In this document: one piece after another, positions 1 to 64,000 of the stretch
How positions within the stretch are numbered: the stretch's first letter is position 1
Layout: each line of letters begins with the position of its first letter
NCBI RefSeq assembly: GCF_000942395.1
Contig: NZ_LN812102.1
Span: forward strand, 620,017-684,016
DNA: 64,000 nucleotides
Reading direction: 5' to 3'
From: Risungbinella massiliensis
Lineage (GTDB): Bacteria > Bacillota > Bacilli > Thermoactinomycetales > Thermoactinomycetaceae
The notes under the pieces: generated by a model
Seen by the model: only the letters and a program-made list of their open reading frames with translations
What the model was told of the DNA's origin: nothing
Database searches by the model: none
Made by a program: the position numbers and the translations under genes

Positions 1-1
1 A

Positions 2-607
2 GCTCCATATCAAGAGCTTGCAGAGAAACTAGGTTCCTTTGTAGCGCAAGCCTCTATTGGAGCAATCAAAAAAATCCGCATTACTTATGCTGGAGAATTG
101 GCCGAGATGAGCACCTCTCCTCTAACTCGTACCATATTAAAAGGAGCTTTATCGCATCATCTAGCTGATGTTAATTTTGTCAATGCCCCTCATCTTGCAA
201 AACAACGTGGAATTCAGTTAATTGAAGAGAAGAAAAACGTGAGTCAAGGTTTCACTCAACTAATACATGTAGAAATCGCGACAGAAAATGGGAAGAATGA
301 TGCTGCAGCAACCTTGCTAAATGGCTTTGGACCTCGGATCGTTAAAATGAACGGATACGCAATTGACGTCGTTCCAGCTGGACATCTTCTCTACATTCGT
401 CACCATGATCAACCTGGCATGATCGGGGAAGTAGGAACCGTTTTAGGAGAACATGATATCAATATCGCCACCATGCAAGTTGGGCGCATGGCATCTGGTG
501 GGGATGCGATCATGGTATTACACTTAGATAATGTGATTCCTACGTTTGTTCGTGAAAGTATAGCTGGTATGCAAAAGATTTCGTCTGTTACATCGATTGA
601 ACTATAG
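2..607 (+). CDS. serA: D-3-phosphoglycerate dehydrogenase, C-terminal part (5' end outside window)
   Basis: The reading frame is open from base 2, so the gene begins upstream of the window. The visible 201 residues match the C-terminal end of the long SerA form: an intervening allosteric substrate-binding domain followed by a C-terminal ACT domain (HHDQPGMIGEVGTVLGEHDI, then NIATMQVGR). SerA oxidises 3-phosphoglycerate with NAD+, the first step of serine synthesis; the ACT domain normally binds serine for feedback control. The catalytic and NAD-binding domains lie outside the window. A TTG-start SDR gene follows after 42 bases on the same strand, possibly co-transcribed. SerA also lies in the wider res region of B. 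subtilis. Confidence 0.95.
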   Translation, partial: APYQELAEKLGSFVAQASIGAIKKIRITYAGELAEMSTSPLTRTILKGALSHHLADVNFVNAPHLAKQRGIQLIEEKKNVSQGFTQLIHVEIATENGKNDAAATLLNGFGPRIVKMNGYAIDVVPAGHLLYIRHHDQPGMIGEVGTVLGEHDINIATMQVGRMASGGDAIMVLHLDNVIPTFVRESIAGMQKISSVTSIEL

Positions 608-649
608 GGAAAAGATACAAAAGAAAAACTTTGTTAGGAGGAAAACCAT

Positions 650-1324
650 TTGACCCAAGTAGCGATCGTTACTGGTGCTAGCAGAGGTTTAGGACGTGAG
701 ACAGCCAAAAGGCTAGCACAAGGTGGATTTGTCGTCATTGCAACAGCTCGTAATCAACAGCTACTAGAAGAATTGGCAACAGAAGTAGAAGGAATTTTAC
801 CATTTTCCACTGATCTAAAAGACGGCCAAAGTGTTCAACGACTCATCGAGTTTGCAATAGAAAAGACAGGGAGACTTGATCTGTTAGTAAATAATGCTGG
901 TCTTGGACATTTTGCACCAGTAGAAGAGCTAACCGAAGAACAATTTGATGAGATGTATGAGGTTAACCTGAAAGGGGCGTTCCTAACATGTAAGTACGCG
1001 ATCCCCCATCTCAAAAAATCACAGGGTCACATTCTTAATATTTCCAGCGTTGCAGGGTTAGAATCTTTTGCACGAGGAGCAGGTTACTGTGCATCTAAAT
1101 TTGGTTTACAAGCACTCAGCGACGCACTTACTCAAGAGCTTAAACCATACCATGTAAAAGTGACTACCTTCTGTCCAGGTTCGATCAAGACAGACTTTGG
1201 CACAAAAAAAGATTATGCATTAGATCCTACGTACTTAGCAGAAGTTCTCCATACCATTGTCACGGCTCCAAAAGGAGCAATCTGGGGTCAATTGGTCATG
1301 CGTCCACAAGTGCCACAATCCTAG
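650..1324 (+). CDS. Short-chain dehydrogenase/reductase (SDR)
   Basis: A classical SDR of 224 residues. It has the N-terminal cofactor motif TGASRGLG, NNAG near residue 80, the catalytic Ser in ISSVAG and the catalytic YCASK pair (Tyr-x-x-x-Lys). It should be a cytosolic NAD(P)-dependent oxidoreductase with a Rossmann fold. The Arg after TGAS and the TAR segment after the second strand would fit NADP preference. The substrate cannot be told from sequence. The TTG start at 650 is chosen because GGAGG lies 8 bases upstream and the protein then begins directly at the first beta strand (TQVAIVTGAS). A palindrome ending in TTTT lies about 100 bases downstream. Confidence 0.9.
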   Translation: MTQVAIVTGASRGLGRETAKRLAQGGFVVIATARNQQLLEELATEVEGILPFSTDLKDGQSVQRLIEFAIEKTGRLDLLVNNAGLGHFAPVEELTEEQFDEMYEVNLKGAFLTCKYAIPHLKKSQGHILNISSVAGLESFARGAGYCASKFGLQALSDALTQELKPYHVKVTTFCPGSIKTDFGTKKDYALDPTYLAEVLHTIVTAPKGAIWGQLVMRPQVPQS

Positions 1325-1420
1325 AAAAATAAAAGCAGAATCTCTTCTCTTAGGGAACTAGATCCACTCCGTTATTCTAAGTTTAGTAAACCGCAACCAA
1401 ACAGACAAAAGATACTAGCC

Positions 1421-1446
1421 CATTATAAGATGCATCGCTTATAATG
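1421..1446. promoter_or_regulatory. Perfect 9-bp palindrome (operator or weak terminator)
   Basis: CATTATAAG and CTTATAATG are perfect inverted copies separated by 8 bases and followed by TTTT. They lie between the SDR gene and the MFS gene. This could be the terminator of the SDR transcript or an operator for a TetR- or MarR-type regulator of the exporter; neither regulator is encoded next to it. Confidence 0.4.
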
Positions 1447-1465
1447 TTTTGATATACGAAATTTC

Positions 1466-1512
1466 AACCCGCCACGTATCGAGTGTGGCGGGTTCACTTT
1501 GTTGTTTTTTTG
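1466..1512 (+). terminator. Hairpin with T-tract just before the MFS gene
   Basis: AACCCGCCAC (1466-1475) pairs with GTGGCGGGTT (1485-1494) over a 9-base loop. A T-rich stretch ending in seven Ts follows, though not immediately. It sits 25 bases before the start of the MFS gene, so it is either the terminator of the upstream unit or an attenuator in the exporter leader. Confidence 0.5.
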
Positions 1513-1536
1513 CATACTAACACTAAGGAGGATCGC

Positions 1537-2907
1537 ATGACAAAAGAAAAACGCGCCTTGATCTTGACCCATTGTTTTCTCGTTTTTTTCTCAGTAATGA
1601 ACGGCTCCATTTTTAACGTTTCGTTACCTTATATCGCGATGGAGTTTCAACTCATGCCATCAGAAGTAAGTTGGATTGTGGTTGGCTATATGATGACCTT
1701 CGCGATCAGTACAGCAACTTTTGGAAAACTTGCCGATCTCTATCCAGTAAAGCGCCTTATCACCATTGGATTAATTATTTTTGCAGCTGGTTCTCTAGTA
1801 GGATACAGTGCTAATCAGTTTTGGATGGTTATTGTGGGTAGAGTAATCCAAGCAAGTGGGGCTGGAGCCATCCCAGCACTAGGCATGATTATCGCAACTC
1901 GTTTTTTTGAATCCAAAAATCGAGGACATGCTCTTGGTTTTATCTCATCTGCTGTGGCCGTTGGCTCTGCAATGGGACCTGTCTTAGGCGGATTTATTGC
2001 CGAATATTTTGGTTGGTCGATGTTATTTTTTGTCTCAGTTGGTAGCCTGCTGGGCTTGCCTATTATGCGCAAGCTCTTACCAGACGAAGAGACACGTCCA
2101 GCACCATTTGATCTAGTAGGACTAGCCTTATTCTCCCTTACCATTTCCTCTCTCTTTTTAGGAATCAACTGGTCTAGCTGGGCACTTCTTGGTTTTATTT
2201 TGTTAGGAACTCTTTTTGTGCTTCACTCACGACGGATCACCCATCCTTTTATCAATCCACGCTTCTTTACTCACGGTCCTTATGTTCTCATTCTGGCAAT
2301 GGGTTTCGCCATATTTATGTGTATGTCTATTGGAGTTTTCTTACTTCCACTAATGTTAGAAGAAGCAAACTCCCTACCTGAGAGTGAAATCGGTCTGGTC
2401 CTCTTCCCTGGAGCAATCCTCTCAGCATTTTTGGGATCTACTGCAGGAAAATGGAGTGATCACTTTGGGAGTCCAACTGTTATCCGTATGAGTTCTCTAC
2501 TTATGCTAGTTGGATATCTATTATTCTCTACATTTGTTGGTGTCTCTCCTATCTTCTCTGCTATCTTTTTCTTATTGGTTTACGTTGGATTCTCTAGCAA
2601 TCAATCGGCACTTAGCAACTACACATCGCAAAACCTTCCTCCTGGCGGAAGCGGTGTGGGAATGGGACTCTTTAGTATGAGTAACTTCCTAGGCAATGCG
2701 ATGGGACCAGCCTTGATTGGCGACTTTTTAGAGAAAAGAATGGATCACTGGAATCCTCTTTATACCACTCAGTTTACAGCTTTTAGCAATAGCTACCTTT
2801 TGATCGCAATCGCGATGGGGAGTATCTTTTTCCTACTTCCGTGGATTCATTATGTAAAACAGCAAAGTAAAGAAGGCGTAAGACAGATTCAAATGGCTCA
2901 GAAATGA
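1537..2907 (+). CDS. MFS drug:H+ antiporter, 14-helix (DHA2/Tet-like) type
   Basis: A 456-residue, very hydrophobic polytopic membrane protein. The size and the segment GKLADLYPVKR (a degenerate form of the MFS loop 2-3 motif G-x-L-A-D-x-x-G-x-K/R) fit the 14-transmembrane DHA2 group that includes Tet(L)-like and multidrug exporters, with a proton-coupled efflux role in the cytoplasmic membrane. Translation could begin at 1483, but that would add 18 non-conserved residues and cut into the upstream hairpin; AAGGAGG at 1525-1531 points to the ATG at 1537. Substrate unknown. A second exporter of similar length but clearly different sequence follows at 3478. Confidence 0.88.
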   Translation: MTKEKRALILTHCFLVFFSVMNGSIFNVSLPYIAMEFQLMPSEVSWIVVGYMMTFAISTATFGKLADLYPVKRLITIGLIIFAAGSLVGYSANQFWMVIVGRVIQASGAGAIPALGMIIATRFFESKNRGHALGFISSAVAVGSAMGPVLGGFIAEYFGWSMLFFVSVGSLLGLPIMRKLLPDEETRPAPFDLVGLALFSLTISSLFLGINWSSWALLGFILLGTLFVLHSRRITHPFINPRFFTHGPYVLILAMGFAIFMCMSIGVFLLPLMLEEANSLPESEIGLVLFPGAILSAFLGSTAGKWSDHFGSPTVIRMSSLLMLVGYLLFSTFVGVSPIFSAIFFLLVYVGFSSNQSALSNYTSQNLPPGGSGVGMGLFSMSNFLGNAMGPALIGDFLEKRMDHWNPLYTTQFTAFSNSYLLIAIAMGSIFFLLPWIHYVKQQSKEGVRQIQMAQK

Positions 2908-2918
2908 TGGCTATCATG

Positions 2919-2966
2919 AAAAGGATCCCACTTAGAACTATCATCCAAGTAGGATCCTTTTTGTTT
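2919..2966 (+). terminator. Rho-independent terminator of the first MFS gene
   Basis: AAAAGGATCC (2919-2928) and GGATCCTTTT (2952-2961) form a perfect stem that ends in a T-run. It starts 11 bases after the MFS stop codon. Confidence 0.85.
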
Positions 2967-3218
2967 CATTCCATTATATAAACCATCCCTTTTCCTCCAT
3001 CTACGATTACCCTATCTCCCATATTAAGCTTTGTGGTAGCATTCCCACCGACTACTGCCGGGTTACCAAGTTCTCTCACTACTATAGCTGTAACACGACG
3101 AACCTTCAGGAACTGGGTAACCGTTCTGAAACTTTCTAACAAGCATGCCACCTTTCCCACTAGCTGATACTTGCAATTCAGGAGTTAGTTCGGAAAAACT
3201 TTTTACCAAAACTCCCAT
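2966..3218 (-). pseudogene. Remnant of a phosphoenolpyruvate synthase-type gene (both ends kept, middle deleted)
   Basis: Read on the minus strand from an ATG at 3218 (SD AAAGGGAG), the first part gives VKSFSELTPEL...GKGGMLVRK...GYPVPEG. This matches the extreme N-terminus of PEP synthase or PEP-dependent phosphotransferases, which run F-S-E-L ... G-G-K-G-A-N-L-G-E-L ... G-F-P-V-P-P-G. After a frameshift near 3110, the rest gives RELGNPAVVGG.NATTKLNMGDRVIVDGG, the last strand of the swivelling phosphohistidine domain at the C-terminus of the same family. About 2 kb of the normal gene is missing, so this is a deletion scar with no catalytic capacity. Confidence 0.75.
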
Positions 3219-3477
3219 ACTAAATACTCCCTTTCCTACACTTCTTCTTACAAACATCCTCTTCATGTCTTTTACGGTCTCACTTATATTAAGCAATGCC
3301 TTAATGTCCCTGATCGTGATGCAAAACCAGAAGCAAGTCTCACTTCTGCTCTTTTTGGTTATTGGAATATTTTTCAGGATGTTTCTTGGCGCTAGAACAT
3401 GTTATAAAAGAACATCCCAATAATTTTGCATGATCACAGCAATCAAATAAGAGAAGCAATAAGGAGGAGATACAGTA
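3219..3477 (+). other. Degraded intergenic stretch, possible regulator remnant
   Basis: No intact gene. Near 3312-3424, two plus-strand frames joined by one frameshift read KPEASLTSALFGYWNIFQD and then LALEHVIKEHPNNFA followed by a stop. Amphipathic helices of this kind occur at the C-terminus of TetR-family regulators, often found beside MFS exporters. This is a weak suggestion only. The AAGGAGGAG ribosome binding site of the next MFS gene is at 3462-3470. Confidence 0.25.
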
Positions 3478-4854
3478 ATGGAAACAGACTATAGAGGAAC
3501 AAATAAAATGATTATTGGGATTGTGTTTGGTGTTATTACATTTTGGCTATTTGCACAATCAATGGTAAACGTAATTCCATCTGTCCAATCTGATTTAGGT
3601 ATTTCATTAGGGACTATTAATATTGCGATCAGTTTAACAGCGTTGTTCTCTGGTCTTTTTATTGTGGCGGCTGGTGGATTAGCCGATAAAGTTGGACGAA
3701 AGAAAATTACATATCTTGGATTATGGCTCAGTGTGATTGGCTCTCTTTGTCTAATATTTGCACAAGGGCCTGTCCTATTGATAATTGGACGTGTTATACA
3801 AGGACTGTCTGCTGCTTGTATCATGCCAGCGACAATCGCATTAGTAAAATCTTATTTTGAAGGGTCAGAAAGACAACGTGCCTTAAGTTACTGGTCCATT
3901 GGATCTTGGGGCGGATCAGGTGTTTGTTCTTTCGCAGGTGGTGCAATAGCAACATACATGGGCTGGAAATGGATATTTATCTTTTCCATTATATTTACAC
4001 TTTTGGCAATGGTACTTCTCAAAGACATTCCAGAAAGCAAAAGCACTCAGACCGAAACTCATCGATTTGATTATACTGGGTTCGCATTATTTTTCATCAC
4101 CATACTTGCATTCAATATCGTTATTACACAAGGGCAAGATATTGGATGGACAAACCCCATTATATTAGGATTAATCGCAGTTACAATTATAGGAGCCGTT
4201 CTTTTCTTTAAAATCGAAAAAGGAATCGCAAATAGATTTATTGATTTCTCCTTGTTTCAAAACAAACCATATTCTGGAGCAACCATTTCAAACTTTTTGT
4301 TAAATGCTGTTGCAGGAACTCTTGTTGTTGCGAATACATATGTACAAGTTGGAAGAGGTTTTACCGCTTTTCAATCTGGTATGTTATCACTTGGATATTT
4401 AGTTTCTGTACTTGCTATGATTCGTGTTGGGGAAAAATTATTACAACGCACAGGCGCAAGAATGCCAATGATTGTTGGTTCTTTGATAACCACGATCGGG
4501 ATCGGGATCATGGCGTTTACTTTTTTACAGGGAGCCGCTTATACCATCGTCGTATTCATTGGTTTTGCTTTATTTGGAATCGGACTCGGTATGTATGCAA
4601 CTCCCTCAACCGATACAGCAGTATCGAATGCCCCTTCTGAAAAAATAGGGGAAGCTTCTGGAATTTACAAAATGGCCAGCTCACTTGGTAGTTCCATAGG
4701 TGTAGCTCTATCAGCAGCAGTATATGGTGCTTTCTCAGCTGTAGAAAGTGTTGAAGTGGCTGCATCTGCGGGTATCCTAACAAATGTTGCTTTCGCTATC
4801 CTCGCATTGCTTTCGATATTATTTACAGTTCCCAAAAAAGGCACCAAAACGTAA
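3478..4854 (+). CDS. MFS transporter (14-helix drug exporter type)
   Basis: A 458-residue polytopic membrane protein. The loop 2-3 motif is well kept (GGLADKVGRKK), and GRVIQGLSAACIMPA matches the helix-4 and antiporter motif region of drug:H+ exporters. The role should be proton-driven efflux of an unknown compound. The start at 3478 has a strong AAGGAGGAG eight bases upstream. It lies downstream of a degraded region that may once have encoded its regulator, and is followed by a bidirectional terminator. It is not a recent duplicate of the MFS gene at 1537. Confidence 0.9.
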   Translation: METDYRGTNKMIIGIVFGVITFWLFAQSMVNVIPSVQSDLGISLGTINIAISLTALFSGLFIVAAGGLADKVGRKKITYLGLWLSVIGSLCLIFAQGPVLLIIGRVIQGLSAACIMPATIALVKSYFEGSERQRALSYWSIGSWGGSGVCSFAGGAIATYMGWKWIFIFSIIFTLLAMVLLKDIPESKSTQTETHRFDYTGFALFFITILAFNIVITQGQDIGWTNPIILGLIAVTIIGAVLFFKIEKGIANRFIDFSLFQNKPYSGATISNFLLNAVAGTLVVANTYVQVGRGFTAFQSGMLSLGYLVSVLAMIRVGEKLLQRTGARMPMIVGSLITTIGIGIMAFTFLQGAAYTIVVFIGFALFGIGLGMYATPSTDTAVSNAPSEKIGEASGIYKMASSLGSSIGVALSAAVYGAFSAVESVEVAASAGILTNVAFAILALLSILFTVPKKGTKT

Positions 4855-4954
4855 CGGCAATATCTTAGAGAAAAGAGGCTATCGACCAGTCACTCACTAT
4901 TAAAGGGAAACAACAACATGAGAAATCAATTAATGAAATTAATAAAGACCGTAA

Positions 4955-4995
4955 AGAAAACCAGAACCAAATCACGCTTCTGGTTCTGGTTTTCT
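4955..4995. terminator. Bidirectional terminator between convergent genes
   Basis: AGAAAACCAGAACCA (4955-4969) and TGGTTCTGGTTTTCT (4981-4995) form a 15-bp perfect stem with an 11-base loop. It has A-rich and T-rich flanks on both strands. It overlaps the last codons of the convergent EamA gene and serves both it and the MFS gene. Confidence 0.85.
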
Positions 4996-5892
4996 ACTAG
5001 AATGTTTTTCAGGTGACTTTGATTTATACTCGGCAAGCCAGATCCCAAAAAGTATGACTACAACTCCACTCCAACGGAACAAACTTACTTCTTCTTGTAA
5101 AAGCAACGCAGCGGCAAGGATTGCAACTGGAAGTTCTACAGAACCTAGGAGAGATGCAACTCCTGAACCTAAGTGAGGAATAGCTTTGGTAAAAAGAAAA
5201 CTTGGTAAAAAAGCACCACTAATCCCGAGGATCAGCCCCCATTTCCAAAGACCCTCGATTAAGGCACCATCTGTATAAACCGTCGGGGAGTAGAGAGCGA
5301 GTATCAACATAAGACTTCCTGTATTGAGCCAAGCTCCGCGTAGGGTAGGTGGCAATCCAAGTCCGAGGCTTCCACTCGCAAATATGAAACCTGTATAACC
5401 GATTGCAGCTAAAAGGCCACATAAAAATCCGATGAGATCCAATCGATCTAACTGTCCGATCTGAATTCCAGCCGCAAAATAGGTTCCGATTAAAATGACA
5501 GACACAGAGAGCCATTTATAAGCAGATGGTGCTTGTTTGGTTCGTACTGACTCTACCACCACACCCATCCAAGTAAACTGGAATAACAAAATAATTGCTA
5601 AAGACGGTCCTAAACGTTCAATTGCAATGTAATAAACAATCGTTGTCAATGTTGGAAAAGCACCACTAATAATGAGAATCCATAATTTTTTTTTAGGATA
5701 ATCCCGTATTGCTTTCCAATCTCTAAATGCAAATATCCAAAGCAACAATGTTCCAAATAAAACCTGTCCAGCTGCTACTTGAGAAGCGTTGTACCCATCT
5801 CCATAAGCAAATTTCGTAATTACTCCCGTCATTCCATAAAAAGAGGCGCCAATGAGTACATAGAGACTGGCACGTAAGCGACTCATACTCAT
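4972..5892 (-). CDS. EamA (DMT) family transporter
   Basis: About 306 residues made of two EamA repeats, giving ten predicted membrane helices, typical of the drug/metabolite transporter superfamily. It begins RLRASLYVLIGASFYGMTG and ends with a charged, Lys-rich tail. It probably exports or exchanges a small metabolite in the cytoplasmic membrane; the substrate is unknown. Three in-frame starts are close together (GTG 5895, ATG 5892, ATG 5886). The AAAGGA at 5897-5902 is too near for the GTG, so ATG 5892 or 5886 is more likely. The stop codon lies inside the downstream bidirectional terminator. Confidence 0.9.
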   Translation of the reverse strand: MSMSRLRASLYVLIGASFYGMTGVITKFAYGDGYNASQVAAGQVLFGTLLLWIFAFRDWKAIRDYPKKKLWILIISGAFPTLTTIVYYIAIERLGPSLAIILLFQFTWMGVVVESVRTKQAPSAYKWLSVSVILIGTYFAAGIQIGQLDRLDLIGFLCGLLAAIGYTGFIFASGSLGLGLPPTLRGAWLNTGSLMLILALYSPTVYTDGALIEGLWKWGLILGISGAFLPSFLFTKAIPHLGSGVASLLGSVELPVAILAAALLLQEEVSLFRWSGVVVILFGIWLAEYKSKSPEKHSSRKPEPEA

Positions 5893-5930
5893 CACATCCT
5901 TTCCTATATCATTTCCTTTTGTTCACAGAG

Positions 5931-5980
5931 AGAACCGCCATCTTTTGAGCATCTCACTCAAAAAAATGGCGGTTCTTCTT
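5931..5980. terminator. Terminator between resE and the EamA gene
   Basis: AGAACCGCCAT (5931-5941) and ATGGCGGTTCT (5966-5976) form an 11-bp stem with a long loop. It lies downstream of resE and upstream of the EamA gene, both on the minus strand. The T-tract is weak on both sides, so efficiency is uncertain. Confidence 0.55.
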
Positions 5981-6058
5981 TGAACTTCACTATTTTACGT
6001 TATTCTTACTGAATCAGCAATATCCATACACAAGTAGCAATTTATCACATTATATATT

Positions 6059-7892
6059 TTATCCAATTAATTCTTCGCTGTCCTCTGTTCGTGGTGCCTC
6101 TTTGGGTAATTGTACGGAGAAAGTGGTTCCTACCCCTACTTTGCTTCGTACAGTGACAAGTCCTCCATGTGCTTGTACCAAATGCTTCACAATGGAAAGA
6201 CCAAGTCCCGTCCCGCTTGAGTTATCTCTTGTACGTGCTTTATCCGCTTTATAGAAACGTTCAAAAACAAACGGTACATCCTCTTCCGGAATTCCAGTGC
6301 CAGTATCTTCTACCTCGAGATATACATAGGATTGGTCCCAAAAAGTACGAAGCGTTACCTTTCCACCATTTGGTGTATGTCGAATTGCATTACCAATCAG
6401 GTTGGTCAAGATTTGCTCCACTTTATCTTCATCCCAGAGTGTATCAGGTAGCGGATCGTGAAACTCCAATGTAACTTCCAGCTCTTGTTCTCTAGCCAGA
6501 TTCTGAAATTTCCTTACTACTTTTGTGAGATAAGGCTTCATCGAAATTCGGGATAGCGAGAGTTCAATGTTCCCAGATTCCATTTTGGCCAAATCAAGTA
6601 ATTCAGCAACCAAGCGGCTCATTCGAAGAGATTCATCATTTATAACTTGGGCTATCTCCCGTCGAGCTTCTGGAGTATCTGCAATATCATCTAATAGAGC
6701 CTCACTGTAGCCCTGTAACATCGACAAAGGGGTTCTAAGTTCATGGGAGATATTCGCTACAAAATCTTTGCGTAGCTTATCCAACTTGCGCTGCTCTGTT
6801 ACATCCCGGAATACAGCCACAGCACCACGAAGATGATTGCGTGCATAAAGCGGCGCCATAACAAAGGCCCAAGTACGCCCTGCCTCCATTACATCCCCTG
6901 TCTGCTCTGTTTCGGAGTCCATTACCGTCTCAAAAATATGTTGTAATTTCGGTGGCAAAGAATTGCTAGCATAAGGAAAGCCCTCTACTTGCTTCCGATG
7001 CAGAGACAGGAGTCGCTCAGCAGGTGGATTGGTCAAGATCACTTTCCCATGTGCATTGAGGGAGATGACCCCGTCGATCATACTGCGGACGATACTAGTT
7101 AATTGTTCTTTTTCATGGGAGAGCAGATTAATTGATTCTTCTAACTGAGCTGCCATTCTGTTAAATGTGAGCCCTAGATCCGCAATCTCATCTCGTTCAT
7201 GAGAGCGAACAAATACCCTAGTTTCCAATTCACCATGCGACATTTTATCAGCAGCCTTTTGGATCTGGATCAACGGTTGAGTAATTCGGGTAGAGAGGAA
7301 AAAAGCAAATACCGTTGTGAGAGCAATCGCGATCAAAGCAGAGTAAAAAATCCAACTTTTGATATCTTGCTCAATTAGTTGATCCTGTGCTTGATAAAAA
7401 AGGATTGCACCGGCAATATCTTTATCTTTTCCCTTTAGATAAGGAACTGCTATAAACTGAACATTGTTTTTAAGAATGGAGGAACTCTGTCCATCGTCAT
7501 CTATACTTACTTTGATCGTGCCCTCGGTCGTGTTGCCTTGGAGGACCTTTTTTAGATCAACTTTTCCCTTTAACTCATTGGTGAGCTGGGAATTTTCAGT
7601 TTTGTTCTTTCCGATATTTTGTAGCGTTCCATCCGGATTAATAATACTGATATTGGTATCAAAAGCTTGAGATATTTGGTAGACCATATTGAGATATTCT
7701 GTATTGTTTGAACCAGATTTGGATATTTTCTCTTGTACATCTACTGCTAATTGCTTTAAGCTGACTCCCTGATCTTTTAGGTATGTCTTCTCTACTTGTT
7801 CACTTAAAAAAAAGGCTCAAAAGAGTAAGAACGAGCGAAACCAGTATGATGATCGTCAGCCAGAGTTTGCCTACCACACTTCGTAAAATCAA
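6059..7892 (-). CDS. resE: Sensor histidine kinase ResE, with a one-base frameshift near the N-terminus
   Basis: Membrane kinase partner of ResD, controlling respiration and anaerobic genes. The frame open from 7687 gives 542 residues: periplasmic sensor part, second membrane helix, HAMP, PAS, HisKA with FVANISHELRTPLSML, and HATPase_c with NLIGNAIRHT and DTGTGIP. The true start is a TTG at 7892 overlapping the resD stop; from there the frame reads LILRSVVGKLWLTIIILVS (the first membrane helix, like known ResE) and hits a stop just after a run of eight A (7806-7813, T on the coding strand). Removing one base joins both parts into about 610 residues. It could be a sequencing slip, a true mutation or slippage-tolerant expression. 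The catalytic part is intact. Confidence 0.88.
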
Positions 7893-8611
7893 TCTTTTGG
7901 CACCTCTAGCTTATATCCTACTCCCCAAACCGTCGTAATCATCGACGCTGCGACGGAAGAAGCACGATTTAGCTTTTCTCGAAGACGCTTTACGTGGGTA
8001 TCAACCGTACGCAAATCTCCGAAAAATTCATAGTTCCATACATCCCGAAGGAGGGTTTCACGTGTAAACACCTTATCAGGAGACAGTGCAAGGTAATGAA
8101 GTAGTTCATACTCTTTTGGTGTCAATTGGATTGTTTGACCACCTGCACGAACTTCATGTGCATCATGATCGATTGTCAGCTCAGAAAATACAATCACATT
8201 ATGAGTTTCCGTCGTCGTATTTAAGAAAGCAGTAGCTGAGGCACGCCGCAACACAGCTTTTACTCGGTGAACTAGTTCACGAGGACTAAACGGTTTGACT
8301 ACATAATCATCCGTCCCTGCTTCAAATCCTTCTACACGATTAGTTTCTTCTCCACGTGCAGTTAACATAATGATTGGTGTCGCCTTTTGTTTACGAATTT
8401 CTGCACAGACGTCCAATCCATCCATTCCAGGTAACATCAAATCAAGCAAAATGAGATCAAAATCGTCGTTAAATGCCTTCTCTAAAGCAGTTTCTCCATC
8501 CTCTGCTTCATCGATCACAAAGCCTTCTCTCTCTAGGTACATCCGGAGAAGACGACGGATCCGATCTTCATCGTCTACTACTAAAATACTTTGGTTTGTT
8601 TGACCTTCCAT
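7889..8611 (-). CDS. resD: Response regulator ResD (OmpR/PhoB family)
   Basis: 240 residues. The N-terminal receiver domain has the acidic pair (DDED), the phosphorylated Asp in DLILLDLMLPGMDGLD (about residue 57), the Thr in MLTARG and the Lys in VVKPFSPREL. The C-terminal winged-helix DNA-binding domain has the recognition region VDTHVKRLREKL. ResD activates genes for cytochrome assembly, terminal oxidases and anaerobic nitrate use when phosphorylated by ResE. The gene is in the order resB-resC-resD-resE, its stop overlaps the resE TTG start, and it begins 42 bases after resC. Confidence 0.95.
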   Translation of the reverse strand: MEGQTNQSILVVDDEDRIRRLLRMYLEREGFVIDEAEDGETALEKAFNDDFDLILLDLMLPGMDGLDVCAEIRKQKATPIIMLTARGEETNRVEGFEAGTDDYVVKPFSPRELVHRVKAVLRRASATAFLNTTTETHNVIVFSELTIDHDAHEVRAGGQTIQLTPKEYELLHYLALSPDKVFTRETLLRDVWNYEFFGDLRTVDTHVKRLREKLNRASSVAASMITTVWGVGYKLEVPKD

Positions 8612-8653
8612 CGTTTCACCTCACGGGGCTGTTCTTATTTTATTGTAATAGAT

Positions 8654-9835
8654 TTATGCGTAGGAGTGCAGACCCGAAATGATGAGATTTACAACAATCA
8701 AGTTAATCATGATAATGGTAAATCCTCCAACTGCCAACCAAGCCGAGCGAGTACCGTGCCAACCACGAGACAAGCGCAAATGGAGATAGGCGCTATAGAA
8801 CATCCAAGTGATAAAGGCCCATGTCTCTTTTGGATCCCATCCCCAGAAACGCCCCCAGGCTTCATGTGCCCAAATCATAGCAAAGATCAAGGCTCCTAAG
8901 GTAAAGATAGGATATCCAATCGCGATCGCCCGATAAGTGATCTCGTCTAGCAATTCATCATCTACTTTGCTTACTAATGGTGCTAGCAAACGGTGGATCG
9001 GCTTTCTCACTAGAAGGAAATAGATCGCATAAACCAGAAGTCCTGTGATGATTGCCCATATCACAGAATTTAATTTTTTGCCTGCTTGGCTTCCTTCCAT
9101 CCACGAAGGCGCTTCCGCTATAGGAGAGAATTTAGGTTCCCCTTCTACCAACTGTGATGCATTTGGTTTGATAAGCGGCGGAAGCTCATACTCTTCTGCT
9201 ACTACTTGTCCTTCTACTTCATGAGCATAAACTACTCTATAATCCATGGAGCGGAAGATGTAAGAGTATGCGGAAAAAGAAAGAAACATAACTAGCACAA
9301 GTAAAGTTATTTCGAGAAAGAAAGCATTTTTCCCTTTTTTCTCATGACCTACTTTTCGAATCAAATAAATAATCCCCGAAACTGCTGCTACTCCAAACAG
9401 TCCTTGTCCTACTGCTGCTGTAGTCACATGAATATATAACCAATGACTTTGAAGTGCTGGAATTAGTGGCTGCACTTCGGTCGGAAAAATCGAAGCATAT
9501 GCTAGTAGAATCACTGCCATCGGCATAGCAAAAGCTCCTAGCAAATAGGAACGATAAATAAAAAACAATACAATAAACCCGATAACTAAAGCAAAACAGA
9601 GAAATGCAATAAATTCAAACATGTTACTAGTAGGAAAATGGCCACCAATAATGATCCTAGTAATGATAAACGCGATTTGGATCACTGCTCCTATGATTGC
9701 CATCGTAATACCTGCTTTTCCCCACTTTGTTCGTTTATTTTCATTCTGTGATGTCATCCCGATCACAAAAGCGATTGAGGATAAAAGATAGAGAAAAAAG
9801 GTACCTTCCAATAACTTCTCCATCAATTGTTCCAT
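8654..9835 (-). CDS. resC: Cytochrome c biogenesis protein ResC (CcsB/CcsA type)
   Basis: 393 residues with about eight membrane helices and the tryptophan-rich heme-handling motif WGRFWGWDPKETWAFITW near the C-terminus, flanked by conserved His residues. With ResB it forms the System II heme transporter and cytochrome c synthetase that attaches heme to apocytochromes on the outer face of the membrane. The ATG at 9835 is preceded by GGAGGG at a good distance and follows the resB stop by 23 bases, so the two are co-transcribed. Confidence 0.94.
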   Translation of the reverse strand: MEQLMEKLLEGTFFLYLLSSIAFVIGMTSQNENKRTKWGKAGITMAIIGAVIQIAFIITRIIIGGHFPTSNMFEFIAFLCFALVIGFIVLFFIYRSYLLGAFAMPMAVILLAYASIFPTEVQPLIPALQSHWLYIHVTTAAVGQGLFGVAAVSGIIYLIRKVGHEKKGKNAFFLEITLLVLVMFLSFSAYSYIFRSMDYRVVYAHEVEGQVVAEEYELPPLIKPNASQLVEGEPKFSPIAEAPSWMEGSQAGKKLNSVIWAIITGLLVYAIYFLLVRKPIHRLLAPLVSKVDDELLDEITYRAIAIGYPIFTLGALIFAMIWAHEAWGRFWGWDPKETWAFITWMFYSAYLHLRLSRGWHGTRSAWLAVGGFTIIMINLIVVNLIISGLHSYA

Positions 9836-9858
9836 GGTTTATCCCTCCCGTTCAAGCA

Positions 9859-11454
9859 TTAACTTTTCTTGATCCATTCGACATTGAGTCCAATTTGATT
9901 ACTGATTTGTTGTAAATCCCTACGCAAACCATACCAGTTCTTATTGGTATGGGCGCCAAAGTAGATTTTTCCATCTTTCACTTGTAACCAGATACGACGA
10001 TGTTGGAAATAGCTTCCCATGATCAAACCGATCATAAAGATTGTCCCGCCAAACAGATAAAGCGGCCAGCTTTTCTCTACACGCACCATCAACCCACTAG
10101 AATTGACAAATTCAAAATCTTTTAACTGGATTTCATACCGATTGGTTTCTGGATTTGGGAAACGTTCTCCAGAAATCACCCACGAAACCTCTTGGTAGTC
10201 GGTTCCTTTTTCCGAGATTCGGAAGATAAATGCTGGTTTATTCGGTTCCTGTGTTTTGGTCTGAGGAGTTCCATTTACAATCTCAAACTCTGGATAATAC
10301 TCTAACACTTCTGATTCAAGACGATCTCCTACCGCTTGTTTTTGATTTGGTTTTAGATCATAGAGATCACTTGTAAATGTCCCAACTACTTGCCCTGTCT
10401 TTTTGTCTACTACTTCAAATTGAATCGCCTTTAATTGATTTTGACGAAAATCCGACTGATAGAGGTTGGTTCCTTTGTATCCTAAAGGCTCATTGACCAA
10501 TATCGCGTGCCGTTTGGCTTCCTGGAGCTGACCCGTTTTGGGATCTTTTTCATAAATCACCGCAGTGGTACGATATTTTTTGACCACTTGTGAAGTATCA
10601 TTCGCATTTAACTCCGCTTGTCCATTAGCAGCGTTTGGATCATAGAACTCAATCTCTGCTTTTTCATTATGGATATAGTACTTTGTACCAGGAACTTTTT
10701 TGGTCTCCCCTTCTCGTACCCAAACATACTCATCTACATTCCAACCTGGTATGTATCGTAAGACAATAGCAAACAAGAAGAGAATTAAACCAATATGATT
10801 GATATAAGGGCCCCAGCGGCTAAGCCGACCTTTTTCTGCTAGCAGGTTCTCACCATCTACATGTACTTGATAACGTTGCTTTTGTAAGACATCTTTCCAC
10901 TTCGATACCACTTTTTCAGAAGGAATCGAATCTTCATATGTGTAGGCAATACGCTGTCTTTCCAAAAAGGAGGTGCTCTTCTTTACTTTCTGATTTTTTA
11001 ATGCTTTATATAGTGGTACAACACGATCTAAGCTACAAACAACTAGTGATATACCAATCATGGCAAGCAACGCAACAAACCACCAAGAACTATACATATT
11101 CGTAAAACCTAGACGATAAAAAAGATCTCCCCAGTACCCATATGTTTGGAGATAATATGTTTCCGGAAAGGTGGAGGGGATAAACTTCTCTAAAGGATAG
11201 ATCGTCCCCAGAATCGAAAGAACAAAAGTTATGATGATCAAAGTAACTGCTACTTTAACAGACGAAAAAAATGTCCATACCTGATCAAAAGGGCTTTTCA
11301 CCGCTTTCTGCGATTTTCTCGCTGTTCCATCATAACGCATCTCGCGATCCGTAAATTGCGTTGGTTCTTCTTCTAAAGGCTTTCCACAATATTCACAGAG
11401 AATGGTCCCAACGGGGTTATTGTGACCACATTCACATTTAGTGTCCTCCAGCAT
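9859..11454 (-). CDS. resB: Cytochrome c biogenesis protein ResB
   Basis: 531 residues. The N-terminus carries a small zinc-ribbon-like segment with two Cys pairs (KCECGHNN ... LCEYCGKPL), as in Bacillus ResB, followed by three membrane helices, a large extracytoplasmic domain (about 240-480) and a final helix (LYLFGGTIFMIGLIMGSYF). It is the partner of ResC in System II cytochrome c maturation. In B. subtilis the thiol-disulfide oxidoreductase ResA precedes ResB; here only 174 non-coding bases separate rluB from resB and no ResA reading frame exists on either strand. Confidence 0.95.
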   Translation of the reverse strand: MLEDTKCECGHNNPVGTILCEYCGKPLEEEPTQFTDREMRYDGTARKSQKAVKSPFDQVWTFFSSVKVAVTLIIITFVLSILGTIYPLEKFIPSTFPETYYLQTYGYWGDLFYRLGFTNMYSSWWFVALLAMIGISLVVCSLDRVVPLYKALKNQKVKKSTSFLERQRIAYTYEDSIPSEKVVSKWKDVLQKQRYQVHVDGENLLAEKGRLSRWGPYINHIGLILFLFAIVLRYIPGWNVDEYVWVREGETKKVPGTKYYIHNEKAEIEFYDPNAANGQAELNANDTSQVVKKYRTTAVIYEKDPKTGQLQEAKRHAILVNEPLGYKGTNLYQSDFRQNQLKAIQFEVVDKKTGQVVGTFTSDLYDLKPNQKQAVGDRLESEVLEYYPEFEIVNGTPQTKTQEPNKPAFIFRISEKGTDYQEVSWVISGERFPNPETNRYEIQLKDFEFVNSSGLMVRVEKSWPLYLFGGTIFMIGLIMGSYFQHRRIWLQVKDGKIYFGAHTNKNWYGLRRDLQQISNQIGLNVEWIKKS

Positions 11455-11559
11455 GCTCTCTCCCCCAATCTCTTCGCAAAACTACACATCTTATTATATC
11501 TGCTGATATTTGTCACTTGATCTTCACCGTTTCGACATTTGTGTGTCTACTAGATAGTA

Positions 11560-11598
11560 GGTTTTGGCCATTGATTTTGCAAACTTCATGACCAAAAC
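11560..11598 (-). terminator. Imperfect inverted repeat between rluB and resB
   Basis: GGTTTTGGCCA (11560-11570) pairs with TGACCAAAACC (11588-11598) with one mismatch. It sits downstream of rluB where a terminator would be expected, but there is no T-run on the minus strand, so function is uncertain. Confidence 0.35.
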
Positions 11599-11628
11599 CA
11601 GCAATTTACACATGACTATCCGATAAAC

Positions 11629-12363
11629 CTAGCCTTTATTCGACATTCCCAATTCTTCCAAAAGCCGTGTCATCTCCCGATCTGTCAAATCACGGTACTG
11701 ACCTTTGCGCATCGCTTTTAAAGTTAAGAAACCGATTTGGATCCTACGTAGACGCTTTACAGGGTATCCAATCCGCTCAAACATTCTCCGAACTTGACGA
11801 TTTCGACCTTCATGGATCGTAATCTCGATTTTCGCTTCTTCTTTTACCCGATCTCGATAGATCACTTCGATCTCCGCTGGAGCAGTCACCCCATCTTCTA
11901 AACGAATTCCAGCACGTAGGCGATCTAACTCTTCTTCCTTTGGAATTCCTCTGGTTACCAAAGAATACGTCTTTTTCATCTCATAGCGAGGATGCATCAT
12001 TCTTTTAGCGATCTCACCATCATTGGTCATAATCAAAAGCCCATCGGTATTATAGTCTAAACGACCAACAGGATAAACCCGCTCTGGTACATCTTCAAAA
12101 AAATCAGCAACCGTACGGCGTCCTTCTGGGTCGGACATAGCGGTAATAACACCCAGTGGTTTAAAAAACATAAAAGTTCGTTTCTGTTCTTTGGTAATGG
12201 GTTTGCCATTGACCAAAATAACATCTTTCTCAGGATCTACTTTTACTCCTAATTCTTTTACTACTGTGTTATTTACTTGTACCTTACCATCTAAAATCAT
12301 TTGCTCTGCTGCACGACGCGAAGCAACTCCTGCATGCGCAAGCACTTTTTGTAATCGTTCCAT
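11629..12363 (-). CDS. rluB: 23S rRNA pseudouridine synthase RluB/RsuA family
   Basis: 244 residues. An N-terminal S4 RNA-binding domain (QKVLAHAGVASRRAAEQMI) is followed by the catalytic domain with GRLDYNTDGLLIMTNDG, in which the Asp of LDYNTDG is the catalytic residue, and EGRNRQVRRMFERIGY. It isomerises uridine to pseudouridine in 23S rRNA (position 2605 by homology to RluB). The ATG at 12363 has GAGGTG at proper spacing. In B. subtilis rluB (ypuL) lies between spmB and resA, as here apart from the missing resA. Confidence 0.93.
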   Translation of the reverse strand: MERLQKVLAHAGVASRRAAEQMILDGKVQVNNTVVKELGVKVDPEKDVILVNGKPITKEQKRTFMFFKPLGVITAMSDPEGRRTVADFFEDVPERVYPVGRLDYNTDGLLIMTNDGEIAKRMMHPRYEMKKTYSLVTRGIPKEEELDRLRAGIRLEDGVTAPAEIEVIYRDRVKEEAKIEITIHEGRNRQVRRMFERIGYPVKRLRRIQIGFLTLKAMRKGQYRDLTDREMTRLLEELGMSNKG

Positions 12364-12473
12364 TTGTTCACCTCATATGCCATCTTAACGCTTTTGGGAA
12401 AGCTTTCACAAGAAGGGTTTTCATTTACTTAGAGAAAAATACGGTTCACACTAACTTCTCTTCGTTTTTCTCC

Positions 12474-12511
12474 ACAAAAAATCCCAGCTCTATCATAGAA
12501 ACTGGGATACT
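12474..12511 (-). terminator. Terminator of the dacB-spmA-spmB operon
   Basis: ATCCCAG (12481-12487) and CTGGGAT (12502-12508) form the stem. On the minus strand it is followed by six Ts. It lies directly after the spmB stop. Confidence 0.8.
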
Positions 12512-13042
12512 CTAGAATATAAGCGAGCAAATAATAAGGGAGGCAACAAAACCAATTAGATCTGCCCAAAGCCCTACCTTCAGAGCATATAGTGAGTTGC
12601 GAATTCCTACAGCTCCAAAATATACAGTTAGTACATATAATGTGGTATCGGTACTAGCCTGGATCGTAGATGCTACCTTCCCTAAAAAAGAATCTGGTCC
12701 GTATGTTCGAAAAATACTTTCCACAAAAGCTAACGATCCAGTACCAGAGATGGGACGTAACATTCCAATCGGAAGGACTTCACTAGGAATGTGGAGCCAT
12801 GTAGCTAGAGGTTCTAAAAGTTGTAAAAATAACTTCAAGGCACCTGAGTCTCGGAAGATAGCAACAGCTACCATCATTCCCACTAGATGAGGGATCAATT
12901 GGATTGCTGTGGGAAAGCCTTCCTTGGCTCCCTCTACAAAACTATCATATACGGGAATTTTACGAAAAATAGCATACAGCGGGATGAGTACAATAATGGC
13001 GGGGATCATCCAGCCTGATATAGTGGAAATCCATTGATACAT
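12512..13042 (-). CDS. spmB: Spore maturation protein B
   Basis: 176 residues with about four to five membrane helices and the conserved GMLRPISGTGSLAF and QASTDTTLYVLTVYFGAVG segments of the nucleoside recognition (Gate) domain family. SpmB works with SpmA in dehydration of the spore core; mutants make spores with higher water content and lower heat resistance in B. subtilis. GGAGGGAGAG precedes the ATG. It follows spmA by 27 bases in the same operon. Confidence 0.93.
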   Translation of the reverse strand: MYQWISTISGWMIPAIIVLIPLYAIFRKIPVYDSFVEGAKEGFPTAIQLIPHLVGMMVAVAIFRDSGALKLFLQLLEPLATWLHIPSEVLPIGMLRPISGTGSLAFVESIFRTYGPDSFLGKVASTIQASTDTTLYVLTVYFGAVGIRNSLYALKVGLWADLIGFVASLIICSLIF

Positions 13043-13069
13043 TGATACTCTCCCTCCTTCATTACCTTC

Positions 13070-13663
13070 CTATGTTTTCTTACTTTTCAGATGCCGATAA
13101 CGATAATACCGATCTAGTAAAATGGCAAAGCCAGTAGCTACCATGGTTGCAAGTAGGGTTGGTCCGATTATATCTGTAGGATTAGTTGATTCATACTTCA
13201 TACGAATCCCAATAATGGTGGTAGGGATCAAAGTCAATCCTGATGTATTCAGCGCCAGTAAGGTACACATAGCCGGAGTTGCAGTACCTTTATTATCGTT
13301 TAGCTTTTGTAGTTCTTCCATTGCCTTTAGTCCCATTGGTGTAGCTGCATTGCCAAGTCCAAATAAATTGGCACTCATATTGGACAAAATATAGCCCATT
13401 GCTGGGTGTTTCTCTGGAACTCCTGGAAAAAGAAATTTTGCTACGGGGCCCAATACTTTAGCTAATTTATCAAGGAGACCCGCATCTTGTGCAATTTTCA
13501 TCATACCAAGCCAAAAGACTAGGATACTAATCAGACCGATACAGACAGCTACTGCGTCCTTGGCTCCTGTAAGAGCAGCACTGGTAATCACTTCGACTCT
13601 TCCTTGCAAAATAGCTGCAACTACTCCACTCACAATCATGCCAAGCCAAATGTAGTGCATCAT
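13070..13663 (-). CDS. spmA: Spore maturation protein A
   Basis: 197 residues, polytopic, also of the Gate-domain family. It has SILVFWLGMMKIAQDAGLL and NLFGLGNAATPMGLKAM, the motif regions typical of SpmA. It is expected in the forespore membrane, acting with SpmB in spore core dehydration. The ATG overlaps the dacB stop (13660-13663), which points to translational coupling in the operon dacB-spmA-spmB, the order known in B. subtilis. Confidence 0.93.
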   Translation of the reverse strand: MMHYIWLGMIVSGVVAAILQGRVEVITSAALTGAKDAVAVCIGLISILVFWLGMMKIAQDAGLLDKLAKVLGPVAKFLFPGVPEKHPAMGYILSNMSANLFGLGNAATPMGLKAMEELQKLNDNKGTATPAMCTLLALNTSGLTLIPTTIIGIRMKYESTNPTDIIGPTLLATMVATGFAILLDRYYRYRHLKSKKT

Positions 13664-14793
13664 GATGACTTACCCTGTCCTACTAAATAGTCAAGCACTT
13701 TTTTCCATTCCGATACAATAGATTTTTCTTTGCGATACTCCCCAACTAATGGAACCGTTCCCAACACTTTATCTTTTAGCTTAATGCGAGCTACTCCCAC
13801 CGTTTCCTTCTCCCCTTTTATTCGCTCTAGAGGCATAGTGATAACAGGCTCTACCATTAACTCCATTTCCTTTTCTTCTTTCGTTAGAGGGAAATGAAAC
13901 TCTTGTGATGTTGATAAATACAGCGATTGACCTTGCCGATTTTTCTGTTCCGTCTTCTGAACTACTTGTCCCTTTAATAAGAGAGTTTCTTGTTCAAATT
14001 GGTTGAATCCATACTCAAACATGTTGATATGATCCTGCCAATCATCCCCATCATTTAAAGTGACTGCAACCAATTGTCTGCCATCTTTAGTAGCGGAAGA
14101 AACCAGTGTACGACGTGCTTGCTTCGTAAATCCAGTCTTAACTCCATCAGCATATGGATACAGTTTGAGCATCTTGTTTTTATTATAAAAACGTCTTTTC
14201 CACTCTTCTCCAGGGAAAGATACATCTTTTACTTCCGTACTCACAATTTGACGAAATATCTGATTTTGCAATGCATAACGAGTAAGTGTAGCTAAATCTT
14301 TAGCGCTAGAATAATGTTTAGGTGAATCAAGTCCACTTGGATTTTCAAAGTTGGTGTGTTCAAGTCCTAATATTTGCGCCTTTTCGTTCATTAGAAGAAC
14401 AAATCCTTCTACAGACCCTCCTATAAATTCTGCAATTGCAGTTGCAGCATCATTACCCGACCGTAACATTAGTCCATATAGAAGTGTCTCTAAAGAAACC
14501 TGATCTCCCTGTTTCAAATAGATCGAGGATCCTTCTACTCCAACAGCATTGGGGCTTATTTTTACAATTTGTCTCAAGTCTCCTTTTTCAATAGCGACAA
14601 TTGCGGTCATAATCTTGGTCAAACTTGCAATTTTCATCTCTTTTTCTTCGTTTTTACCATATAAGACTCGTCCTGTTTGAACATCCATAAGAACTGAAGA
14701 CATAGCTGAATCTTCTATAGGAGTTGCTTGTACAGGAAGTGAATTTACAAACAAAATCATAATCAAATATAGGGAAATAGTTCTTTTTTTCAC
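13660..14793 (-). CDS. dacB: D-alanyl-D-alanine carboxypeptidase, sporulation type (DacB/PBP5*-like)
   Basis: About 377 residues with an N-terminal signal peptide (KKRTISLYLIMILFVNSLPVQA). The S11 peptidase motifs are complete: SLTK (Ser nucleophile) with IASLTKIM, SGN in LRSGNDAATA, and KTG in DGVKTGFT. A C-terminal PBP5-type beta domain follows. It trims pentapeptides in spore cortex peptidoglycan, lowering cross-linking. An upstream in-frame ATG at 14841 would place 16 extra polar residues before the signal peptide; the GTG at 14793, preceded by GGTGAG, is preferred. First gene of the spmAB operon. Confidence 0.9.
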   Translation of the reverse strand: MKKRTISLYLIMILFVNSLPVQATPIEDSAMSSVLMDVQTGRVLYGKNEEKEMKIASLTKIMTAIVAIEKGDLRQIVKISPNAVGVEGSSIYLKQGDQVSLETLLYGLMLRSGNDAATAIAEFIGGSVEGFVLLMNEKAQILGLEHTNFENPSGLDSPKHYSSAKDLATLTRYALQNQIFRQIVSTEVKDVSFPGEEWKRRFYNKNKMLKLYPYADGVKTGFTKQARRTLVSSATKDGRQLVAVTLNDGDDWQDHINMFEYGFNQFEQETLLLKGQVVQKTEQKNRQGQSLYLSTSQEFHFPLTKEEKEMELMVEPVITMPLERIKGEKETVGVARIKLKDKVLGTVPLVGEYRKEKSIVSEWKKVLDYLVGQGKSS

Positions 14794-14864
14794 GTAGTAC
14801 TCACCGCCCACGCTTGATTTGTTCCAATATATGCGAAACAAATGGGATGTATGCGGACAAGCAA

Positions 14865-14906
14865 AAACAAGCCCTTCTGATCCATTTCTGGATGAAGGGC
14901 TTGTTT
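14865..14906 (-). terminator. Terminator of ytfJ
   Basis: AAACAAGCCCTTC (14865-14877) and GAAGGGCTTGTTT (14894-14906) form a 13-bp perfect stem. On the minus strand it ends in TTTTT. It begins just after the ytfJ stop and before the dacB leader. Confidence 0.88.
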
Positions 14907-14907
14907 C

Positions 14908-15417
14908 TTACAAGGACTGATTAGTTGTATCGGGTGGAGGTGTTTGTACAATGGTCGGTTGTACTACAGGTGGTTGTACTACAGGTGGTTGTACTACAGG
15001 AGGTTGTGCTACAGACTTGCTATCCTTTTTCTTCCCCATCCTGTTTACCATATCCGTACCGATATCAATCAGACGATCAAACAGATGATTTTGACCTTCG
15101 GTATTCATTAAGCGAATGCCTTGATCTCCTACCACGATAAATGCAACTGGTGTAATAGAGACCCCACCACCAGCACCTCCACCAAATGGGAAATGCTTTT
15201 CTTTATGAGGTTCATTTACAGGTTCGGGATGACCTGCACCGAACTCACTACCACCAGCGGCATAACCGAAACCAACCTTGGAGACCGGAATGATGACATG
15301 GCTACCATCTGGAGTTTCGACTGGTTCTCCAACAATAGTATTCACATCCACCATATACCGAAGGTTTTCCATTGCTGTTTGCATCATGCCTTGAATGGGA
15401 TGTTCTGAGTTTGACAT
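14908..15417 (-). CDS. ytfJ: Sporulation protein YtfJ (GerW family)
   Basis: 169 residues. The core matches the YtfJ/GerW spore protein family: HPIQGMMQTAMENLRYMVDVNTIVGEP, then FGYAAGGSEFG and a glycine-rich FPFGGGAGGGVSITPVAFIVV. YtfJ is made in the forespore and needed for some nutrient germination responses in B. subtilis. Unusual is the C-terminal tail built from tandem PPVVQ pentapeptides, encoded by 15-bp repeats. It overlaps the end of ytfI by 34 bases in a different frame. Confidence 0.9.
   Translation of the reverse strand: MSNSEHPIQGMMQTAMENLRYMVDVNTIVGEPVETPDGSHVIIPVSKVGFGYAAGGSEFGAGHPEPVNEPHKEKHFPFGGGAGGGVSITPVAFIVVGDQGIRLMNTEGQNHLFDRLIDIGTDMVNRMGKKKDSKSVAQPPVVQPPVVQPPVVQPTIVQTPPPDTTNQSL
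14951..15016. repeat. 15-bp minisatellite in the 3' end of ytfJ
   Basis: The unit GGTGGTTGTACTACA (plus strand) recurs three to four times with small changes, encoding PPVVQ repeats on the minus strand. Tandem coding repeats of this type can change number by slippage, so the length of the YtfJ tail may vary between strains. Confidence 0.8.
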
Positions 15418-16079
15418 GGTTGTCTCGACCTCCCTTTTCGAATCCTAAGATAAATTCGTAGGATCAGTATGATAGCGTGTCCAATACGAAACTGAAATAT
15501 GCTATGAAAGCGCGTTTCCAAAATAGACCGATGATAGTCAGGAAACACTTCTAATTCGGGAGCTTCTTTCCACTGGATATACCCTGCAAAAAAACCAGTA
15601 ATGGTCGTCTTGACAGCCCATCCGAGTCCAGTCAAAACACCTGCTTCTGCTGCATCTCCTGTACCAATTAGTGTTGCCCAGAGAAACTTTTGACATTCCA
15701 CATGGCGAAAAAAGGAACGCAATAATTGATGAAAATAGGAAATGTTATCTAACATATAGTGATAGCAGTCTTGCAACTTTTCTAAAGTTGTTTTGGTAAT
15801 TGTTACATCAGACTTCTTTTCAAACACTTCTGGAGCTGTTTTTGTCGATTTAGATTGAGAAGTTACCTTTACTCCGTTGTCTAGTCCTTGATAATCTATA
15901 CTAGGAATTTTAAAACGATAACCAATCAATCCCTTCCAGATAGACAATCGTACATTTCCATTATCATCTTTTGCTTTACGTTGGTAATCTATCTCTATAC
16001 GAAGCGGAGACAACAAGAGGATCACCATGATCACAAAAAAAAGAAGCAATACTCCTAATAAGATCCAAATCCATGTCAT
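15384..16079 (-). CDS. ytfI: DUF2953 membrane-anchored protein YtfI
   Basis: 231 residues with one N-terminal membrane helix (WIWILLGVLLLFFVIMVILLLSPL) and a DUF2953-like domain ending in a second hydrophobic stretch and basic tail (IRKGRSRQ). The same pair, ytfI-ytfJ, occurs in B. subtilis. Biochemical function is unknown. It is probably produced during sporulation because it is coupled to ytfJ, whose start lies within its last codons. SD AGGTGG before the ATG. Confidence 0.85.
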   Translation of the reverse strand: MTWIWILLGVLLLFFVIMVILLLSPLRIEIDYQRKAKDDNGNVRLSIWKGLIGYRFKIPSIDYQGLDNGVKVTSQSKSTKTAPEVFEKKSDVTITKTTLEKLQDCYHYMLDNISYFHQLLRSFFRHVECQKFLWATLIGTGDAAEAGVLTGLGWAVKTTITGFFAGYIQWKEAPELEVFPDYHRSILETRFHSIFQFRIGHAIILILRIYLRIRKGRSRQPCQTQNIPFKA

Positions 16080-16190
16080 CGAAAGCCACCTTCCAATACC
16101 TGGTATTTTGATCTAGGAACCTGCTTCTTATACTAATGTCTCGTACAATATTGTTACACGTTTTTTTATCTAACAATAGTAGTTCATCTA

Positions 16191-16862
16191 TTAGGACTTC
16201 GAAACCAAATCTTGTTCTTCAGATATAACCACCTGTTCTGTTTCGTCGGTCGGTTCTTCAACAGGTAACACTACATCCATTCCCAATCGTTTTGACAAGT
16301 CCTGGCGGTCTTCTTCCCATTCTTGCCAATGGAAAATCGAGTCTGCTGCTGGAAGCTCTTCTAAACGATTTAGCCCAAAATACTCCAAAAATTCCTTGGT
16401 TGTCCCAAATAGGATAGGACGACCCGGTCCCTCTGCTCGTCCTATTTCACGGATCAAGCCTTTTCGTTGTAATTGTCCTAATGTCCTATCACTTTTAACA
16501 CCGCGTATCTCTTCTATTTCGATTCGTGTAATCGGTTGACGATATGCCACAATCGCTAAGGTCTCCACTGCTGCACGGGATAGCTCTGATCGAGTAGGAG
16601 CTTCTGCTAGTTTAGAAAAATAACGTGCATGTTCTGGTAATGTGGTTAGTTGATAAACTTTGGCTACTTGTACCAATTGAATGCCACGCAAGTCTAGTTT
16701 CCATTCCATCTGCATCTCTTGAAGAAGCATTTTTACATCTTGTTTTGGGAGTTCCACAATCTCAGCCAATTCCCGTAAGCTAAGCCCTTCTTCTCCGGCT
16801 GCAAATAAAAGCCCTTCTAAAACAGCTTTGATTTGTTTTGGGTCTTCCTTCTCATGATTCAC
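16191..16862 (-). CDS. scpB: Segregation and condensation protein B
   Basis: 223 residues. Two winged-helix domains are visible (LEGLLFAAGEEGLSLRELAE and the conserved VETLAIVAYRQPITRIEIE). ScpB dimers bind ScpA, and together with SMC form the bacterial condensin that compacts and segregates the nucleoid. The C-terminal tail is acidic and unconserved. The start overlaps the end of scpA by 11 bases, so translation is coupled. Confidence 0.95.
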   Translation of the reverse strand: MNHEKEDPKQIKAVLEGLLFAAGEEGLSLRELAEIVELPKQDVKMLLQEMQMEWKLDLRGIQLVQVAKVYQLTTLPEHARYFSKLAEAPTRSELSRAAVETLAIVAYRQPITRIEIEEIRGVKSDRTLGQLQRKGLIREIGRAEGPGRPILFGTTKEFLEYFGLNRLEELPAADSIFHWQEWEEDRQDLSKRLGMDVVLPVEEPTDETEQVVISEEQDLVSKS

Positions 16863-17619
16863 CGAGCGTTCCCTCCTCTATGAATGGCTCGATTATGATA
16901 TCTTGAAATAAATCCCGTTGGATACATCGAATTTTTTTCAGCTTCATCAATTCTAGGAGTGCTAGAAATGTGACAATAATACGTTCCTTTGTAAGTCGAA
17001 AAGTAGATAGAAGGTATTCAAACGTTAACTCTCCTTTTTCCACCAGATCCTGATAAATCTCCTCCATTCTCGCACTCACAGAAATCTCTTCTCTCTGCAT
17101 ATTGGTAAACGGCTCATCTGGTTCTTCTTCTGGCTGATCTTGGAGTGCTTGAATAAATACCTGAAATAGATCGTCGGGAGTAATTCCTTTTAACGGATTA
17201 GTAGGAGGGGCAAAAGAAGTCAGATCTGCTGGCATCCTCGTAAAAATTTGGCTTCGTTCCTCTTCTTTCGCTCGCAACACTTCTCCTAATCGTTTGTACC
17301 GCTTATATTCCAATAATCGATCAATCAACTCTTCCCTTGGATCTGCCCATTCTTCCTGCCACTCTTCGCTTTCCTCCTCCTTCGTCTGGGTTCGAGGTAA
17401 CAACATGCGGCTTTTCATTGCCAAAAGAGTAGCTGCCATCACTAAAAACTCACTTGCGATCTCCAATCGCAGCTCTTGTGCTTCTGAGATCACTTTCATA
17501 TATTGATCTGTAATTTCAGAGATAGAAATCTGATAAATATCTACCTCTGCTTGATCAATTAGATGTAAAAGGAGATCCAACGGTCCCTCAAATTTGTCCA
17601 ATTTTATCTGTAATTCCAA
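16852..17619 (-). CDS. scpA: Segregation and condensation protein A (kleisin)
   Basis: 255 residues. The N-terminal segment IKLDKFEGPLDLLLHLIDQ is the hallmark of ScpA kleisins, followed by ASEFLVMAATLLAMKSRMLL and a C-terminal winged helix that contacts the SMC head. The start is TTG at 17619 with AGGGGCGAG upstream. Partner of ScpB and SMC. In B. subtilis ribT and riboflavin genes lie nearby; here ctaA is upstream instead. Confidence 0.95.
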   Translation of the reverse strand: MELQIKLDKFEGPLDLLLHLIDQAEVDIYQISISEITDQYMKVISEAQELRLEIASEFLVMAATLLAMKSRMLLPRTQTKEEESEEWQEEWADPREELIDRLLEYKRYKRLGEVLRAKEEERSQIFTRMPADLTSFAPPTNPLKGITPDDLFQVFIQALQDQPEEEPDEPFTNMQREEISVSARMEEIYQDLVEKGELTFEYLLSTFRLTKERIIVTFLALLELMKLKKIRCIQRDLFQDIIIEPFIEEGTLGES

Positions 17620-17645
17620 ACTCGCCCCTGCTTTCTTATGTAGAA

Positions 17646-17678
17646 AAAAGGATTCTCTATATCTGAGAGAATCCTTTC
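17646..17678 (-). terminator. Terminator of ctaA
   Basis: AAAGGATTCTCT (17647-17658) and AGAGAATCCTTT (17666-17677) form a 12-bp perfect stem with a short loop. The minus strand continues with a T-run. It separates ctaA from scpAB. Confidence 0.88.
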
Positions 17679-17718
17679 CATATCATCCAATTAAAATCCT
17701 GTTTTTCTCTAGAACAGA

Positions 17719-18678
17719 TTATGCTTCGGAATGGCTAGAGTCTACTTTGTTAACTGGTTGTTTTCTTGATTTTGCTGATCCAACTACCATAATCAAATAA
17801 CAGATTGCCGTAAAGTAGAACGAAATAATCGTCGTATGGATCAGAGCAGCTACCAATACACCTCCAGTATAGACCGTGATAATTCCACTGATTGCTTGAA
17901 GGGTGATCAAAATCATTGCCCACCAAGCACCTTTCATTATTTGGCGATCTGAACGATAAGATCGATAAACTGCTATCAAGAGAAGTACGGTCACAAACCA
18001 TAAGCTAATTCCCGCATATCGGTGCATCATATGAATACCACCTATATCGGTAAAGCTAGGTGTCCAAATCCCACCACACCCTGGGAAGTTATATCCACAA
18101 CCCATTCCTGATTCTGTGTGGCGAACATAGGCTCCTGTGTAGACTACCAAATAAGTATAAGTAGCCAACCACCAGAGTCCCTTACGCAATCCAGATCCTC
18201 GAGTAATAGAAGCAGAAGATGATCCTTTTTTTAATTGGTAAAGTCGAATCGTCAACAAAACGACACTAGTAAAGGAAATGAGCGAAAAACCAAAATGAAG
18301 CGCTAAAAACGCATTCTTTGCTAAAGTGCCTTCAAAGACAACAGTAAGCGCGCCTAATCCACCTTGAAACGCTACAAAAAAGACACTCATAAAGGCAAAT
18401 AGCTTGACTCGATAGTCATGGCGATATAGCCAAAAGCAACTAACTACTAGGATCAAGATCAGAATCCCAACACCTGCGGAGATGATCCGATGGCTGTATT
18501 CAATTACCGTTTCAATTGGTAACGAGTCTGGAATCAACTGCCCATGACAAAATGGCCAAGATCCTCCACATCCTCTACCCGATTCGGTTTTGGAAACGAT
18601 TGCTCCAATGATCACCATAATATAGGCACCAATTGCAGTCAAAATTGCCCAACCGCGTAGCCATGCATGTTTTTTCAT
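17719..18678 (-). CDS. ctaA: Heme A synthase
   Basis: About 319 residues with eight membrane helices in two four-helix bundles. Conserved His residues sit in EYSHRIISA and HMMHRYAGI, and a Cys pair in SGMGCGYNFPGCGG is repeated as SGRGCGGSWPFCHG in the first half, as in Bacillus CtaA. It oxidises heme O to heme A for aa3-type cytochrome oxidase. An in-frame ATG at 18738 exists, but GGAAGGAGG directly before the ATG at 18678 and homology to MKKHAW-type starts favour 18678. The partner ctaB (heme O synthase) is not next to it. Confidence 0.93.
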   Translation of the reverse strand: MKKHAWLRGWAILTAIGAYIMVIIGAIVSKTESGRGCGGSWPFCHGQLIPDSLPIETVIEYSHRIISAGVGILILILVVSCFWLYRHDYRVKLFAFMSVFFVAFQGGLGALTVVFEGTLAKNAFLALHFGFSLISFTSVVLLTIRLYQLKKGSSSASITRGSGLRKGLWWLATYTYLVVYTGAYVRHTESGMGCGYNFPGCGGIWTPSFTDIGGIHMMHRYAGISLWFVTVLLLIAVYRSYRSDRQIMKGAWWAMILITLQAISGIITVYTGGVLVAALIHTTIISFYFTAICYLIMVVGSAKSRKQPVNKVDSSHSEA

Positions 18679-18957
18679 TTCGTACCTCCTTCCAATTATG
18701 GAAAGTTCCCGAACAATAAACCCTACCCATTTTAGCACAAACGTTTGATTGGGGGAGATACTAGGAAAAATTGCTACAAACTGTCCACAAAGAAAGAGTT
18801 AGGCTAAAAAGAGTTTGATTTTAAGCAAAAACCATTTCGATCTCTTCGTATTAGAATCTTTCATATAAGTTCAAGAAATCCTACCTCTTTTCTCTTCATA
18901 GGGAATCATGGCAGAATATAATGTATGTGACAATGTTTAAAATGAGGAGTTGGCATT

Positions 18958-20031
18958 TTGACCAAAAAAATCTTATTTACCGGTGGTGGAACTGCAGGAC
19001 ATGTAACGGTAAACCTTGCTTTAATCCCAGAATTTCAACAAAAGGGCTGGGAAACCTGTTACATCGGATCAGCTGATGGTATTGAAAAACAACTGATTTC
19101 GCAATTAGAAAATGTTCCTTACGAGAGTATTTCAACTGGGAAATTACGACGTTATTTCGATTGGAAAAACTTTAGCGATCCCTTCCGTGTCTTAAAAGGC
19201 GTTTTTCAAGCGCATCGTATTATCCGACGGGAAAAACCCAATATCATTTTTTCTAAAGGTGGGTTTGTTTCTGTTCCAGTTGTCTTAGCCGGAAAAATGA
19301 ATCGTGTTCCGGTCATTATCCATGAATCGGATATTACTCCTGGTTTGGCAAATAAATTGGCAATTCCATTTGCAAATAAGGTTTGTGTCACCTTTCCAGA
19401 AACCGAAAAACTGATCAAAGGTGGCAAAGGGGATTATGTTGGTGCCATCATTCGCAAAGAACTGAAAAAGGGTGATGCAGAGAAAGGTCGAGCATTTTGT
19501 GGGTTTACTGGCAATCTTCCGGTTCTTCTCATTATGGGTGGGAGTCTTGGCTCACAAAAAATTAATCAATTAATTCGAGAAAATCTCTCTACTCTTCTTA
19601 CGCAATATCAAATCATTCATCTTTGTGGAAAAGGAAATCTAGATCCCGCATCAGAACGTCCAGGATATTTTCAGTTGGAATATGTATCTGAAGAACTACC
19701 TGATCTACTTGCTCTGGCAGACTTAATCGTGTCTCGTGCAGGTTCTAACTCTATTTTTGAATTCCTTTCTTTACGTAAACCGATGTTGCTCATCCCTCTG
19801 TCAGCTGCAGCTAGCCGTGGGGATCAAATCCTTAACTCTCGCTCGTTTGAGAAGCAAGGTTTTTGTGAATTATTAGAAGAAGAACAGCTTACGCCAGATC
19901 GATTTTTAAATAAACTCCAACACCTTTACCATAATCGAAAAAAATACATAGAGAATATGCAAAGTTATAACAGTGATCAAGCATTGGCTTATGTGATTAA
20001 CCTACTTGAGACAAACTCCAAAGCAAATTAA
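18958..20031 (+). CDS. murG: UDP-GlcNAc:undecaprenyl-PP-MurNAc-pentapeptide GlcNAc transferase (MurG family)
   Basis: 357 residues of the GT28 family. The N-terminal Gly-rich loop is [16 protein letters not shown], then [15 protein letters not shown] and [13 protein letters not shown]; the C-terminal UDP-binding domain has [10 protein letters not shown] and [12 protein letters not shown]. MurG adds GlcNAc to lipid I to make lipid II at the inner face of the membrane. This form (GTAGHV rather than GTGGHI) is the version seen as an extra or stand-alone murG in many Bacilli, so the cell may have a second copy in the mur/dcw cluster. TTG start at 18958 with GAGGAG upstream. Confidence 0.9.
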
Positions 20032-20040
20032 GTCAAATGA

Positions 20041-20072
20041 AAACCCCCAGTTCGACCTAGAACTGGGGGTTT
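20041..20072. terminator. Bidirectional terminator between murG and lysA
   Basis: AAACCCCCAGTTC (20041-20053) and GAACTGGGGGTTT (20060-20072) form a 13-bp perfect GC-rich stem with a 6-base loop. The two flanking genes converge on it. Confidence 0.9.
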
Positions 20073-20074
20073 AT

Positions 20075-21400
20075 CTATAGAGAAACCTCTTCCTTTTTCA
20101 TCAAACGATTAGGAATACGATCCTGTTGAATCAAATCATCAAAACTTTCACGTTCCACGATCACATCCGCTTGCCCATTTTGCACAAGTACCACAGCGGG
20201 ACGACGTAATCGATTATAATTGCTTGCCATCGAGTAATTATAGGCACCTGTACAGGATACAGCCAATAAGTCATTCGTCTTAACAGGCGGCAACTGGAGA
20301 TCCCAAATTAGCATGTCTCCGCTCTCACATGCTTTCCCTGCGATCGAAACGATTTCTGATGGTTCTTCAAAGGCACGATTCGCCAACATCGCTTCATATT
20401 TGGCCTGATAAAGTGCAGGGCGAGGGTTATCTGCCATCCCCCCATCTACCGAAACATATTTACGAATTCCTGGAATCTCTTTGATCGCACCAACAGTATA
20501 CAGTGTGGTCCCTGCCTCTCCTACAATGCGACGACCTGGTTCAACCCAAATCTCTGGAATCTCGTGCGTAAAATGTTGTTTAATAAACTTAGCCAATGTA
20601 AGGAGGTATTCTCGATTGGTCAATGGTTGGTCATCAGACTCATAACGAATCCCAAAACCTCCTCCCACATTTAGCACACGAATGGAGATTTGGTGTTTCT
20701 CACTGATATATCGGATGAAGTCCGCCATTTTTTGTATCGCTAGGTCAAATGCTTTCATCTCAAAGATCTGAGATCCGATATGAATATGAAAGCCTAGAAA
20801 ATCTAGATAAGGGGCCTCTTGTGCCAATAGTACCGCTTTTTCTACTTGACCACTCACTAGGTCAAACCCAAATTTGGAATCTTCCTGTCCTGTTTGAATA
20901 TACGCGTGTGTATGCGCCTCAACTCCAGGAGATACACGAAGAAGTACCTTGGTAGACTGTCCTCTTTGTTCCGTTAGAGAAGACAGCATCTCTAATTCTG
21001 TAAAGTTATCGACAATGAAGCAACCAATCTCTTTTTCTAGTGCGAACTCTAGCTCGAAAGGAGATTTATTATTGCCGTGAAAATAGATATTCTCACTTGG
21101 AAATCCTGCCTGTAAAGCTGTATGAAGCTCTCCATCTGATACGACATCCAGCATCAGACCCTCTTCCTCAACAATTCGTGCCATCGCCAAACTCAAGAAA
21201 GCTTTGCTAGCATATGCAATCCGGTGTTTAAGTCCTGTTTCCTGAAATGCTACTACTAATTCTCTCATATGCTGACGAATGAGCTGTTCGTCCATCACAT
21301 AAAGAGGAGTACCATACTGAGCTGCCAATTCTACTGTGTCACAACCACCGATTTCCAAATGACCTTGTTCATTTCTTCTGCTATTCCCGTGGAGATACAT
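20075..21400 (-). CDS. lysA: Diaminopimelate decarboxylase
   Basis: 441 residues, fold III PLP enzyme. The PLP lysine is in RIAYASKAFLSLA; HIHIGSQ, NVGGGFGIRY, EPGRRIVG and the substrate-binding CESGDML follow. It converts meso-diaminopimelate to L-lysine, the last step of lysine synthesis. It lies directly downstream of spoVAEB-spoVAEA, matching the spoVA-lysA order of B. subtilis except that spoVAF is missing. A 97-base gap separates it from spoVAEA. Confidence 0.96.
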   Translation of the reverse strand: MYLHGNSRRNEQGHLEIGGCDTVELAAQYGTPLYVMDEQLIRQHMRELVVAFQETGLKHRIAYASKAFLSLAMARIVEEEGLMLDVVSDGELHTALQAGFPSENIYFHGNNKSPFELEFALEKEIGCFIVDNFTELEMLSSLTEQRGQSTKVLLRVSPGVEAHTHAYIQTGQEDSKFGFDLVSGQVEKAVLLAQEAPYLDFLGFHIHIGSQIFEMKAFDLAIQKMADFIRYISEKHQISIRVLNVGGGFGIRYESDDQPLTNREYLLTLAKFIKQHFTHEIPEIWVEPGRRIVGEAGTTLYTVGAIKEIPGIRKYVSVDGGMADNPRPALYQAKYEAMLANRAFEEPSEIVSIAGKACESGDMLIWDLQLPPVKTNDLLAVSCTGAYNYSMASNYNRLRRPAVVLVQNGQADVIVERESFDDLIQQDRIPNRLMKKEEVSL

Positions 21401-21497
21401 ATGGCTTTTCCTCTCCTCATATCTTCTATTATATTTTCTATACTATATAGCATGCATTTTTGAAATAAAAGAGGGTCCTATAAAAAAAGACGCCATA

Positions 21498-22097
21498 CTA
21501 CTTATCGCGTCTCTCTTGCTTTGCTGCATTTCGATGTTGGCGGTTCATTTGCAAAATCAATTTTACTGCTTTGGTCGTAACGGGAGCACCCATTTCTGCC
21601 ATATCATGTTCCTGCATTTTCCCTATATCTCCAATTCCCACAATGATCGGTACTTGAACTTCATTTAAGATTTCTACTGTATCACCAAAAATTCGGAGAT
21701 GATCGGTATGTTTGGGACAGCCCTCTTTGCCTACCCCATCGCTAATAATATTTCCATTCCAATCTAGCGCCATGTGCACAGGAGTACCATGCTTGCTTCG
21801 TGAATTGGAAGCAACAGCAATTGCCCCAATCACATCTATAAAGGAATGCGAAGCAACATATCGTAAAGCCTGCTCGCCTTTTCCTTCATAATTGGCTCCA
21901 CAATCATCAAACATTACCAATACAGGATCATGGTCAGCAGATAAAACCAATTGAACGATTTCTTCACCTGATAACAAAGTAGGATTGCCAGCGGAACGGG
22001 AAATACATCTCCCCCCTACTTTCTTTGCTGCTATTTCTATTGCTTGCTGAGCAACTTGATCTCCATCTGTAATTAAGATTACTTGTCGTTTCTTCAT
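21498..22097 (-). CDS. spoVAEA: Stage V sporulation protein AEA-like (soluble SpoVAE)
   Basis: 199 residues, no membrane helix. The sequence ITDGDQVAQQAIEIAAKKVGGRCISRS and FDDCGANYEGKGEQAL matches the soluble SpoVAEA protein of the spoVA operon; it ends in a basic tail (HRNAAKQERRDK). The SpoVA proteins form the channel through which Ca-dipicolinate enters the developing spore and leaves at germination. Its exact role in that channel is not known. The gene follows spoVAEB by 4 bases. Confidence 0.88.
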   Translation of the reverse strand: MKKRQVILITDGDQVAQQAIEIAAKKVGGRCISRSAGNPTLLSGEEIVQLVLSADHDPVLVMFDDCGANYEGKGEQALRYVASHSFIDVIGAIAVASNSRSKHGTPVHMALDWNGNIISDGVGKEGCPKHTDHLRIFGDTVEILNEVQVPIIVGIGDIGKMQEHDMAEMGAPVTTKAVKLILQMNRQHRNAAKQERRDK

Positions 22098-22101
22098 CTT
22101 A

Positions 22102-22461
22102 TTAACCTTTTGGGCGGAAAATCAAAGAAGTCAAAAATCCAAATATAATCGCTGCCGAAATTCCCGCACTCGTAATCTGAAAAATACCAGATAACACACC
22201 AATTAATCCGACCTGTTTTACCTCTTCTAAAGCTCCGTGTACAAGAGCATTCCCAAAGCTTGTGATAGGTATAGAGGCGCCCGCTCCAGCAAAATCAATA
22301 AGTGGTTCATATAAACCAATTCCGTCTAATATAGCACCTGCTACAACCAAAATACTTAGAATATGTGCTGGAGTTAATGACGTCAGATCCATCATTAATT
22401 GACCAATCACACAGATCAAACCACCAACCACAAACGCTGCAATGAACTGTGATAGTTCCAT
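22102..22461 (-). CDS. spoVAEB: Stage V sporulation protein AEB (SpoVAC/SpoVAEB membrane family)
   Basis: 119 residues with three to four membrane helices. FVVGGLICVIGQLMMDLT and GAGASIPITSFGNALVHGA are typical of SpoVAEB and the related SpoVAC, small inner-membrane proteins of the dipicolinic acid channel. In known spoVA operons it is preceded by spoVAC and spoVAD; neither is present within 20 kb upstream here, where unrelated genes follow. The CGTCC-type SD (AAAGGACG on the minus strand) precedes the ATG. Confidence 0.88.
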   Translation of the reverse strand: MELSQFIAAFVVGGLICVIGQLMMDLTSLTPAHILSILVVAGAILDGIGLYEPLIDFAGAGASIPITSFGNALVHGALEEVKQVGLIGVLSGIFQITSAGISAAIIFGFLTSLIFRPKG

Positions 22462-22642
22462 ATATTCACGTCCTTTAGTTCACTAACTAAAGGGTAGTAT
22501 GTGCCATTTGCAATAATTTTAGAAGGAAGACAAAAGTGTTGCTGAGATACTCTCATTCGGATGACACAGTTTAATTGAAGCAAAAAACCTCAAAAGATAG
22601 GAGCACTTGAGTACGATGCTACATTGAAACAATGGATTTCCT

Positions 22643-23692
22643 TTATCTCATCATCTGTTTCACTAATTCTCGATTTCGCTGTTTGAAAATATCATTATGC
22701 GAAGAGATCATTCCGACTTTATTTGCGTCTGGCTCGATAAACTGTTTGGCTTTGTTTACTGCATTCGCAGCATCTTGAAAAGCACCAGCTATTAAATGCA
22801 ATTTACCATCGTGCTTTAAAATGTCCCCAGCAGCATAAAGCCCTCCTATTGATGATTCACTATTAGCATTACCTGCAATATAATAATTTTCCGTCATTTC
22901 AATATGTAAATCACTGTTTTCCAGTAATGTTGCATCGCGTTCATAACCATGATTAATAATTATTTCATCTACTGGCAAATACGTAACTTCTCCTGTTTCT
23001 CCATTAATCAATTCAACTCGTTCTACGACTTCATGATTTGCACTAGCTATTAACTTTCGAATCGATGTATGAAAAAAACAAACCACAGAACTATTTATAA
23101 GTTGCGTTACTTGTGCTTCATGACCTGTTAAAGCATCTTTTCTATATGTTAGGTACACCTTTTTAGCAATTGGCTCTAATTCATTTGCCCAATCTATGGC
23201 AGAATTCCCCCCACCTGAAATAAGCACTGTTTTATTTTTGAAGCGCTTTAAAGACTTCACTGTGTAATGTAAATTAGACACTTCGAATTTTTCTGCCCCT
23301 TCGATCTCTAATTTTTGAGGCTTCAGTATTCCACTGCCAACAGCAACGATGACAGTCCTTGAATAATGTTTTTGACCGGAAGTTGCTTGTAATACAAAGA
23401 TACCATCTTCATTACGTGTAATGGATTCCACTTTTTCGTTTAAGACGACAGTTGGATTAAATGTTAATCCCTGCTCTACTAGCTGTTCCATTAACTTTGC
23501 CCCTGGAATTGGCGTTTGCCCTCCAACGTCCCAAATCATTTTTTCTGGGTATACATGTATTTTCCCGCCTAATTGTGGTTGATACTCAATTAACTTTGTT
23601 TTCATTTCCCTAAGTCCACTATAAAAAGAAGAGTACAGACCTGCTGGTCCTCCTCCAATCACTGTCATATCAAATATTTCTTGCTGTTCCAT
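22643..23692 (-). CDS. Ferredoxin--NADP reductase type 2 (YumC/YcgT-like flavoprotein)
   Basis: 349 residues. The FAD-binding motif is GGGPAGLYSSFYSGLREM, the NADPH-binding motif is ISGGGNSAIDWA, and the second FAD motif GLYAAGDI is near the C-terminus. This is the thioredoxin-reductase-like ferredoxin/flavodoxin NADP reductase of Bacilli, without the redox CxxC. A Fur box lies 30-50 bases upstream, and the gene is divergent from a siderophore ABC operon. A role in reducing iron from imported ferri-siderophores, or in supplying electrons for iron release, is therefore likely by context. TRX-like CxxC is absent in the expected place. Confidence 0.9.
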   Translation of the reverse strand: MEQQEIFDMTVIGGGPAGLYSSFYSGLREMKTKLIEYQPQLGGKIHVYPEKMIWDVGGQTPIPGAKLMEQLVEQGLTFNPTVVLNEKVESITRNEDGIFVLQATSGQKHYSRTVIVAVGSGILKPQKLEIEGAEKFEVSNLHYTVKSLKRFKNKTVLISGGGNSAIDWANELEPIAKKVYLTYRKDALTGHEAQVTQLINSSVVCFFHTSIRKLIASANHEVVERVELINGETGEVTYLPVDEIIINHGYERDATLLENSDLHIEMTENYYIAGNANSESSIGGLYAAGDILKHDGKLHLIAGAFQDAANAVNKAKQFIEPDANKVGMISSHNDIFKQRNRELVKQMMR

Positions 23693-23721
23693 TCCTGTTC
23701 ACTCCTATATAATAAAAATGC

Positions 23722-23742
23722 GATTGATAATCATTATCGATT
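23722..23742. promoter_or_regulatory. Fur box upstream of the ferredoxin-NADP reductase gene
   Basis: The core TTGATAATCATTATCGA is a near-perfect 7-1-7 inverted repeat of the Bacillus Fur type (TGATAATnATTATCA). It lies about 30 bases before the minus-strand start at 23692 and should repress it when iron is plentiful. Confidence 0.85.
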
Positions 23743-23784
23743 ACATCATATGCTTTTCCTTTGGTTATTACAACCAAAATAATG

Positions 23785-23843
23785 ATTGACATGGAAAAAA
23801 GTTCACTTTATAGTTATGATGAAATTGATAATCATTATCATCT
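23785..23843 (+). promoter_or_regulatory. Promoter and Fur box of the siderophore ABC operon
   Basis: TTGACA (23785-23790) and TATAGT (23809-23814) are spaced by 18 bases, a good sigma-A promoter. ATTGATAATCATTATCAT (from 23824) is a perfect Fur 7-1-7 core lying over the start of transcription. This predicts iron-dependent repression of the four-gene operon that follows. Confidence 0.88.
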
Positions 23844-23870
23844 ATTTGACAAAGAAATGGAGGTTTTATA

Positions 23871-24725
23871 TTGGTTCGCCTATACACAGATAACTTAAAT
23901 ATTAGCTATGGTGAACGTATCATTGTGAAAGATCTCAATATACAAATTCCAGATAAAAAAATCACCACCATTATCGGTTCTAATGGTTGTGGAAAATCTA
24001 CACTTTTGAAAGCGATCACTCGTATTATTTCGTATCGATCTGGAGCAGTCATATTAGATGGCAAAAATATCTCAAAAGAAAATACCAAGATACTCGCTAA
24101 AAAATTAGCAGTTCTTCCACAATCACCCGAAAGTACGAGCGGTTTAACTGTAGGGGAACTTGTATCCTATGGTCGTTTTCCTTATCAAAAAGGCTTTGGA
24201 CGTCTAACGAAAAAAGATTATGAGGTCATGAATTGGGCACTTGAAGTTACGGGTATAAAAGATTTTCAATTCCATACAGTAGATGCATTGTCAGGAGGAC
24301 AACGTCAACGTGCTTGGATTGCAATGGCTCTTGCACAAGAAACAGAGATGCTTTTCCTTGATGAACCTACAACCTATTTAGATATGCATCATCAACTAGA
24401 GATTTTGGAACTCTTGCAAAACTTAAACATGGAACAACAACGTACTATTGTGATGGTCCTTCATGATTTAAACCAAGCCGCTCGTTTTGCTGACTATATC
24501 ATTGCCTTAAAAGACGGGAACATAGTGAAGGCTGGTGATTGTGAGGAAGTTATGAATCATGATGTGCTAAAAAAAGTATTTCATATTGATGCTGAAATGG
24601 GTCGTGATCCACGGACGAATAAACCGATGTGTCTTACATACAACTTACTTAAAGGAGACTGTGAAAATGAAAAAAAGATGGCTTCCATGTCTTCTCCTAT
24701 TCTTTCTCATTATGAGTGCATGTAG
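23871..24725 (+). CDS. Siderophore ABC transporter ATP-binding protein (FecE/FhuC type)
   Basis: 284 residues. Walker A GSNGCGKSTLL, signature LSGGQRQRAWIAMAL, Walker B MLFLDEPTTYLD, and the D-loop and His switch (VLHDLNQ) are complete. The typical FecE start IS YGERIIVKDL and TTIIGSN support iron-siderophore or vitamin B12-type import. TTG start at 23871 with TGGAGG upstream. The 3' end overlaps the start of the lipoprotein gene by 59 bases in another frame, an unusually long overlap; the last 20 residues look unconserved. Confidence 0.92.
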   Translation: MVRLYTDNLNISYGERIIVKDLNIQIPDKKITTIIGSNGCGKSTLLKAITRIISYRSGAVILDGKNISKENTKILAKKLAVLPQSPESTSGLTVGELVSYGRFPYQKGFGRLTKKDYEVMNWALEVTGIKDFQFHTVDALSGGQRQRAWIAMALAQETEMLFLDEPTTYLDMHHQLEILELLQNLNMEQQRTIVMVLHDLNQAARFADYIIALKDGNIVKAGDCEEVMNHDVLKKVFHIDAEMGRDPRTNKPMCLTYNLLKGDCENEKKMASMSSPILSHYECM

Positions 24726-25578
24726 TAACGAAACAAACAACTCTGCCAAAGATAAAAACAAATCCGATACGATTACATATGAATCTGAAAATGGACCGAT
24801 TGAAGTTCCTGCTAATCCGCAACGTGTTGTCGTACTGTCTACTTTTGCTGGTAATGTAATGGCATTAGATGTAAATCTTGTTGGTGTAGATTCTTGGTCT
24901 AAAATGAACCCACGCTTTGCGGAACAATTAAAAGATGTAAAAGAAGTATCCGATGAAAACTTAGAAAAAATTATAGAGTTAAATCCAGATTTAATCATTG
25001 GTTTATCCAATACAAAAAACATCGAAAAATTAAAAAAAATTGCCCCTACTGTAACGTATTCTTACGGAAAAGTTGATTATCTCACACAACAATTAGAGAT
25101 TGGAAAACTTTTAAATAAAGAAAAAGAAGCACAAGCTTGGATAGATGATTTCAAAAAACGAGCACAAGCAGCCGGTGAAGACATTAGAAGAAAAATCGGT
25201 GAAAACACTACTGTTTCCGTCATTGAGAACTTTGACAAACAGCTTTACGTATTTGGCGATAACTGGGGCCGTGGCACAGAAATTCTTTACAAAGAAATGA
25301 AATTAAAAATGCCAGAAAAAGTAAAAGAAATGGCTTTAAAAGATGGTTATTATGCCCTGTCGTTAGAAGTTCTTCCTGATTTTGCTGGAGACTATATGAT
25401 TTTCAGTAAGAATCAAGACTCTGATAATTCATTTCAAGAAACAGAAACATATCAAAACATCCCAGCCGTTAAAAATAAACAACTATTTGAAGTAAATGCA
25501 AAAGAGTTCTACTTTAATGATCCATTAACATTAGAGTTCCAACTTGACTACTTTATTGATCGATTTCTTAGTAAGTAA
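24667..25578 (+). CDS. Siderophore-binding lipoprotein (FhuD/FeuA-type SBP)
   Basis: 303 residues. The signal peptide KKRWLPCLLLFFLIMSAC carries a lipobox with Cys, followed by a Ser/Asn/Lys linker and the TroA-like binding fold of class III SBPs: VEVPANPQRVVVLS-type start (here IEVPANPQRVVVLSTF), IIELNPDLIIGLS. It should capture a ferri-siderophore outside the membrane; catecholate or hydroxamate specificity cannot be decided. ATG at 24667 is supported by AAAGGAGA eight bases upstream and by the signal peptide; an open frame further upstream is inside the ATPase gene. Confidence 0.92.
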   Translation: MKKRWLPCLLLFFLIMSACSNETNNSAKDKNKSDTITYESENGPIEVPANPQRVVVLSTFAGNVMALDVNLVGVDSWSKMNPRFAEQLKDVKEVSDENLEKIIELNPDLIIGLSNTKNIEKLKKIAPTVTYSYGKVDYLTQQLEIGKLLNKEKEAQAWIDDFKKRAQAAGEDIRRKIGENTTVSVIENFDKQLYVFGDNWGRGTEILYKEMKLKMPEKVKEMALKDGYYALSLEVLPDFAGDYMIFSKNQDSDNSFQETETYQNIPAVKNKQLFEVNAKEFYFNDPLTLEFQLDYFIDRFLSK

Positions 25579-25641
25579 TGAGAGTGAACTCTTATCTTAA
25601 GAGTTCCTCTTTCTTTTATACCAATGAAAGAAGTGAGCATA

Positions 25642-26649
25642 GTGATAAAAAATCAGAGTCCTACCCTAGTTGGATACAAACTGATTTTAGCAACTCTTGT
25701 ATTAATCGGTACGTTTATACTTGCTTGCATCTTCGGGGCAGCCGATACCACAATTCGAGATGTATGGTTAGCACTTACTTCAAACGTTTCCGGTGATAAA
25801 ATTTCTATCATTCGTGAAATTCGCTTACCACGTGAAATTGCGGGGATTTTTGTTGGAGCTGCATTAGCAGTATCTGGAGCTATTATGCAAGGTATGACTA
25901 GAAATCCACTTGCAGATCCAGGATTATTTGGATTAACTTCTGGTGCAAATGCAGCATTGGCAATTACGGTTGCATTCAGTCCTACAGCAAATTATTTCGA
26001 TATTATGGTTGCTTGTTTTACTGGAGCCGCTGTCGGAGCAATGATCGTTTTCGGAATTGGCGCAATGACAAAGGGCGGTTTTTCTCCACACCGAATTGTA
26101 TTAGCTGGCGCTGCTGTTTCTGCATTCTTACATGCGATTGCAGAAGGGGTTGGAATTACCTTTAAAATTTCAAAAGAGGTTTCGATGTGGACTGCAGGAG
26201 GAGTTATCGGAACTTCATGGAATCAACTCCAAGTGATTGTTCCATTTGTTTTCATAGGAATATTTATTTCTCTTCTCCTTTCGAGACAGCTTACCATACT
26301 TAGCTTAAATGAAGAAACAGCAGTTAGTTTAGGTCAAAAAACAATACTAATAAAAACAATTCTTTTTATTATCATTATTCTACTTGCTGGTGCTTCTGTT
26401 GCACTAGTCGGGAATATGGTATTTATTGGTTTGCTGGTTCCTCATATGGTTCGTGCGATCGTTGGAACTAATTACCGTTATATCATACCGATGTCCGCAA
26501 TATTAGGAGCCATTTTTATGCTTATGGCTGATACCCTTGGTCGAACAATCACTTCCCCATTTGAAACACCTGTGGTAGCCATCGTTGCGATGATGGGTTT
26601 ACCTTTCTTCCTGTTCGTCGTGCGTAAAGGAGGAAAAGAATTCTCATGA
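25642..26649 (+). CDS. Siderophore ABC permease, FecCD family (first)
   Basis: About 335 residues and ten membrane helices. The motif LPREIAGIFVGAALAVSGAIMQGMTRNPLADP (read in parts: RLPREIAG, AVSGAIMQG, NPLADP) is diagnostic of FecCD permeases, as is GLLVPHMVRAIVG, the ATPase-contact loop. GTG at 25642 has a weak SD (AAGAAGTGAG); an ATG at 25624 has no SD at all but cannot be excluded. Pairs with the next permease as a heterodimer. Confidence 0.9.
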   Translation: MIKNQSPTLVGYKLILATLVLIGTFILACIFGAADTTIRDVWLALTSNVSGDKISIIREIRLPREIAGIFVGAALAVSGAIMQGMTRNPLADPGLFGLTSGANAALAITVAFSPTANYFDIMVACFTGAAVGAMIVFGIGAMTKGGFSPHRIVLAGAAVSAFLHAIAEGVGITFKISKEVSMWTAGGVIGTSWNQLQVIVPFVFIGIFISLLLSRQLTILSLNEETAVSLGQKTILIKTILFIIIILLAGASVALVGNMVFIGLLVPHMVRAIVGTNYRYIIPMSAILGAIFMLMADTLGRTITSPFETPVVAIVAMMGLPFFLFVVRKGGKEFS

Positions 26650-27653
26650 TACACCCATCTATCATAAAAAAACAGCGAATGACCCTCTTTATATTATTAT
26701 TTTTTATTACCATTACAATCGTAATTGGCACAGGACTAGGATATTCCTCCCTATCGTATGATCGACTGATTCCAACCCTAATAGGACAAGGGACGTTCAA
26801 AGAAGAGTTTATTTTGTTTTCTATTCGACTACCACGAATTTTTATCACACTGTTGGCAGGTATGGCACTTGCATTAGCTGGAGCTATTTTACAAGGTATC
26901 ACACGTAATGATTTAGCAGATCCTGGTATTATTGGTATTAACTCTGGAGCAGGTGTTGCAATTGCAGTTTTCTTTTTATTTTTCCCCATCAATGTTGGTT
27001 CCTTTATTTATCTACTTCCAGTTGTTGCTTTTGTCGGTGCTTTATTAACTGTTTGTCTGATCTATCTATTTTCCTATAAAAAATACGAAGGTCTACAACC
27101 AGTAAGATTTGTGCTAGTGGGGATTGGAATTGCAACGGCGCTTTCTGGGGTAATGATTGTCTTGATCTCATCTGCTGAACAAGAAAAAGTAAATTTTATC
27201 GCCAAATGGCTGGCAGGAAATATATGGGGTACCGACTGGCCATTTATCTGGGCTATTCTTCCTTGGTTAGTTATACTCATCCCATTTACTTTATACAGAG
27301 CAAATAGATTGAATCTACTTAATATGAATGAACCTACTGCAATCAGCGTTGGTGTATCGATTGAAAAAGAACGTATTGTGCTACTCTTAACTGCTGTTGC
27401 ACTAGCAGCATCTGCTGTTTCTGTTACTGGTGGAATTGCCTTTATTGGACTCATAGCTCCACATATCGCAAAAGCATTAATAGGACCTAGAAATCAATTA
27501 TTTATTCCCATTTCGATTCTTTTAGGTGGATGGCTACTATTATTAGCAGATACAATTGGACGTAATGTCGTTGACCCAGATGGGATCCCAGCTGGTATTT
27601 TAGTAGCATTAATCGGTGCACCCTATTTTCTGTATTTAGTATTAAAAAATTAA
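26646..27653 (+). CDS. Siderophore ABC permease, FecCD family (second)
   Basis: 335 residues, ten membrane helices, with RLPRIFITLLAGMALALAG, GITRNDLADPG and GLIAPHIAKALIG. Its ATG overlaps the stop of the first permease (ATGA), a sign of coupled translation of the two subunits. It completes a full importer: ATPase, binding lipoprotein and two permeases, all behind one Fur box. A terminator follows at 27663. Confidence 0.93.
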   Translation: MIHPSIIKKQRMTLFILLFFITITIVIGTGLGYSSLSYDRLIPTLIGQGTFKEEFILFSIRLPRIFITLLAGMALALAGAILQGITRNDLADPGIIGINSGAGVAIAVFFLFFPINVGSFIYLLPVVAFVGALLTVCLIYLFSYKKYEGLQPVRFVLVGIGIATALSGVMIVLISSAEQEKVNFIAKWLAGNIWGTDWPFIWAILPWLVILIPFTLYRANRLNLLNMNEPTAISVGVSIEKERIVLLLTAVALAASAVSVTGGIAFIGLIAPHIAKALIGPRNQLFIPISILLGGWLLLLADTIGRNVVDPDGIPAGILVALIGAPYFLYLVLKN

Positions 27654-27662
27654 AGATAGCAC

Positions 27663-27705
27663 AGAATCCCTTTAGAATATGTTCGTTCTCAAGGGATTCT
27701 CTTTT
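27663..27705 (+). terminator. Terminator of the siderophore operon
   Basis: AGAATCCCTT (27663-27672) and AAGGGATTCT (27691-27700) form a 10-bp stem followed by CTTTTCC. It begins 10 bases after the last permease gene. Confidence 0.75.
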
Positions 27706-27760
27706 CCACTTTTACCTTCTTTTATGTTAGAGATTTATGTTAGAGAACACTTATTAGAAA

Positions 27761-28375
27761 CTAAAATCCGTCAAAAGAAAGAAATGAAGCACTTATGCTG
27801 TACCCCATATAAAAAAACAGTTCACGTAAGAAAAATGGTATTTTTGTTTTCCAAGTCTTATATACAGAACTAGGTGTTGGAGAAGAATATGCTTCCATAT
27901 TCAAGTTTTCTGCCATGGCAAGAGAGCGTTTCATATGTAAGGGGTCACTTACGATAATAAACGACTTTAGACCATCTTTTTGGGCAACTTCATAAGCATA
28001 TCGTATATTTTGCTCCGTAATGATCGATTTCGTTTCTATTAAAATATCTTGCGGATCAACATGACGGTCTATTGCATATTGTCTAGACACTTCTGACTCT
28101 GGCATCTCTTTTTTATTAAATACACTACTCGCTCCCGTAAATATAATTTTCTTTACATACCCATTTTGGTAAAGCCAGATCGCATGATTAATTCGCTCTT
28201 CTAATACAGGTGAAGGTTTGTCATTCCATACTGCTGCACCTAACACAATAGCTGCATCGGCATGGTGCAATTGATTTATTTTACTGAAAGACCAAATGGA
28301 ATAAGCAGAGTAAATCATTCCTAAACAAAATATACATACCAGTAAGAGTAGTAGCTTATTTAGATATTTCTTGAT
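27761..28375 (-). CDS. YdcF/SanA family (DUF218) membrane-anchored protein, probable AUC start
   Basis: The DUF218 core is clear: DAAIVLGAAVWNDKPSPVLEERI, then FTGASS..NKKE.PESEVSRQYAI, and ILIETKSIITEQNIRYAYE and IIVSDPLHMKRS. The family acts at the envelope; reaction unknown. From the first ATG (28318) the protein lacks most of its membrane anchor and has no usable SD. Upstream, in frame, KKYLNKLLLLLVCIFCLG completes a normal anchor, and AAGGAGG sits 8 bases before an ATC codon at 28375. An ATC start, or an ATG mutated to ATC, is the best reading. About 204 residues from there. Confidence 0.78.
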   Translation of the reverse strand: MKKYLNKLLLLLVCIFCLGMIYSAYSIWSFSKINQLHHADAAIVLGAAVWNDKPSPVLEERINHAIWLYQNGYVKKIIFTGASSVFNKKEMPESEVSRQYAIDRHVDPQDILIETKSIITEQNIRYAYEVAQKDGLKSFIIVSDPLHMKRSLAMAENLNMEAYSSPTPSSVYKTWKTKIPFFLRELFFYMGYSISASFLSFDGF

Positions 28376-28404
28376 AAAAATATCCTCCTTGTTTATTCTT
28401 TCTC

Positions 28405-28860
28405 CTAGATAATGTGATCCGAAAAAAACAAAGATGCAATAAATATAAACAGATATTCAAAAATGGTAAATGCATTTCCGATTGTCATGTATTTGAGGAT
28501 TTTTTCTCTCGTATTGAACCAAGGCGCAAGTAAAACCAAATATTCTGGCCCAGATAAGGCTGACCAGATGAATAGCACACCTTTCCATGTTTTCATCGTC
28601 CATTCATATGGTATTAACGGAAATAGATCATGTATAGTAGCAAAAGGCTGAAAAGGGAAGTTCAATAATAACAAAAGCATCCAAGCTGTACACAAAAAAT
28701 GACGCTGAAACGGATCGTATTGGCCATCCCTAGTGAAGCAACATACCAGCAAATAAGCAAAATGAACAGAAGCATCCAATTCGTATTCACTGAAGGGAAG
28801 ATGAATTGTTGTGCTACTTCTATATATCCGAGATAATTACTGTTACTTTTAATAAAATGA
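28405..28860 (-). pseudogene. Decayed spore germination permease (GerAB/GerXB type)
   Basis: Two frames joined by a frameshift near 28680 read NTNWMLLFILLICWYVASLG and MANTIRFSVIFCVQLG, then IHDLFPLIPYEWTMKTWKG, ALSGPEYLVLLAPWF and NTREKILKYMTIGNAFTIFE. These match middle-to-late helices of the amino-acid-permease-like germinant receptor B subunits. The N-terminal half is missing and no A or C subunit genes are intact nearby. The fragment stops at a TAG shortly after the last helix. It is a non-functional leftover of a germinant receptor operon. Confidence 0.7.
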
Positions 28861-29285
28861 AACCGATTCCTATGAGGGCTTTTAGATGTCTTTTTGTAAC
28901 CGAGAATGTACTATTATATATAGGATCTGATCTGCACCCTTCACCTAGTTTCTACTATTATATCTGTCCATTTTTGAGTGAGCAGCTGAGCCTTCCTTGA
29001 CCATCCCTCTTCTTGCTTGTCCCTCCCGTTTGGGATATAGCTAACATAATTTTTCTTTGGAGCAGCTGAGGTTGTCTTGGTCTCTTTTTGAGGATTTCCC
29101 CCTGGCACTTTCTTGTCTGTTTTTACTATACAGCATATGCATTCTGTAATATTTTTTATTCCCAAACTATCGCAATTACTTTACAGAATACGTCATAATT
29201 TAGATGTATCTAACTTTACGGAATACGCAAACAAGGAGAGGGTTGTTATTTACTATCTCGATCAGTTTATAAGTAGGAGGAACTT
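28861..29285. other. Non-coding stretch upstream of the Fic-like gene
   Basis: No gene that I recognise. A minus-strand frame (28941-29165) encodes a 74-residue Lys/Gly/Asn-rich peptide (KTDKKVPGGNPQKETKTT) without a convincing SD; it may be another piece of the decayed germination operon but this is not shown. The right part holds short repeats (29141-29227, 29253-29265) described separately. AGTAGGAGG at 29274-29282 is the SD of the next gene. Confidence 0.4.
29141..29227. repeat. Short inverted and direct repeats upstream of the Fic/recombinase pair
   Basis: ATTCTGTAA (29141-29149) is the inverse of TTACAGAAT (29181-29189). The second copy belongs to ACTTTACAGAATACG (29178-29192), which recurs as ACTTTACGGAATACG at 29213-29227 with one change. 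Repeats with this mixed orientation beside a tyrosine recombinase gene could be its binding sites, but regulator binding is equally possible. Confidence 0.45.
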
Positions 29286-30012
29286 ATGAGAAATATTGAT
29301 AAGGTTAAACAAAAACTTGATCAACTTGATATTATCCCAAAAAAAGCATGGGAAGTTTATACAGATCATTTAGGCTTTGCTTGGACTGCTAGTGTAAATG
29401 ATTTGATCTGTAATTACATAAATACCAAACAAGTTTTTGATATTGTTACAGGTAATGTGGTAATGGGAAAAAATTTAAAAGATCACTTTCGAGTAAGAGA
29501 TTTTCATCGTGCAATTCATGAGATATTAGCCCTATCTGAAGAGAAAGAAGAAATGTCTATTGAAAATATCCATACAATCTATTTATTGCTGATGTGGAAT
29601 TTGGATATAGAACAAGCAGACCAAATCCATCATACAGAAGATCTACAAAAACTTATTCATTGGGTAAATCGAGGAACTTCACATCCCATAGATCAAGCAG
29701 CTATCTTATATGGAAAGTTATATAAATCCAAATACTTTATAGAATCCGAAATGATGGCCAATTTACTGGCAAGTTGGTATTTATTAACTAAAGGATACAC
29801 ACCTATTGTTATTGGTACACCTGATAAGAAAAAGTTTCTCGAAGCTCTAGAAATTTATTCTCGTACGAAAAACAGTCAACTATTAGTGGAAATTATTGAA
29901 AAGGCACAAGAGTTAACATTAAACCTTTACTTGGATGAGATAAGCGAGATTACCCGAAGTTAACTGAAGTCTTACAAAGCTTGGAGGTGTTTAAAATTAA
30001 CTATCTCGATCA
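29253..30012 (+). repeat. 13-bp direct repeat bracketing the Fic-like gene
   Basis: ACTATCTCGATCA occurs at 29253-29265 and 30000-30012. Both copies encode Y-L-D-Q-F in the same sense, the second being the start of the recombinase (INYLDQFEKWL). The first therefore looks like a relic of a recombinase 5' end, which would mean that the Fic-like gene was inserted behind it or that the segment was duplicated. Confidence 0.5.
29286..29963 (+). CDS. Fic-fold protein with erased catalytic motif (pseudo-Fic)
   Basis: 225 residues. The Fic layout is recognisable: GKNLKDHFRVRDFHRAIHEI (60-80), like the G-x-x-L-x-D-x-x-E-x-x-N-H region; IENIHTIYLLLMW (92-104); SHPIDQAAILYG (132-143), like H-P-x-x-x-A-A-x-L-H; then LLTKGYTPIVI (166-176) and FLEALEIYSR (184-193). 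Where active Fic proteins have HPFxDGNGRxxR, this one aligns as KYFIE, one gap, SEMMAN (149-160): the catalytic His, the phosphate-binding Gly-Asn-Gly and the Arg are all replaced, while spacing and hydrophobic positions are kept. AMP transfer is not expected. ATG at 29286 has a strong GGAGG. It sits 17 bases before the recombinase gene on the same strand. The reading frame is intact, so it may have a non-catalytic role. Confidence 0.7.
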   Translation: MRNIDKVKQKLDQLDIIPKKAWEVYTDHLGFAWTASVNDLICNYINTKQVFDIVTGNVVMGKNLKDHFRVRDFHRAIHEILALSEEKEEMSIENIHTIYLLLMWNLDIEQADQIHHTEDLQKLIHWVNRGTSHPIDQAAILYGKLYKSKYFIESEMMANLLASWYLLTKGYTPIVIGTPDKKKFLEALEIYSRTKNSQLLVEIIEKAQELTLNLYLDEISEITRS

Positions 30013-30883
30013 ATTCGAAAAGTGGTTACTCGAAGAGGGAAAAGGAAAACTGACAATTGAAGTGTACAAAAGATCAGTGACCCAATTCATTGAATGGTTT
30101 GAAGAAACAAATGATACGAAGTTTGGTCCACGCGATGTCACTACTTTGGATATGCAAGATTGGAAGCAGCATATGCAGGTAGGTGAAAAGATTGCTCCAG
30201 CTACGATCAACAAGAGAATCTCCTCATTAAAGGTATTTTGGAGTTTTTTAATTGATTCAAATCTGGCCAATGTAGATATTACGAAGAAGGTTAAGACAAA
30301 AAGATCCTCCAAAGTAAGTGAAGCACCACGTTGGTTAGAGCGAAAAGAAGTAGCTAGAATTCTTCATGCTATTGAAAGCGGGACCAACGAATGGAAAAAA
30401 GCGAGAGATAAGGCAATGGTCCTCTTCATGTTAAAGGCTGGTCTAAGAATTAGTGAAGTGAAAGATCTCGACTTAATGGCCATTGATGAAAATCATTGGA
30501 GGGTAACCATTACTGCTGGGAAGGGTGGAAAATGGAGACTTGTACCTATGAACAAAGATCTTATTAATAGTTATACGGAATGGAAGAAAATACGTGGTGA
30601 AGTTGATTGCCAGCAGCTGTTTGTTACAAGAAAAGGGACACCAATTACAAGACAAGGAATCCATGATCAACTTAGAAAGTATTTCAAAGTGGTGGAAGAT
30701 AAAGAGGTTTCAGCCCACTGTCTAAGGCATACTTTTTGTAAATCTTTGATCGATCAAGGAGTAGATATTCAAAACGTTGCATCATTAGCAGGTCATGAGT
30801 CTATTGAAACTACTCGACGGTACACAACTGCTTCCGAAAAAGAGCTCAGAAAAGCAGTTGCTTTAATCAGTGACGAAAGATAG
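29981..30883 (+). CDS. Tyrosine recombinase (XerC/D-like integrase)
   Basis: About 300 residues. An N-terminal SAM-like core-binding domain (FEKWLLEEGKGKLTIEVYKRSVTQF in parts) precedes the catalytic domain with Arg in LKAGLRISEVKDLD, Lys in TAGKGGKWRLVP, HCLRHTFCKSLID, LAGHESIETT and the nucleophile Tyr in TRRYTTAS. All five catalytic positions are present, so it should cut and join DNA. XerC/XerD identity is not supported by context, and the arrangement of the Fic-like gene plus recombinase fits a small mobile island. Start uncertain: TTG 29981 is the longest, but GGAGGTG at 29983-29989 lies inside it and would fit an ATT at 29996. Confidence 0.88.
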   Translation: MEVFKINYLDQFEKWLLEEGKGKLTIEVYKRSVTQFIEWFEETNDTKFGPRDVTTLDMQDWKQHMQVGEKIAPATINKRISSLKVFWSFLIDSNLANVDITKKVKTKRSSKVSEAPRWLERKEVARILHAIESGTNEWKKARDKAMVLFMLKAGLRISEVKDLDLMAIDENHWRVTITAGKGGKWRLVPMNKDLINSYTEWKKIRGEVDCQQLFVTRKGTPITRQGIHDQLRKYFKVVEDKEVSAHCLRHTFCKSLIDQGVDIQNVASLAGHESIETTRRYTTASEKELRKAVALISDER

Positions 30884-31138
30884 AAGGGGATATTATCGAT
30901 TGGATCAGAAAAAAGGAGCTATTGAAAGATAAACCGAATATCTTATCTATATATTTAACCATCGAAGAAGTGATTTCTTTGCCCGACCTTTCAGGATATG
31001 GCAGTTAGTAAATCAACAAAAGAAATGCGTAATAATCTTAAAGGTTTACGTGAAAAAGAACTGAACTTCGGACCCTAAGGAGGAAAAACATATGTCGCAT
31101 ATTATTTGGAGGATTCCAAGTCCTCGGAGACGTTTGGA

Positions 31139-31807
31139 ATGAAACTTCTGCTAACTTCCGCGGGCGTCAATAACTCGACTATCCACAACGCGCTGGTTGA
31201 CATGCTGGGCAAGCCGATCGCCGACTCCAACGCTCTGTGCATCCCTACCGCGATGTACGGACACCCCTGGGTCGGTCCCGGCGTCAAAGCCTGGCAGTTC
31301 ATCAGCGGGAATTCCGAGAATCCCATGGTCGACCTGGGCTGGAAGTCTGTCGGCGTTCTAGAGCTCACAGCGCTGCCAAGCATCGACGAAGACTGTTGGG
31401 TGCCTCTTGTCCGGGAGACGGACGTCCTGCTGGTGGCGGGAGGCGACGCCCTCTACCTTTACCACTGGATGCGGCAATCCGGGCTGGCAGACCTCTTGCC
31501 ATCACTGGATGCAGTTTATGTGGGAATGAGCGCTGGGAGCATGGTGATGGCCCCGAATATCGGTGAAGAATTCGTAGGCTGGCGTCCGCCCACAGGGGGA
31601 GATAAAACACTGGGTCTGGTGGATTTTGCGTTGTTTCCTCACCTAGATCACGAGATGTTACCGGACAATACCTTGGCCAATGCAGAAAAGTGGGCCGTCG
31701 GCGTCTCAGTGCATGGGTACGCGATTGACGATCAGACTGCCATCATAGTGACCGATGGGGCCGTTGAAGTTGTTTCCGAGGGGCAATGGAAGCTGTTCAC
31801 CCCTTAA
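31139..31807 (+). CDS. Peptidase E-like protein (S51, class I glutamine amidotransferase-like)
   Basis: 222 residues. KLLLTSAGVNN at the N-terminus, DVLLVAGGDALYLYHWM, the nucleophile elbow VGMSAGSMVM with the catalytic Ser, and DFALFPHLDHEM fit the peptidase E family, which cleaves Asp-X dipeptides. ATG 31139 is chosen because the family starts M-K-L-L-L-T-S; an open frame from 31106 adds unrelated residues. The base composition is strikingly GC-rich (roughly 58-60 percent against about 40 for neighbours), with C/G-ending codons, so it was probably acquired from a high-GC donor. A terminator follows. Confidence 0.85.
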   Translation: MKLLLTSAGVNNSTIHNALVDMLGKPIADSNALCIPTAMYGHPWVGPGVKAWQFISGNSENPMVDLGWKSVGVLELTALPSIDEDCWVPLVRETDVLLVAGGDALYLYHWMRQSGLADLLPSLDAVYVGMSAGSMVMAPNIGEEFVGWRPPTGGDKTLGLVDFALFPHLDHEMLPDNTLANAEKWAVGVSVHGYAIDDQTAIIVTDGAVEVVSEGQWKLFTP

Positions 31808-31853
31808 CACCGAGATGGTCAGCCCATTAGTTCGCGATTTTTTGGTTGCAATG

Positions 31854-31898
31854 AAAAAAGCCTGATTTCTTCACTTAAATTGAGAAATTAGGCTTTTT
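31854..31898 (+). terminator. Terminator after the peptidase E gene
   Basis: AAAAAAGCCTGATTTCT (from 31854) pairs with AGAAATTAGGCTTTTT (31883-31898), ending in a T-run. The following 270 bases up to the LysE gene are AT-rich and show no gene or other feature to me. Confidence 0.82.
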
Positions 31899-32168
31899 AA
31901 TATTGAATTTTCCTTAACGCTGTAAATCCGCATTTTCCTGACATTACCCCTTTTTGCTGTATTATCTCGAAACTAGTCTTCAACAATCCTGCCCTTTAAC
32001 TTAATACCAAGTAAAACACCTCTTTATTTTTGCTTATTATCATTCCCATTCTGTTAAATTAGAATGCAGCATCCAACTTTCATAAACACTAATGACTTGA
32101 GTTATAGACTTAACTTTTTTGTGTCCAAGATATTGACCTAAGTCCACGATTTAAAATCTAACTATTGA

Positions 32169-32837
32169 TTAGTAAAACCACCCTTCCTTTTTAGTGCATA
32201 CCATACTTTGTAATTCCAAAATAAATTCATATCCAAAGTAAACACTAAATCCAATCAATAAAATTCCGGCAATAATAGAAACCCATTTTATAGCTTTTTG
32301 ATTAAGAAATTGCCTGCTATAATGCACAAAAAAGGATAAAGCAACATCATGAATTAATATGCCCACGATAATACCACTCGCGACAAATAAAAAAGAATTG
32401 GAAGACTGTTTTTGTGTGATCGTTGAAGCAAGTACCGTTCCTAGAATACCCATCCAAAATACAATATAACCTGGAGATATAGCGATCATCACACCTGAAA
32501 AATAGGATTTCAATAGTGATTTCTTTCCTTCAATGGTCGCCTCAACTGATAATGCTGCAGAGGATTCCTGTATATTTTGAATTCCTAAATACAATAAAAA
32601 GAAAAATCCAAGAAGCCGCATGAGTAGTTGGATCCCTTGCGGGTTTATTATTGAAGAAAATCCAAAATAAATGAAAAAAAATAGGATGAGATCAACCGTC
32701 ATTCCTCCTAAACCTACTGACCATCCATGCCAGAACCCTCCCCTTAAGCCTTGTTTTGTCATTTGAATCGTAACGGCACCTACAGGGAGGGTTAGAGAAA
32801 GTCCTAACAATACGTATGTAAGAAAATCGTTTATCAA
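32169..32837 (-). CDS. LysE family amino acid exporter (RhtB type)
   Basis: 222 residues with six predicted membrane helices. LGLSLTLPVGAVTIQMTKQGLRGGFWHGWSVGLGG at the N-terminus (read in parts LPVGAVTIQM, GLRGGFWHG) and FSGVMIAISPGYIVFWMGILG correspond to the conserved LysE/RhtB segments. It should export an amino acid or derivative; substrate unknown. Flanking regions of about 260-360 bases carry no other gene, so it is transcribed alone. Base composition is AT-rich like most of this region. Confidence 0.87.
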   Translation of the reverse strand: MINDFLTYVLLGLSLTLPVGAVTIQMTKQGLRGGFWHGWSVGLGGMTVDLILFFFIYFGFSSIINPQGIQLLMRLLGFFFLLYLGIQNIQESSAALSVEATIEGKKSLLKSYFSGVMIAISPGYIVFWMGILGTVLASTITQKQSSNSFLFVASGIIVGILIHDVALSFFVHYSRQFLNQKAIKWVSIIAGILLIGFSVYFGYEFILELQSMVCTKKEGWFY

Positions 32838-33095
32838 CTTTGTTTCTCCATATGATCATCTATTAGCATACCATTATACATAAAAATAAAATAATAGATT
32901 GGTATCATGCTTGAAGAGATTTCTGTATAAAGCCTCAGAAACATCAATTGAAGTAGTGTCGATCCATATTTGCGAAAAATGACTTAATGTCCTTTCAATA
33001 TTTATGTATATTTTTTTGAGCCTTTAAGCAATATAAATTTATTGGGTTGTAACTTATAATTTAACTATTATTTCATTAAACAGGAGGCTATTTTC

Positions 33096-33647
33096 GTGAG
33101 CAAAAAAATACTCATTGTTACAGGAGATGCGGTAGAAGCACTCGAGGTTTTTTATCCTTATTACCGTTGTTTAGAGGAGGGGTATGATGTAACGATTGCT
33201 TCTCCTGCAGTCAAGAAGCTGCATACAGTTGTCCATGATTTTATAGAGGGAATGGAGACGTTTGTGGAAAAACCAGCTTACGATCTTAAATCTCATGCCG
33301 CATTTACTGATATTAGCCCAGAGGAATTTGATGGCCTGATTATTCCAGGAGGTCGCGCACCTGAATATATCCGTATGAATGAAGCTGTGACACCTATTAT
33401 CAGTCACTTTTTTCAGGAAAATAAGCCTGTTGGAGCAATTTGTCATGCGGCTCAGTTATTGACTGTTATTCCTGAATTGATGCAAGGGCGAGAATATACA
33501 GCCTACCCTTCTTGTAGACCTGATGTGTTGGCCTGTGGAGCAAAGTACATCGACGAACAGATACATATACATCAAAACCTTGTATCGGGTCAAGCTTGGC
33601 CGGATCTACCAGGATTTATGCGGGAATTTCTTAGTTTACTGAAATAG
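33096..33647 (+). CDS. DJ-1/PfpI family protein (class I GATase-like)
   Basis: 183 residues with the DJ-1/PfpI flavodoxin-like fold: ILIVTGDAVEALEVFYPYYR, the acidic residue before DGLIIPGGRAPEYIR, and the nucleophile elbow GAICHAAQLL with Cys-His. Members act as proteases, chaperones, hydratases or carbonyl-damage repair enzymes; which one applies cannot be told. GTG start at 33096 with AGGAGG upstream. A second, broken DJ-1/PfpI gene is found at 38593-39102. Confidence 0.87.
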   Translation: MSKKILIVTGDAVEALEVFYPYYRCLEEGYDVTIASPAVKKLHTVVHDFIEGMETFVEKPAYDLKSHAAFTDISPEEFDGLIIPGGRAPEYIRMNEAVTPIISHFFQENKPVGAICHAAQLLTVIPELMQGREYTAYPSCRPDVLACGAKYIDEQIHIHQNLVSGQAWPDLPGFMREFLSLLK

Positions 33648-33901
33648 GTGTTCATATTCAATTGAATATGGAGAACAAATTAATGGACGTAATGGGTTTC
33701 CTGATCCTCAAGACTCCATACTTTAACCGTAAAGCTTTTGCTCTGCTGTTCTTCTTTTTTATAAGTTCACTATAGGCATCTGTATACTTAATAACTATGC
33801 CATTGTAATTTTTTCAAACACTTTACGCTTATCTAGAAGTTCAATACCTTGACATCCGTTTTTGGTGAAACTACAACGGTTACATCGAGAGGGTGAAAGA
33901 T

Positions 33902-34339
33902 ATGAAAAAAATTAGCAGTCGTTTTTCCGTCGCTGTTTACATTCTATCTCTCCTCGCATTAAGCCCATCTCCATGAACATCCGAGTTTATTGCAGAAAGC
34001 GTCAAGACTTCCAGTTATCATTCGTAGGATTATCGGGAAGCTGAAAAAAGCTGGATTAGTCAATGTACGACCTGGAGCTGGAGGGGCATACTTAACGAAA
34101 GAGAAGGATGAAATAACGTTGCTTGATGTGTATCGGGCAGTCGAAGTGGTCGAGGAGAATGAACTCTTTCATTTTCATGAGAATCCCAATCTTGAATGTC
34201 CAGTAGGTGCTAATATCGAATCTGTATTTCGATCCAAGATGCTTCAAGCCCAAATGGTCTTAGAACGAGACTAGCTCAAGTTACACTTGCGCAATTGGTA
34301 ACGGAAATTAGCGAAAAAACTGGCTCATTAGAGAGCTAA
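33902..34339 (+). pseudogene. Rrf2-family regulator (YwnA-like), broken
   Basis: It starts with ATG at 33902 (KKISSRFSVAVYILSLLALSP), then a TGA stop, then TSEFIAESVKTS, a frameshift near 34000, PVIIRRIIGKLKKAGLVNVRPGAGGAYLTKE through ECPVGANIESVF, and a last frameshift at the D-L junction near 34271 before AQVTLAQLVTEISEKTGS. Joined, it covers the whole length of a YwnA-type Rrf2 repressor (winged helix, no Fe-S cysteines). At least three lesions make it non-functional. Rrf2/YwnA regulators often control a neighbouring oxidoreductase or NmrA gene; a decayed NmrA-type gene lies at 39598-40262. Confidence 0.85.
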
Positions 34340-34662
34340 TTTTTTCAAGTCCGTTGTAACCAATTTTGGTTATACTACCATCTCTTGAAACCCATTTTTA
34401 AAAGAAGGGAAGGATTTACGAATGTCAAAAAGGTCCTTAGAAAAAAGAGGCTATCCAATTGTTTTTTTGTTTCCATAGAATAACAACGCTTTATTCACGA
34501 AGCAAAATAATGTAAAATTCGGATTTAAATTCTGATCGCCTTAAAAAACGATCCATATCGCGGATTCGACCCTTGTGGTCAAAAAAGAGGATTGCCTTTT
34601 AATGGTGATCCTCTTTTTTAGTAGTTGTGATTATCTATAATAATTATTTATGAGGTGGAAAA
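34340..34662. other. Intergenic stretch with terminator hairpin
   Basis: No coding potential seen. AAAAAAGAGGAT (34581-34592) pairs with ATCCTCTTTTTT (34608-34619), with the upper stem extended by GCC/GGT, forming a bidirectional terminator-like hairpin. GAGGTGG before 34663 is the ribosome binding site of the next, decayed gene. Confidence 0.6.
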
Positions 34663-35258
34663 ATGAGAGATGGGAATAAATCTGTTTTCCAGATAAAAAA
34701 ATATACATAATGGATAATCATAAAGGGCTTTTTATATTTGAGAATTAGCAAAAGTAAATTCATGGATTAAACTTAATTCTACTCTGTTTCATGTAGATGC
34801 TCACTTGGATGATTGTCCTTTTGTCTTAGAGGATAATCCAGAATACTCTGATATACAAGAATTAGAAGCTTTAAAAGTATTTACAAAAGAGTTTGTTACT
34901 TACGATACATTTATTTGGCCTGCTTTTGGTAGAGGAACAATAAATAATATAATTTACGTTTCCAACTTTTTTGATGATCCATTTAATGAGCGAACACGGA
35001 ATCTTATAAATAATAGAATTTACGAGGGAATAAGAGTTAGGTCAATTCCAGAACTTAAGGAAGTAATAGAATTTGATATTGTCGAACCTTTTATACAAAA
35101 CAACTCTCTAATTCTTAACCTGGACTTAGACTTTTTCAATGAGGAAGATCACTTCAATGATTATTCTAAGTTGAAACCTGATAACGAAGTTATTGATTCT
35201 CTTACCTACTTAAAAAATCTATATAATTGGGATTTAATTACAGTAGCACTTTTGGTAT
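34663..35258 (+). pseudogene. UPF0489-family gene, frameshifted and cut by an IS element
   Basis: From ATG 34663 (SD GAGGTGG) the frames read RDGNKSVFQIKKY, then MDNHKGLFIFEN, then AKVNSWIKLNSTLFHVDAHLDD, with frameshifts near 34709 and 34746, after which a long frame continues through FTKEFVTYDTFIWPAFGRG and LILNLDLDFF. The HVDAHLDD and LDLDFF motifs are those of the UPF0489 family (arginase-like metal-binding fold). At LITVAL the frame runs into the IS3-family element. SSIGF and ARIIR readable just after the element may be the missing C-terminus. The function of the family is unknown. Confidence 0.75.
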
Positions 35259-35294
35259 TAGGTCAAGAAAGTAGACAGAAAAAAACGAGTCTTG

Positions 35295-36129
35295 TTATGC
35301 AGCAGAGCTGTATTTCTTGAAGTACATACGTTCGTAGTCAATGGATGAGTGAATTCTTTTACGGTTGTAGAAAAATTCGGTGTATTCAAATATATCTTGT
35401 TTCGCTTGTTTTCTAGACAGGAAGCGGGAAAGATACACCAGTTCTTTCTTCAATATACTGTGAAAGGATTCAATGCACGCATTGTCATAGCAGTTTCCTT
35501 TACGACTCATACTTCCTTCCAATCCATACTGTTTCAGTCTTTTTTGGTATTCATGCGAAGCATATTGACTTCCACGATCAGAATGATGAAGTACTAGTTT
35601 TTTGGCTTCTGTTGTTTGTACGCACGATCTAAAGCAGTCAAAACAAGCTCTTTAGTCATTCGGTTGTCAGCATGCCAGCCAATAATTTTACGAGAGTAGA
35701 GATCCATCACACTTGCAACATACACCCAGCCTTCCTGAGTAGGAACATAGGTAATATCTGCTACCCATACTTGATTAGGTTTTTCTGTGCTAAACCGCTG
35801 GTTTAGCGTATTTTCATGAACAGGTAGGGTTTGTACTTCTTAACTGTACGAGAAACCAGTTCATGCTCTCTCATAATCCTGGCAACTGTCTTTTGAGATA
35901 CGCAAATCCCTTTTGTTTTTAGCTGTCGAGTAATTTTAGGGCTACCATACAGCCTTCTGGAATCAAGAAACAGATGGTGGATTTGCTTCACTAACTTTTT
36001 TCTGCGCTTCTTCTGCTCGCTTTCGGGACGGTTCAGCCATTTGTAAAAACCGCTTCTAGAAACTCCCATTACCTGACACATCTTCTGTACACGGAACTCG
36101 AAGCGGTGTTCATATATGAACTCAAAAGT
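35295..36129 (-). pseudogene. IS3-family transposase OrfB (DDE), frameshifted
   Basis: Pieces in three frames: CQVMGVSRSGFYKWL through VSRTVKKYKPYL, then QVWVADITYV.TQEGWVYVA (first Asp) and RKIIGWHADNRMTKEL, then LVLHHSDRGSQYASHEY (second Asp) and SRKGNCYDNACIESFHSILK (Glu). All parts of the rve integrase domain and the DDE triad are there, but frameshifts near 35810 and 35625 break the frame. The protein would have been about 280 residues. Confidence 0.88.
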
Positions 36130-36413
36130 TAGCCCCGGTCTTTTGCGAAGATGTGCATCGCCTTTTTTAAAATAGCATTTTCCTCTTCAAGGTCACGAAT
36201 TCGTTTCTGTAAGTCTCGTAAAGCCTTGTCTTTTGGCTTCAGGTTTCCGCTTCCGCGGAAAGCGTTGTTTTTATCCGTTTTATATTGCTTAATCCAGTGA
36301 TACAACGTTTGAATAGAGACATCTAAATCCTCTGCTGTTTGAGCAACAGATTTTCCTTGCTCCAACACTAACTGAACAGTTTGAATTTTAAACTCCTTGT
36401 CATACTTTGACAT
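36129..36413 (-). CDS. IS3-family transposase OrfA (helix-turn-helix)
   Basis: About 94 residues from ATG 36413. KYDKEFKIQTVQLVLEQGKS and AQTAEDLDVSIQTLYHWIK form the HTH that recognises the element ends, and a leucine-zipper-like helix (LRDLQKRIRDLEEENAILKKAM) follows. In active IS3 elements a -1 slip near the end of orfA fuses it to OrfB. SD region GGTGATC is weak, as usual for transposases. Confidence 0.88.
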   Translation of the reverse strand: MSKYDKEFKIQTVQLVLEQGKSVAQTAEDLDVSIQTLYHWIKQYKTDKNNAFRGSGNLKPKDKALRDLQKRIRDLEEENAILKKAMHIFAKDRG

Positions 36414-36540
36414 CACGATCACCTCGAATGATTTGGTCTTATTTTGTCATTCTCAGCTCGTCTTGTCTACTTTTTAGTCTATCATCAATAGGGTTTTGAT
36501 GCGAGAATAATTCGGTAAGGATATTAAATTTCCCCGATAA

Positions 36541-36575
36541 AAAAACTGTATGGAATAAATTCTACACAGTTTTTT
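36541..36575. terminator. Terminator of the aldo/keto reductase gene
   Basis: AAAAAACTGT and ACAGTTTTTT form a 10-bp stem with a 15-base loop and T-runs on both strands. It lies about 60 bases after the minus-strand gene. Confidence 0.75.
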
Positions 36576-36633
36576 TGAAATTCCTATTAGATTGTCAGCA
36601 ACTCCAACAAGAGTCCTTTTTTAAAGTGAATTT

Positions 36634-37524
36634 TCAAATAATATCCAATGGCATTTTCCTAGTAGGTTTAGGAAATACTTGATCAATTCTACTGAGATCT
36701 TCTTCAGTAAACTCAAAAGTTGCTGCTTCAGCATTTGCTAAAACATGATCAAGTTGAACCGCTTTTGGAATAGCGATAACGTTATTCGAACGGATGGTCC
36801 AAGCAAGAGCGATTTGTAATGGCTGGACATTGTATTTGTCAGCAATATCATGAATTGCTGGATCGTTTAAAAGCTGTCTTCTTAAAGAGCCTCCTTGAGC
36901 AAGGGGACTGTAGGCCATGATTGGCATGTTATGTTCACGCTGCCATGGTAAGAGATCGAAGTCGATTCCTCTTGAACCTAAATGGTATAGCACTTGGTTC
37001 GTCACACAATTTTTTCCATTCGTAGTGTTCCATAGCTCTCCCATATCAACCGTGTCAAAATTAGAGACGCCCCATCTTAAAATTTTCCCTTCTTCACGTA
37101 GTTTTTCCATTCCTTCAATTGTTTCCTCTAAAGGAACACGTCCTCTCCAGTGGAGAAGATATAAGTCCAAGTGGTCTGTTCCGAGTCGTTTTAAGCTGTT
37201 TTCACATGCTTTTGAAATCATATCTAAACTTGCATGATGGGGATACACTTTTGAGACTAAAAAGACTTCATTTCTGCGTCCTCTAATGGCTTCGCCAACT
37301 AAGCGTTCAGAGTCGCCATTTCCGTACATTTCAGCAGTGTCAATAAGTTTCATACCCAATTCTAAGCCGAGCTGCAAGGCTTTTATTTCTTTGTCTCTCA
37401 CTTGGGGATTTTCCCCCATGTACCATGTTCCTTGTCCTAAACTAGGTAAAGAAGTGCCGTCAGGCAGAGTTACCACGTGTTTGGCTAATGCATTTTTAAT
37501 TTCCTCTTTTTTCTTTTCATCCAT
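36634..37524 (-). CDS. Aldo/keto reductase
   Basis: 296 residues, (beta/alpha)8 barrel. The catalytic tetrad is visible: Asp and Tyr in LIDTAEMYGNGDSE, Lys in VFLVSKVYPHH and His in LYLLHWRGRVPL. IAIPKAVQLDHVLANA near the C-terminus is the NADPH-binding stretch. It reduces aldehydes and ketones in the cytosol; substrate unknown, though a detoxification role would suit the nearby formaldehyde genes. It appears intact, in contrast to most genes around it. No SD stronger than AAAGGG is present before ATG 37524. Confidence 0.9.
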   Translation of the reverse strand: MDEKKKEEIKNALAKHVVTLPDGTSLPSLGQGTWYMGENPQVRDKEIKALQLGLELGMKLIDTAEMYGNGDSERLVGEAIRGRRNEVFLVSKVYPHHASLDMISKACENSLKRLGTDHLDLYLLHWRGRVPLEETIEGMEKLREEGKILRWGVSNFDTVDMGELWNTTNGKNCVTNQVLYHLGSRGIDFDLLPWQREHNMPIMAYSPLAQGGSLRRQLLNDPAIHDIADKYNVQPLQIALAWTIRSNNVIAIPKAVQLDHVLANAEAATFEFTEEDLSRIDQVFPKPTRKMPLDII

Positions 37525-37674
37525 TAGGCTCGACCCTTTCTTTTATGTATTTGGGTATCATAGAAGTAGAATGTTAACATCTCTTAGAATAAAGTCGCAT
37601 ATATTTAGAATTCCCAAAAACCAACAAAATCCTTCTTTGTTGCATTATATGGCTATTTCTGCTTCCAACTGTGC

Positions 37675-37735
37675 AAAAAAACAAAGAAGTGAGGTTGGCC
37701 TATAAGTGTCAAACACTTTGAGTCATCCTCACCAC
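37675..37735 (-). terminator. Terminator of the SDR gene
   Basis: On the minus strand AGAAGTGGTGAGG pairs with CCTCACTTCT (2-base bulge) across a loop that itself contains AAGTGT/ACACTT, and is followed by TTGTTTTTTT. It lies 45 bases after the SDR stop. Confidence 0.65.
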
Positions 37736-37779
37736 TTCTATTCTAAATCAATTTATCAATCGACTTTGATATCAATGGA

Positions 37780-38502
37780 TTAGATCAGATGAGCTCCTCC
37801 ATCGATAAGAACCGATGTGCCAGTTGTAAACCCATTTTTCGCTAGGTAAACATAGGTTTCAGCTATATCTTTAGGTTGAGCAACACGTCCGACAGGTAAT
37901 TGCTTAGCTATTCCATGGTACATATCTTGTCTTTGATCTTCTGGCATTCCGCCGTAAAGAGGAGTGTCAACGATACCAGGTGATACCACGTTTACTCTGA
38001 TAGGTGCCAGGTCTACTGAAAGTCCTCGTACTAATCCATCGATTGCTGAATTAATGGAAGCTAGAGTCGTTGCACCTTGAGGAGGACGCACACCATATAC
38101 ACCGGAAGTTAATGTAATAGAACTTTCATTATTCAAGTATGGAAGAGCAGCACGAACCGAAATATACTGCCCCCAGAACTTACTATCAAAAGCCTCTCTT
38201 ACGGTTGCAACAGGCAGTTCGCTAAAGTGACCCATAACTCCTTCACCTGCAGTAACCACCAGGTGATCAAATTTCCCAACCTTCTTGAAAAAGTCTGCAA
38301 CCTTTTCCTCGCTGCGAAAGTCGATTTCATAGCCTTCTACGTTACCACCAAGCTTCACTTTTGCGTCAGATAATTTTGAAGCAGAACGGCTAGCAATAAT
38401 GACTTGAGCGGATTCATCGAGAAACGCCTTAGCAGCGTCTAAACCAATACCAGATGTACCTCCTAAAACAACCACTCTTTTTCCTTTTAATGACAACGTC
38501 AT
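37780..38502 (-). CDS. Short-chain dehydrogenase/reductase (SDR)
   Basis: 240 residues. VVLGGTSGIGLDAAKAF is the cofactor motif; ASRSASKL suggests NADPH; the catalytic Ser lies in SITLTSGVYGV. The usual Tyr-x-x-x-Lys is replaced: the matching region reads GATTLASINSAIDGLVRGL, so Tyr and Lys are not visible where expected. VNVVSPGIVDTPLYG and the C-terminal TGTSVLIDGGAHL are normal. Such divergent SDRs without the Tyr/Lys pair exist; activity may be altered. GGAGG precedes the start. Confidence 0.85.
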   Translation of the reverse strand: MTLSLKGKRVVVLGGTSGIGLDAAKAFLDESAQVIIASRSASKLSDAKVKLGGNVEGYEIDFRSEEKVADFFKKVGKFDHLVVTAGEGVMGHFSELPVATVREAFDSKFWGQYISVRAALPYLNNESSITLTSGVYGVRPPQGATTLASINSAIDGLVRGLSVDLAPIRVNVVSPGIVDTPLYGGMPEDQRQDMYHGIAKQLPVGRVAQPKDIAETYVYLAKNGFTTGTSVLIDGGAHLI

Positions 38503-38592
38503 AACCTCCTTTATTCATATGTTTAACCAACTTGCGGATTCTGATTAAATAATCCGCAAGTTAGAAATATTTACGTTATTACATCAGCATTA

Positions 38593-39102
38593 TTATGTAG
38601 CTAAAAGTTTTAGTGATTCACGATTAAATGCTGGAATATCTTTTGGTTCTCGACTTGTTACAATATTTTTGCTGATAACAACTTCTTCGTCTTTATAATT
38701 TCACCAGTATTTTTCAAATCGTTGCGAATGGATTTAAAGCCAGTGATGTCGACACCTTTTAAAAGGGCTGTATCGATTAACACTTGTGGTCCATGACAAA
38801 TGGCAAAAACGGGTTTTTCGTCTTGGATAAATGATTTTGCAAATTCCCCAAAACGATCGTCTTCACGCAATAAATCGGGAGAGAATCCACCAGGGATAAA
38901 CAGTGCTCAAAGTCTGCAGGATGAACTTCATCAATGGATTTATCAATTTTTACGGTTATGCCTTTTTTACCAGTTACTTCGTTACCTGATTGTTTGTCAA
39001 TCGTGATAACTTCATGACCAGCTTCTTTAAAGGCTTGTGCTGGTTCAGTGTACTCACATCTTCAAATAGGTTTGTTATAAGTGTAGCGATTTTTTTGCTC
39101 AT
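38593..39102 (-). pseudogene. PfpI/DJ-1 family gene (YraA/general stress protein 18-like), broken
   Basis: ATG at 39102 (SD AAGGAGG) opens KKIATLITNLFEDV, followed by several frames that together give [33 protein letters not shown]-like text ([15 protein letters not shown]), [21 protein letters not shown] with the catalytic Cys-His, and finally [17 protein letters not shown]. This is a full-length PfpI-type gene with at least three frameshifts. The intact relative at 33096 is only distantly similar. Confidence 0.85.
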
Positions 39103-39176
39103 GTTCATTAACCTCCTTAAAATCATAGAACAGAAGTAAAAATATTCATTTCCGTACCATGTTCTGATTATCTTCA

Positions 39177-39595
39177 TTAGAAGTTGATTTTATTCCCGTT
39201 ATAAGCCGCAATATAGATTTTTTTCATATCCTCTACTGATACTTCTCTTGAATTCGATGGAGTACATGGATCTTCAACAGCTCTTGCTGCCATCTGGTTC
39301 AGATGTTTTTCAAATCCTGTTTTTTTAACAACAAATTCCTTTAGTGTTAATGGCAGATTCAAAGATTTATTTATACCACGGAGGAGGTCTGTTAACGAAT
39401 CGATCAGTTCGTCATCCGTTGTTCCGTTTAAACCAAGCATCCTTGCGATATCAGCATATCTTGAGCTTTCAGCATTTCGATTAGAGTCAATAACATACGG
39501 CAGATAAAGGGCATTTGCTGTACCGTGCGGAATTGTGCACCCATTAGTTCTAGTACATGGTTCACCTTCTATCGAGAAAATCGTTTATTGACTAT
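39177..39595 (-). pseudogene. C-terminal fragment of an iron-containing alcohol dehydrogenase
   Basis: Open frame without its N-terminal two thirds. It reads EGEPCTRTNGCTIPHGTANALYLPYVI, then NAESSRYADIARMLGLNG and SLNLPLTLKEFVVKKTGFE ... MAARAVEDPCTP ... MKKIYIAAYNG. The segment IPHGTANALYLPYV corresponds to the HG-x-x-NA metal-ligand region of Fe-type ADHs; the NAD-binding half is missing. It abuts the decayed QorB-like gene within 3 bases, indicating a deletion junction. Confidence 0.85.
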
Positions 39596-39597
39596 AC

Positions 39598-40262
39598 TTA
39601 ATTCTCTGGTTGAGAGATTTGACTCACAATTTGGCTCAAAGCTTCGCTGATTGGGGAAACTGGACGACCAAGAACTTTTTCTAAATCATTTCTCTCAAAA
39701 TCCAGTGTGCCTTCTCGTATGCTTTTTTGGATGTCAACAAGTATAGGAATAACAAAATCTGGTATGCCAGCATTTTTCATAATATCAGCATAAGTGGCAT
39801 CATCAACCTGTTGCACAGTTACTTCTTTCCCTAGTACACTGCCAAGAAGAGATACGAATTCTTCTTGGGCAATGACCTACCAGAAAGCTTGTAGATTGTA
39901 TTTTCGTGCCCGTTACCAGATAGTACCTTTACCGTAGCTTCTGTATAATCTTGTTGTAGTGCCCAACCTACCCTGCCGTCTCCTACTGATGTGACCCAAG
40001 GAGCTCCTACTAAAACACCCTGAATGGTAGGAATTTCATTCTCCAAGTACCAGTTATTACGTAAGAAGGAGTAAGGTATGCCTGTTTTCAAGATTGCTTC
40101 TTCTGTTGCCTTATGGGTTGGAGCAAATAAGTTTTTACTTTCCGTTGCATTCACTAAACTGGTATACGCAATGAATTTAACTCCAACACGCTCAGCCGCA
40201 GCTACCGCATCGATATGTTGACGAATTCTTTTTTCATTGTCTAAGGTTTTATTCCAAAAATA
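39598..40262 (-). pseudogene. NmrA/QorB-like NAD(P)H:quinone oxidoreductase, truncated and frameshifted
   Basis: Frames read RQHIDAVAAAERVGVKFIAY, TSLVNATESKNLFAPTHKATE, TGIPYSFLRNNWYLENEI, GRVGWALQQDYTEATVKVLSG, then after a frameshift near 39870 EVTVQQVDDATYADIMKNAG to the stop. These match the middle and C-terminal parts of YtfG/QorB-type atypical SDRs. The N-terminal Gly-rich NADPH motif is missing: the frame begins abruptly at 40262, beside the Pgi remnant. Confidence 0.82.
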
Positions 40263-40310
40263 TGGTTTTTGGTAATAATCTTTTTATTAATACAAAACCA
40301 ATCAGATAAA

Positions 40311-40545
40311 TTATTTTGATAAACGCTCCATGAGAGTAGCTTTTTCTGCTTCAAAACCAGGTTTGTCAAGTAAAGCAAACATATTCTTCTTGTATGCTTC
40401 GACTCCAGGCTGGTCGAATGGGTTAACTCCTAACAGATAGCCACTAATCCCACATGCCTTCTCAAAAAAGTAATCCATCTCACCGTAAGTTCTTTCCTAA
40501 ATTTAGACCCATTTTTCCTAATCCAATTAATCCGACCTTCATCAT
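40311..40545 (-). pseudogene. Deletion scar joining the start of 6-phosphogluconate dehydrogenase to the end of glucose-6-phosphate isomerase
   Basis: ATG at 40545, with AAGGAGGAG upstream, opens [19 protein letters not shown], the N-terminal NADP-binding loop of decarboxylating 6-phosphogluconate dehydrogenase (Gnd/GndA). After about 20 residues the frame shifts into [39 protein letters not shown] and a Pgi-like C-terminus ending MERLSK. A gnd-pgi pair has collapsed by an internal deletion of roughly 2 kb. It lies just downstream of zwf on the same strand, which supports an original zwf-gnd-pgi operon. Confidence 0.85.
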
Positions 40546-40620
40546 TACTCCTCCTTGAGTATTTATTTTTTGAATTTTTCATCTATAGCGTAATGGATTC
40601 AAAGTATAATCATAATTCTT

Positions 40621-42075
40621 TTACCACCATCTATAACCATCCTCTTCCAATAATTGATGAGCAGCTTCTGGTCCCATCGAGCCAGATTGATACGAATGAA
40701 GTGGAACACTATTTTCCTCAAATGTCTCTAAAATAGGCTGTACCCATTTCCAAGATAATTTCACTTCGTCCCAATGAGCAAAGAAGGTAGAATCTCCACG
40801 CAGAGCATCAAATATTAAGAGTTCATATGCTTCGGGCACGTCTTTTTTATTCGCTGAAAAATCAACAACAATAGGTTCTAATTTTCCATTTATCGGATTT
40901 TTACTATTTAACTGCAACGAAACACCTTCATTTGGACTTACATTAATAACTAATAGATTGGGTTCAGCATTTTGAATTTCATTGGTATACAAATTCTTTA
41001 ATGGGTTTTTGAATTCAATCACAATCCGCGTTAATTTTTCCGCCATTCTTTTTCCTGTCCGGATATAGAATGGTACCCCGTCCCAAAAGGAATTATCAAT
41101 CCATAGACGAGCAGCAACGAATGTATCGTTTTTAGAAGAAGCCTCAACGCCAGGTTCTTCTAAATATCTGACTACTGGTGAACCGTTTATTTCACCTGAT
41201 CCATATTGGCCGCGAATGACGTGAATACCTACAGTATTTTTTTGTAATGGTCTCAGAGATTCCATAACTTTTCTTTTCTCATTACGGATATTTTTTGCAC
41301 TAATCTGTTTTGGGAGATGCATGGCTGTCATCATCAACAGCTGTAGCATATGATTTTGAACCATATCACGAATAGCACCTGCTTGGTCATAATAACCTGC
41401 TCTCTCCTCTACACCAACCGTTTCACTAGCCGTGATTTGCACATTGGCAATAAACCGATTGTTCCAAAGTGATTGCAGTACAGGATTGGCAAATTCCAAG
41501 ACTTCAAGGTTTTGAACCATTGGTTTTCCTAGATAATGGTCAATCCGAAAAATTTCGTCTTCTTCAAAAGCTTTGCTTAATTTTTTGTTTAAATCTTCAG
41601 CAGATTTTAAGTCATACCCAAATGGTTTTTCGATAATCAATCGTTTCCATCCCCTTGTCGAACTTAAGCCACTCTTCTTTATATATAAAGCAATTACATC
41701 AAAGAATTCAGGTGCAACAGAAAGATAAAACATTCGATTCTCTTCAATACTCTGGTCTTTTTCATTTTGTTGAACGACTTCAACTAACTTCTTATACCCT
41801 TCAGCATTCGTGAAATCTAACTGGCAATAACGAAATGCCTTTACAAACTCTTGTTTTTCGGATTTATCATTTATCAAGTGTCTAGAAAAAGTGTATAGCG
41901 AGTCTGTTACATGGTTATGAAAATCAACATCAGACATTTCGTCTATTCCTACCCCAATGATCAAAAAAGAATCTGGTAATTTTTGATTCAAATATAAATT
42001 AAACAAGGCAGGGTAGATTTTTCGCTTAGCTAAATCCCCAGTTGCCCCAAATAAGACAAACGTCATAGAATCCAC
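40621..42075 (-). CDS. zwf: Glucose-6-phosphate 1-dehydrogenase
   Basis: 484 residues. LFGATGDLAKRKIYPALF is the NADP-binding loop, and FRIDHYLGKPMVQN contains the catalytic His and substrate Lys; IRTGKRMAEK follows. It oxidises glucose 6-phosphate to 6-phosphogluconolactone in the oxidative pentose phosphate path. GTG start at 42075 with GGGGAGG eight bases upstream; an ATG three codons on is possible. With hxlAB nearby it would feed the dissimilatory ribulose monophosphate cycle, but gnd and pgi next to it are destroyed, so those steps must be supplied from elsewhere or the cycle is broken. Confidence 0.94.
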   Translation of the reverse strand: MDSMTFVLFGATGDLAKRKIYPALFNLYLNQKLPDSFLIIGVGIDEMSDVDFHNHVTDSLYTFSRHLINDKSEKQEFVKAFRYCQLDFTNAEGYKKLVEVVQQNEKDQSIEENRMFYLSVAPEFFDVIALYIKKSGLSSTRGWKRLIIEKPFGYDLKSAEDLNKKLSKAFEEDEIFRIDHYLGKPMVQNLEVLEFANPVLQSLWNNRFIANVQITASETVGVEERAGYYDQAGAIRDMVQNHMLQLLMMTAMHLPKQISAKNIRNEKRKVMESLRPLQKNTVGIHVIRGQYGSGEINGSPVVRYLEEPGVEASSKNDTFVAARLWIDNSFWDGVPFYIRTGKRMAEKLTRIVIEFKNPLKNLYTNEIQNAEPNLLVINVSPNEGVSLQLNSKNPINGKLEPIVVDFSANKKDVPEAYELLIFDALRGDSTFFAHWDEVKLSWKWVQPILETFEENSVPLHSYQSGSMGPEAAHQLLEEDGYRWW

Positions 42076-42171
42076 TTTTCATTCCTCCCCTTTTTCAAAG
42101 CATTTTCAAATAGAAAAATGTCTGATCTTCTTCGTTTTTCCTACAAAACAACAAGGATTTTCGCTATTGCG

Positions 42172-42333
42172 TTATCCTGCTTTTGGATGTATTCGTTTAT
42201 TTCTCCCAGCTTGTCCGGTAATAATGATATCTCTTAAATGAGAATGTCCACATTTTGGACAGGCTACATCATTTATGGTGATGGTTAGACATCTTTCGCA
42301 AACTTTTCGGTGCTTAGTTTTGAACTTTCCCAT
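42172..42333 (-). CDS. Small zinc-ribbon protein, 53 residues
   Basis: Too short for usual ORF limits but convincing: GGAGAGATC before the ATG at 42333, a basic N-terminus (GKFKTKHRKVCERCL), two Cys pairs (VCERC and ACPKCGHSH) spaced 13 residues apart, and a basic tail (AGRNKRIHPKAG). Two CxxC knuckles suggest one structural zinc. I do not recognise the family; small zinc ribbons may be ribosome-associated, DNA-binding or part of formaldehyde sensing. It lies 96 bases before zwf on the same strand and may be its first operon member. Confidence 0.7.
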   Translation of the reverse strand: MGKFKTKHRKVCERCLTITINDVACPKCGHSHLRDIIITGQAGRNKRIHPKAG

Positions 42334-42683
42334 GCGGATCTCTCCTTTCGTAAAAATTTATATTATTAAATGAAGTTTCACTTCATCTCACCATGCATGT
42401 AGCAGTATTCTCTTAAGGTTTGGAAGTATTCTTTAAGCTCGCTATTACTTGAGCAAAATCAGTATATTACGTATGTTATCCTTTTGAAAGTACGCACTTT
42501 ATTAATATATAGATACATCGGTATAACATAGTGTTAAAAATAACACTATAAACTTGAATTCAATACCAAGAGTGAAAAGTCAAGGACAGCGACTATAGAA
42601 AATTCGCTGCCCTTGGCTTTTTAGTAACTGATTCTTTTATTAAATGGTGTGTTTTCAACCTTATAAATGCGTAGAGATATAAA
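42334..42683. other. Non-coding stretch with two palindromes
   Basis: No gene seen. ATAGTGTTA-AAAA-TAACACTAT (42528-42549) is a perfect 9-bp hairpin or operator. AGTCAAGGACAGCGA (42578-42592) pairs with TCGCTGCCCTTGGCTTT (42604-42620) with one mismatch and ends in T-run on the plus strand, a bidirectional terminator-like hairpin. Promoter elements for the zinc-ribbon/zwf unit are expected near 42360-42480 but I cannot fix them. Confidence 0.5.
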
Positions 42684-42730
42684 AAACCACGGACAGTATC
42701 TTTATTAAGATAGCTAACCGTGGTTTGTTC
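42684..42730 (-). terminator. Terminator of hxlR
   Basis: AAACCACGG (42684-42692) and CCGTGGTTT (42718-42726) form the stem with an inner TATCTT/AAGATA pair. The minus strand continues with a T-run. It lies 30 bases after the hxlR stop. Confidence 0.8.
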
Positions 42731-42755
42731 GGACCTCTAGGAGACACTCTTTTTT

Positions 42756-43121
42756 TTACTGAAAAGGCGATTTGTTTTTTGTTTCTTTTTCCAATACATT
42801 CTCAATATAATCTTTACCCCAGTCATACATAGCATCCAGAATAGGCATCAGACTTCTTCCATACTCAGTGAGTGAATATTCAACTTTTGGCGGAACGACA
42901 GGATAGACTTCACGATGAACAATCAAATGGTCTTCAAGTTCACGCAATTGATTAACAAGCATTCTTTGAGTGATACCAGGCATGAGGGCCTTTAGTTCAC
43001 CAAAACGTTTGGTTCCTTCTTTTCCTAGATGCCACAATACCAGCATTTTCCATTTTCCACCAATAATCGAAAGAGTCAATTCTTTTTCACAATTAAACAC
43101 TTTTTCCCCAAGATTCGGCAT
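42756..43121 (-). CDS. hxlR: HxlR-family winged-helix activator of the formaldehyde genes
   Basis: 121 residues. The HxlR pattern is clear: [24 protein letters not shown], then [25 protein letters not shown] and [22 protein letters not shown]. The early Cys, present here, is the formaldehyde-responsive residue in B. subtilis HxlR. It is divergent from hxlAB, as expected for their activator, which binds repeats upstream of hxlA in B. subtilis. SD AGGTG before ATG 43121. Confidence 0.92.
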
Positions 43122-43144
43122 TTATTTCACCTCCAACTCTGATT

Positions 43145-43325
43145 ATGTCCCATAGTATACTTTTTGTTACTATATGATAAAAAAGTGCATACTATTAATT
43201 TAGTAACATTCCCAGTATACTGAGTACCGTACCGTTAGTAAATAGCTATCAATTGGATACAATAACACTGTGCAAAAGAAAGCTATACGGCACAATTATA
43301 CGATTATATAAGGAGCGAGTAATAA
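43145..43325 (+). promoter_or_regulatory. hxlR-hxlA divergent control region
   Basis: Related segments TATACTTTTTGTTACTATAT (43156-43175) and CATACTATTAATTTAGTAAC (43187-43206) share TACT and GTAAC/GTTAC blocks, with a further GTATAC at 43216. Their spacing of about 31 bases, three helical turns, would suit two HxlR dimers. AAGGAGCGAG at 43310-43319 is the hxlA ribosome binding site. Confidence 0.5.
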
Positions 43326-43958
43326 ATGAAATTACAATTAGCATTAGACCTTGTAGATATTCCAGGAGCCATTGAATTGGTGAAAGAAGTGGAAGATCAT
43401 ATAGATGTTGTAGAAATCGGCACGCCGGTTGTGATTAATGAAGGCCTCAAAGCAGTAAAGGAAGTGAAAGCTGCCTTCCCTAACTTAACTGTATTAGCTG
43501 ATCTTAAAATCATGGATGCAGCTGGATATGAAGTTAGCCAAGCATCTGCAGCAGGCGCTGACATCATCACCATTCTTGGTACAGCTGAAGACGAGTCCAT
43601 TAAAGGTGCTGTAGAAGAAGCAAAAAAACAAGGTAAACAAATCCTTGCTGATATGATCGCAGTTAAAGACATTAAAGGTCGTGCGAAAGAACTGGATGAA
43701 CTTGGAGTAGATTATATCTGCGTTCACACAGGTTATGACCTTCAAGCTGTAGGAAAAAATTCTTTCGAAGACCTTGCAACCATTAAGAGCGTTGTAAAAA
43801 ATGCGAAAACGGCTATTGCAGGCGGTATCAAATTAGAAACACTTCCAGATGTGATTAAAGTACAACCAGATCTTGTCATCGTAGGTGGCGGTATCACAAG
43901 TAAAGACGACAAAAAAGCAGTTGCAGCTAAAATGCAAGAATTGATTAAACAAGGTTAA
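43326..43958 (+). CDS. hxlA: 3-hexulose-6-phosphate synthase
   Basis: 210 residues, orotidine-5-phosphate decarboxylase-like barrel. LQLALDLVDIPGAIELVKEV, EIGTPVVINEGLKAV and the metal-binding DLKIMDAAGYE (Asp-x-Lys-x-x-Asp) are as in HxlA of B. subtilis. It condenses formaldehyde with ribulose 5-phosphate to hexulose 6-phosphate in the cytosol. hxlB follows after 8 bases. The codon usage and intact frame contrast with the decayed genes on both sides. Confidence 0.96.
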   Translation: MKLQLALDLVDIPGAIELVKEVEDHIDVVEIGTPVVINEGLKAVKEVKAAFPNLTVLADLKIMDAAGYEVSQASAAGADIITILGTAEDESIKGAVEEAKKQGKQILADMIAVKDIKGRAKELDELGVDYICVHTGYDLQAVGKNSFEDLATIKSVVKNAKTAIAGGIKLETLPDVIKVQPDLVIVGGGITSKDDKKAVAAKMQELIKQG

Positions 43959-43966
43959 TTATAACT

Positions 43967-44524
43967 ATGAAAACTACTCAATATTTAGCTGAAGTCGTTC
44001 AAGAATTAAGTCGGACAGTCGACTTAATCTCTGACGAAGAAGCAGAGAAGTTGGTTAATAAGATTCTGGAATCCAAAAAAATTTTTGTTGCAGGTGCGGG
44101 CAGATCTGGATTTATGGGCAAATCTTTCGTGATGAGAATGATGCACATGGGGATCGATGCTTATGTAGTCGGTGAAACTGTAACAGCAAATTTAGAAAAA
44201 GATGATTTGTTGATCATCGGTTCAGGTTCAGGTAAAACGAAAACCTTGGTATCAATCGCTGAAAAAGCAAAAAGTTTAGGTGGGACGGTCGCAGCTGTAA
44301 CGATTTTCCCTGACTCCACGATTGGAAAATTAGCTGATATTATTATTAAATTGCCTGGATCACCGAAAGATCAATCTGAAAGTGAATATAAGACCATACA
44401 GCCAATGGGGTCACTTTTTGAGCAAACGATGTTATTATTTTATGATGCATTGATCTTGCGTTTCATGGAAAAAAAAGGCTTAGACTCTACTAAAATGTAC
44501 GGCAAACATGCCAATCTCGAATAG
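43967..44524 (+). CDS. hxlB: 6-phospho-3-hexuloisomerase
   Basis: 185 residues, SIS domain: VAGAGRSGFMGKSFVMRMMHMG, GETVTANLEKDDLLIIGSGSGKT, and the C-terminal YDALILRFMEKKG. It converts hexulose 6-phosphate to fructose 6-phosphate, completing formaldehyde fixation. In the hxlAB operon, ended by a strong hairpin at 44553-44594. Confidence 0.96.
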   Translation: MKTTQYLAEVVQELSRTVDLISDEEAEKLVNKILESKKIFVAGAGRSGFMGKSFVMRMMHMGIDAYVVGETVTANLEKDDLLIIGSGSGKTKTLVSIAEKAKSLGGTVAAVTIFPDSTIGKLADIIIKLPGSPKDQSESEYKTIQPMGSLFEQTMLLFYDALILRFMEKKGLDSTKMYGKHANLE

Positions 44525-44552
44525 AGTGCACTTTAAAAAATATGGAAACAAC

Positions 44553-44594
44553 GTAAAGACCGCATTTATTTCTTTTATGAATTGCGGTCTTTAC
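44553..44594 (+). terminator. Terminator of hxlAB
   Basis: GTAAAGACCGCA (44553-44564) and TGCGGTCTTTAC (44583-44594) form a 12-bp perfect stem. The T-run is poor on the plus strand, so part of the effect may depend on the stem only. Confidence 0.7.
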
Positions 44595-44597
44595 TGC

Positions 44598-44935
44598 ATA
44601 TTACTAACTGCTGTTTATTCTCGCACGATTAGTAGAGCAGAAGAATTTGCAAGTAAATATGGAGCAACAAAAATATTTACAAACCTAAAAGAAATGGAGT
44701 TTAGTCAAGAAATTGACGCGGTGTACATTGCTACTCCCAATTCATATAACACAGAACAAGCTATTTTATTTTTGTAAAATGGCAAACATGTGTTATGTGA
44801 AAAGCCACTGTCTGTTAATGCAACCGAAGTAGCGAGGATGATTCAATCCGCAAAAGATCATAACGCCCTATTAATGGAAGCAATGAAATCACATTACTTC
44901 CAGTTGGATAAAGTGAGAGATGAAATAGGTCTTGT
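44598..44935 (+). pseudogene. Gfo/Idh/MocA oxidoreductase fragment with nonsense codon
   Basis: The frame reads TAVYSRTISRAEEFASKYGA, IDAVYIATPNSYNTEQAILFL, a TAA stop, and straight on in the same frame NGKHVLCEKPLSVNATEVAR and LLMEAMKSHYF. EKPLS carries the catalytic Lys region of Gfo/Idh/MocA dehydrogenases. The stop at 44776 replaces an expected Lys codon (AAA to TAA). The N-terminal nucleotide loop and the C-terminal half are missing, so this is a fragment. Confidence 0.85.
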
Positions 44936-45215
44936 ATTTCAAAGTGATCATAAGTGAAAAAGTACAAAAAACCCCTACAGCGACTTGTATTATTCTCTTG
45001 AGAAAAGCTGCATTCTTGAACTTATCAAACAATAACTATAAATAGGTAACATCCCATAACAAAATAGCTGTACCAGCTTCTAATAAAATAATACTAATGA
45101 TAAATTCTTTTGAGTCAGTGATGAAAAGTACATTTTTGCCAAAAAACACAAAAAATAAGGTAGCACTTAACCAAACAAACACACCCCATAAGGCTGTAAA
45201 TAGATATTTTTTCAT
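44936..45215 (-). pseudogene. DUF5367-like membrane protein gene with in-frame stop
   Basis: ATG at 45215 overlaps the TetR stop (ATGA) and has GAGGGAG upstream. It encodes KKYLFTALWGVFVWLSATLF, then FIISIILLEAGTAILLWDVTYL, an in-frame TAG at 45036, and then continues LLFDKFKNAAFLKRIIQVAVGVF and MITLKYKTY. Without the TAG it would be a protein with three to four membrane helices of about 100 residues. The shorter 60-residue product may still be made. The coupling to the TetR gene suggests that regulator and membrane protein worked together. Confidence 0.65.
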
Positions 45216-45799
45216 TTCCCACACTCCCTCTTAGATGGATTACTCAGCCCGATCAATACTTGTTCTAGCTCTCTATAGACCTTTTCCACCGAAAAATCTT
45301 TGGACAACAAAGCTTGTATTGCCAATCCATCTACTATCGCATTCAACAAGATCCCCCATGTTTCAAATGAAACTCCTTTGATCGGTGTTGGAGACCATAT
45401 TTTCGTTAAGTGCTTAGAAAGAGCTTCATTTTCTTTCTCCAAAATATCTCCAAGTTGTTCTTTTATTTTCTCGTTATGAAAGCCTGATACCACTAATGTA
45501 AGAAATAATTTGTGAAAAAAAGAATCAGAGGAACAACGACTTTTTGCCGACTCAAATGCTTGTTTTATAATATTTTCATTATGATGTGACAATTCACTCC
45601 AAGAACGATCACAAATATCTCTCACAATCTCTAACAATAATTGTTCTTTCGTACGAAAATGATAATAGATGGTTCCCTGGGTAACTCCTCCTGCTTCCGC
45701 AACCGCCTTTAACGTAAACTTTTCAATTCCCTTCTCAACGAGACATTCTTTGGCATACTCGATTAACTCATTTTTACTTATCACATTTGGTTTTGCCAT
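45212..45799 (-). CDS. TetR/AcrR family transcriptional regulator
   Basis: 195 residues. The N-terminal HTH is typical: LIEYAKECLVEKGIEKFTLKAVAEAGGVTQGTIYYHFRTKEQLLLEIV (TLKAVAEAGGVTQGTIYYHF being the DNA-reading part). The C-terminal ligand-binding domain is alpha-helical and of unknown specificity. The frame is intact. It probably represses itself and the coupled membrane protein gene downstream. Confidence 0.9.
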   Translation of the reverse strand: MAKPNVISKNELIEYAKECLVEKGIEKFTLKAVAEAGGVTQGTIYYHFRTKEQLLLEIVRDICDRSWSELSHHNENIIKQAFESAKSRCSSDSFFHKLFLTLVVSGFHNEKIKEQLGDILEKENEALSKHLTKIWSPTPIKGVSFETWGILLNAIVDGLAIQALLSKDFSVEKVYRELEQVLIGLSNPSKRECGK

Positions 45800-45986
45800 T
45801 TCTGACTCTATACCACCCTTGTTAGTTATTCAACTGACTAACTATTTTCAAAGACATATTATCAGTTATATTGAACAATTTCAATTAGTTATTCCCTTCC
45901 ATTCACTTATACTAGATAACTCCGCACAAGCAAACTACAAACCTTGTTCATACGTTAGAGAAAATAGACATAAAGGAGGCATCTCT

Positions 45987-46112
45987 ATGTTTGGTGGATT
46001 TGGAATTGGTATTATCTTTAAGCTGATTTCCTTTATCATTATTTTTTGTACTAAATTTTTCAAATTCGGAAAATTTGGATTTGGTGGTTTTCCTTCTCCC
46101 TTTGGTTTTTAG
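45987..46112 (+). CDS. Small Phe/Gly-rich hydrophobic protein, 41 residues
   Basis: ATG at 45987 has a textbook AAAGGAGG nine bases upstream and the gene is followed by its own terminator. The product has the form GGFGIGIIFKLISFIIIFCTK (one membrane helix) and then a repetitive FKFGKFGFGGFPSPFGF tail. No family recognised. Small Gly/Phe-rich peptides are common among spore-coat and forespore products, and it sits beside sigF, but a sporulation role is only a guess. Confidence 0.65.
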   Translation: MFGGFGIGIIFKLISFIIIFCTKFFKFGKFGFGGFPSPFGF

Positions 46113-46125
46113 AAAAAGCAACCGA

Positions 46126-46161
46126 TCCAAAGTGCTTTAGGATAAGCACTTTGGATTTTTC
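46126..46161 (+). terminator. Terminator of the 41-residue protein gene
   Basis: ATCCAAAGTGCTT (46126-46138) and AAGCACTTTGGAT (46145-46157) form a 13-bp perfect stem followed by TTTTT. Confidence 0.88.
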
Positions 46162-46166
46162 CTAAC

Positions 46167-46206
46167 AAAAAAGACCACCAACCTTCATGGCTAGTAGTCC
46201 TTTTTC
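46167..46206 (-). terminator. Terminator of the spoIIA operon
   Basis: On the minus strand GGACTACTA pairs with TTGGTGGTC (G-U pairs allowed), followed by six Ts. It starts right at the sigF stop, so the spoIIA transcript ends here and does not run on into spoVA genes. Confidence 0.7.
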
Positions 46207-46983
46207 TCAAGCGTCCTGCGCCTCATCCAAGATGAGCTCTTCTCTCATTCGTGAGATAATCTTCTTTTCCAACCTCGAAACTTGCACTTGGGAGATACCT
46301 AACCTTTGTGCTACTTCTGATTGTGTCTGATCTTTGTAATACCGTAATAAAACGATAAGTTGCTCTCGTTCATTTAGACGATGTATAGCATCTTTTAATG
46401 CCATTTTATCAAACCAGGCGGTTTCATTTTCATCAGCAATCTGATCCATTAGAGTAATCGGATCGCCATCGTTCTCGTATACCGTCTCATGGATCGAAGT
46501 AGGAGCTCGATTAGCCTCTTGCGCAAAGACTATTTCTTCTGGATCAATCCCCATCGCGTCGGCTACTTCTTGAACAGTAGGTACTCGATTGAGCTTTTTG
46601 GAAAGCTCATCTTTCGCTTTTCGTACCTTATTCGCTAATTCTTTCAGGGACCTACTTACTTTGACCATCCCATCATCACGCAAAAATCGTTGAATTTCTC
46701 CGATAATCATGGGAACTGCATAGGTCGAGAAACGAACATCATAGGAAAGGTCAAATTTATCAACTGCCTTTAATAAACCGATACAGCCAATTTGAAATAA
46801 GTCTTCCGCTTCATAACCTCTCCCCAAAAACCGTTGAACTACTGACCAGACAAGGCGGATATTATGCTTTACAAGACGATCTCGTGCTTGATAGTCTCCC
46901 TTTTGGCTTAATTCAATCAGTTCTTTTACTTCCTTGTCTGAGAGTTTGGTATGGCGACTATTGCGTACATCAGATGTCTCCAT
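46207..46983 (-). CDS. sigF: RNA polymerase sigma-F factor
   Basis: 258 residues. Region 2 has LVWSVVQRFLGRGYEAEDLFQIGCIGLLKAVDKFD (in parts: GYEAEDLFQIGCIGL), region 3 GIDPEEIVFAQEANRAP, and region 4 the HTH TQSEVAQRLGISQVQVSRLE. SigF directs the first forespore-specific transcription. It is held inactive by SpoIIAB until SpoIIAA is dephosphorylated. It is the last gene of spoIIAA-spoIIAB-sigF. Confidence 0.97.
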   Translation of the reverse strand: METSDVRNSRHTKLSDKEVKELIELSQKGDYQARDRLVKHNIRLVWSVVQRFLGRGYEAEDLFQIGCIGLLKAVDKFDLSYDVRFSTYAVPMIIGEIQRFLRDDGMVKVSRSLKELANKVRKAKDELSKKLNRVPTVQEVADAMGIDPEEIVFAQEANRAPTSIHETVYENDGDPITLMDQIADENETAWFDKMALKDAIHRLNEREQLIVLLRYYKDQTQSEVAQRLGISQVQVSRLEKKIISRMREELILDEAQDA

Positions 46984-46993
46984 CAGCAGCCCC

Positions 46994-47452
46994 TCAATTA
47001 ACCATTGTCTTTTGTGGGTTTTTCTTTAGTTCTTTAACCAAACTGATCATGGTCCCTTTACCTGGTACAGAATGAATCATTACTTCATCCATAAAGTTTT
47101 CCATGATCGTGAAGCCCATCCCTGAACGTTCCATTTCTGGTTTCGAAGTATAAAGAGGTTGTCGTGCCTCTTCTACATCTTCGATCCCAATCCCTTCGTC
47201 ACTGATCTGAACTCGGAGCTTGTTTCCTTCGATCTCCGCACGAACCGTAACAATACCGTCTAATCGATCTACATAACCATGTATGATCGCATTGGTAACT
47301 GCTTCAGAGACCACTGTTTTTATATCGGTAAGTTCTTCTAAAGTGGGATCTAATTGAGAAGCAAACGAGGCTACTGCTACTCGTGCAAATGCTTCATTTT
47401 CGGAGCGACTAGCAAATTGCAACTCCATAAAATTGTTTCTTGTACGACTCAT
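46994..47452 (-). CDS. spoIIAB: Anti-sigma-F factor and protein kinase SpoIIAB
   Basis: 152 residues of the GHKL ATPase fold. The N-box is [14 protein letters not shown], the G1 box [11 protein letters not shown], and G2 [14 protein letters not shown]. It binds sigma-F in the presence of ATP and phosphorylates SpoIIAA. The start overlaps the spoIIAA stop by 4 bases, and sigF follows after 10 bases. Confidence 0.97.
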
Positions 47453-47796
47453 GATGCCACCTCACATGCAGAGATTGCTTGTTCCTCATGCTCATATAGA
47501 TCTAAAATTTTGAAAAGCCCAGACATGTCCATCAGCTTTTGAATGGCGTCAGAGACATTGCAAACTTTCATGCTTCCTCTTGATTCCATTACTCTTTTAT
47601 ATCTGCCTAGGATGACACCTAAACCGGAACTATCCATAAAATGTACGCCAGCTAAGTTTAGCACAAGATGTGAGTCAATCCCTTTTTCCCATTCATGATC
47701 TATCGTTGCACGAACTTCTGTAGCTGTATGATGATCGAGTTCGCCTTCCAAGCGTACGATTAATACATGATGAGTGCGCTGCAATTCTACTTGCAT
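47449..47796 (-). CDS. spoIIAA: Anti-anti-sigma factor SpoIIAA
   Basis: 115 residues, STAS domain. The phosphorylated Ser lies in [17 protein letters not shown] (about residue 57). Dephosphorylated by SpoIIE in the forespore, it displaces sigma-F from SpoIIAB. First gene of the operon, with GGGGAGAAGG before the ATG. Unlike B. subtilis, where dacF is co-transcribed, a 640-base gap with its own terminator and promoter separates it from dacF. Confidence 0.96.
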
Positions 47797-47846
47797 AGCC
47801 TTCTCCCCTTTCTATTTTTCTTCTTCTCAAATTCATCTCTAGTTCA

Positions 47847-47871
47847 TTTCTATTTATGGCACTTTTTTCCT
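47847..47871 (-). promoter_or_regulatory. Possible sigma-H promoter of spoIIAA
   Basis: On the minus strand AGGAAAAAA (47863-47871) and ATAGAAA (47847-47853) are near the sigma-H consensus (AGGAwww, 11-12 bases, RnnGAAT) and lie about 50 bases upstream of the spoIIAA start. In B. subtilis this operon has a sigma-H, Spo0A-controlled promoter. Spo0A boxes are not obvious. Confidence 0.35.
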
Positions 47872-48008
47872 TCTTGTTTTGTCGAATTGGTTAAAAAAAC
47901 TAAGTGGTTAGCTAAAAAGAGAACATTAGGAGATACCTTTTTCGTTCGTTGTTATGTGTTGGAAACTTGCTTCCATTGTTTTCACTTTATATAGATTTAG
48001 AGCATGAC

Positions 48009-48045
48009 AAAAGAGCTTTGGTAGTTTCACACCAAGCTCTTTTTT
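48009..48045. terminator. Bidirectional terminator-like hairpin upstream of spoIIAA
   Basis: AAAAGAGCTTTGGT (48009-48022) pairs with ACCAAGCTCTTTT (48031-48043) and ends in Ts on both strands. It closes the unit that contains the remnant at 48059. Confidence 0.8.
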
Positions 48046-48058
48046 CACAATTAGTAAC

Positions 48059-48318
48059 TTATATCAATAGTTCGCCTTTCCAGTCTACCATTGTTATTTC
48101 TTTTTTAGACAAATAACACCAATCAATAATTTTTCCTACTAACCTTGGAGTAATCCATGCATCTTCCCATATAGGTGTTAGCACTCTTTTATAACCAATA
48201 TGTTTATTGCTTAATCCTTCAAATTCTTTACCCATAATTATTATACACAGCTTTATGTTTTGCTTACTTGCCTGTCCAACTTCATAAGCAACTATAAATG
48301 AAACCTTCTTTGTACACT
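48059..48318 (-). pseudogene. Unrecognised gene fragment without a start codon
   Basis: A minus-strand frame reads VSFIVAYEVGQASKQNIKLC, IIIMGKEFEGLSNKHIGYKR, VLTPIWEDAWITPRLVGKII and DWCYLSKKEITMVDWKGELLI before a stop. The composition (Trp, Tyr, charged residues) and codon use look like a real protein. No start codon with an SD exists and a TAG lies just upstream in frame, so it seems to be the 3' end of a lost gene of about 90 or more residues. I do not recognise the family. A shorter product from the ATG at 48236 has no SD. Confidence 0.5.
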
Positions 48319-48399
48319 ATTTTCTCTATGGGTAAAAATACAATATTATTTTAATTGAGATATCTAAACCTAAGCAATTCTTGATAGAAATAATGAAAG

Positions 48400-48424
48400 A
48401 AGCCGTACTTATTTAGTACGGCTT
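48400..48424 (-). terminator. Terminator of dacF
   Basis: AGCCGTAC (48401-48408) and GTACGGCT (48416-48423) form an 8-bp stem with a 7-base loop, 16 bases after the dacF stop. T-run is short on the minus strand. Confidence 0.7.
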
Positions 48425-48439
48425 TTCTCTATTCTTAAA

Positions 48440-49612
48440 TCAATTAAGCTGAAGTACATTACGCATCACTTTTTGGAAAGAATCCCAGAGACTCGCTTGC
48501 TGGATGTCAGTGTTGCTGATTAGATCTAGTTCTAAAATAATGTTTCCTTGCTTTTTAAACTGTAATTTACCAAGTGGTTCCCCTTTTTTAAGCGGGGTTT
48601 TGAGCTCTCGCCACACAATGGTCTTCTCAATATTTCGAGCGTTTTCACCCTTCTTTAGAAGCAGACTAATAGGACGGCTAGCACGGATCTCTACCTGCTC
48701 CGGTTCCCCTTTTTCAATGTCTAGCTTCGCGATCAACTCGCCTTTTTTATAAAATGGAACGCTCGTGTATTGATTAAATGCATAATCTAACATCCCTGAT
48801 ACTTCGGCATTACGTGTTTTGGTATCAGGCTCCCCCATCACGACTGCAATGACACGAAGGTTGTTCCGTTTGGCGGTGGCACTAAGACAAAATTTTGCTT
48901 CATTGGTAAAACCAGTTTTGAGCCCATCTAATCCTTGATAAAATCGAACTAGTTTATTGGTGTTGACCAACCAAAATGGCTTTTCGGAATCTTTTCTTAG
49001 ATGATCCTGGTAGATACCTGTGAACTTTGTAATCTCCTCATGTTTAAGAAGCTCACGAGACATTACAGCAATGTCATGAGCAGAAGTATAATGATCAGCT
49101 ACTGGCAACCCATTGGAGTTAAGGAAATGAGTGTTATTCATCCCTAGCTCTTTTGCCTTCGCGTTCATCATCTCCACAAACCCTTCTTCTGTACCACCTA
49201 GATGTTCTGCCATTGCAACGGATGCATCATTGGCAGAACCAAGTGCAATCCCTTTTAACATCTCTTCAACCGTCATCTCTTCACCCGGCTCTAAGAAAAT
49301 CTGAGATCCTCCCATGGATGAGGCACGGTCACTTACTCGCACTTTGTCTGTCCATTTGATCTTTCCTGTATCGATTGCCTCCATAATGAGAAGCATTGTC
49401 ATTACTTTCGTGACAGAAGCAGGTGGCATTTTTTCATGACTATTTTTTTCGAACAAGATCGCTCCACTATCAGCATCCATCAAGATAGCTGATCGGGAAC
49501 TAGGTGCTAGTTCTGTTTCCCTTGGTGCTGCTGCTAAAAGGCTACTCATTGGCATAAACGCCATCACAAATAGACAACTGACAAAAGTCCAGATGCTCAT
49601 TTTTCGTAGCAT
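48440..49612 (-). CDS. dacF: D-alanyl-D-alanine carboxypeptidase DacF
   Basis: 390 residues with a signal peptide (MSIWTFVSCLFVMAFMPMS). S11 motifs: PPASVTKVM (nucleophile Ser, SxxK), SAN in LGSANDASVAM, KTG in DGLKTGFT; a C-terminal PBP5-type domain and an amphipathic tail (WDSFQKVMRNVL) for membrane contact follow. It trims peptidoglycan in the forespore. In B. subtilis dacF precedes spoIIAA and is controlled by sigma-F; order here is the same. AGGAGG lies before ATG 49612. Confidence 0.94.
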   Translation of the reverse strand: MLRKMSIWTFVSCLFVMAFMPMSSLLAAAPRETELAPSSRSAILMDADSGAILFEKNSHEKMPPASVTKVMTMLLIMEAIDTGKIKWTDKVRVSDRASSMGGSQIFLEPGEEMTVEEMLKGIALGSANDASVAMAEHLGGTEEGFVEMMNAKAKELGMNNTHFLNSNGLPVADHYTSAHDIAVMSRELLKHEEITKFTGIYQDHLRKDSEKPFWLVNTNKLVRFYQGLDGLKTGFTNEAKFCLSATAKRNNLRVIAVVMGEPDTKTRNAEVSGMLDYAFNQYTSVPFYKKGELIAKLDIEKGEPEQVEIRASRPISLLLKKGENARNIEKTIVWRELKTPLKKGEPLGKLQFKKQGNIILELDLISNTDIQQASLWDSFQKVMRNVLQLN

Positions 49613-49806
49613 CGCATATTCCTCCTAATCCTTTATATCCCTAGTTTCTGTAGAGAATAGGAATTTTATGCCAAGGAATAGCTAAGGCTTTTAGCTTTGC
49701 TTTTTATTAAAATCGAGAAACTTCTAGCAATGTCTGGTTTTCCTTTTTATGTTCGTTGCATACATTGGTCAAGAGCATAGGTTTTATTCACAGGGAGCGA
49801 TTATCA

Positions 49807-50094
49807 ATGGACAAATTACTACACAAACAACCAGAGTTTCAAATATATTTAGTGGAAAAATCCGCTTGGAAGCATTTTTTGTATGTCGAAGTATTGGGAA
49901 GCACCACTTACTCTATTACCTTAAGCGAGCTAAATGTAAATGATCTTTTTATTTTGTTATCCAGTATTCTTGGAACTAGTCTTGTTAGAAAAGCCCCTGA
50001 ACTCGTTAGCACGATTCAAACTCTGTGCCAAAATAAAGAGCTCCCGACCTATGATGTGGCGGAAGCTCTACATTATCGTCATTATTTATATTGA
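49807..50094 (+). CDS. Hypothetical protein, 95 residues
   Basis: ATG at 49807 with GGGAG nine bases upstream. The product is small, without signal peptide or membrane helix: [50 protein letters not shown] and [18 protein letters not shown]. It reads as an alpha/beta cytosolic protein and I do not recognise it. It overlaps the 3' end of pdp by 13 bases in convergent orientation and is divergent from dacF. An in-frame start at 49756 exists but has no SD. Confidence 0.5.
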
Positions 50095-51413
50095 TGAAAA
50101 CCTTCTGGTGTTACAATACCTCGAATAAGCATTGGAGCTTGTACTGATTGTTCACCGATTTCCATTGCAGCGATTAGACGCTTTTCTACTTCAGGTAGAT
50201 TCTTTTCACTATTAACGTAAAGTGTGGCAAGCGGAGTACCTACCTCTACAGCATCGCCAACTTTGCGATGTAACTCCACCCCTACCGCAAAATCGATCTG
50301 ATCTGCTTTGGTAGCACGTCCTGCTCCGAGACGCATCGCACAAAGCCCGATCTCCTCTGCATGAATTCGTTGAATATATCCTGCTTTGTCTGAGTGGATG
50401 ACTACCTTTTCTTTTGGTTGAGGAAGTTTACCAGGATCGGTAATCGTAGCTATATCGCCACCTTGCCCGGAAACAAATTCCTCCATTTTTTCTAAAGCAG
50501 CTCCATTTTCAATCACTTGTTGTAATGCTTGAGTTGCTTCTTGGCGTGTTTCGTATTTTCCAGCAAGAAGGAGCATTTCCGTTCCAAGTGCCGTACAGAG
50601 ATCTGTCAAATCTTCTGGCCCTTCTCCACGCAGTGTATCAATCGCTTCTCGTATCTCCATAGCATTGCCAATAGCATAACCTAGTGGTTGACTCATATCA
50701 CTAATGATCGCTACCGTTTTTCGTCCTACCTGATGCCCAATCGCTACCATCGCCTCTGCTAGTCGAACTGCATCTGCTTCCTCTTTCATAAAAGCGCCAT
50801 CCCCGGTTTTTACATCGAGTACGATCGCATCCGATCCAGCCGCAATTTTTTTGGACATGATGGAGCTTGCAATCAATGGGATCGATTCAACTGTTCCGGT
50901 CACATCACGCAACCCATACAATTGCTTGTCAGCTGGGGTGAGGTTAGCAGTTTGCCCCATCACAGCAATACCTGATTTTTGGACAAGCTCTAGAAACTTT
51001 TTATTGGGAATCTCTGTCGAGAAGCCAGGAATAGATTCTAACTTATCAATGGTTCCACCAGTATGTCCTAGGCCACGTCCTGACATCTTTGCGACTGGCA
51101 CTCCTACAGCAGCGACGAGCGGGGCAAGTACCAATGTTGTAGTGTCTCCAACTCCACCTGTACTATGTTTATCTACTTTGACACCAGGAATCGCAGACAA
51201 ATCCACTTGATCTCCTGATTCAACCATAGCCATCGTAAGATCTGCCGTTTCTCTCGCAGTCATACCTTGATAGTAGACTGCCATTGCCCACGCAGAAAGC
51301 TGATAATCTGGAATTTCTCCTTTCGAGTAACCCTCTATTAAGTAACGGAGCTCTTCCGTTGTTAGTTCTTTCCCATCACGTTTTTTGCGGATAATCTCTG
51401 GTGTATTCATCAT
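50082..51413 (-). CDS. pdp: Pyrimidine-nucleoside phosphorylase
   Basis: About 443 residues. The family motif [22 protein letters not shown] ([22 protein letters not shown]) is complete, with the phosphate-binding KHSTGGVGD. It splits uridine, thymidine and deoxyuridine to base and ribose 1-phosphate. The ATG at 51413 overlaps the punA stop (ATGA), so the two are translationally coupled; a TTG at 51419 is also in frame. Confidence 0.95.
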
Positions 51414-52234
51414 TTGCAACCCTCTCGGATAATCCCTTTAACCAGTTCCATAAATTTAGGCTTGGTACGATTCGCTACTTCTACTACTTGCTCATGGGTA
51501 AGTGGCTCTAGCTCTTCTCCAATTGCCATATCTGTGATACAGGAAATACCTAAAACAGATAGACCACCGTGACGAGCAGCAATTACTTCTGGCACGGTCG
51601 ACATTCCTACGGCATCCCCACCTAATGTACGGAGCATAATCAGCTCTGCTGGAGTCATATAAGTAGGGCCTGTAATTCCAGCGTATACTCCTTTTTGCAC
51701 TTTAATCCCTTGGGATTCAGCTACACGCTCTGCCAGCGCTATCAGTTCTTTGCTATAAGCTTCGGACATATCTGGAAAACGAGGCCCTAATTCTGCTTCA
51801 TTGGCACCAATAAGTGGATTTGCACCAGTCATATTGAGATGATCGGTGATCAACATCAGATCTCCCGCAGCGAAATTGGAGTTCATCCCACCAGCTGCAT
51901 TGGTGGCGATTAAAGTTTGTATTCCGAGTTCTTTCATCACATAGACAGGAAAGACCACCTCTTGTTGCGAATAGCCTTCGTAATAGTGAAAGCGTCCTTG
52001 CATCGCAACAACCGATACTCCCTGTAATGTACCAAACACTAGCTGTCCTTTATGTCCCTCCACTGTAGATACTGGAAAGTGGGGAACATCCGCATAAGAA
52101 ACTATTTCCGCTTGCTCAATCTCATTGGCTAAATTGCCCAATCCAGACCCTAAAATAAGACCCACTCTTGGCTTGTGTGTCGTTTTGCTCTGAATCAGCG
52201 ATACTGCTTCTTGGATTTTGTTTAACAATGCCAT
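51410..52234 (-). CDS. punA: Purine-nucleoside phosphorylase (copy 1)
   Basis: 274 residues. [50 protein letters not shown] and the base-binding [10 protein letters not shown] and [10 protein letters not shown] are as in trimeric PNPs of the PunA/PupG type (guanosine/inosine). It is the second of two adjacent punA-like genes. The two proteins align along their whole length but differ at many positions, including GPTYMTP here against GPSYETP in the neighbour, so they are old duplicates that may differ in specificity. Confidence 0.94.
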
Positions 52235-52248
52235 CCTAACTCCCCCTC

Positions 52249-53058
52249 TTACATTTCTCGGATGAGACCTTTTACCAGACCAATAAAGATACTTTTTACT
52301 TTTTCTGCTGTCTCCATCACTTCTGCGTGACTTAAAGGTTGAGGCAGTATTCCTGCTGCCATATTGGAAATACAGGAGATCCCTACCACTTTGATTCCCG
52401 CATGACGAGCTACGATCACTTCTGGTACAGTTGACATCCCTACTGCATCAGCACCAATAGTTCGCATCATACGAATCTCAGCTGGAGTCTCATAGGAAGG
52501 GCCCAGAACTCCTGCATAGACCCCTTCCTGTAGGCTAATCCCTTGGGACTGTGCAACCTTTTTGGCAAGTTGACGTAGTTGTGGATCATAGGCAGTCGAC
52601 ATATCTGGGAAACGTGCACCAAGTTCATTATCATTAGGTCCGATTAATGGGTTGCGATACATTAGATTAAGGTGATCGGTAATCAACATGAGATCCCCTG
52701 CAGCAAATTCTGTGTTAATCCCACCTGCTGCATTGGTTACTAAGATTATCTCTACACCAAGTTGCTTCATTACCCGAATCGGAAAAGTGACTGAATCGAG
52801 CCCATGACCTTCATATAAGTGAAAACGACCTTTCATCGTAATAACAGGTTGACCTTCCAATGTACCTAAAACTAGCTCACCCGCATGTCCCTCTACGGTA
52901 GAAGTTGGAAAGCCCGGAATTTCATGATAAGGAATTACGTCGGCTTGTTCGATCTCATCAGCTAACATCCCAAGACCAGAACCTAAAATTAATCCAATTT
53001 TGGGTTGGATGGAGGTTTTTGCTCTTATTGCATCGATTGCTTGTTGCCATTTAGACAT
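52249..53058 (-). CDS. punA: Purine-nucleoside phosphorylase (copy 2)
   Basis: 269 residues. Motifs: [62 protein letters not shown] and [23 protein letters not shown] is the classical guanine/hypoxanthine pocket with the Glu that holds N1 of the base; this copy is the more canonical PupG. It lies between deoB and copy 1, matching the drm-pupG order of B. subtilis. SD AGGGAGAG before ATG 53058. Confidence 0.95.
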   Translation of the reverse strand: MSKWQQAIDAIRAKTSIQPKIGLILGSGLGMLADEIEQADVIPYHEIPGFPTSTVEGHAGELVLGTLEGQPVITMKGRFHLYEGHGLDSVTFPIRVMKQLGVEIILVTNAAGGINTEFAAGDLMLITDHLNLMYRNPLIGPNDNELGARFPDMSTAYDPQLRQLAKKVAQSQGISLQEGVYAGVLGPSYETPAEIRMMRTIGADAVGMSTVPEVIVARHAGIKVVGISCISNMAAGILPQPLSHAEVMETAEKVKSIFIGLVKGLIREM

Positions 53059-53136
53059 TGGTACTCTCCCTTTCTTTTGAACAAAGTACAGACTGAGTCA
53101 ATTTTTTCATTTCGATTATCTTTCATCTTCAAGGAA

Positions 53137-54318
53137 TCATCCTTCTAAGTCAGCCAAAAAGCTTTTCCCAAAAGCGGGACCTTTTACGCCAAAATTCTCT
53201 GCGATCGTCATTCCCACATCAGCGAAAGTAGAGCGATCTCCAAGTGAATTTCCTTCGGTTTGTCTACGAGTATAGGCAAAAAGAGGAACATATTCCCGAG
53301 TGTGATCTGTCCCATGATGGGTAGGATCGTTCCCATGATCCGCTACGATCAATAGAAGATCGTCCTCTTGAATCATATCCAACACCTCTGGAATACGCTC
53401 ATCCCATTCCTCTAAAGCCTTGGCATATCCTTCAGGATCGCGACGATGACCATATTTGGCATCAAAATCAACTAAGTTGAGGAAACAAAGCCCATGAAAG
53501 TCTTCTGTTCCTACTTTCAGTAATTGATCTACTCCGTCCTGATTATCTTTGGTATGAATGGATCTGGTAATTCCTTCTCCAGCGTAGATATCCGAAATTT
53601 TGCCAATTGCGATCATATCGAGCCCAGCATCTTGTAACTGGTTGAGTACAGTTTCGTGTGGAGGCTTTACGGAATAGTCCCGTCGGTTTGAGGTACGTGT
53701 AAAATTACCAGGTTCTCCCACAAAAGGACGAGCAATCACTCGAACCACACTATATTTTTCATCTAACGTCAATTCTCTGGCTATTTCACAGATCCGATAG
53801 AGCTCTTCTAATGGCACTACTTCCTCATGAGCTGCAATCTGGAACACACTATCTGCTGAGGTATATACAATTAAATCACCTGATTGTATATGTCTCTCTC
53901 CTAATTCATCCAAAATCTCTGTACCAGAAGCAGGCTTATTGCCAATCACTTTCCTACCGGTTTGTTCTTCAAATCGTTGAATCAATTCAGCAGGAAACCC
54001 TTCTGGATAAGTCTTAAATGCTGTTTTTGTATGTACCCCCATAAACTCCCAATGACCTGTTGTGGTATCTTTTCCTCGTGAAATCTCCATCATTCGGCCA
54101 TAAGAAGCGATTGGTTGTTCTACTTCTTGAATTCCCTTAGCTTGTATTACCTTTCCTAAACCAAGACGTTCCATATTCGGCATTTTTAATCCTTTGCGAA
54201 ACTCCGCAATATGCCCGATTGTATTGGCTCCTTGGTCTTGATAGTCAGCAGCATCTGGTAATTCTCCGATCCCAACACTATCTAGCACGACCAAAAAGAT
54301 TTTGGAAAAAGGTTTCAT
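53137..54318 (-). CDS. deoB: Phosphopentomutase
   Basis: About 393 residues, alkaline-phosphatase-like fold. Metal-binding motifs: [28 protein letters not shown] (with the phosphorylated Thr) and [18 protein letters not shown]. It interconverts ribose 1- and 5-phosphate, linking the nucleoside phosphorylases to central metabolism. The frame is open to 54381, but GAGGAGG directly precedes two ATGs at 54321 and 54318 and the protein proper begins [13 protein letters not shown], so 54318 (or 54321) is the start. Confidence 0.95.
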
Positions 54319-54341
54319 CATCTTGCCTCCTCTAGAACAAA

Positions 54342-54378
54342 AAAAGAACGAACTAATCTTAGCATGTTCGTTTCTTTT
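54342..54378 (-). terminator. Terminator between yqzK and deoB
   Basis: On the minus strand AAAAGAAACGAAC pairs with GTTCGTTCTTTT and is followed by a long T-run. It lies in the deoB leader, 25 bases before its SD, so it ends the yqzK transcript or acts as an attenuator for the deoB operon. Confidence 0.75.
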
Positions 54379-54391
54379 CAAAAAAATTATA

Positions 54392-54649
54392 TCATTCTCC
54401 CTGCTGATAGAACAGTTTCACTCGCTCCCATACTTCACGAGAAAAAGTTATTTCTTGTTTGGGTATTTCTAGATCCATTACGATAACTTTTACTGCTCCG
54501 CCAAGCGGCTCTTTATACTCATCATCTGGTTGTAATAATGGCATCAAAAAAGACATGACAAGGTACAGTAATGTAGTAAACAACACAAACAGCACAAAAA
54601 ACTTAATCCACTCTTTCCATCTACGAACGGATATGATCACAGTTATCAT
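54392..54649 (-). CDS. yqzK: YqzK family (DUF4227) membrane protein
   Basis: 85 residues: one N-terminal membrane helix ([19 protein letters not shown]), then [13 protein letters not shown], the conserved DUF4227 part (E-P-x-G-x-A-V-K-V), and a charged C-terminus. Function unknown. In B. subtilis yqzK stands upstream of ripX (xerD) and drm, and the location next to deoB here supports the identity; xerD has been lost from between them. Confidence 0.82.
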
Positions 54650-54765
54650 TCCTTGTCCATTCGATTGTATTACTACCTTATACGAAACTACACATAATTA
54701 GAACGGTATGCAAAGTCCAAATAGATTGAAATAATAGTAATACTGTATTAAAATACTTCTAGCTT

Positions 54766-54866
54766 TGCTGTCCATATGGGTGAAGCTCCTTCTCTTCCTT
54801 AATTGATAAGAACGAGAAGGAGCTTCACCCAAATATGGACAGTGAGGGGTATCTAGCCTCACTGTC
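54766..54866 (+). promoter_or_regulatory. Long two-hairpin leader upstream of a membrane protein gene
   Basis: CTGTCCATATGGGTGAAGCT (from 54768; arm to 54794) pairs with the arm at 54814-54842 over 27 base pairs, broken only by a 2-base bulge (AA). It is followed at once by ACAGTGAGG (54839-54847) pairing with CCTCACTGT (54857-54865). The two hairpins share the ACAG bases at 54839-54842, so they exclude each other at the base. It ends 28 bases before the gene at 54894. It could be a terminator/antiterminator switch, an RNA-protection element or a small transposon-derived hairpin. Confidence 0.6.
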
Positions 54867-54893
54867 AAATACATTACAAAGGATGTGTTTGCA

Positions 54894-55415
54894 GTGACTT
54901 TAGAGTCTGCTAAAGGTATTTTCAATGTTGTATTAAAAGTTGCAAAAGGATTAACAGTACTATTTGGATTAACAGCTATCGCACAAATCTTTCTACTTCT
55001 AGTAAACAAAGGATTAACTACGGAATCCATACTAGGAATCGCTCTCTGTACTGCTGTATTGCTCGCCACAAGTTATCTCATTTTTCATGAACCCATGGAA
55101 AACTCTTTTGCAGGGTCTATCAGTTGGTGGATCTTACAAGTAATTCTATTGTTGATCTTAGTTTGTGCTAACTCCTACTTCCAAGATCTCACAGAAGAAA
55201 CGCGGATGTCTTATGGACATTTCCCGTATATGGAGCAGCATGAAATCGAAAAAGCCAATACACCAGAACTTCTAGCTCATATTGTTAATTTCATCTCTAT
55301 GGCTGTATTTGCACCAAAAGCCATGTTTCTAACACTGTTTACACCAATTTTCGTACTAAGTTATCTGATCCAAGGAATTCGTACGGCAATAGAAGATCTA
55401 CTATACCAAAACTAG
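54894..55415 (+). CDS. Hypothetical membrane protein, 173 residues
   Basis: About four membrane helices: LTVLFGLTAIAQIFLLLVN, ILGIALCTAVLLATSYLIF, WWILQVILLLILVCANSYF and a C-terminal pair around AMFLTLFTPIFVLSYLI. Between helices 3 and 4 lies a charged segment (EETRMSYGHFPYMEQHEIEK). GTG at 54894 with AAGGA ten bases upstream is preferred over an in-frame GTG at 54885 that is too close to the SD. Family not recognised. It has its own leader and terminator, so it is monocistronic. Confidence 0.65.
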   Translation: MTLESAKGIFNVVLKVAKGLTVLFGLTAIAQIFLLLVNKGLTTESILGIALCTAVLLATSYLIFHEPMENSFAGSISWWILQVILLLILVCANSYFQDLTEETRMSYGHFPYMEQHEIEKANTPELLAHIVNFISMAVFAPKAMFLTLFTPIFVLSYLIQGIRTAIEDLLYQN

Positions 55416-55423
55416 ATACTCCA

Positions 55424-55455
55424 AAGTCAGCCATCTAATAGATCGGCTGACTATT
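55424..55455 (+). terminator. Terminator of the 173-residue membrane protein gene
   Basis: AGTCAGCC (55425-55432) and GGCTGACT (55445-55452) form the stem, followed by ATTTATTTTT. Confidence 0.75.
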
Positions 55456-55548
55456 TATTTTTATGTAACATAAAATCTTCCCTAGAACCTGAATTACTTT
55501 TCATATATAGTAAAATTAGTTTGAAATATCAGAACGGGAGTGATACAT

Positions 55549-55608
55549 ATGAGAAAAATGTTAATTCAAACAGGTAGTGACGTACACGCAAAGGACACTG
55601 TTTTCTAA
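55549..55608 (+). CDS. 19-residue leader peptide upstream of the GNAT gene (putative)
   Basis: ATG 55549 with CGGGAGTGA seven bases upstream encodes RKMLIQTGSDVHAKDTVF and a TAA. It is preceded by promoter-like TTACTT/TATAGT and followed, 68 bases later, by the GNAT gene. Length, SD and position fit a regulatory leader peptide as in inducible cat/erm genes. It might equally be a chance ORF; no homologue is known to me. Confidence 0.4.
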   Translation: MRKMLIQTGSDVHAKDTVF

Positions 55609-55645
55609 TTCGACCGATCCGCTCATAAAACCGTCAAAATGAGAG

Positions 55646-55670
55646 GGTCTGTCTCCAACTTAGGAGGACC
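55646..55670 (+). promoter_or_regulatory. Hairpin that would cover the GNAT ribosome binding site
   Basis: GGGTC...CTCC (about 55645-55656) can pair with GGAG-GACCC (55660-55668), leaving AACTTA as the loop and a 3-base bulge. The paired strand contains AGGAGG, the only SD of the downstream TTG start at 55676. Sequestration of the SD would make translation depend on opening the hairpin, for example by a ribosome on the upstream peptide. Confidence 0.4.
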
Positions 55671-55675
55671 CTATT

Positions 55676-56128
55676 TTGCAAATACAATTAAAAGAAATCA
55701 CTCGTGAGAACTGGAAAGAATGTATCAAACTTCAACCTGCGAAGGAACAACAACATTTTGTCGCTTCCAATCTATATTCCATTGCTGAATCCAAATTTTA
55801 TCCTAGTTGCTATACGATGGCAATTTACGCTGCCGAAGTTATGGTTGGATTCACCCTCTACGGGTATGACCAAGACACAGATACACTTGGTGAGTATTGG
55901 ATCTCCCGACTCATGATCGATGAAAAATATCAACGAAAAGGCTATGCAAAAGCTGCTATGCTACAAGTACTTCAACAGCTACGAGAAACACCAGACTGCA
56001 AAAAGGTAAAAATCAGCTATCACCCAGATAATCAAATAGCTGCTAAACTCTATCAAAGCTTAGGGTTCAAAGAGATTGGAATGGCTGAATGGCAGGAAAT
56101 GGTGGCAGAGTTGGATCTAAAAGCTTAA
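55676..56128 (+). CDS. GNAT N-acetyltransferase (spermidine/diamine type, BltD-like)
   Basis: 150 residues. The GNAT acetyl-CoA loop is seen in LMIDEKYQRKGYAKAAMLQVL (motif Q-x-x-G-x-G/A) and the C-terminal NQIAAKLYQSLGFKEIG. EYWISRLMID before the loop and the N-terminal ENWKECIKLQPAKEQ...FVASNLYSIAE are characteristic of polyamine acetyltransferases such as BltD and PaiA, so polyamine or a related amine drug is a likely substrate. TTG start at 55676 follows AGGAGG by 10 bases. A strong terminator ends the gene. Confidence 0.85.
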   Translation: MQIQLKEITRENWKECIKLQPAKEQQHFVASNLYSIAESKFYPSCYTMAIYAAEVMVGFTLYGYDQDTDTLGEYWISRLMIDEKYQRKGYAKAAMLQVLQQLRETPDCKKVKISYHPDNQIAAKLYQSLGFKEIGMAEWQEMVAELDLKA

Positions 56129-56135
56129 TTAATAA

Positions 56136-56171
56136 AAAGGCACCTGCTTATTGGAGAAGGTGCCTTTTTTA
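56136..56171 (+). terminator. Terminator of the GNAT gene
   Basis: AAAAAGGCACCT and AGGTGCCTTTTTT form a strong stem with a T-run, 10 bases after the stop codon. Confidence 0.9.
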
Positions 56172-56255
56172 ATATGTTTTGCAACCTGTTCTAATAAATG
56201 GAGATAATTTATATGCTCTTACATAACTTGCAAGTAATTTTAATAAAACTCAATA

Positions 56256-57029
56256 TCACTCTGATACTGTTGACACCAACTGCTTTGTATATGTTTTACG
56301 ATCTAACTCAAATAGGTGTGATGTAGAAAATAAATCTACGATTCTCCCTTTTTTTAACACCGCAATTCGATCACTTAAATATTGAATAGACGATAAATCA
56401 TGAGAAATAAATAAATACGAAATGCTAAATTGCTTCTTCAATTTCTTCAATAAATTGAGGATCTTTGCTTGAGTCGATACATCTAAATTGGAGGTTGGCT
56501 CGTCTAAAACTAGCAATTTAGGTTGTAAACCAATTCCTCTTGCAATTGCTACACGCTGAATTTGACCACCACTAAGTTGATGAGGATAATGGTCTAAAAA
56601 GTCTTTGTTTAGGCCTACTAATTCTAGAAGTACGGAACCCATTAGACGTTTTGAATGTCTCACTTCCTTTAAAAAATCTGGGATAACTTCAGGATAATTT
56701 TCAAGCGGTTCTATTACCGACTTCCAAATGGGCAGCCGTCCATTAAGTGATTGAGTAGGATTCTGAAAGACTGCTTGTATCTCTTTTCGCGCGTTACGCA
56801 ATGCACTACTTTTTAAAGTGTGGAATGACATTCCATTCAATATGATCTCTCCTTGGTCTGGATTTTCCAATCCAAGGATTAACTTTCCCAATGTGCTTTT
56901 TCCACTACCACTCTCTCCTATAAGGCCCAAGCACTCTCCTTCTTTCAGAGTAAAGGAAACGTTATCTAAAGCTATCAATTGTTCCTGATACTTTTTCGTA
57001 ACTTGTTTGACTTCCAGAATCGGCTTCAA
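56256..57029 (-). CDS. Nickel/peptide/opine ABC transporter ATP-binding protein (OppF/NikE/CntF type)
   Basis: About 257 residues. Walker A GESGSGKSTLGK, Q-loop AVFQNPTQSLN, signature LSGGQIQRVAIARG and Walker B LLVLDEPTSNLD are intact. It energises import through the two permeases of this operon. It lacks the C-terminal oligopeptide-transporter tail with Cys-rich Fe-S-like motif found in many OppF proteins. TTG at 57029 has AAGGAG nine bases upstream; the frame is open to 57065. It overlaps the partner ATPase gene by about 68 bases. Confidence 0.9.
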   Translation of the reverse strand: MKPILEVKQVTKKYQEQLIALDNVSFTLKEGECLGLIGESGSGKSTLGKLILGLENPDQGEIILNGMSFHTLKSSALRNARKEIQAVFQNPTQSLNGRLPIWKSVIEPLENYPEVIPDFLKEVRHSKRLMGSVLLELVGLNKDFLDHYPHQLSGGQIQRVAIARGIGLQPKLLVLDEPTSNLDVSTQAKILNLLKKLKKQFSISYLFISHDLSSIQYLSDRIAVLKKGRIVDLFSTSHLFELDRKTYTKQLVSTVSE

Positions 57030-57996
57030 ACGATACTTCTCCTTCCTGTGAGAGGTGACAAGCAACCATGTGGGCTTCGCTTATATAACTCAATATCGGT
57101 TTTTCTTTACATATTTCCTTACTATAGGGGCATCGAAATAAAAAGGGACAACCTCTCTCTGAAATCATTCCTGGTTCACCAGGCATCTCTGGAAGAGTAT
57201 CTAGTTTTTGATAAGTAAGTGTAGGACGGGCTTTTAATAACATCTGTGTGTACGGATGTTTTGGGTTGTTTCGGATACTCTCAGTTGCTCCCATCTCAAT
57301 CAAATGTCCGCCATACATCACTGCCATTCGGTTGGTTCGATTTAGTACATGTCTCAAATTGTGAGAGATCAGTAAAACAGCACAATTGGTCTCATTTTGT
57401 AGTTGACCTAATAAATCTAAAACTCGCTCACCAGTTAGCACATCCAAAGCTGTAGTAGGTTCATCCGCAATGATCAACGATGGTTTCATCATAAGTGCAA
57501 CAGCGATTGCCGCACGTTGAATCTGTCCACCACTTAATTGGAAAGGATAACTTTGGTATACGCGTTCCGCTGGTAAATTCACTCGTTCTAACCATTGTAA
57601 TGCTAATTGCTTTGCTTCCGATTTACCAATCTTCTCATGACTTCGAATCGCTTCTACCATCTGTTTCCCGATTCGTAAAAAGGGGGTGAAACTATCGGAA
57701 TAATTTTGAAAAAGATAGGCAATCTCTTTGCCTCGAAATCGGCGTTTTTCCTTCTCTGATAATGATCTCAATGGGACTTCATGCATCGTAATCTCACCTG
57801 AAACAATTGTAAGAGAATTAGGTAGTAGACCAAGTATGGCAGATGAAGTGACACTTTTTCCACTTCCGCTTTCCCCCACCAACCCAACCATTTCTCCTGG
57901 TTGGATTGTGAAATGAAGATCCTGTATTATAGTATGCGAATCCCTCGCTCTTTCCTGATTTGAAGAAATATTGAGATTTGTGATATGAAGAACCAT
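56962..57996 (-). CDS. Nickel/peptide/opine ABC transporter ATP-binding protein (OppD/NikD/CntD type)
   Basis: 344 residues. Walker A GESGSGKSVTSSA, Q-loop YLFQNYSDSFTPFLRIG, signature LSGGQIQRAAIAVAL, Walker B LIIADEPTTALD. The C-terminal oligopeptide-type tail with Cys motif GCPFLFRCPYSKEICKEKP is present. The NQERARDSH segment near the N-terminus is an unusual charged insert. Long overlap with the next ATPase gene. It pairs with it as a heterodimer. Confidence 0.92.
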   Translation of the reverse strand: MVLHITNLNISSNQERARDSHTIIQDLHFTIQPGEMVGLVGESGSGKSVTSSAILGLLPNSLTIVSGEITMHEVPLRSLSEKEKRRFRGKEIAYLFQNYSDSFTPFLRIGKQMVEAIRSHEKIGKSEAKQLALQWLERVNLPAERVYQSYPFQLSGGQIQRAAIAVALMMKPSLIIADEPTTALDVLTGERVLDLLGQLQNETNCAVLLISHNLRHVLNRTNRMAVMYGGHLIEMGATESIRNNPKHPYTQMLLKARPTLTYQKLDTLPEMPGEPGMISERGCPFLFRCPYSKEICKEKPILSYISEAHMVACHLSQEGEVSFEADSGSQTSYEKVSGTIDSFR

Positions 57997-58051
57997 AATA
58001 GGCCTCTCCTTAGTCAGATTTCCAATGATTTTAGGGTGAAATAGCTGCTAC

Positions 58052-58879
58052 TCAACGTACTCGAAATTTTTCGGAAAGACCGTCTCCAATTAAATTAGCA
58101 GCAGTTACGATTAAGATGATAGCCATTCCAGGATAGAGCATTAACTCTGGGCTCGTCTGAAAATAGGGTCTAGCATCATTTAGCATAGCGCCCCACTCTG
58201 GTTCTGGTGGTTGAGCACCTAGACCTAAAAAAGATAGGGACGAAATAGTTAAAATGATAGTTCCAATATCCATCACCGCAAGCGTAATCACTGGTCGGAG
58301 AACTTGCGGTAACAGGTGACGTCTTAATAACTTCCATGTATCACAACCACCTACTCTAGCTGCTAGAACATACTCTTTTTCTCGTTCAGATAAAACAATT
58401 CCACGAACTACCCTTGCATAGCTCATCCAATTAATTAAGACCACAGCTAACATAATATTGATCAAACTTGGACCAAGAAAACCTGCGATAGCAATAGCTA
58501 ATATAAATTCTGGTATAGAAGATAGAGCATCGAGAATACGCATCATGATAGAATCCAAGCGACCGCCTACATAACCCGATATCAGTCCTATTGGTACTCC
58601 TATTAGAACAACGGTCATTATAGTGAAAGCAGTGATTCCAAGTGTAGATTGGGAACCTTCTACTATTCTAGAAAAAATACATCGACCTAAGTGATCCGTT
58701 CCGAAAGGATATTCAAAACTTGGGGATAACAACCTCTTCGCCATGTCTACTTCGAAAGGATCGTTTGGTACTAGATAGGAACCAAACAATGTTATAAAAA
58801 CAAAAAAGACCAGAAGTATGAATCCGATCAGGCTCATTGGCTGATGAATAAGATGGTATAAGCTAGTTTGATTCTTCAT
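58052..58879 (-). CDS. ABC permease, second subunit (OppC/NikC/CntC type)
   Basis: 275 residues, six membrane helices. FGTDHLGRCIFSRIVEGSQ and the EAA loop EYVLAARVGGCDTWKLLRRHLLPQVLRP are diagnostic of DppC/NikC permeases. Here Cys replaces the more usual Ala/Ser in GGCDTWK. The start overlaps the stop of the first permease (ATGA). A 55-base gap separates it from the ATPases. Confidence 0.93.
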   Translation of the reverse strand: MKNQTSLYHLIHQPMSLIGFILLVFFVFITLFGSYLVPNDPFEVDMAKRLLSPSFEYPFGTDHLGRCIFSRIVEGSQSTLGITAFTIMTVVLIGVPIGLISGYVGGRLDSIMMRILDALSSIPEFILAIAIAGFLGPSLINIMLAVVLINWMSYARVVRGIVLSEREKEYVLAARVGGCDTWKLLRRHLLPQVLRPVITLAVMDIGTIILTISSLSFLGLGAQPPEPEWGAMLNDARPYFQTSPELMLYPGMAIILIVTAANLIGDGLSEKFRVR

Positions 58880-59820
58880 CGAGTCAATCCCTCCCCATGT
58901 CGAATTCGTGGGTCAATGATGAAATAGAACAAATCAACTAGTAAATTGATTACAACTACAAAAAAGCCGATAAATATGATATATCCTTGGATCACTGGAT
59001 AATCCCTTCCATTAATTGCGTCAATCACCATACTTCCAAGTCCTGGCCAAGAAAATAGCATTTCGGTGACTACTGAGCCACCTAACAGATATCCTATATT
59101 CATTCCAAACACAGTAATGATCGGCAACATTGCCGCCCTGAGTGCATGAAATAACAGAATTCTCCACTCCTGAACGCCTCTCGCTCTAGCAGCCCGTATA
59201 TACTCTTGCGAAAAACTCTCCAAAAGCCCTGTACGTAATAAACGAGCATAAATAGTAGCCATGGAAAAACCTAAAGTAACAGAAGGAAGAATCATATGAG
59301 TAATAGTCCCTCTCCCTATAGAAGATAGCCATTGTAATTCCAACGCAAAAAGGTGGATTAGTAACAAGCCAAACCAAAAACTAGGAATGGAAGCTCCCAT
59401 CAGGGCAAGAAAGCGGCCTAGGTGATCAGGAAATTTATTTGGATAGCAGGCAGCTAGTACTCCTAAAGGCACTGTGATCAATACCATCACTACAAATGCT
59501 CCCAAGGTTAACTCTAATGTTACAGGGATACGCCTCATTAATTCATCCCAAACAGGCTTACCATTAAGATAGGACTTTCCAAAATCAAGTTGCAGTACTC
59601 CTTTGATCCATTTACCATATTGGATCAGGATCGGTAGATCGAAACCTAGCTCTTGACGAAGCTCTACCTCTTCTTGCTTTGTGACAGCGAAATAATCGGT
59701 TTGCAACATGCTCCTTACCGGATCTCCTGGTGCTAGCTTCATCAAACTAAAAGTGAAGATAGATAGAAGAAATAATACTAAAAGCAACTGAATAAAACGG
59801 CGGCAAATAAGATTTATCAA
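58876..59820 (-). CDS. ABC permease, first subunit (OppB/NikB/CntB type)
   Basis: 314 residues, six membrane helices. RRFIQLLLVLFLLSIFTFSLMKLAPGDPVR is the typical DppB/NikB N-terminus (in parts: LLSIFTF, LMKLAPGDPV), QLDFGKSYLNGKPVWDEL follows, and the EAA loop is EYIRAARARGVQEWRILLFHALR. It starts 1 base before the stop of the binding-protein gene, so the operon runs SBP-B-C-D-F. Confidence 0.93.
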   Translation of the reverse strand: MINLICRRFIQLLLVLFLLSIFTFSLMKLAPGDPVRSMLQTDYFAVTKQEEVELRQELGFDLPILIQYGKWIKGVLQLDFGKSYLNGKPVWDELMRRIPVTLELTLGAFVVMVLITVPLGVLAACYPNKFPDHLGRFLALMGASIPSFWFGLLLIHLFALELQWLSSIGRGTITHMILPSVTLGFSMATIYARLLRTGLLESFSQEYIRAARARGVQEWRILLFHALRAAMLPIITVFGMNIGYLLGGSVVTEMLFSWPGLGSMVIDAINGRDYPVIQGYIIFIGFFVVVINLLVDLFYFIIDPRIRHGEGLTR

Positions 59821-59821
59821 C

Positions 59822-61375
59822 TTATTTCACATCCATTGTATGGGTAAGGATGTAATATTCTTCTCTTCCTGGTTTATACGATATTACTCGCTTATTCATC
59901 CCTACAATAAGATTTGGATAAATTGCATAACTATGCAATACATCCTTGTTTATCACCGTTACCGCTTTCTTTGACAACTCGATCCGTTCGGCTATATCAC
60001 TGGTTCTATTGAGTTGTTTAATGATCTCATTTAGGGATGCATGATCCACTTCTCCTAAGTTTAAAGCTCCACCTGGTAGTAATGCTGTGTTGAGAAAATA
60101 TCCTCCATCTCCACGTGGTGATGTTGAATTACTGTAGGTCGCAATATCCCAATCTTTGTTATCTTTTAAATACGTATCTGGATTTTCTACCATCTTTATC
60201 TGAATAGTTACTCCGATCTTGGCCGCATCCGATTGTAGAAGTTGAGATATTAATGGCAGCTCTGCTCTACTTTTATAGGTAATTAATTGTAAAACGAGCG
60301 GCTTACCATCTTTACTCATTTTTCCATCGGGTCCTAATTGGTATCCAGCTTCCATAAGTAATGATTCCGCTTTTTCTATATCAAACTTCGCTTCTAGGTC
60401 CTTGTTACCGAAGGGCAATACCCTATTAAATGGACCATTAGCAGCAACTGCGTTCCCTAATGAAATGTCTCGAACAATACTATTCCGATTCACTAAATAA
60501 TCGATCGCCTTTCTAATTTTAAGATCTTGCATGGTAGGTTTTTGCTGGTTAAAAAGGATAAAATGAGCACGTAAGCCCGACTGTGACACAATCTCTAAAT
60601 TTGGATTTTGTTTTATTACATTCAAACTTTCTGGCGGTAAGCTATAAACAATGTCTGCTTCCCCTGATTGAAGAACCAGTGATCTTACATTTGGATCCTC
60701 ATTAAATCGGACAACAGCCTCATCTAATTTCGGCTTTCCTCCCCAATATTCATCATATCGCTCCAGAAGAATTTCCGTGTTGGGAGTAAATTTTTTCACT
60801 TTAAATGGACCTGTACCTACAGGACTATTATTGAATGCTTCTTTCCCCATTTTTTTCTCTGCATTCACACTGATTATGGAAGTATATGGACTAACAAGTT
60901 CTGATATCAGAGCTGGATTTGGCTCCGTAGTACGGATAGTAAATGTTTGTCCATTTGCTTCCATCGACTTAATCTTAAGAGCCTTCGCCATCGATTGACT
61001 ATCTTGTATAGCTCGTTCAAAAGAAGATTTAACTGCAGCTGCATCTAGTTTGCTTCCATCTTGAAACGTAACATCATCTCGGATAATAAAAACCCATGTT
61101 TGCTCATCTTTTATTTCCCACTTGCTCGCTAGCCAACCTTGTAAATCTCCATTCTCATCCAGTTTGATTAATGTCTCTGTAATACCTGATCGCAGAGGTG
61201 CAAAATCATTGTGTGGGTCTAGTTTCCCAGATTTGAAATGCATAACAAGTGTTATTTTTTTATTTCCTTGCGTAGTACTTTCATTGGAGGTACAGCCTGT
61301 CAGGAGTGAACAAAGCACACTAACAAGTAGTAAAACAAACATTTTAGTAAAAATAGCCCTTTTCATTGTCTTCAC
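59822..61375 (-). CDS. Nickel/opine/peptide-binding lipoprotein (NikA/CntA type)
   Basis: 517 residues. Signal peptide with lipobox LLTGCTSNEST, then the class II SBP family 5 fold: LVMHFKSGKLDPHNDFAPLRSGITETL, LASKWEIKDEQTWVFIIRDDVTFQDG, VGTGPFKVKKFTPN, and IRKAIDYLVNR. The extended LDPHNDF region with His and the overall length match NikA and the staphylopine-type CntA more than plain OppA. A Zur-type operator directly upstream suggests zinc-controlled expression, and hence uptake of a zinc-metallophore complex or of another metal chelate. Ligand not proven. Confidence 0.88.
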   Translation of the reverse strand: MKTMKRAIFTKMFVLLLVSVLCSLLTGCTSNESTTQGNKKITLVMHFKSGKLDPHNDFAPLRSGITETLIKLDENGDLQGWLASKWEIKDEQTWVFIIRDDVTFQDGSKLDAAAVKSSFERAIQDSQSMAKALKIKSMEANGQTFTIRTTEPNPALISELVSPYTSIISVNAEKKMGKEAFNNSPVGTGPFKVKKFTPNTEILLERYDEYWGGKPKLDEAVVRFNEDPNVRSLVLQSGEADIVYSLPPESLNVIKQNPNLEIVSQSGLRAHFILFNQQKPTMQDLKIRKAIDYLVNRNSIVRDISLGNAVAANGPFNRVLPFGNKDLEAKFDIEKAESLLMEAGYQLGPDGKMSKDGKPLVLQLITYKSRAELPLISQLLQSDAAKIGVTIQIKMVENPDTYLKDNKDWDIATYSNSTSPRGDGGYFLNTALLPGGALNLGEVDHASLNEIIKQLNRTSDIAERIELSKKAVTVINKDVLHSYAIYPNLIVGMNKRVISYKPGREEYYILTHTMDVK

Positions 61376-61391
61376 TACCTTTCCCTTATAT

Positions 61392-61406
61392 TCGTAATCA
61401 TTACGA
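61392..61406. promoter_or_regulatory. Perfect Zur box upstream of the NikA/CntA-type operon
   Basis: TCGTAATCATTACGA is a perfect 7-1-7 palindrome equal to the B. subtilis Zur consensus core (TCGTAATnATTACGA), flanked by ATTTA as in known sites. It lies 17 bases before the start codon of the binding protein, where Zur would block transcription in zinc-replete cells. The G-C pairs distinguish it from Fur (TGATAAT) and PerR (TTATAAT) boxes. Confidence 0.85.
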
Positions 61407-61437
61407 TTTATGTAATAAAAAAAACTTGATTAAGGTA

Positions 61438-61668
61438 CTAGAATGCATCTTTTCTTGTAAGGAGAATACACGAAGCAATAATAAAACTCCTCCTATTAGA
61501 ACTATGACTTCTGGTGTTTCCCTCCAAAATATTACTCCCCATAGAAACAATCCCAATGTACCTTGTAACTTCCACTACCATTGCGTTTTCATGAGTAAAT
61601 GCTTTGGTAAGAAATAGTTGGCCCATTAAGGATACAAATCCAATACAAAATAAATAATACCCCGTTTT
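61438..61668 (-). pseudogene. C-terminal fragment of an EamA (DMT) transporter
   Basis: The minus-strand frame reads YYLFCIGFVSLMGQLFLTKA, FTHENAMVVEVTRYIGIV, shifts to WGVIFWRETPEVIVLIGGVLL and shifts back to IASCILLTRKDAF with a stop. This is the last third of an EamA exporter with two frameshifts; the rest is absent. EamA proteins (CntI type) export opine metallophores in some bacteria, so the position next to a Zur-boxed CntA-like operon is suggestive, but EamA proteins are very common. Confidence 0.75.
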
Positions 61669-62221
61669 TCATTTACTTCTCCTAGTGAATAATAATGACT
61701 ATTGAATTAGTTAACTTAAACACTCCTTTTACATTATTAATAATAATTATTACGTTTTATAAACAAACTTTATCTCTAATTATTTAATATGTCAATTGCA
61801 TTGAATAATTAATTATTCGGTCTAATCATTATGTATTAAGATATCATCCGTTAACACAACAATATTAAAAATAATAATTATTATGATTTAAGAAAACCTA
61901 GAGAACTTAATAGTATCATCTCAAAAATAAGAGCCTACAACGTGAGTGTAATACACACTCCTATTATGGGCTTTTTTGGCTAATACACTCGTAATCCGTT
62001 GGATCGCTCTTTTCCTTTATAGGGTACTCGATTGACAACTCATAGTAGCCACCGATCCACGATTCTGGATCTATATAATCACTATTTCATCACGATCTAT
62101 TCTTTCCAAACCCAATCTATCCTCTTTTGGACTTCCTACTGAGAATGCTAGTTTGGTAACAGTGCATTTATTAGATATAATGAATACTCTTCAAATTATA
62201 TAAGGACATTTAGGTGATGGT
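61669..62221. other. Intergenic stretch with AT-rich palindromes and a terminator-like hairpin
   Basis: No gene seen. TAATAATAATTATTA (61738-61752) is a perfect 7-1-7 palindrome followed by CGTTTTA, resembling a Fur-superfamily operator; ATAATAATTATTAT (61871-61884) followed by GATTTA is another AT-rich palindrome. GTGAGTGT (about 61942) and ACACACTC (about 61953), nested in AGCC/GGGCTTTTTT, form a terminator-like hairpin ending near 61978. The remaining bases up to the thioredoxin-like gene are featureless to me. Confidence 0.55.
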
Positions 62222-62548
62222 ATGGAAAGAATGACGAATTTAAATCAAATCAAAGAAACTATTCAAAAAAAACCATTGACTCTTTTGTTAGTTAAAACAA
62301 GCAATTGCGGTGTATGTGAGTCTGTTCAATTTAAGATGATCGAACTATTGAAATCACACTCACATGTCAAAGGAATATATGTCTTCAATAACGATGTACC
62401 AGAAATCACATCCGAGTATATGATTTTCTCAGCTCCTACTCTCATTCTGTTTATAGCAGGAAAGGAAATGTACAGAGTTTCTCGATTTGTTCTATTTGAC
62501 GAATTAGAGCGCCTACTTCAGTTATACGAAGAGAAATGGATAACGTAA
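62222..62548 (+). CDS. Thioredoxin-family protein (YtpP-like)
   Basis: 108 residues. TLLLVKTSNCGVCESVQFKM has the active-site CGVC (CxxC) in the expected place after the first strand, and SAPTLILFIAGKEMYRVSRFV contains the cis-Pro of the thioredoxin fold with the usual G-K-E. It is a cytosolic thiol-disulfide oxidoreductase of the small YtpP group. Targets unknown. ATG 62222 has GGTGATGG upstream; a second ATG at 62231 is possible. It is convergent with the lipoprotein gene after 14 bases. Confidence 0.87.
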   Translation: MERMTNLNQIKETIQKKPLTLLLVKTSNCGVCESVQFKMIELLKSHSHVKGIYVFNNDVPEITSEYMIFSAPTLILFIAGKEMYRVSRFVLFDELERLLQLYEEKWIT

Positions 62549-62562
62549 TTTCATATCTACTC

Positions 62563-63144
62563 CTATTTTCCACCTATCACTTTTCGCACCAGATACTCCC
62601 CACCACTCTCTCCTACGATGGCAATACCTACTGTACGAATTGGTACTGCTCGTCCTTTATCTCGAATCTCACCTTCTATTACGACCTTTTCTAGTTCTGC
62701 CATACTATCTAATTTCACACTCTTGGTCTCATAAGATCTAGTTGGTTTACCAGGCGCGGTCACTTCATAGGAGGAAACACCTTTATAACTTTTTACAGTA
62801 GCACCTGTTACTAACTTGGATTTGTTTGTATTTTCCTCTGTATAGGAAACAGAACATCCTTCATACAATCCTAATTCAAGTTTCATCTCCACTTGATAGC
62901 GACCATTGGCCAATTTTTCTATTTGCAGATCCTTCGCTTTGGATACACCTGTTAGTATGAGCTTTGCTTCTATTCCATCAGCTGAAGGAACAGAGAAAAT
63001 CTCTTGGGCTTGGCAATCTTGTACACTAACCACGAGCCATTCCTCTGGTTCTGGCTCTGTCTGTACTTCTTTTGTGTCCGTCCCACATCCCATTAGCAGG
63101 AGGGTGCTACACAGACATCCAAACATGATTTTGTACCAATTCAT
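62563..63144 (-). CDS. Putative lipoprotein, 193 residues, unknown function
   Basis: Signal peptide MFGCLCSTLLLMGCGTDT with a lipobox (LLMGC), then a Pro/Glu linker (EPEPEEW) and a globular part rich in beta strands: WLVVSVQDCQAQEIFSVPSA, LELGLYEGCSVSYTEE, ATVKSYKGVSSYEV and IPIRTVGIAIVG-like end (VPIRTVGIAIVGESGG). Two Cys (about 45 and 97) could form a disulfide outside the cell. No family recognised. It follows the 63160 gene by 15 bases and is probably co-transcribed with it. Confidence 0.65.
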   Translation of the reverse strand: MNWYKIMFGCLCSTLLLMGCGTDTKEVQTEPEPEEWLVVSVQDCQAQEIFSVPSADGIEAKLILTGVSKAKDLQIEKLANGRYQVEMKLELGLYEGCSVSYTEENTNKSKLVTGATVKSYKGVSSYEVTAPGKPTRSYETKSVKLDSMAELEKVVIEGEIRDKGRAVPIRTVGIAIVGESGGEYLVRKVIGGK

Positions 63145-63159
63145 CAGAGCTTTTCCCTC

Positions 63160-63843
63160 CTATTGGGTGGCAATCTCATCTGTTACCGTCATTTTCGTCT
63201 CATGAATTCCCTCTTCGATCTCTTGTACATTGGAGTAGTTCACATCACCGTCTGGTATATAGAATACATACTGATCATCTACTTCTATATAAAAATATTG
63301 TAGATCACGCGTGGTTACATCTTCTACTTCTAGAACTTGACACTGCACAGAAAGTTTGGCCTTGTCCGACTCTTTTTGAAAGGCAAATTTACAACTATCT
63401 TGGAGTAAAATAGCACCTCTAGCATAGGAGACTTGGTATTTATGACCGCCTTGTGTAACAGTAAACAAAACTTGTTTATTTTGCCCGGTAGCTCTACCAT
63501 CTTTAGGCTTGATGCTTTTGGACAGAGATAGCTTATTCTTTTTACTATATTGGTAATCTTGCTGCAATTGTTGATAAGTAAGATGAGCATTTTGGCTATT
63601 GTAAAAATAGTTATAAATAATAGACCGAGTGGAATTATTGCTTGTACTTGTACTGTTAGTGGGCTTTTTAGTACTTGGTTTGGTAGTGGAAGGTTTGGTA
63701 CTACTCGATTTGGTACTACTCGATTTACCACCGCTTCCACTGCTACCACGAGCCTCTATTGCATTTTCCATGCCAACAGATATCAGGGGAAATACCATAC
63801 AACCAACAACGAAAGCGATCAGGTATTGTGTTCTCCATTTCAA
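63160..63843 (-). CDS. Putative exported protein with Ser/Thr/Lys/Pro-rich repeat linker, 227 residues
   Basis: N-terminal signal or anchor helix (YLIAFVVGCMVFPLISVGM), then a low-complexity linker GSSGSGGKSSSTKSSSTKPS with repeated SSTKPS/TKPST units (about 33-67), and a beta-rich domain from IIYNYFYNSQNAHLTYQQLQ to DEIATQ. The layout (anchor, wall-spanning linker, outer domain) suggests a protein that reaches through the cell wall. Family not recognised. The lipoprotein gene at 62563 follows; both may act together at the cell surface. SD GGAGTG before ATG 63843. Confidence 0.65.
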   Translation of the reverse strand: MKWRTQYLIAFVVGCMVFPLISVGMENAIEARGSSGSGGKSSSTKSSSTKPSTTKPSTKKPTNSTSTSNNSTRSIIYNYFYNSQNAHLTYQQLQQDYQYSKKNKLSLSKSIKPKDGRATGQNKQVLFTVTQGGHKYQVSYARGAILLQDSCKFAFQKESDKAKLSVQCQVLEVEDVTTRDLQYFYIEVDDQYVFYIPDGDVNYSNVQEIEEGIHETKMTVTDEIATQ

Positions 63844-63957
63844 ACTGGAACACTCCTTTGTTTACTTTATGATACTCATTTCTCTCTTGTAAGTTAGTAG
63901 ACCTTCTGTCAAAATTGAATAAATTTCAAGACTATAAGGAGAAAGGAAGCCCTACTA

Positions 63958-64000
63958 TGATTCGTTCCCTACAACCATCTGATCAAGAACAGACAATAAA
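63958..64000 (+). CDS. Start of a GNAT acetyltransferase gene (cut by window end)
   Basis: ATG 63958 with AAGGAGAAAGGA upstream. The visible residues IRSLQPSDQEQTI follow the usual N-terminal pattern of GNAT proteins (I-R-x-L-x-P-x-D). The rest lies beyond the window, so the assignment is tentative. Confidence 0.5.

Follow-up and report, generated by a model that had tools for sequence, protein, structure and literature searches.

We have identified in Risungbinella massiliensis what is probably all that remains of an EamA-type opine-zincophore operon, namely its import half, plausibly now a Zur-controlled receiver of zinc chelates made by other cells. The window, i.e. the whole stretch of 64,000 nt that was analysed, carries five intact ORFs on the minus strand (56256–61375) that encode a binding protein, two permeases and two ATPases. 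These genes and the features around them are as follows.

56134..56169, no strand assigned: hairpin bounded by runs of A and T, with folding energies of about −18 kcal/mol on one strand and −19 on the other; likely the shared terminator of the importer operon and a facing GNAT gene
56256..57065, minus strand: nikE/oppF-like ATPase with GESGSGKS and LSGGQ motifs; top model TIGR02769, 247 bits (cut-off 333)
56962..57996, minus strand: nikD/oppD-like ATPase, GESGSGKS and LSGGQ motifs read off the sequence
58052..58879, minus strand: nikC-like permease (Opp2C); NF045474, 347 bits (cut-off 300)
58876..59820, minus strand: nikB-like permease (Opp2B); NF045470, 448 bits (cut-off 350)
59822..61375, minus strand: nikA-like lipoprotein binding protein of the Opp5A/NikA family; likely start ATG at 61366, lipobox LLTGC
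61392..61406, no strand assigned: Zur box TCGTAATCATTACGA, a perfect 7-1-7 palindrome
About 61446..61662, minus strand: remnant of an EamA exporter gene, residues ∼202–276 of 289 split over two frames, N-terminal two thirds gone
61669..62203, no strand assigned: A+T-rich spacer corresponding to the relatives' cntL, cntM and the remainder of EamA

The initial annotation had described the importer as ‘NikA/CntA-type’, and the first half of this label holds: the binding protein scores 723.8 bits against the Opp5A/NikA model NF045468 (curated cut-off 600), and only 142 bits against the CntA model (cut-off 800). It matches the SaNikA structure 4ofj at 295 bits, and its family is labeled as a nickel binder in NCBIfam and PDB entries. 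The structure predicted from three sequences has a mean pLDDT of only 46.9 and is therefore unfit for a fold search. For the nikD/oppD-like ATPase the top NCBIfam model reaches 245 bits (cut-off 575), and none of the 25 models listed exceeds its cut-off. Since the TTG start listed for the nikE/oppF-like ATPase overlaps the preceding gene, the real start is probably somewhat 3′ of it.

All 72 Opp5A rows make one group in the tree (support 0.995), apart from eight CntA and eight other family-5 binding proteins. The latter were taken from relatives and are ‘OppA-type’ by label alone; they do not form one group, and one of them (L046) falls beside CntA. The window protein lies outside the clade of eight CntA, on which ground a CntA-type importer was rejected, and it is not among the other family-5 proteins either. 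The initial annotation had named a place inside the peptide transporters as a refutation; in this tree, with these eight family-5 proteins and eight CntA, the binding protein does not take such a place.

The 15-mer TCGTAATCATTACGA, called a perfect Zur box in the initial annotation, is indeed a perfect palindrome, and we take it to be a Zur box from the letters of the consensus. It is the sole exact copy in the 3.42-Mb genome, where base composition (39% G+C in the window) predicts ∼0.034 perfect Zur sites by chance, and it sits 25 nt ahead of the likely ATG of the binding-protein gene. From this arrangement Zur is predicted to repress the importer operon. A promoter scan of positions 61200–62300 gave no excess of sites (7 versus a shuffle mean of 5.2). 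Elsewhere in the genome a ZigA-like GTPase gene (552 bits, cut-off 600) has a box with one mismatch 44 nt 5′ of its start; because ∼1.35 such boxes are expected by chance, this one has weight only through its location. A box with two mismatches lies 80 nt 5′ of znuA in znuACB-zur, and a comparable match arose in 4 of 200 shuffles of this 11-kb stretch. At three mismatches the genome has 198 matches, fewer than a reversed-pattern control (248). The Fur-family gene behind znuACB, whose product exceeds the cut-off of no NCBIfam model, we take to be zur by position alone. With two ZnuA-family genes in its genome, the cell does not rely solely on the importer described here.

The EamA gene, earlier noted as a fragment, is a frameshifted C-terminal piece. 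Two overlapping minus-strand frames match residues 202–241 (73% identity) and 243–276 (32%) of a 289-aa EamA. Compared with the EamA proteins of relatives, identity is 73–78% over 37–40 residues; the piece is the C-terminus of their EamA, in identical place and orientation. In the adjacent spacer tblastn yields no match to CntL or CntM (E up to 1), and it reveals no trace of either gene elsewhere in the window. The missing cntL and cntM, also claimed in the initial annotation, were sought in the whole genome as well: no CntM match (PF10100) reached E 1e-30 (four of seven first-look candidates were scored), no match to CntL/nicotianamine synthase (NAS) reached E 1e-12, and there was no further copy of the relatives' type of EamA at the thresholds used. 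Of the parts of an EamA-type opine-zincophore locus the window thus lacks cntL, cntM and an intact EamA gene and has the orthologous importer.

The presence of the EamA remnant is explained by the relatives, which carry cntL-cntM-EamA ahead of the same importer. The window importer falls in a clade with L102, L105, L111, L112, L120 and L130 (SH-aLRT 99.5, UFBoot 99); in a tree of the binding protein only, support for this seven-member clade is just 0.71. Five of the six clade mates, all except L130, have an intact block directly 5′ of the importer in the order cntL-cntM-EamA-nik, and Zur-box matches flank the block, one at cntL and the other between the EamA and binding-protein genes. The box of the window corresponds in position to the second of these matches, and the bases around it align as well (20/21 with L112 and 30/36 with L105). 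The link to a zinc-metallophore system, which the initial annotation had proposed, is strengthened by this arrangement. Altogether, seven of the 71 stretches examined (the five above, L137 and L119) have cntL-cntM and an intact EamA gene next to the importer, and CntM from all seven genomes exceeds the PF10100 cut-off; the L137 and L119 stretches have no Zur box of at most two mismatches anywhere. A scan of genome contigs with a two-row alignment returned 13 loci; L055 and L056 were used, and L057 (35% identity) and all the rest were left out. Twelve residues distinguish the seven cntLM-linked binding proteins from 11 proteins of genus g36, which we take to be Staphylococcus. The window protein has the cntLM state at 11 of the 12, as would be expected from shared ancestry alone.

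Among solved structures, CntM from L105 comes closest to pseudopaline dehydrogenase, and CntL from L105 to its S. aureus counterpart, CntL. Against the staphylopine-specific NCBIfam models, the L105 and L102 proteins score 142–157 bits for CntL (cut-off 350) and 353–377 bits for CntM (cut-off 675); being under the cut-offs, they are relatives and not members of these families. At the CntM selectivity position Ala is present in 8/8 EamA-type enzymes, versus Asp in 8/8 of the classical-locus CntM compared. The position-150 rule for ligand selectivity is given in the available text of PMC7438024. Because the relatives' enzymes have Ala at this position, staphylopine, the ligand type suggested in the initial annotation, was replaced by a pseudopaline-like one; this ligand class is plausibly that of the window importer, a prediction made from the relatives' CntM and not from the window.

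Outside g36 a box with at most two mismatches is present within 320 bp upstream of 40/60 binding-protein rows, the window included. By the same definition a box is present for 0/13 rows in g36 and for 16/415 other ORFs (2/95 in g36); after mononucleotide shuffling of upstream regions the rate is 0.2%. The 20 rows without a box under automatic starts include one gene present twice (L133 and L137), as well as L111 and L163, which were counted boxless through start mis-calls and both do have a box.

SaNikA-type systems are regarded as suppliers of nickel for urease. The operon could by analogy feed nickel (e.g. nickel-histidine) to a NiFe hydrogenase, the Zur box being shared or inherited control, an explanation that we regard as unlikely. 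The genome does encode the large subunit of a NiFe hydrogenase (both cysteine motifs; above the cut-off of PF00374, and 483 bits against NF033181, whose cut-off is 600), with neighboring hyp-like genes named from reading the ORFs, so that nickel is required and could be the cargo, in line with the NikA family match and with solved relatives that are called nickel-binding; the genome search returned no urease and no LarA match. What speaks against nickel is the contrast between branches: the Zur box is frequent in the branch of the window and absent from all 13 rows of the g36 branch, which includes a protein with a 658-bit match to SaNikA, and urease is present in 20/21 g36 genomes, versus just 19/63 others. 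Among relatives, the importer adjoins cntLM, NAS or a COG0523-like GTPase gene.

Among Opp5A-bearing genomes outside g36, 39/63 have neither a CntM nor a CntL/NAS match, and in 35/63 a urease match is lacking as well; it is thus common for the importer to occur with no ligand pathway in sight. This would suit an importer of zinc bound to amino acids, histidine, citrate or peptides as common chelates, for which the loss of cntLM would be a shift of ligand and no foreign zincophore would be needed, and Opp/NikA transporters are termed promiscuous in the accessible part of PMC5666155. Still, the window's own branch is the cntLM-EamA branch, and its binding protein keeps the cntLM state at most separating residues, even if ancestry suffices for that; we give this explanation slightly less credence than nickel import. 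A peptide importer with a chance match to the Zur box is highly improbable: the binding protein shares a superfamily with OppA/DppA, yet the Opp5A rows group away from other family-5 proteins and the box is conserved across relatives. The reading that we prefer remains that of a retained receiver half, by which R. massiliensis may take up foreign zincophores today.

Morey and Kehl-Fie 2020 (PMC7438024, available sections) describe EamA-type opine-zincophore clusters of bacilli as cluster 5, to which, judged by gene content, we assign the cntLM-EamA loci found here. Both cluster 5 and the window have an Opp-type importer in bacilli, and the importer of the window falls together with those of such loci; cluster 5 has CntM and an EamA exporter, whereas the window is without CntL, CntM and a working EamA. 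As CntM served as the handle in that survey, going by the same sections, importer-only loci were beyond its reach. The S. aureus staphylopine system (CntKLM-CntABCDF-CntE) likewise uses an Opp/NikA-superfamily importer for zinc with a metallophore (PMC5666155, accessible part), but it has a CntA-branch binding protein, an MFS exporter, a racemase and a classical CntM with Asp at the selectivity site. The SaNikA nickel importer of Staphylococcus belongs to the same Opp5A/NikA family as the window protein; its branch (g36) is a sister branch, beside urease in 5/13 loci examined and without a Zur box in 13/13. ZnuABC, co-present in the R. massiliensis genome, is also Zur-boxed zinc import, and differs as a direct metal-capture system of cluster A-I, versus the chelate-binding cluster C of the window importer (PMC5666155, same part). 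In metallophore piracy an uptake transporter is likewise retained without a contribution to the metallophore pool; the excerpts of PMC13142891 deal mainly with siderophores and give no zincophore case. Staphylopine scavenging by strains without cntKLM is considered in the portion at hand of PMC12507337, a study of staphylococci, where the importer is absent as well. The literature searched, available in part, holds no description of importer-only zincophore loci.

The full ancestral unit would have been [Zur box]-cntL-cntM-EamA-[Zur box]-nikABCDE, as in the relatives. CntL and CntM would build a nicotianamine-like chelator from histidine, EamA would export it, and the importer would return the zinc complex, with both halves predicted to be Zur-repressed under ample zinc. 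R. massiliensis appears to have lost cntL and cntM with the box ahead of them, as well as two thirds of EamA, the rest of which is frameshifted. All five importer genes are intact, and so is the box in front of them. At low zinc Zur would leave the box, and the importer, once produced, would bring in zinc on pseudopaline-like or other opine/nicotianamine-type chelators from neighboring cells.

Remnants of biosynthesis or export genes are found in the window, L098, L110 and L208. We tentatively suggest, with rather less confidence than for the window itself, that the Opp5A branch outside Staphylococcus consists mainly of Zur-controlled receptors for opine/nicotianamine-type zinc complexes, widespread receivers in Bacilli that have repeatedly lost biosynthesis and export and are mis-annotated as nickel importers. 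If true, a large protein branch automatically called nickel binders would serve zinc, and the R. massiliensis locus would be a genomic fossil of how a zincophore producer became a receiver, the equivalent for zinc of siderophore piracy.

On a structural and evolutionary reading, the nikABCDE-like importer of Risungbinella massiliensis is very probably the relict half of a Zur-controlled zincophore operon. The features concerned are:

61375 to 56256, minus strand: five-gene importer (lipoprotein binding protein, two permeases, two ATPases), all intact and close-packed
61392 to 61406: Zur box
about 61446 to 61662, minus strand: remnant of an EamA transporter gene

NCBIfam models identify the binding protein as Opp5A/NikA and the permeases as Opp2B and Opp2C, each over the curated cut-off, while the nickel/peptide ATPase models match the two ATPases below cut-off. 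A hairpin past the 3′ end of the importer would serve both flanking units as terminator. Pointing away from the importer, positions 62222–62548 encode a thioredoxin-like small protein (weak Thioredoxin match just below the Pfam cut-off).

The EamA gene had been described as a fragment in the initial annotation, and so it is: two overlapping frames that lie on the importer's strand, upstream of the box, jointly correspond to residues 202–276 of a 289-residue transporter, the first two thirds being absent and the remainder shifting frame. A Pfam scan did not recognise the fragment; when it is compared with every ORF in 72 neighbourhoods, of which the window is one, its best matches are the EamA genes adjoining this importer in relatives, with 73–78% identity over 37–40 residues for the better-preserved piece. 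Right beyond the window end, ∼3 kb from the EamA remnant, lies another remnant, that of a mobile element: a truncated TnpB gene (140 aa; G000 C6:684741–685160, or L206 4742–5161).

The relatives come from a sample of 398 genomes in 146 genera of the window's class (taken to be Bacilli). With a threshold of E ≤ 1e-130, 84 genomes (29 genera) carry Opp5A: 21 of genus g36 and 63 others. We take g36 to be Staphylococcus because its single checked member matches SaNikA, the nickel importer binding protein of that genus, at 658 bits. In the window's family, only two of 23 genomes have a protein that reaches or approaches the cut-off of 600 (724 and 591 bits; others ≤221); the second carrier is taken to be Lihuaxuella thermophila (L163). 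The neighbourhoods comprise 70 stretches from 64 of the other 83 genomes, plus L055 (Halalkalibacter urbisdiaboli); the 19 genomes omitted belong to four genera represented by other members, and L133 and L137 overlap, with one binding-protein gene common to both.

Five stretches (L102, L105, L111, L112 and L120) have the gene order cntL-cntM-EamA-nikABCDE. In L137 cntL-cntM precede the importer and EamA stands behind; in L119 all three stand behind. CntM passes the PF10100 cut-off in all seven cntLM-bearing genomes (500 bits in L105, 470 in L102), while in these two loci neither the narrower NCBIfam staphylopine dehydrogenase model (377 and 353 bits; cut-off 675) nor the NCBIfam CntL model (157 and 142 bits; cut-off 350) reaches its cut-off. 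Among solved structures, L105 CntM comes closest to pseudopaline dehydrogenase and L105 CntL to Staphylococcus aureus CntL. No ORF beside cntL in six loci was CntK-like by size and start, in stretches extending only ∼0.7–1.7 kb past cntL.

A tree of 72 Opp5A, 8 CntA and 8 other family-5 binding proteins contradicts the CntA part of the earlier NikA/CntA-type label, CntA being the type of staphylopine importers: the Opp5A rows, with the window, form one group (0.995) and CntA another (0.998). The same phylogeny, proposed as a check against peptide transporters, also sets the window apart from the eight other proteins, which are not a single group and are OppA-type by our label only. The window sits among cntLM-linked importers, with local support of 0.71 (seven-member clade) and 0.97 (thirteen-member clade). 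With both permeases added (24 loci), it forms a clade with L102, L105, L111, L112, L120 and L130 (SH-aLRT 99.5, UFBoot 99). Five of these six partners carry cntL-cntM-EamA; the sixth, L130, has in their place a GTPase, COG0523-like by resemblance, with a one-mismatch Zur box upstream.

The claim of a perfect Zur box before the importer was borne out. The perfect palindrome TCGTAATCATTACGA, 25 bases upstream of the binding protein's likely ATG, occurs once in the 3.42-Mb genome, where ∼0.034 perfect sites are expected from base composition. In the five colinear relatives one Zur-box match (0–2 mismatches) lies at cntL (in L111 and L112 at its called start or slightly inside) and a second between EamA and the binding-protein gene; the window's box is the counterpart of the second, and the flanking bases align as well. 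Neither the L137 nor the L119 stretch contains a match of ≤2 mismatches. Outside g36, such a box was found within 320 bp in 40 of 60 binding-protein rows (the window included, one gene counted twice), in addition to L111 and L163, whose boxes fall inside starts called too far upstream. The controls gave 0/13 for g36 binding-protein rows, 16/415 for other ORFs in the same stretches, 2/95 for other ORFs of g36 stretches and 0.2% of upstream regions after mononucleotide shuffling. Elsewhere in this 3.42-Mb genome, boxes stand at znuACB and at the gene of a ZigA-like GTPase, which scores 552 bits against a cut-off of 600. Of the genome's three Fur-family genes, one follows znuACB and is named putative Zur from this position; the one nearest the window has a Fur as best solved match.

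That synthesis genes are missing holds for cntL and cntM: a PF10100 search of the window's genome at E ≤ 1e-30 finds nothing, nor does a CntL/NAS search at 1e-12. The genome also has no second match to the relatives' EamA at 1e-3. Among the 63 Opp5A genomes outside g36, scored at each search's own threshold, CntM is present in 20, a CntL/NAS match only in four and neither in 39 (20 genera), 35 of which also have no urease match; urease occurs in 20/21 g36 genomes versus 19/63 others. Fragments are found elsewhere, too: of EamA ahead of the importer (L098), and of its N-terminal part behind a MATE gene (L110). Genome G074 has cntM C-terminal, EamA N-terminal and nikE C-terminal pieces in series, then a MATE gene (L208); this is a fossil of the same cntLM-EamA-nik operon, which is complete in G199 and G218 of the same genus. 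G107 has an intact cntL-cntM-EamA block, marked by a Zur-box match, ∼5 kb from a binding-protein gene split over two frames (assembly error possible; L209), and a separate Opp5A importer on a different contig.

Four loci (L099, L110, L135 and L163) combine the importer with a MATE exporter, a nicotianamine-synthase-like gene (PF03059, 73–117 bits) and Zur-box matches without CntM; they may represent a nicotianamine-type zincophore system, one that surveys keyed to CntM would overlook. MATE genes adjoin the importer in 23 stretches; since such loci may make their own ligand with other enzymes, the importer-only count is an upper bound on receivers.

In CntM, Asp at position 150 goes with pyruvate and Ala with α-ketoglutarate, according to a published rule (PMC7438024). 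The residue is Ala in all eight EamA-type CntM compared (seven cntLM-bearing loci and one of G107) and Asp in 8/8 classical cnt loci compared (nine fetched). The relatives' product should be pseudopaline-like, provided no racemase serves those enzymes. The window keeps the cntLM state at 11 of the 12 residues that separate seven cntLM-linked from 11 (of 13) g36 proteins, as common descent by itself would also give.

The main rival explanation is that the importer supplies nickel to a NiFe hydrogenase. Genes for this enzyme, with adjacent hyp-like maturation genes, are present in the window's genome (G000 C6:1668000–1687999, L223; outside the window) and count against a zincophore receiver: nickel demand exists, despite no urease being found at 1e-20. 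LarA was likewise not found in this genome, which has two ZnuA-family genes. Relict history together with a present-day role as receiver of a foreign zincophore is, as a joint claim, somewhat favoured, and we infer that the importer may still accept the pseudopaline-like class.
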